A DNA stretch of 7,789 nucleotides from the NCBI GenBank assembly GCA_031281685.1, contig JAITFA010000198.1, forward strand, positions 1 to 7,789, in the 5' to 3' direction. The notes below the pieces were generated by a model. It was not told the DNA's origin and did no database searches. It was given only the letters and a program-made list of their open reading frames with translations. Shown one piece after another: positions 1 through 7,789 of this stretch. This stretch comes from Treponema sp. Its GTDB lineage: Bacteria > Spirochaetota > Spirochaetia > Treponematales > Breznakiellaceae. The position numbers and the translations under genes were made by a program. Numbering within the stretch: the stretch's first letter is position 1; each line of letters starts with the position of its first letter.

Positions 1-22
1 TTCTTCTACCGATGATATACTC

Positions 23-847
23 ATGCGGCGTCTTAAACCTGGTTATATTATCATAAGTCTCGCTATACTGATCGTTTTATACTTAAGCGCCACCAAGACC
101 TTGAGCGCCAATAGCTCGCAGGACTCCCGCGAGCGTGTTCTGGTGTCAACTGAACCAAATTTTGATGCCAGACTACGCCAGGCGCTTGATACGGCGCATG
201 TCCCCCAGAACATCGCGGCGAGGATTCTGGTCAACGGCGCACAGTTTCGGGCTGACCTTCGAGGCGCACTGGACGAAGACCCCTACCTCTGGTTCCTTGT
301 TGACAAGCGACACGCTCTGCCCGCTGGCTATGAACCTGATGATCTGGTTGAGCTTGTTGAAGGCGTGTACCACTTGGGGAATACGCATATTTCCCTGCGC
401 CGGGTTGCGGCTGAGTCGCTTGCGGCAATGGCCCGCGCTGCTCAGAAAGATGGAATACGCCTGACAGTGTCCTCGGCGTACCGTTCCGAGGCTTATCAGG
501 CTGAGGTGTATGCACGAAATGTACGGGAAACTGGCAAGGAAATTGCTGACCGGGAATCAGCCCAACCCGGGCATAGTCAGCATCAGTTAGGCACGGTGGT
601 TGACTTTGGCTCCATAAGCGACGCCTTCGCCGCCACAGACGCGGGGCGCTGGGTTCTGGCCAACGCGGGAGACTTCGGCTGGTCGCTCTCATTCCCTAAT
701 GGCCTCGAAAACCTCACCGGTTATCGCTGGGAAAGCTGGCATTACCGCTATGTGGGCCACGCGCTTGTGGCGTTTATTGATACATGGTTTGATGGAATCC
801 AACAGTACGCTCTGCAATTTTTACACGAATGGGTAAACAACACATGA
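23..847 (+). CDS. VanY-type D-alanyl-D-alanine carboxypeptidase (peptidase M15B), membrane anchored
   Basis: This is a zinc peptidase expected to remove the terminal D-Ala from peptidoglycan stem peptides on the periplasmic side of the inner membrane. A hydrophobic segment at about residues 8-24 (YIIISLAILIVLYL) follows a basic start and acts as a signal anchor or signal peptide. The catalytic domain shows the M15B pattern: SSAYRS at 150-155, then QPGHSQHQLGTVVD at 181-194 (the SxHxxGxxxD box, with H187 and D194 as zinc ligands), and ESWHYRYVG at 237-245 (E237 catalytic base, H240 third zinc ligand). All key residues are present and 274 residues is normal for the family, so it should be active. 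The ATG at 23 is the first that includes the whole hydrophobic segment, but I see no clear ribosome binding site before it. The gene ends in an ATGA overlap with the methyltransferase gene. Activity on D,D rather than L,D bonds, and any link to glycopeptide resistance, cannot be read from the sequence; ordinary wall remodelling is likelier. Confidence 0.9.
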   Translation: MRRLKPGYIIISLAILIVLYLSATKTLSANSSQDSRERVLVSTEPNFDARLRQALDTAHVPQNIAARILVNGAQFRADLRGALDEDPYLWFLVDKRHALPAGYEPDDLVELVEGVYHLGNTHISLRRVAAESLAAMARAAQKDGIRLTVSSAYRSEAYQAEVYARNVRETGKEIADRESAQPGHSQHQLGTVVDFGSISDAFAATDAGRWVLANAGDFGWSLSFPNGLENLTGYRWESWHYRYVGHALVAFIDTWFDGIQQYALQFLHEWVNNT

Positions 848-2232
848 AACGAATCATTCTGAAACACGGCGAGGAACGCCGTATCCTCGGCGGACACCCA
901 TGGGTCTATGATAACGAGATCGAGCGAATCGTAAGTAGTAGCGGGAGTACCGCTGTGGCAGGCGGCGTGGAAAGCCTTGAGCCAGGGGAACTCGCCGACG
1001 TGGAAAGCGAGGGTAAGACCTACCTAGGCCGCGCCTTTGTAAACCCCGCGTCAAAAATCGTTGCCCGCCTTTACAGCCCGTCCAAAGAAGGTATGGATAA
1101 GGGCTTTTTCAAGCGCCGTATCCGTGAAGCCATTTCCCGGCGAGCCACTTACGACTTGCGCCGCGAATCAGCGCGGCTGGTATTTGCCGAGGCTGACCAG
1201 CTTCCGGGACTGATTGTGGACCGCTTTGTGGGCTGGCCAGCGCAAGCAGAGCTTGCGTCGCTTGCGGACTTTCCCCGTAATTTTGACGAAGCTGAGGCGC
1301 GTTTTGGGCCGCCGCTTTCATGGCTGGTTATTCAGATACTCACCGTTGGCATGGAGACGCGGCGAAACCTGATCCTCGCGGCGCTGGAAGAAACCCTAGG
1401 CGCTCGCACCAGCGGCGGATTTGGTCTCCCCGCCGCCATTATCGAGCGTTCCAATGCGCGGGCGCGGGAACTGGAAGGCTTGCCAGTGGCTGAAGGGCTA
1501 ATCAAGCGCTTCGGCGCTACTGAAACGCCGCATAACGCGCCGGACAGCGTTGTTATCTTTGAGAACGGCCTTCCATTTTTTTCGCATCTTGAGTCCGGCC
1601 AGAAAACAGGCCATTACCTCGATCAAAAGGAAAATCATCTCCATGCGGCTCGTCTCATAGCTGGTCTTGGCAACGCGGAACGTCCGCTCGAAGAGCGGCA
1701 ACTCACGGTACTTGACGCCTGCGCCTATACCGGCGGCTTTGCCATTCACGTAGCGCACATGGCGCAAACAGCGCAGATTCTGGCTGTAGATAGTTCACGG
1801 GAGGCGCTGGAAACGCTTAAACAAAACGCGCTGCTCAATGGGGTTGAAGCCCGGATCAGCGTCGAGGAAGCCGACATCTTTGAGTTCCTGCGCACACAGG
1901 AGCGTGCCAGAACCCGGTTTGACGCCATTATCCTGGACCCGCCCGCCTTTGCCAAATCACACACCCAACTCAAGGAAGCCTTGCGCGGTTATAAGGAAAT
2001 AAACCTTCGCGCCTTAAAGCTGCTTAACAAGGGCGGCATCCTAGTAAGCTGTTCGTGCAGTCAGGCCACTGACGAGAGCGACTTTAAACGCATGATACGC
2101 GATGCCGCTATTGACGCTGGGCGTCGGCTTCTCCAGCTTGATTTCCGCCTTCAGTCGCCGGATCACCCCATTCTCGTGGGCTATGACGAATCCTGCTACC
2201 TCAAGTGCGGATTCTATCAGGTTATTGCGTAA
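844..2232 (+). CDS. RlmI-like class I SAM-dependent rRNA (cytosine-C5) methyltransferase with N-terminal PUA domain
   Basis: This is a cytoplasmic methyltransferase of the YccW/RlmI group; E. coli RlmI makes m5C1962 in 23S rRNA. I chose the ATG at 844 because it overlaps the previous stop as ATGA and gives the family's usual start, MKRIILKHGEERRILGGHPW. An in-frame ATG at 829 would add five residues. Counting from 844, residues 1-80 are a PUA RNA-binding domain and a linker region follows. SGQKTGHYLDQKENH is at about 251-265, and VLDACAYTGGFA at 289-300 is SAM motif I. An acidic residue ends the next strand (AVDSS, D316), followed by DPPAF at 365-369 and SCSCS at 402-406. By recalled alignment C405 matches the RlmI cysteine of SCSG. 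The 462 residues exceed E. coli RlmI (about 396); part of the excess is a stretch of about 25 residues near 132-157, between DRFVGW and LSWLVIQ. The exact target base is inferred from the family. Confidence 0.9.
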   Translation: MKRIILKHGEERRILGGHPWVYDNEIERIVSSSGSTAVAGGVESLEPGELADVESEGKTYLGRAFVNPASKIVARLYSPSKEGMDKGFFKRRIREAISRRATYDLRRESARLVFAEADQLPGLIVDRFVGWPAQAELASLADFPRNFDEAEARFGPPLSWLVIQILTVGMETRRNLILAALEETLGARTSGGFGLPAAIIERSNARARELEGLPVAEGLIKRFGATETPHNAPDSVVIFENGLPFFSHLESGQKTGHYLDQKENHLHAARLIAGLGNAERPLEERQLTVLDACAYTGGFAIHVAHMAQTAQILAVDSSREALETLKQNALLNGVEARISVEEADIFEFLRTQERARTRFDAIILDPPAFAKSHTQLKEALRGYKEINLRALKLLNKGGILVSCSCSQATDESDFKRMIRDAAIDAGRRLLQLDFRLQSPDHPILVGYDESCYLKCGFYQVIA

Positions 2233-2273
2233 TGCGTTCTCAAAGCTCCCCGATCTATGCTACTCTTTAGGCT

Positions 2274-4379
2274 ATGAACTTTAACGCGAATTTAAATAAC
2301 AATAAACAAATCAAGCTACTCGTCGCGCTTCTCTCACCCGTGTTTTTTCTGGCGGCTGATAGCTCTGAACCGTCCATCGCGGCGCGTGTCTCGCGTCTTG
2401 TCATTCAAGTCGCGCTCATCGTGGTACTGACCCGCATGGTCAGAAACCTCAACAAGGGACGCGGGATACCGCTCGTTATCGGAGACCTGTTGGCCGGGGT
2501 ACTCATCGGGCCTTACGCCTTGGGCAGCATCTATATAAAAGGCGTCTTTGACGGTTTCTTCCCGCGTTTTGACGGGCCAATTTCGGTTAGCCCAGAACTC
2601 TACACCTGCGCCGTACTGGGATCAGGGGTGCTTTTGTTCGCTATGGGCCTTGAGACTGACTTAAAAATGTTCATCCGCTATTCAGTGGCGGGAAGCATCA
2701 TCGGTATTGGCGGGGCGCTGGTGTCGTTTATCACAGGCGCTTTCACTGTCTCGCTGTTTCTGCAAATGCCAATCACCGCGCTCCCCTGCCTGTTTATGGG
2801 ACTGCTCGCCTCGGTAAGCTCAGTCGGGATCAGTTCCCACGCTTTAATGAAGCAGAAAAAAATAGACAGTACCGAGGGCATAAGCGCCTTTGCCGCGGCT
2901 GGTACGGACAATATCTTTGGCTTAGTTATGCTCGTGGTCATTATGGGGATCGCGGGGGGCGGCGCCGGAAGCGTGCTGCTCAAGATAGCCCTCTGGCTCG
3001 TGTTTGGCGCTCTGGCGCTGCGGCTTGCCTTCTCAAAAAAGCTGGGCGAAGCCCTCAACGCCGTGAGCTTCGCCAATGATTTGTCCCTGCTTGCGCTGGG
3101 CGCGGCCTTCCTTGTGGGCGGCGTCTTTGATACGTTTGGTCTGCCGCTCGTCAGCGGCGCTTATCTCATTGGCTTGTCCCTGTCCAGAACCTCGCTGGCA
3201 TCCATCATTCAAGACAGAATTCGCGGCATCTACGATTTGTTCATACCTATCTTCTTCGCGGTTATGGGAATGCTTATCGATCTTTCAGTGCTATTCTCAA
3301 CACCGGTACTCCTTTTCGCGCTTGGGCTTACGCTTCTGCTCACGCTTGCCAAGTTCGTGGGTTGCGGCCTACCCGCGCTATTCATCGGTTTTAACACAAG
3401 GGGCGCGCTCCGTATTGGCGCGCTTATGAGCAGTCGCGGAGAACTCAGTATTATCATCGCCTCGCTTGCCTTTGTCGCGGGCGCGTTTGATGCGCGGCTT
3501 TTTGGGGCAGTCATGCTTATGTGCCTTATAAGCTCCTGCGGCGCATTCCTGTTCTCCAGCTTTATCCTCAAGTTCCCCGGTCCGGGTACGAAAAAGCAAG
3601 TCAAAAGCGATGAACTGGTACACGTAACTTGGGAATTCTACTCAGATGAAATCGCCAGTCTAGTGATCGATATGCTACTTATGAATCTCAAGGAAGACGG
3701 CTTTTTTACGCAGCGGATCAACATTGACGAAGGCATTGCTCAGGCGCGGAAAGACACAGTCGCGCTCTCGATCATCGGGACAGGGAGCGCCGTAAACATT
3801 GAGACCTACAAGGGAGATGTAGCCTTTGTGCGGAACGAAGTGCATAAGGTCGTAATTAACATCAGGGCTGCGGTTCAGAAGATCGCCCTGTCCACCGACC
3901 ATCCGGCGTCTCAGAAAAAGGAATCCGCAAGCGAGCTGCTCTCCCTCATAAAATGGGAGAATATCGTCCTTGACCTAAAGGCAGAGACAAAAGAAGCGGT
4001 ACTCGCCGAACTGGTGGACGTTCTGGCGACACGCGGTAAGCTGTACAATCGAGACGATGTGTTAAACGCGGTGCTGGCGCGGGAGAAAATCATGAGTACG
4101 GGAATACAGTACGGCATTGCCATGCCCCACGCCAAAACCGATGGGGTCAGCGACCTCCATGTGGTGATTGGCATCAAAAAAACCGGCATTGAGTTCAACT
4201 CGCTGGACGGCGAAAAGGCGCGGCTCTTTATTCTGGTTGTTTCCCCCAAAAAACGGGACAGCCAGCACGTGCCTTTCCTCGCGGCCATTACCTCAGTATT
4301 GAAGGACGCCACTGTCCGTGAGCGAGTCATAAACGCCGCCACTAACGAGGAGGCGTATACCCTGCTCATGGGACGCTGA
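2274..4379 (+). CDS. Kef/CPA2-type cation:proton antiporter fused to a C-terminal PTS EIIA (fructose/Ntr-type) domain
   Basis: This inner-membrane monovalent cation/H+ exchanger carries a cytoplasmic regulatory domain. Residues about 40-435 form a polytopic sodium/proton exchanger domain. Visible family signatures are PLVIGDLLAGVLIGP (66-80), LFAMGLETDL (121-130), the discontinuous-helix region AGTDNIFGLV (209-218), FFAVMGMLIDL (327-337) and MSSRGELSIIIASLA (385-399). Residues about 440-550 are a soluble linker region that I do not recognise. Residues about 555-700 are an EIIA type-2 domain with the phosphorylatable histidine in AMPHAKTDGV (H619) and a downstream LHVVIG. Phosphorylation through HPr or an Ntr-type phosphorelay could gate the transporter; that is inference from the fusion. 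The pair usually read as DD in related exchangers is D212-N213 here. The upstream gap is 41 bases, and the start has only a weak AGG two bases before the ATG, so translation initiation may be poor or SD-independent. The ion (K+ or Na+) cannot be told. Confidence 0.9.
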   Translation: MNFNANLNNNKQIKLLVALLSPVFFLAADSSEPSIAARVSRLVIQVALIVVLTRMVRNLNKGRGIPLVIGDLLAGVLIGPYALGSIYIKGVFDGFFPRFDGPISVSPELYTCAVLGSGVLLFAMGLETDLKMFIRYSVAGSIIGIGGALVSFITGAFTVSLFLQMPITALPCLFMGLLASVSSVGISSHALMKQKKIDSTEGISAFAAAGTDNIFGLVMLVVIMGIAGGGAGSVLLKIALWLVFGALALRLAFSKKLGEALNAVSFANDLSLLALGAAFLVGGVFDTFGLPLVSGAYLIGLSLSRTSLASIIQDRIRGIYDLFIPIFFAVMGMLIDLSVLFSTPVLLFALGLTLLLTLAKFVGCGLPALFIGFNTRGALRIGALMSSRGELSIIIASLAFVAGAFDARLFGAVMLMCLISSCGAFLFSSFILKFPGPGTKKQVKSDELVHVTWEFYSDEIASLVIDMLLMNLKEDGFFTQRINIDEGIAQARKDTVALSIIGTGSAVNIETYKGDVAFVRNEVHKVVINIRAAVQKIALSTDHPASQKKESASELLSLIKWENIVLDLKAETKEAVLAELVDVLATRGKLYNRDDVLNAVLAREKIMSTGIQYGIAMPHAKTDGVSDLHVVIGIKKTGIEFNSLDGEKARLFILVVSPKKRDSQHVPFLAAITSVLKDATVRERVINAATNEEAYTLLMGR

Positions 4380-4389
4380 AAAAGAGGCG

Positions 4390-4423
4390 AAAGCGCGACG
4401 TGCTTATACTTTTTGCGCTTTTT
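4390..4423 (+). terminator. Probable intrinsic terminator after the antiporter gene
   Basis: AAAGCGC (4390-4396) is repeated inverted as GCGCTTT (4415-4421). The stem can extend by a G-T and an A-T pair to 9 bp with a loop of about 14 bases. A run of five T (4419-4423) forms the end of the stem and the tail. It begins 11 bases after the antiporter stop and precedes the leader of the ABC operon, as expected for a transcription unit boundary. The long loop and short T-run keep confidence moderate. Confidence 0.45.
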
Positions 4424-4464
4424 ATCGTTGTTATAGCACTGTACCCTCTTTTCATTCAGCCCCA

Positions 4465-4495
4465 TTGCCTTGTATGTTTTCTGTATCTTTATACC
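4465..4495 (+). promoter_or_regulatory. Candidate sigma-70-like promoter for the amino-acid ABC operon
   Basis: TTGCCT (4465-4470) and TATACC (4490-4495) resemble -35 and -10 boxes. The 19-base spacer is longer than ideal. They lie between the terminator and the ribosome binding site of the binding-protein gene, in the most T-rich part of the 135-base gap. The match is partial. A promoter somewhere in 4424-4500 is likelier than this exact placement. Confidence 0.25.
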
Positions 4496-4500
4496 ATTTT

Positions 4501-4506
4501 GAGGAG
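4501..4506 (+). promoter_or_regulatory. Strong Shine-Dalgarno site of the binding-protein gene
   Basis: GAGGAG lies eight bases before the ATG at 4515. It is the best ribosome binding site in the window and fixes that start. Strong initiation fits the high stoichiometry usually needed for a periplasmic binding protein relative to its permease and ATPase. Confidence 0.75.
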
Positions 4507-4514
4507 AAAATTGC

Positions 4515-5321
4515 ATGAAACGATTGTTGTGTACGGCGCTTACCGCGCTGGTTCTAGTCGGGGCTGTGTCCGCGAGCGCGGCTCAGCAGAGGTCTAGCGG
4601 GCTTACCTTGACACCGGGGGTATTGAATATCGGCATGGAGATTGGCTATCCGCCGTTTGAGTACCTTGATACCGATGGCAAAACACCCATTGGCTTTGAC
4701 GTGCAGATGGCTAAAGCCCTCGCCGCCAAGCTCGGTCTCACTCTGAACTTAATTGACACCGCCTGGGACGGCATCTTCGCTGGCGTTGACACCAGCAGGT
4801 ACGATTGCATCATCTCAGCGGTTACGATTACCGAGGAGCGGCTGCAGCGCCATAACTTCACCAAACCCTACATAGGGAACGCGCAGGTTATGGTTCTGCG
4901 TAAGGACTCCGGGATCACAGCCCGTACCCCGCAAGAAACGTCCGGCTTGGGAGTCTCGTATCAGGCGGAAACCACCTCAGACATCTTTATGGCTAATCTC
5001 GCGGCTCAGGGCGTGAACTTCACCCCGTATGAGTATGACAAAGTGCTGAACTGTTTTGATGAACTGAAACTGGGGCGCGTTGACGTGATTATATGCGACA
5101 GTCTTGTGGCGTTTGACTATACCAGAGCCGAAGACTCCCCTTTCGAGGTTGTCTGGGAAGGAACGGCTGACGAGACCTTTGGCATCTGCCTCAAAAAGGG
5201 CAACGACGCGCTGACCGCCGCGCTGGACAAGGCGCTTGATGAACTCTTTGCCGACGGGACCATGCGGAATATCTCGATAGAGGTATTCGGCAGAGACATG
5301 GTAAGTAGCGTGCGAAACTAA
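4515..5321 (+). CDS. Polar amino-acid ABC transporter, periplasmic substrate-binding protein (SBP family 3)
   Basis: This protein captures an amino acid in the periplasm and delivers it to the permease encoded next. Residues 1-23 are a signal peptide with basic start MKR, hydrophobic core LVLVGAVSA, and probable cleavage near ASA-A or SAA-QQ. The only early cysteine (C6) is not in a lipobox, so a soluble rather than lipid-anchored protein is likely. The mature protein shows the family 3 pattern. The opening strand is NIGMEIGYPPFEYLD (38-52), followed by GKTPIGFDVQMAKALA (55-70) and the pocket segment SAVTITEERL (101-110), whose R109 normally binds the ligand carboxylate. F115-Y119 (FTKPY) and GRVDVIICDSLVA (187-199) follow, with D195 normally binding the amino group. 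At 268 residues it has the usual length. The ligand cannot be named from these motifs; glutamine, cystine or a basic amino acid are all possible. It is the first gene of a three-gene unit, nine bases ahead of the permease gene. Confidence 0.93.
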   Translation: MKRLLCTALTALVLVGAVSASAAQQRSSGLTLTPGVLNIGMEIGYPPFEYLDTDGKTPIGFDVQMAKALAAKLGLTLNLIDTAWDGIFAGVDTSRYDCIISAVTITEERLQRHNFTKPYIGNAQVMVLRKDSGITARTPQETSGLGVSYQAETTSDIFMANLAAQGVNFTPYEYDKVLNCFDELKLGRVDVIICDSLVAFDYTRAEDSPFEVVWEGTADETFGICLKKGNDALTAALDKALDELFADGTMRNISIEVFGRDMVSSVRN

Positions 5322-5330
5322 GGCGGATAT

Positions 5331-6008
5331 ATGGACAACCTACGGAAAATGCTCGCATGGATACCTCAGCTTCTTGATGGTTCACGGGTTACGATTTTCT
5401 TGACCGTGGCGGCGGTTTCCGCGGGGCTTGTTTTGAGCCTCTTTCTTGCCTTGGGTAAGATGTCAAAAAAGCGCGTCCTTAACCGTATCTGCAGCGCCTA
5501 TATCTTTTTCTTTCGGGGAACGCCCCTGCTTATGCAGCTCTACTTTATCTACTACGCGCTTCCCATGATATCCCCCATTTTCATCATCAGGACCGGGGAT
5601 CAGTTCTTTGACCGGTTTATACCCGCGTGGATCGCGTTTGGACTTAACTCCGCCGCGTACTGCGCGGAAATCATCCGCGCCGCGATTCAGTCCATCGACA
5701 AGGGGCAGTTTGAGGCGTCCCGCGCCTTGGGCATGTCCTACGCCCAGACCATGCGGCTGGTGATCATCCCCCAATCCATACGCCGCCTTATCCCGCCGGT
5801 GGGGAACGAATTCATCATGGTACTGAAAGACGCTTCCCTTGTTTCCATGATTGCTCTGGTAGACATCACCAAAGCCACGCGGAACATCGAGTCCTCCACG
5901 CGCTCGGCGCTGGTCTACATACCGGCAATGATCCTCTACCTTATCATTACAGCCGTGTTTTCCTTTATCTTCCATAAACTTGAGAAGCGATACTCTATCT
6001 ATGAGTAA
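5331..6008 (+). CDS. Polar amino-acid ABC transporter permease (HisM/GlnP family)
   Basis: This inner-membrane channel subunit probably works as a homodimer, since only one permease gene is present. Hydrophobic segments are visible at about residues 20-42, 53-80, 96-118, 158-178 and 194-214. The family hallmark [17 protein letters not shown] spans 59-75. The cytoplasmic EAA coupling loop, which docks on the ATPase, is at 128-156 ([20 protein letters not shown], then QSIRRLIPP), with its conserved glycine at 134. The length of 225 residues is typical. The start at 5331 has AAGG at 5320-5323 seven bases upstream, overlapping the stop codon of the preceding gene, which suggests translational coupling. 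The ATPase gene begins 11 bases after its stop. Confidence 0.93.
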
Positions 6009-6019
6009 CGGGGGCGTAT

Positions 6020-6778
6020 ATGTCTATGATTAAAACCGTCGGAGTCAGCAAGGCGTTTGGAACCGTACAGGTGCTTAAAGACGTTTCACTCGAAGTTCAG
6101 CAAAAAGAGGTGGTCTGTATTATCGGACCGTCGGGCGCGGGCAAGTCAACGTACCTGCGCTCGCTCAACCGCCTTGAGCGTATTGATGAAGGGAAGATAT
6201 ATATAGAAGACAACTTGCTGTTTGACTGTGTAAACGGGGTGAACCTCGTGAAGATGCCTCTGCGCGAGCGAAACCTGCGGCTTCTTGAGGTGGGTATGGT
6301 GTTTCAGCGCTTTAACCTGTTTCCCCATAAAACCGCGCTGGAGAACGTAGTGCTGGCGCCGATTCATGTGAAAAAAGTGCCGGTGCCAGAGGCGCGAGGA
6401 AAAGCGCTGTCGCTGCTGGAGCGCGTGGGACTTGCCGACAAGATCGACGCCTACCCCGCCCAGCTTTCAGGCGGTCAGCAGCAGCGGGTCGCCATTGCCC
6501 GCGCTCTGGCAATGGAGCCGCGCATCATGCTCTTTGACGAGCCGACTTCCGCCCTTGATCCAGAGCTGGTTGGCGAGGTGTTAAGCGTGATGAAAAGTCT
6601 TGCAAACGCCGGCATGACCATGCTCGTGGTAACGCACGAGATGAGCTTTGCCCGCGAAGTCGCGGACAAGGTGGTATTCATGTACCAAGGCTCGATTCTG
6701 GAAGCGGGGAAGCCAGAGGATATGTTCGCCAATCCCACGAATGAACGAACCCGTCAGTTCCTGCAAAGCGTGCTGTAG
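6020..6778 (+). CDS. Polar amino-acid ABC transporter ATP-binding protein (GlnQ/HisP family)
   Basis: This cytoplasmic ATPase subunit powers import by the binding protein and permease encoded upstream. All nucleotide-binding motifs are intact. They are the Walker [10 protein letters not shown] (36-44), Q-loop glutamine Q96 in [10 protein letters not shown], signature LSGGQQQR (149-156), Walker B IMLFDEP (169-175, catalytic E174), D-loop SALD (177-180) and H-loop H206 in VVTHEM. The length of 252 residues is normal. A G-run (6010-6014) lies five bases before the ATG at 6020. A second in-frame ATG at 6026 is possible and would remove two residues. It is the last gene of the operon; downstream is a gene-free stretch with hairpins. 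I see no added C-terminal regulatory domain. Confidence 0.94.
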
Positions 6779-6923
6779 GCGCCAGTACCGCGGCGCGTAC
6801 TTTAAGTCAGCGGCTTTACAGCGCTGCTGACAACCCAAGCCATAGAAAACATCAGGAAACCGCGCCGCCATACTGAGCTAAAGCAATTCCCGGCGAGGCT
6901 TCAGGTCATTGCTCACCGGAATT
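6779..6923. other. Gene-free stretch between the ABC operon and the repeat array
   Basis: I see no credible gene here on either strand: overlapping open frames are shadows with no recognisable product. It holds two inverted repeats, listed separately, and ends exactly where the 21-bp array begins. Confidence 0.6.
6806..6831 (+). terminator. Hairpin after the ABC operon, possible terminator or transcript end
   Basis: GTCAGCGGC (6806-6814) pairs with GCGCTGCTGAC (using 6823-6831) in a 9-bp stem containing one G-T pair and an 8-base loop. It begins 28 bases after the ATPase stop, where operon termination is expected. No T-run follows, so it is not a classical intrinsic terminator. It could stabilise the 3' end of the mRNA. 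Confidence 0.3.
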
Positions 6924-6924
6924 G
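6884..6924. repeat. Inverted repeat abutting the left end of the 21-bp array
   Basis: CAATTCC (6884-6890) and GGAATTG (6918-6924) are perfect 7-bp arms. Allowing one bulged C, a further GG/CC and then GAG/CTC can pair across one mismatch, giving about 12 pairs and a 14-base loop. The right arm's last G is the first base of array unit 1. I find no matching arm at the right end of the array, so it does not behave like terminal repeats of a mobile element. Confidence 0.4.
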
Positions 6925-7350
6925 TGTCTGGTGCCTTTAGAGGTGTGTCTAGCATTTATAGAGATGTGTCTAGAACTTTTAGAGATGTGTCTAGAACTTT
7001 GAGAGGCGTGTCTAGCATTTTTAGAGATGTCTCTAGAACTTTGAGAGGCGTGTCTAAAACTTTGAGAGGCGTGTCTAGAACTTTGAGAGATTTCTCTAAA
7101 ACTTTTAGAGTCATGTCTAGCGTTTTGAGAGGTGGGTCTAGCGTTTATAGAGATGTGTCTAAAACTTTGAGAGATGTGTCTAAAACTTTTAGAAATGGGT
7201 ATAAAACTTGTAGAGGCGTGTCTAGCATTTTTAGAGTTGGGTTTAGCGCCTTTAGAGGTGTTTCTAAAACTTGTAGAGGTGGGTCTAGCGCCTTTAGAGA
7301 TATGTCTAAAACCTAGACGGATGTCTGGCGCTTGTAGAATGGTTTCTATA
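6924..7350. repeat. Tandem array of 21-bp quasi-palindromic repeats (18 full units plus degenerate copies)
   Basis: Eighteen contiguous units of exactly 21 bp run from 6924 to 7301 without spacers. A 19-bp unit with a 2-bp deletion (7302-7320), a diverged unit (7321-7341) and a partial one (to about 7350) follow. The core is a dyad around position 11 of the unit. The best copy, unit 13 (7176-7196), contains TCTAAAACTTTTAGA, which is perfectly self-complementary around the central C. Positions 4, 6, 13 and 16-18 of the unit are invariant. Inner bases vary and fall in two classes, AGC plus a non-ACT triplet or ARA plus ACT. Plus-strand frame 6909-7316 reads heptads such as VSKTLRD and VSRTLRG and starts with TTG. 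The minus strand (7394-6906) reads SFRHISQ-like heptads, also from TTG. Neither has a visible ribosome binding site. I annotate it as a DNA repeat, not a gene; function unknown. Confidence 0.9.
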
Positions 7351-7351
7351 G

Positions 7352-7789
7352 GAGAAATGCCCGTCAACGTATATCTGGCGCGGGGACTTGTCAACGAGTT
7401 ATTCTGCTGCCGGACATCCCCGCGTTACCTGCCTGATTGACGGCGAAGGTGGTTTTGAGCTGAAGGGTAAAACCCTCGGCATTGTGGGCGCTGGGGCTAT
7501 TGGTTTGCGGGTGGCGGAACTATTCCACGCCCTCGGAACCGCGATTCTGGCTTATGAGCCGCATCCAAAAGCCAAGGTTCCCGCCTATATCACCTTTGCC
7601 GCGCTTGACGAAGTACTCGCCCGGTCGGACATTGTTACCCTGCACTGTTTGCTGAACGACGGCACGCGGGGCCTGATTAACCGGGAGCGGATTGGCAGGA
7701 TGAAGCGCGGCGCTTACCTGATTAACGCGGCTCGCGGTCCGGTGGTGGATTCGGCTGCTCTGGCGGCTGCCCTGAACGACGGCTATCTT
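7352..7789 (+). pseudogene. D-2-hydroxyacid dehydrogenase, N-terminal half missing, cut by window end (probable pseudogene)
   Basis: The frame from about 7457 encodes the NAD-binding domain of a D-isomer-specific 2-hydroxyacid dehydrogenase (glycerate or phosphoglycerate dehydrogenase-like). ELKGKTLGIVGAGAIG (7457-7504) carries the Rossmann GxGxxG, followed by LDEVLARSDIVTLHC, then LINRERIGRMKRGAYLIN and AARGPVVD with the conserved substrate-binding Arg codon at 7733-7735. The catalytic Glu and His would lie beyond the window. Upstream, this frame is closed by TAG at 7349-7351, leaving about 35 codons before ELKGKT where a full protein has roughly 130-140. There is no ATG; the first plausible start is TTG at 7388. 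An AGGAG at 7350-7354 precedes an ATG at 7357 in a different frame, which ends at 7440. The substrate-binding domain has therefore been lost by deletion or rearrangement at the array border, or the assembly is wrong here. The dehydrogenase-domain call is firm; pseudogene status is inference. Confidence 0.75.

Follow-up and report, generated by a model that had tools for sequence, protein, structure and literature searches.

The window, by which we mean the whole 7,789-nucleotide stretch of DNA analysed here, is contig 69 of a 1.49-Mb genome (G000) that is 56% complete, and the contig ends at 7789. Its closest named relatives are four MAGs titled 'Treponema sp.' (L083-L086), which carry the same genes at ~90% DNA identity and which, from the naming of the isolates, presumably come from termite guts; Breznakiella homolactica encodes the antiporter at 49% identity. 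The array of 21-bp units that concerns us lies behind the ATPase gene that closes a solute-binding protein, permease and ATPase set (4515-6778) and ahead of the remains of a dehydrogenase gene (Table 1). In L083 and L085 the dehydrogenase gene is longer and sits behind a FAD-oxidoreductase-like frame. Both this FAD-oxidoreductase-like gene and the dehydrogenase's N-terminal part, present in these two relatives, are missing from 7369-7789 of the window, and positions 7369-7450 are the counterpart of ~1.85 kb in L083; L086 has undergone a different loss at the same place, with a dehydrogenase remnant left. A Pfam scan of eight frames in the window returned no replication or partition domain, in agreement with an earlier note on this DNA, and Rfam gave no match in the window at the gathering score.

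Table 1. Features of the array and its immediate surroundings (positions in the window).
Feature	Position	Strand	Remarks
ABC transporter ATP-binding protein	6020..6778	+	Directly upstream of array; Pfam, and collinear in L083-L086
Open frame through array, 7-residue repeat	6909..7316	+	Probably not a gene
REP-like core, left array edge	6924..6935	+	GTGTCTGGTGCC, 1 mismatch to RAYT-flanking core GTGTCTGGCRCC
21-bp units, n = 18	6927..7304	none	Consensus TCTAGAACTTTTAGAGATGTG
Perfect dyad TCTAAAACTTTTAGA	7179..7193	none	Unit 13 of array
Degenerate array tail	7305..7350	none	One unit 2 bp short (7305-7323), then TCTGGCGCTTGTAGAATGG
REP-like core, right array edge	7321..7332	+	ATGTCTGGCGCT, 2 mismatches
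D-isomer-specific 2-hydroxyacid dehydrogenase, 5'-truncated	7388..7789	+	NAD-binding part only; runs off window

Structure of the Array

Cut in register from 6927, the array resolves into gapless units with no indels, and the count of 18 uninterrupted units given in the earlier note holds. Tandem Repeats Finder places the array at 6936-7312 (period 21, 18.0 copies, 73% matches, 0 indels, score 313). Self-match is 0.70 at lag 21, 0.73 at lag 42 and 0.72 at lag 63, and ranges over 0.15-0.46 at every other lag between 5 and 62. After the 18th unit comes one that lacks 2 bp, so that of the extent originally proposed (6924..7350) the units to 7304 stand and the remainder is a degenerate tail; within this tail, the flank from 7334 onward is conserved in L083. 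The units repeat head to tail with a period of at least 10 and in at least four copies, as in a satellite or minisatellite, and their contiguity without unique spacers sets them apart from a CRISPR array.

The near-palindromic core described before is real. Unit 13 contains it in perfect form, and Watson-Crick cells make up a fraction of 0.74 around the dyad centre of the array, where the median for all centres is 0.23. Its outer arms are kept (T1, T3, A13, G14 and A15 in 18/18 units, C2 in 16/18) and the inner columns drift, also as described. Folded as single-stranded DNA with DNA parameters, 6924-7350 has a z of -4.19 against 100 dinucleotide shuffles. Besides the REP-like cores at the two edges, a third with 2 mismatches lies inside the array at 7281, and the entire window holds 6 such matches where 1.08 are expected. 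The motif GTAG is found in some units (7210-7213, for example).

A Genus-wide Class of 21- and 23-bp Arrays

To place the array in context, 961 kb were sampled from five genomes of the genus by taking contigs by number and at most the first 20 kb of each; the genome-wide figures given here rest on these sampled contigs. Tandem Repeats Finder, with arrays called at 2.8 copies or more, returned 137 arrays, and 90 of them have periods of 20-24 (21 in 44 arrays, 22 in 8, 23 in 34 and 24 in 4). The other 47 include 14 at period 42-48 and 8 at 62-70, which may be multiples. Each of the five genomes has 7.5-10.8 arrays of 20-24 bp per 100 kb, and a four-copy rule (at least four copies, period at least 10) gives ~98 arrays per Mb of sampled contigs, 77 with periods of 20-24. 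Arrays of this length also occur in three genomes sampled from other genera (G028, G029 and G012). They were absent from the 24-100 kb sampled in each of G005, G013, G017, G025, G030, G031 and G036, including 100 kb from each of the single-contig relatives G030 and G031; arrays of longer period do occur in G013 (three, period 66) and G036 (one, period 42). Among 75 loci from relatives, period-21 stretches were found at 4/4 genus loci versus 3/71 others. Autocorrelation shows more period-21 arrays, made of other units, on contigs fetched for array matches, which had been chosen for having arrays. A genus-wide class of 21/23-bp arrays is thus well supported, and its members are found in every degree of decay. 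When the units were aligned by EM, those of 21 bp gave a weak common motif and those of 23 bp a stronger one. Each motif exceeded 12 shuffled sets, which were given fewer restarts.

The unit length in this class is nearly fixed and the sequence is free, which separates sequence content from whatever the responsible machine measures. The class may also explain why assemblies in this group of spirochetes are broken: 34 of 138 contig ends in the sample lie in 20-24-bp arrays or their multiples. Two individual arrays are worth recording. In G003, an array of ~24 copies of a 23-bp unit lies between two 79-base imperfect direct repeats (L244:11795-12358). The 23-bp arrays G012 L305:2100-2217 and G004 L265:13103-13220, from two genera, have CGCAGGGTGCTGCG in common, and the G012 copy follows closely on a RAYT gene.

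Plasmid iterons and parS-like centromere arrays are direct repeats of ~20 bp in regular phase. The window array is like them in both respects, and the earlier note likened its layout to such sites. A role of this kind is not supported by the survey, since ~9 arrays per 100 kb are far too many for iterons or centromeres. The units also differ from array to array and occupy many loci instead of one or a few sites per replicon, and the window holds no adjacent initiator gene and no replication or partition gene. The earlier argument that a 21-bp period would turn every dyad to the same face of the helix is spoiled in its simple form by the 23-bp class, which is nearly as frequent as the 21-bp class.

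Unit Families and Turnover at Orthologous Sites

A search with the window array found seven matching stretches on six contigs of G000, its own included, so the family is dispersed to several loci of one genome, as satellite families can be. Spread between genera rests on a pattern search with two consecutive units and a reversed-pattern control. The two-unit pattern is present in 5/145 genomes of the taxonomic family (G000, G001, G002, G029 and G070, from three genera), and the reversed pattern has no hit in the 145; at that stringency G003 and G004, both of the genus, lack the pattern. With a looser pattern tried before, there had been one control hit each in the relatives G047 and G053. A DNA match to the window array in G028, across genera, was set aside as weak evidence for such spread when taken alone, because it is enough for the units of two 21-bp arrays to agree at about two thirds of their bases for the arrays to align over their full length. 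On the contigs scanned, neighbouring cores 12-34 bp apart are spaced by 21 bp in 71/72 pairs. Of the checks proposed in the earlier note, those for the core in relatives and for a 21-bp phase kept by further arrays, within this genome as well as in relatives, came out in its favor. Single cores tell a different story. A weight matrix built from the 18 units finds fewer of them than in shuffled sequence in all five genus samples (12 vs 18 in G000), and 8 vs 4 in the outsider G005.

The site itself turns over. Array calls in L083-L086 were made with laxer settings. In L084 the ATPase gene is closely followed by 5.6 copies of CTCTCCGCGCCGGCGGGGAAT, with the contig ending soon after, and in L085 by 12.9 copies of ATTCCCTGAGTGGCTCATTGA. 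In L086 the genes here are lost and 4.0 copies of GCGCCATACCGGAGTACCGGT follow slightly further on, behind the dehydrogenase remnant. All three relatives thus carry, at or beside the orthologous spot, period-21 units unrelated to those of the window. L083 differs: behind its ATPase gene a REP-type 21-bp repeat is present in 2.3 copies, and after it come decayed TATAGAAGTTTTAGAA units, which are relatives of the window units but irregularly spaced (best lags 21 and 23). The expectation of a conserved unit at a conserved position is accordingly not borne out. Other junctions tell of gain or loss as well: an array between the methyltransferase and antiporter genes occurs in L086 and is absent in the other four genomes, and a short array between the antiporter and solute-binding-protein genes occurs in L083 and is absent in the other four. 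Two further gene junctions have no array in any of the five genomes. By eye, no single-copy progenitor was evident in array-free relatives at two junctions compared. Also by eye, an inverted repeat of the ATTCGCG...CGCGAAT type seems to have been inserted in the right end of a 21-bp array at L086:9755-9950.

Comparison of 88 sampled units points the same way. At 75% identity or more there are 15 pairs from distinct loci, all within one genome (15/315 same-genome pairs of equal length vs 0/1150 between genomes, and none among shuffled units), and 58 of the 88 units have no partner. Lowering the threshold to 70% gives 17 pairs within and 5 between genomes, and 66% gives 19 and 12, where shuffled sets give 1-5 pairs in all. 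From unit sharing within but not between genomes, together with the turnover of sites, it follows that many arrays belong to families which disperse inside one genome and give way to others from species to species.

Dyads and Conservation of Their Arms

Dyads are a property of the class as a whole. The 90 consensus units have a mean best-dyad score of 4.65. Random 20-24-mers from the genomes reach 3.49 (sd 0.10), and shuffling the units gives 3.59 (sd 0.09). This score replaced a less sensitive one in which pairs anywhere in the unit were counted without having to be connected. In arrays with a good dyad, mean divergence is 0.063 at arm positions and 0.148 elsewhere, with arms diverging less in 27 of 33 arrays (arm-mask rotation z = 3.44). 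The effect holds across all 59 usable arrays (45/59, rotation z = 3.14) and is weak (6/9, z = 0.76) in another nine, whose contigs had mostly been picked for carrying arrays. A first version of the test, on 23 arrays, had given a Wilcoxon p of 0.0002 and was then redone with the rotation control.

A structure kept by compensatory change was considered and rejected, as no such changes were found: 23 arrays hold 1225 paired cells where 1225.9 are expected under column independence. In the window array the figures are 93/126 paired cells versus 89.7 (sd 1.7) expected, a value reached by 5.7% of shuffles. Arms conserved without compensatory change suggest that something recognises their sequence, separately in each array, or else that the arrays are homogenised; they do not point to RNA structure.

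Association with RAYT Genes and REP Cores

RAYTs, the REP-associated tyrosine transposases, are HUH single-strand nucleases that cut and rejoin DNA at hairpins. IS200-like Y1 transposase matches number 11, 6, 10, 9 and 6 in the five genus genomes, with 11 in G000. Elsewhere there are 9 in G012, 97 in G029, 28 in G025 and 0 in G028, and 0-1 in the other six sampled relatives without 20-24-bp arrays. Five proteins, of which four come from the genus, were compared with NCBIfam REP_Tyr_transpos, and all score above its cut-off; the protein at L282 reaches 103.8 bits, where 80 are required. The flanks of the RAYT genes, above all on the 5' side, carry REP cores of the GTGTCTGRCAC type. Such cores occur at 29 per 100 kb in the genus (279 vs 50 in block-shuffled sequence) and at 0-5 per 100 kb in four relatives. 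Of 69 intergenic segments that hold a 20-24-bp array, 22% contain such a core; of 295 array-free segments, 11% do. A REP-derived origin for all 20-24-bp units was rejected, since REP-like sequence is confined to the edge units of the window array and a few others.

Arrays lie close to RAYT genes more often than to other genes. The 14 RAYT loci compared, drawn from 42 genus matches, are 13 higher-scoring search returns and one from the sample; L073 was excluded because it had been fetched for its array. An array lies within 300 bp of the RAYT gene at 7/14 loci, versus 40/246 ordinary ORFs of 400-800 bp (p = 0.005). On the 3' side alone, where the excess was noticed while reading flanks and then tested, the counts are 6/14 and 17/246 (p = 0.0005). 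Within 600 bp they are 7/14 (6/14 on the 3' side) for RAYT genes and 51/246 (24/246) for ORFs. Tested by genus, the link between RAYTs and arrays gives p = 0.09, and two genomes do not fit it: G028 has arrays and no Y1 match, and G025 has 28 Y1 matches and no arrays.

Individual loci suggest what the association may involve. At L282 (G000 contig 119), a window-type array on the 3' side of the RAYT gene is flanked by two 80-base copies, 90% identical, of the RAYT 3' end plus REP. At L294 a RAYT-adjacent array lies between REP copies, and at L309 an array lies between 24-base copies; five other RAYT-adjacent arrays and the window array have no such flanking repeats beyond score 12. Direct repeats scoring 14 or more enclose 7/63 array regions compared with 0.8% of mismatched flanks, and some of these repeats are REP cores themselves. 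Window-type arrays were seen at only two RAYT loci, on G000 contigs 119 and 79, and in both cases on one side of the gene; neither locus yielded an inverted repeat of at least 14 bp. G000 has a short imperfect intergenic palindrome in many copies and has RAYT genes, but at these two loci the repeat does not stand inverted on both sides of the gene.

Origin of the Arrays

We tentatively read the window array as a satellite of the genus-wide 21/23-bp class that was likely seeded by a RAYT through hairpins and then expanded head to tail, and we put the probability of this reading at roughly 0.4. More generally, the satellite class was probably propagated through the RAYT/REP system. A RAYT would recognise the dyad hairpin of the unit in single-stranded DNA, cut it and rejoin the unit or a short array at another intergenic site, after which slippage or unequal recombination would lengthen and homogenise the array. 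The two-turn unit length would then correspond to a hairpin plus the spacing required by the enzyme. On this view no dedicated regulator would bind the array cooperatively, and any effects on neighboring genes would be side effects. A bolder version is that these spirochetes have a satellite-making machine with a two-turn ruler, in which a RAYT-type transposase or a partner turns many hairpin sequences into 21/23-bp head-to-tail arrays, writes them across intergenic sites and rewrites them in each species, leaving a chromosome as dense in satellites as the densest prokaryotes surveyed. We regard this version as rather unlikely.

The main rival to RAYT seeding is plain slippage, a prospect that we take seriously while doubting it somewhat. 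On this account the arrays would be ordinary minisatellites, which slippage and unequal recombination on the spot could make without a dedicated enzyme. Replication would stall at hairpins, some two turns of DNA would be duplicated, and unit length and dyads would be by-products. Turnover at orthologous sites, diversity from array to array, the full range of decay and the lack of compensatory changes all sit well with this explanation, and satellites are known in some prokaryotes, as parts of PMC6749651 describe. A plain neutral minisatellite, the fallback offered in the earlier note, nevertheless falls short because unit length is quantised, with peaks at 21 and 23 and few arrays at 22, and because the dyad arms are conserved. 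The recurrence of one unit at several loci per genome and the failure to see a single-copy progenitor at the two junctions compared likewise count against it.

It is improbable that the arrays are sites where a dimeric nucleoid protein or regulator binds cooperatively to phased dyads, as the earlier note proposed for the window array. The dyad with its fixed outer arms, the conservation of arms within arrays of the class, and the core and 21-bp phase that the window family keeps in three genera (71/72 pairs at 21) are what such a protein would call for. A single dimeric protein reading a single sequence is however hard to reconcile with unrelated units at or beside the orthologous spot in relatives and with the lack of excess single sites outside arrays in the five genus samples. 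The density of the arrays, their many different units and the frequency of the 23-bp class add to the difficulty.

Less probable still is that the arrays are transcribed as strings of hairpins that act as transcript ends or mRNA-stability elements behind genes. The window array does lie behind an operon and its single-strand fold has the z of -4.19 given above, but no terminator-like site was found in 6700-7500, and the 47 arrays with a gene on both sides fall in 13 divergent, 10 convergent and 12 + 12 codirectional settings, divergent ones thus being as frequent as convergent ones; compensatory changes are lacking too. A protein-coding heptad repeat in the 135-residue frame is very unlikely. 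The period is a multiple of three, and an open frame extending 300 b or more beyond the array contains 21/44 arrays of period 21 and 3/46 of other periods, but the window array is open on both strands (6906-7394 on the opposite one), its frame has no Pfam match and just 139 b outside the array, and 42/90 arrays have periods that are not multiples of three. Some period-21 arrays may have landed in genes and survived there because 21 keeps the reading frame; G002 L192:6694-6946 is an example of an array possibly in a gene.

Comparison with Known Repeat Systems

Seeding by a RAYT followed by expansion has its nearest precedent in the REP/BIME elements of RAYT-bearing bacteria. As set out in portions of PMC2817692 and PMC8266576, these are short dyads in many intergenic copies with species-specific sequence and turnover, and the arrays described here share these features and occur in the same genomes as RAYTs and REP cores. 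The L282 array, between its copies of the RAYT 3' end and REP, resembles four cases given in an excerpt of PMC2817692 in which the 3' end of a rayt gene and the downstream REP became part of a BIME. The arrays differ in repeating head to tail at 21/23 bp where BIMEs alternate in orientation, in that most units are not the RAYT-flanking REP, and in having many unit families per genome. They work like REP/BIME amplification and look like a satellite, and they are not filed as REP because the RAYT gene is not flanked on both sides. Tandem REP clusters of the GTAG families in Thauera and Pseudomonas demonstrate that REPs can be reiterated in tandem, but those clusters include flanking DNA of variable length, and the sections of PMC3733652 that describe them make no mention of a quantised 21/23-bp period.

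Prokaryotic satellites, as covered in part of PMC6749651, are likewise non-coding tandem repeats, some of them dispersed as species-specific families, and most of the bacteria surveyed there have few. The present arrays are distinguished by their preferred length, their dyads and a higher density. Table 1 of PMC6749651, which along with the accompanying passages is our source for this comparison, lists at most 23.0 satellites per Mb among bacteria and 89 in Methanosarcina, and the ~98 per Mb found here comes from a different detection method and from sampled contigs instead of complete genomes. Literature searches that paired Treponema with 21-bp tandem repeats, termite-gut Treponema with tandem repeats, and Treponema with REP-associated tyrosine transposases returned nothing, as did one for helical-turn minisatellites; a search on tandem repeats in termite-gut spirochetes led to a single paper, which concerns a ciliate symbiosis. 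The main text of PMC13067680, on Breznakiellaceae, contains none of six terms sought.

How RAYTs spread REPs remains to be elucidated, in the words available from PMC8266576, and there is apparently one full-length tnpA-REP gene per REP type in general, to judge from a portion of PMC6006769. As a separate observation, G029, which belongs to another genus of the family, packs its 97 RAYT-domain matches into a 2.2-Mb genome, with many of them near contig ends.
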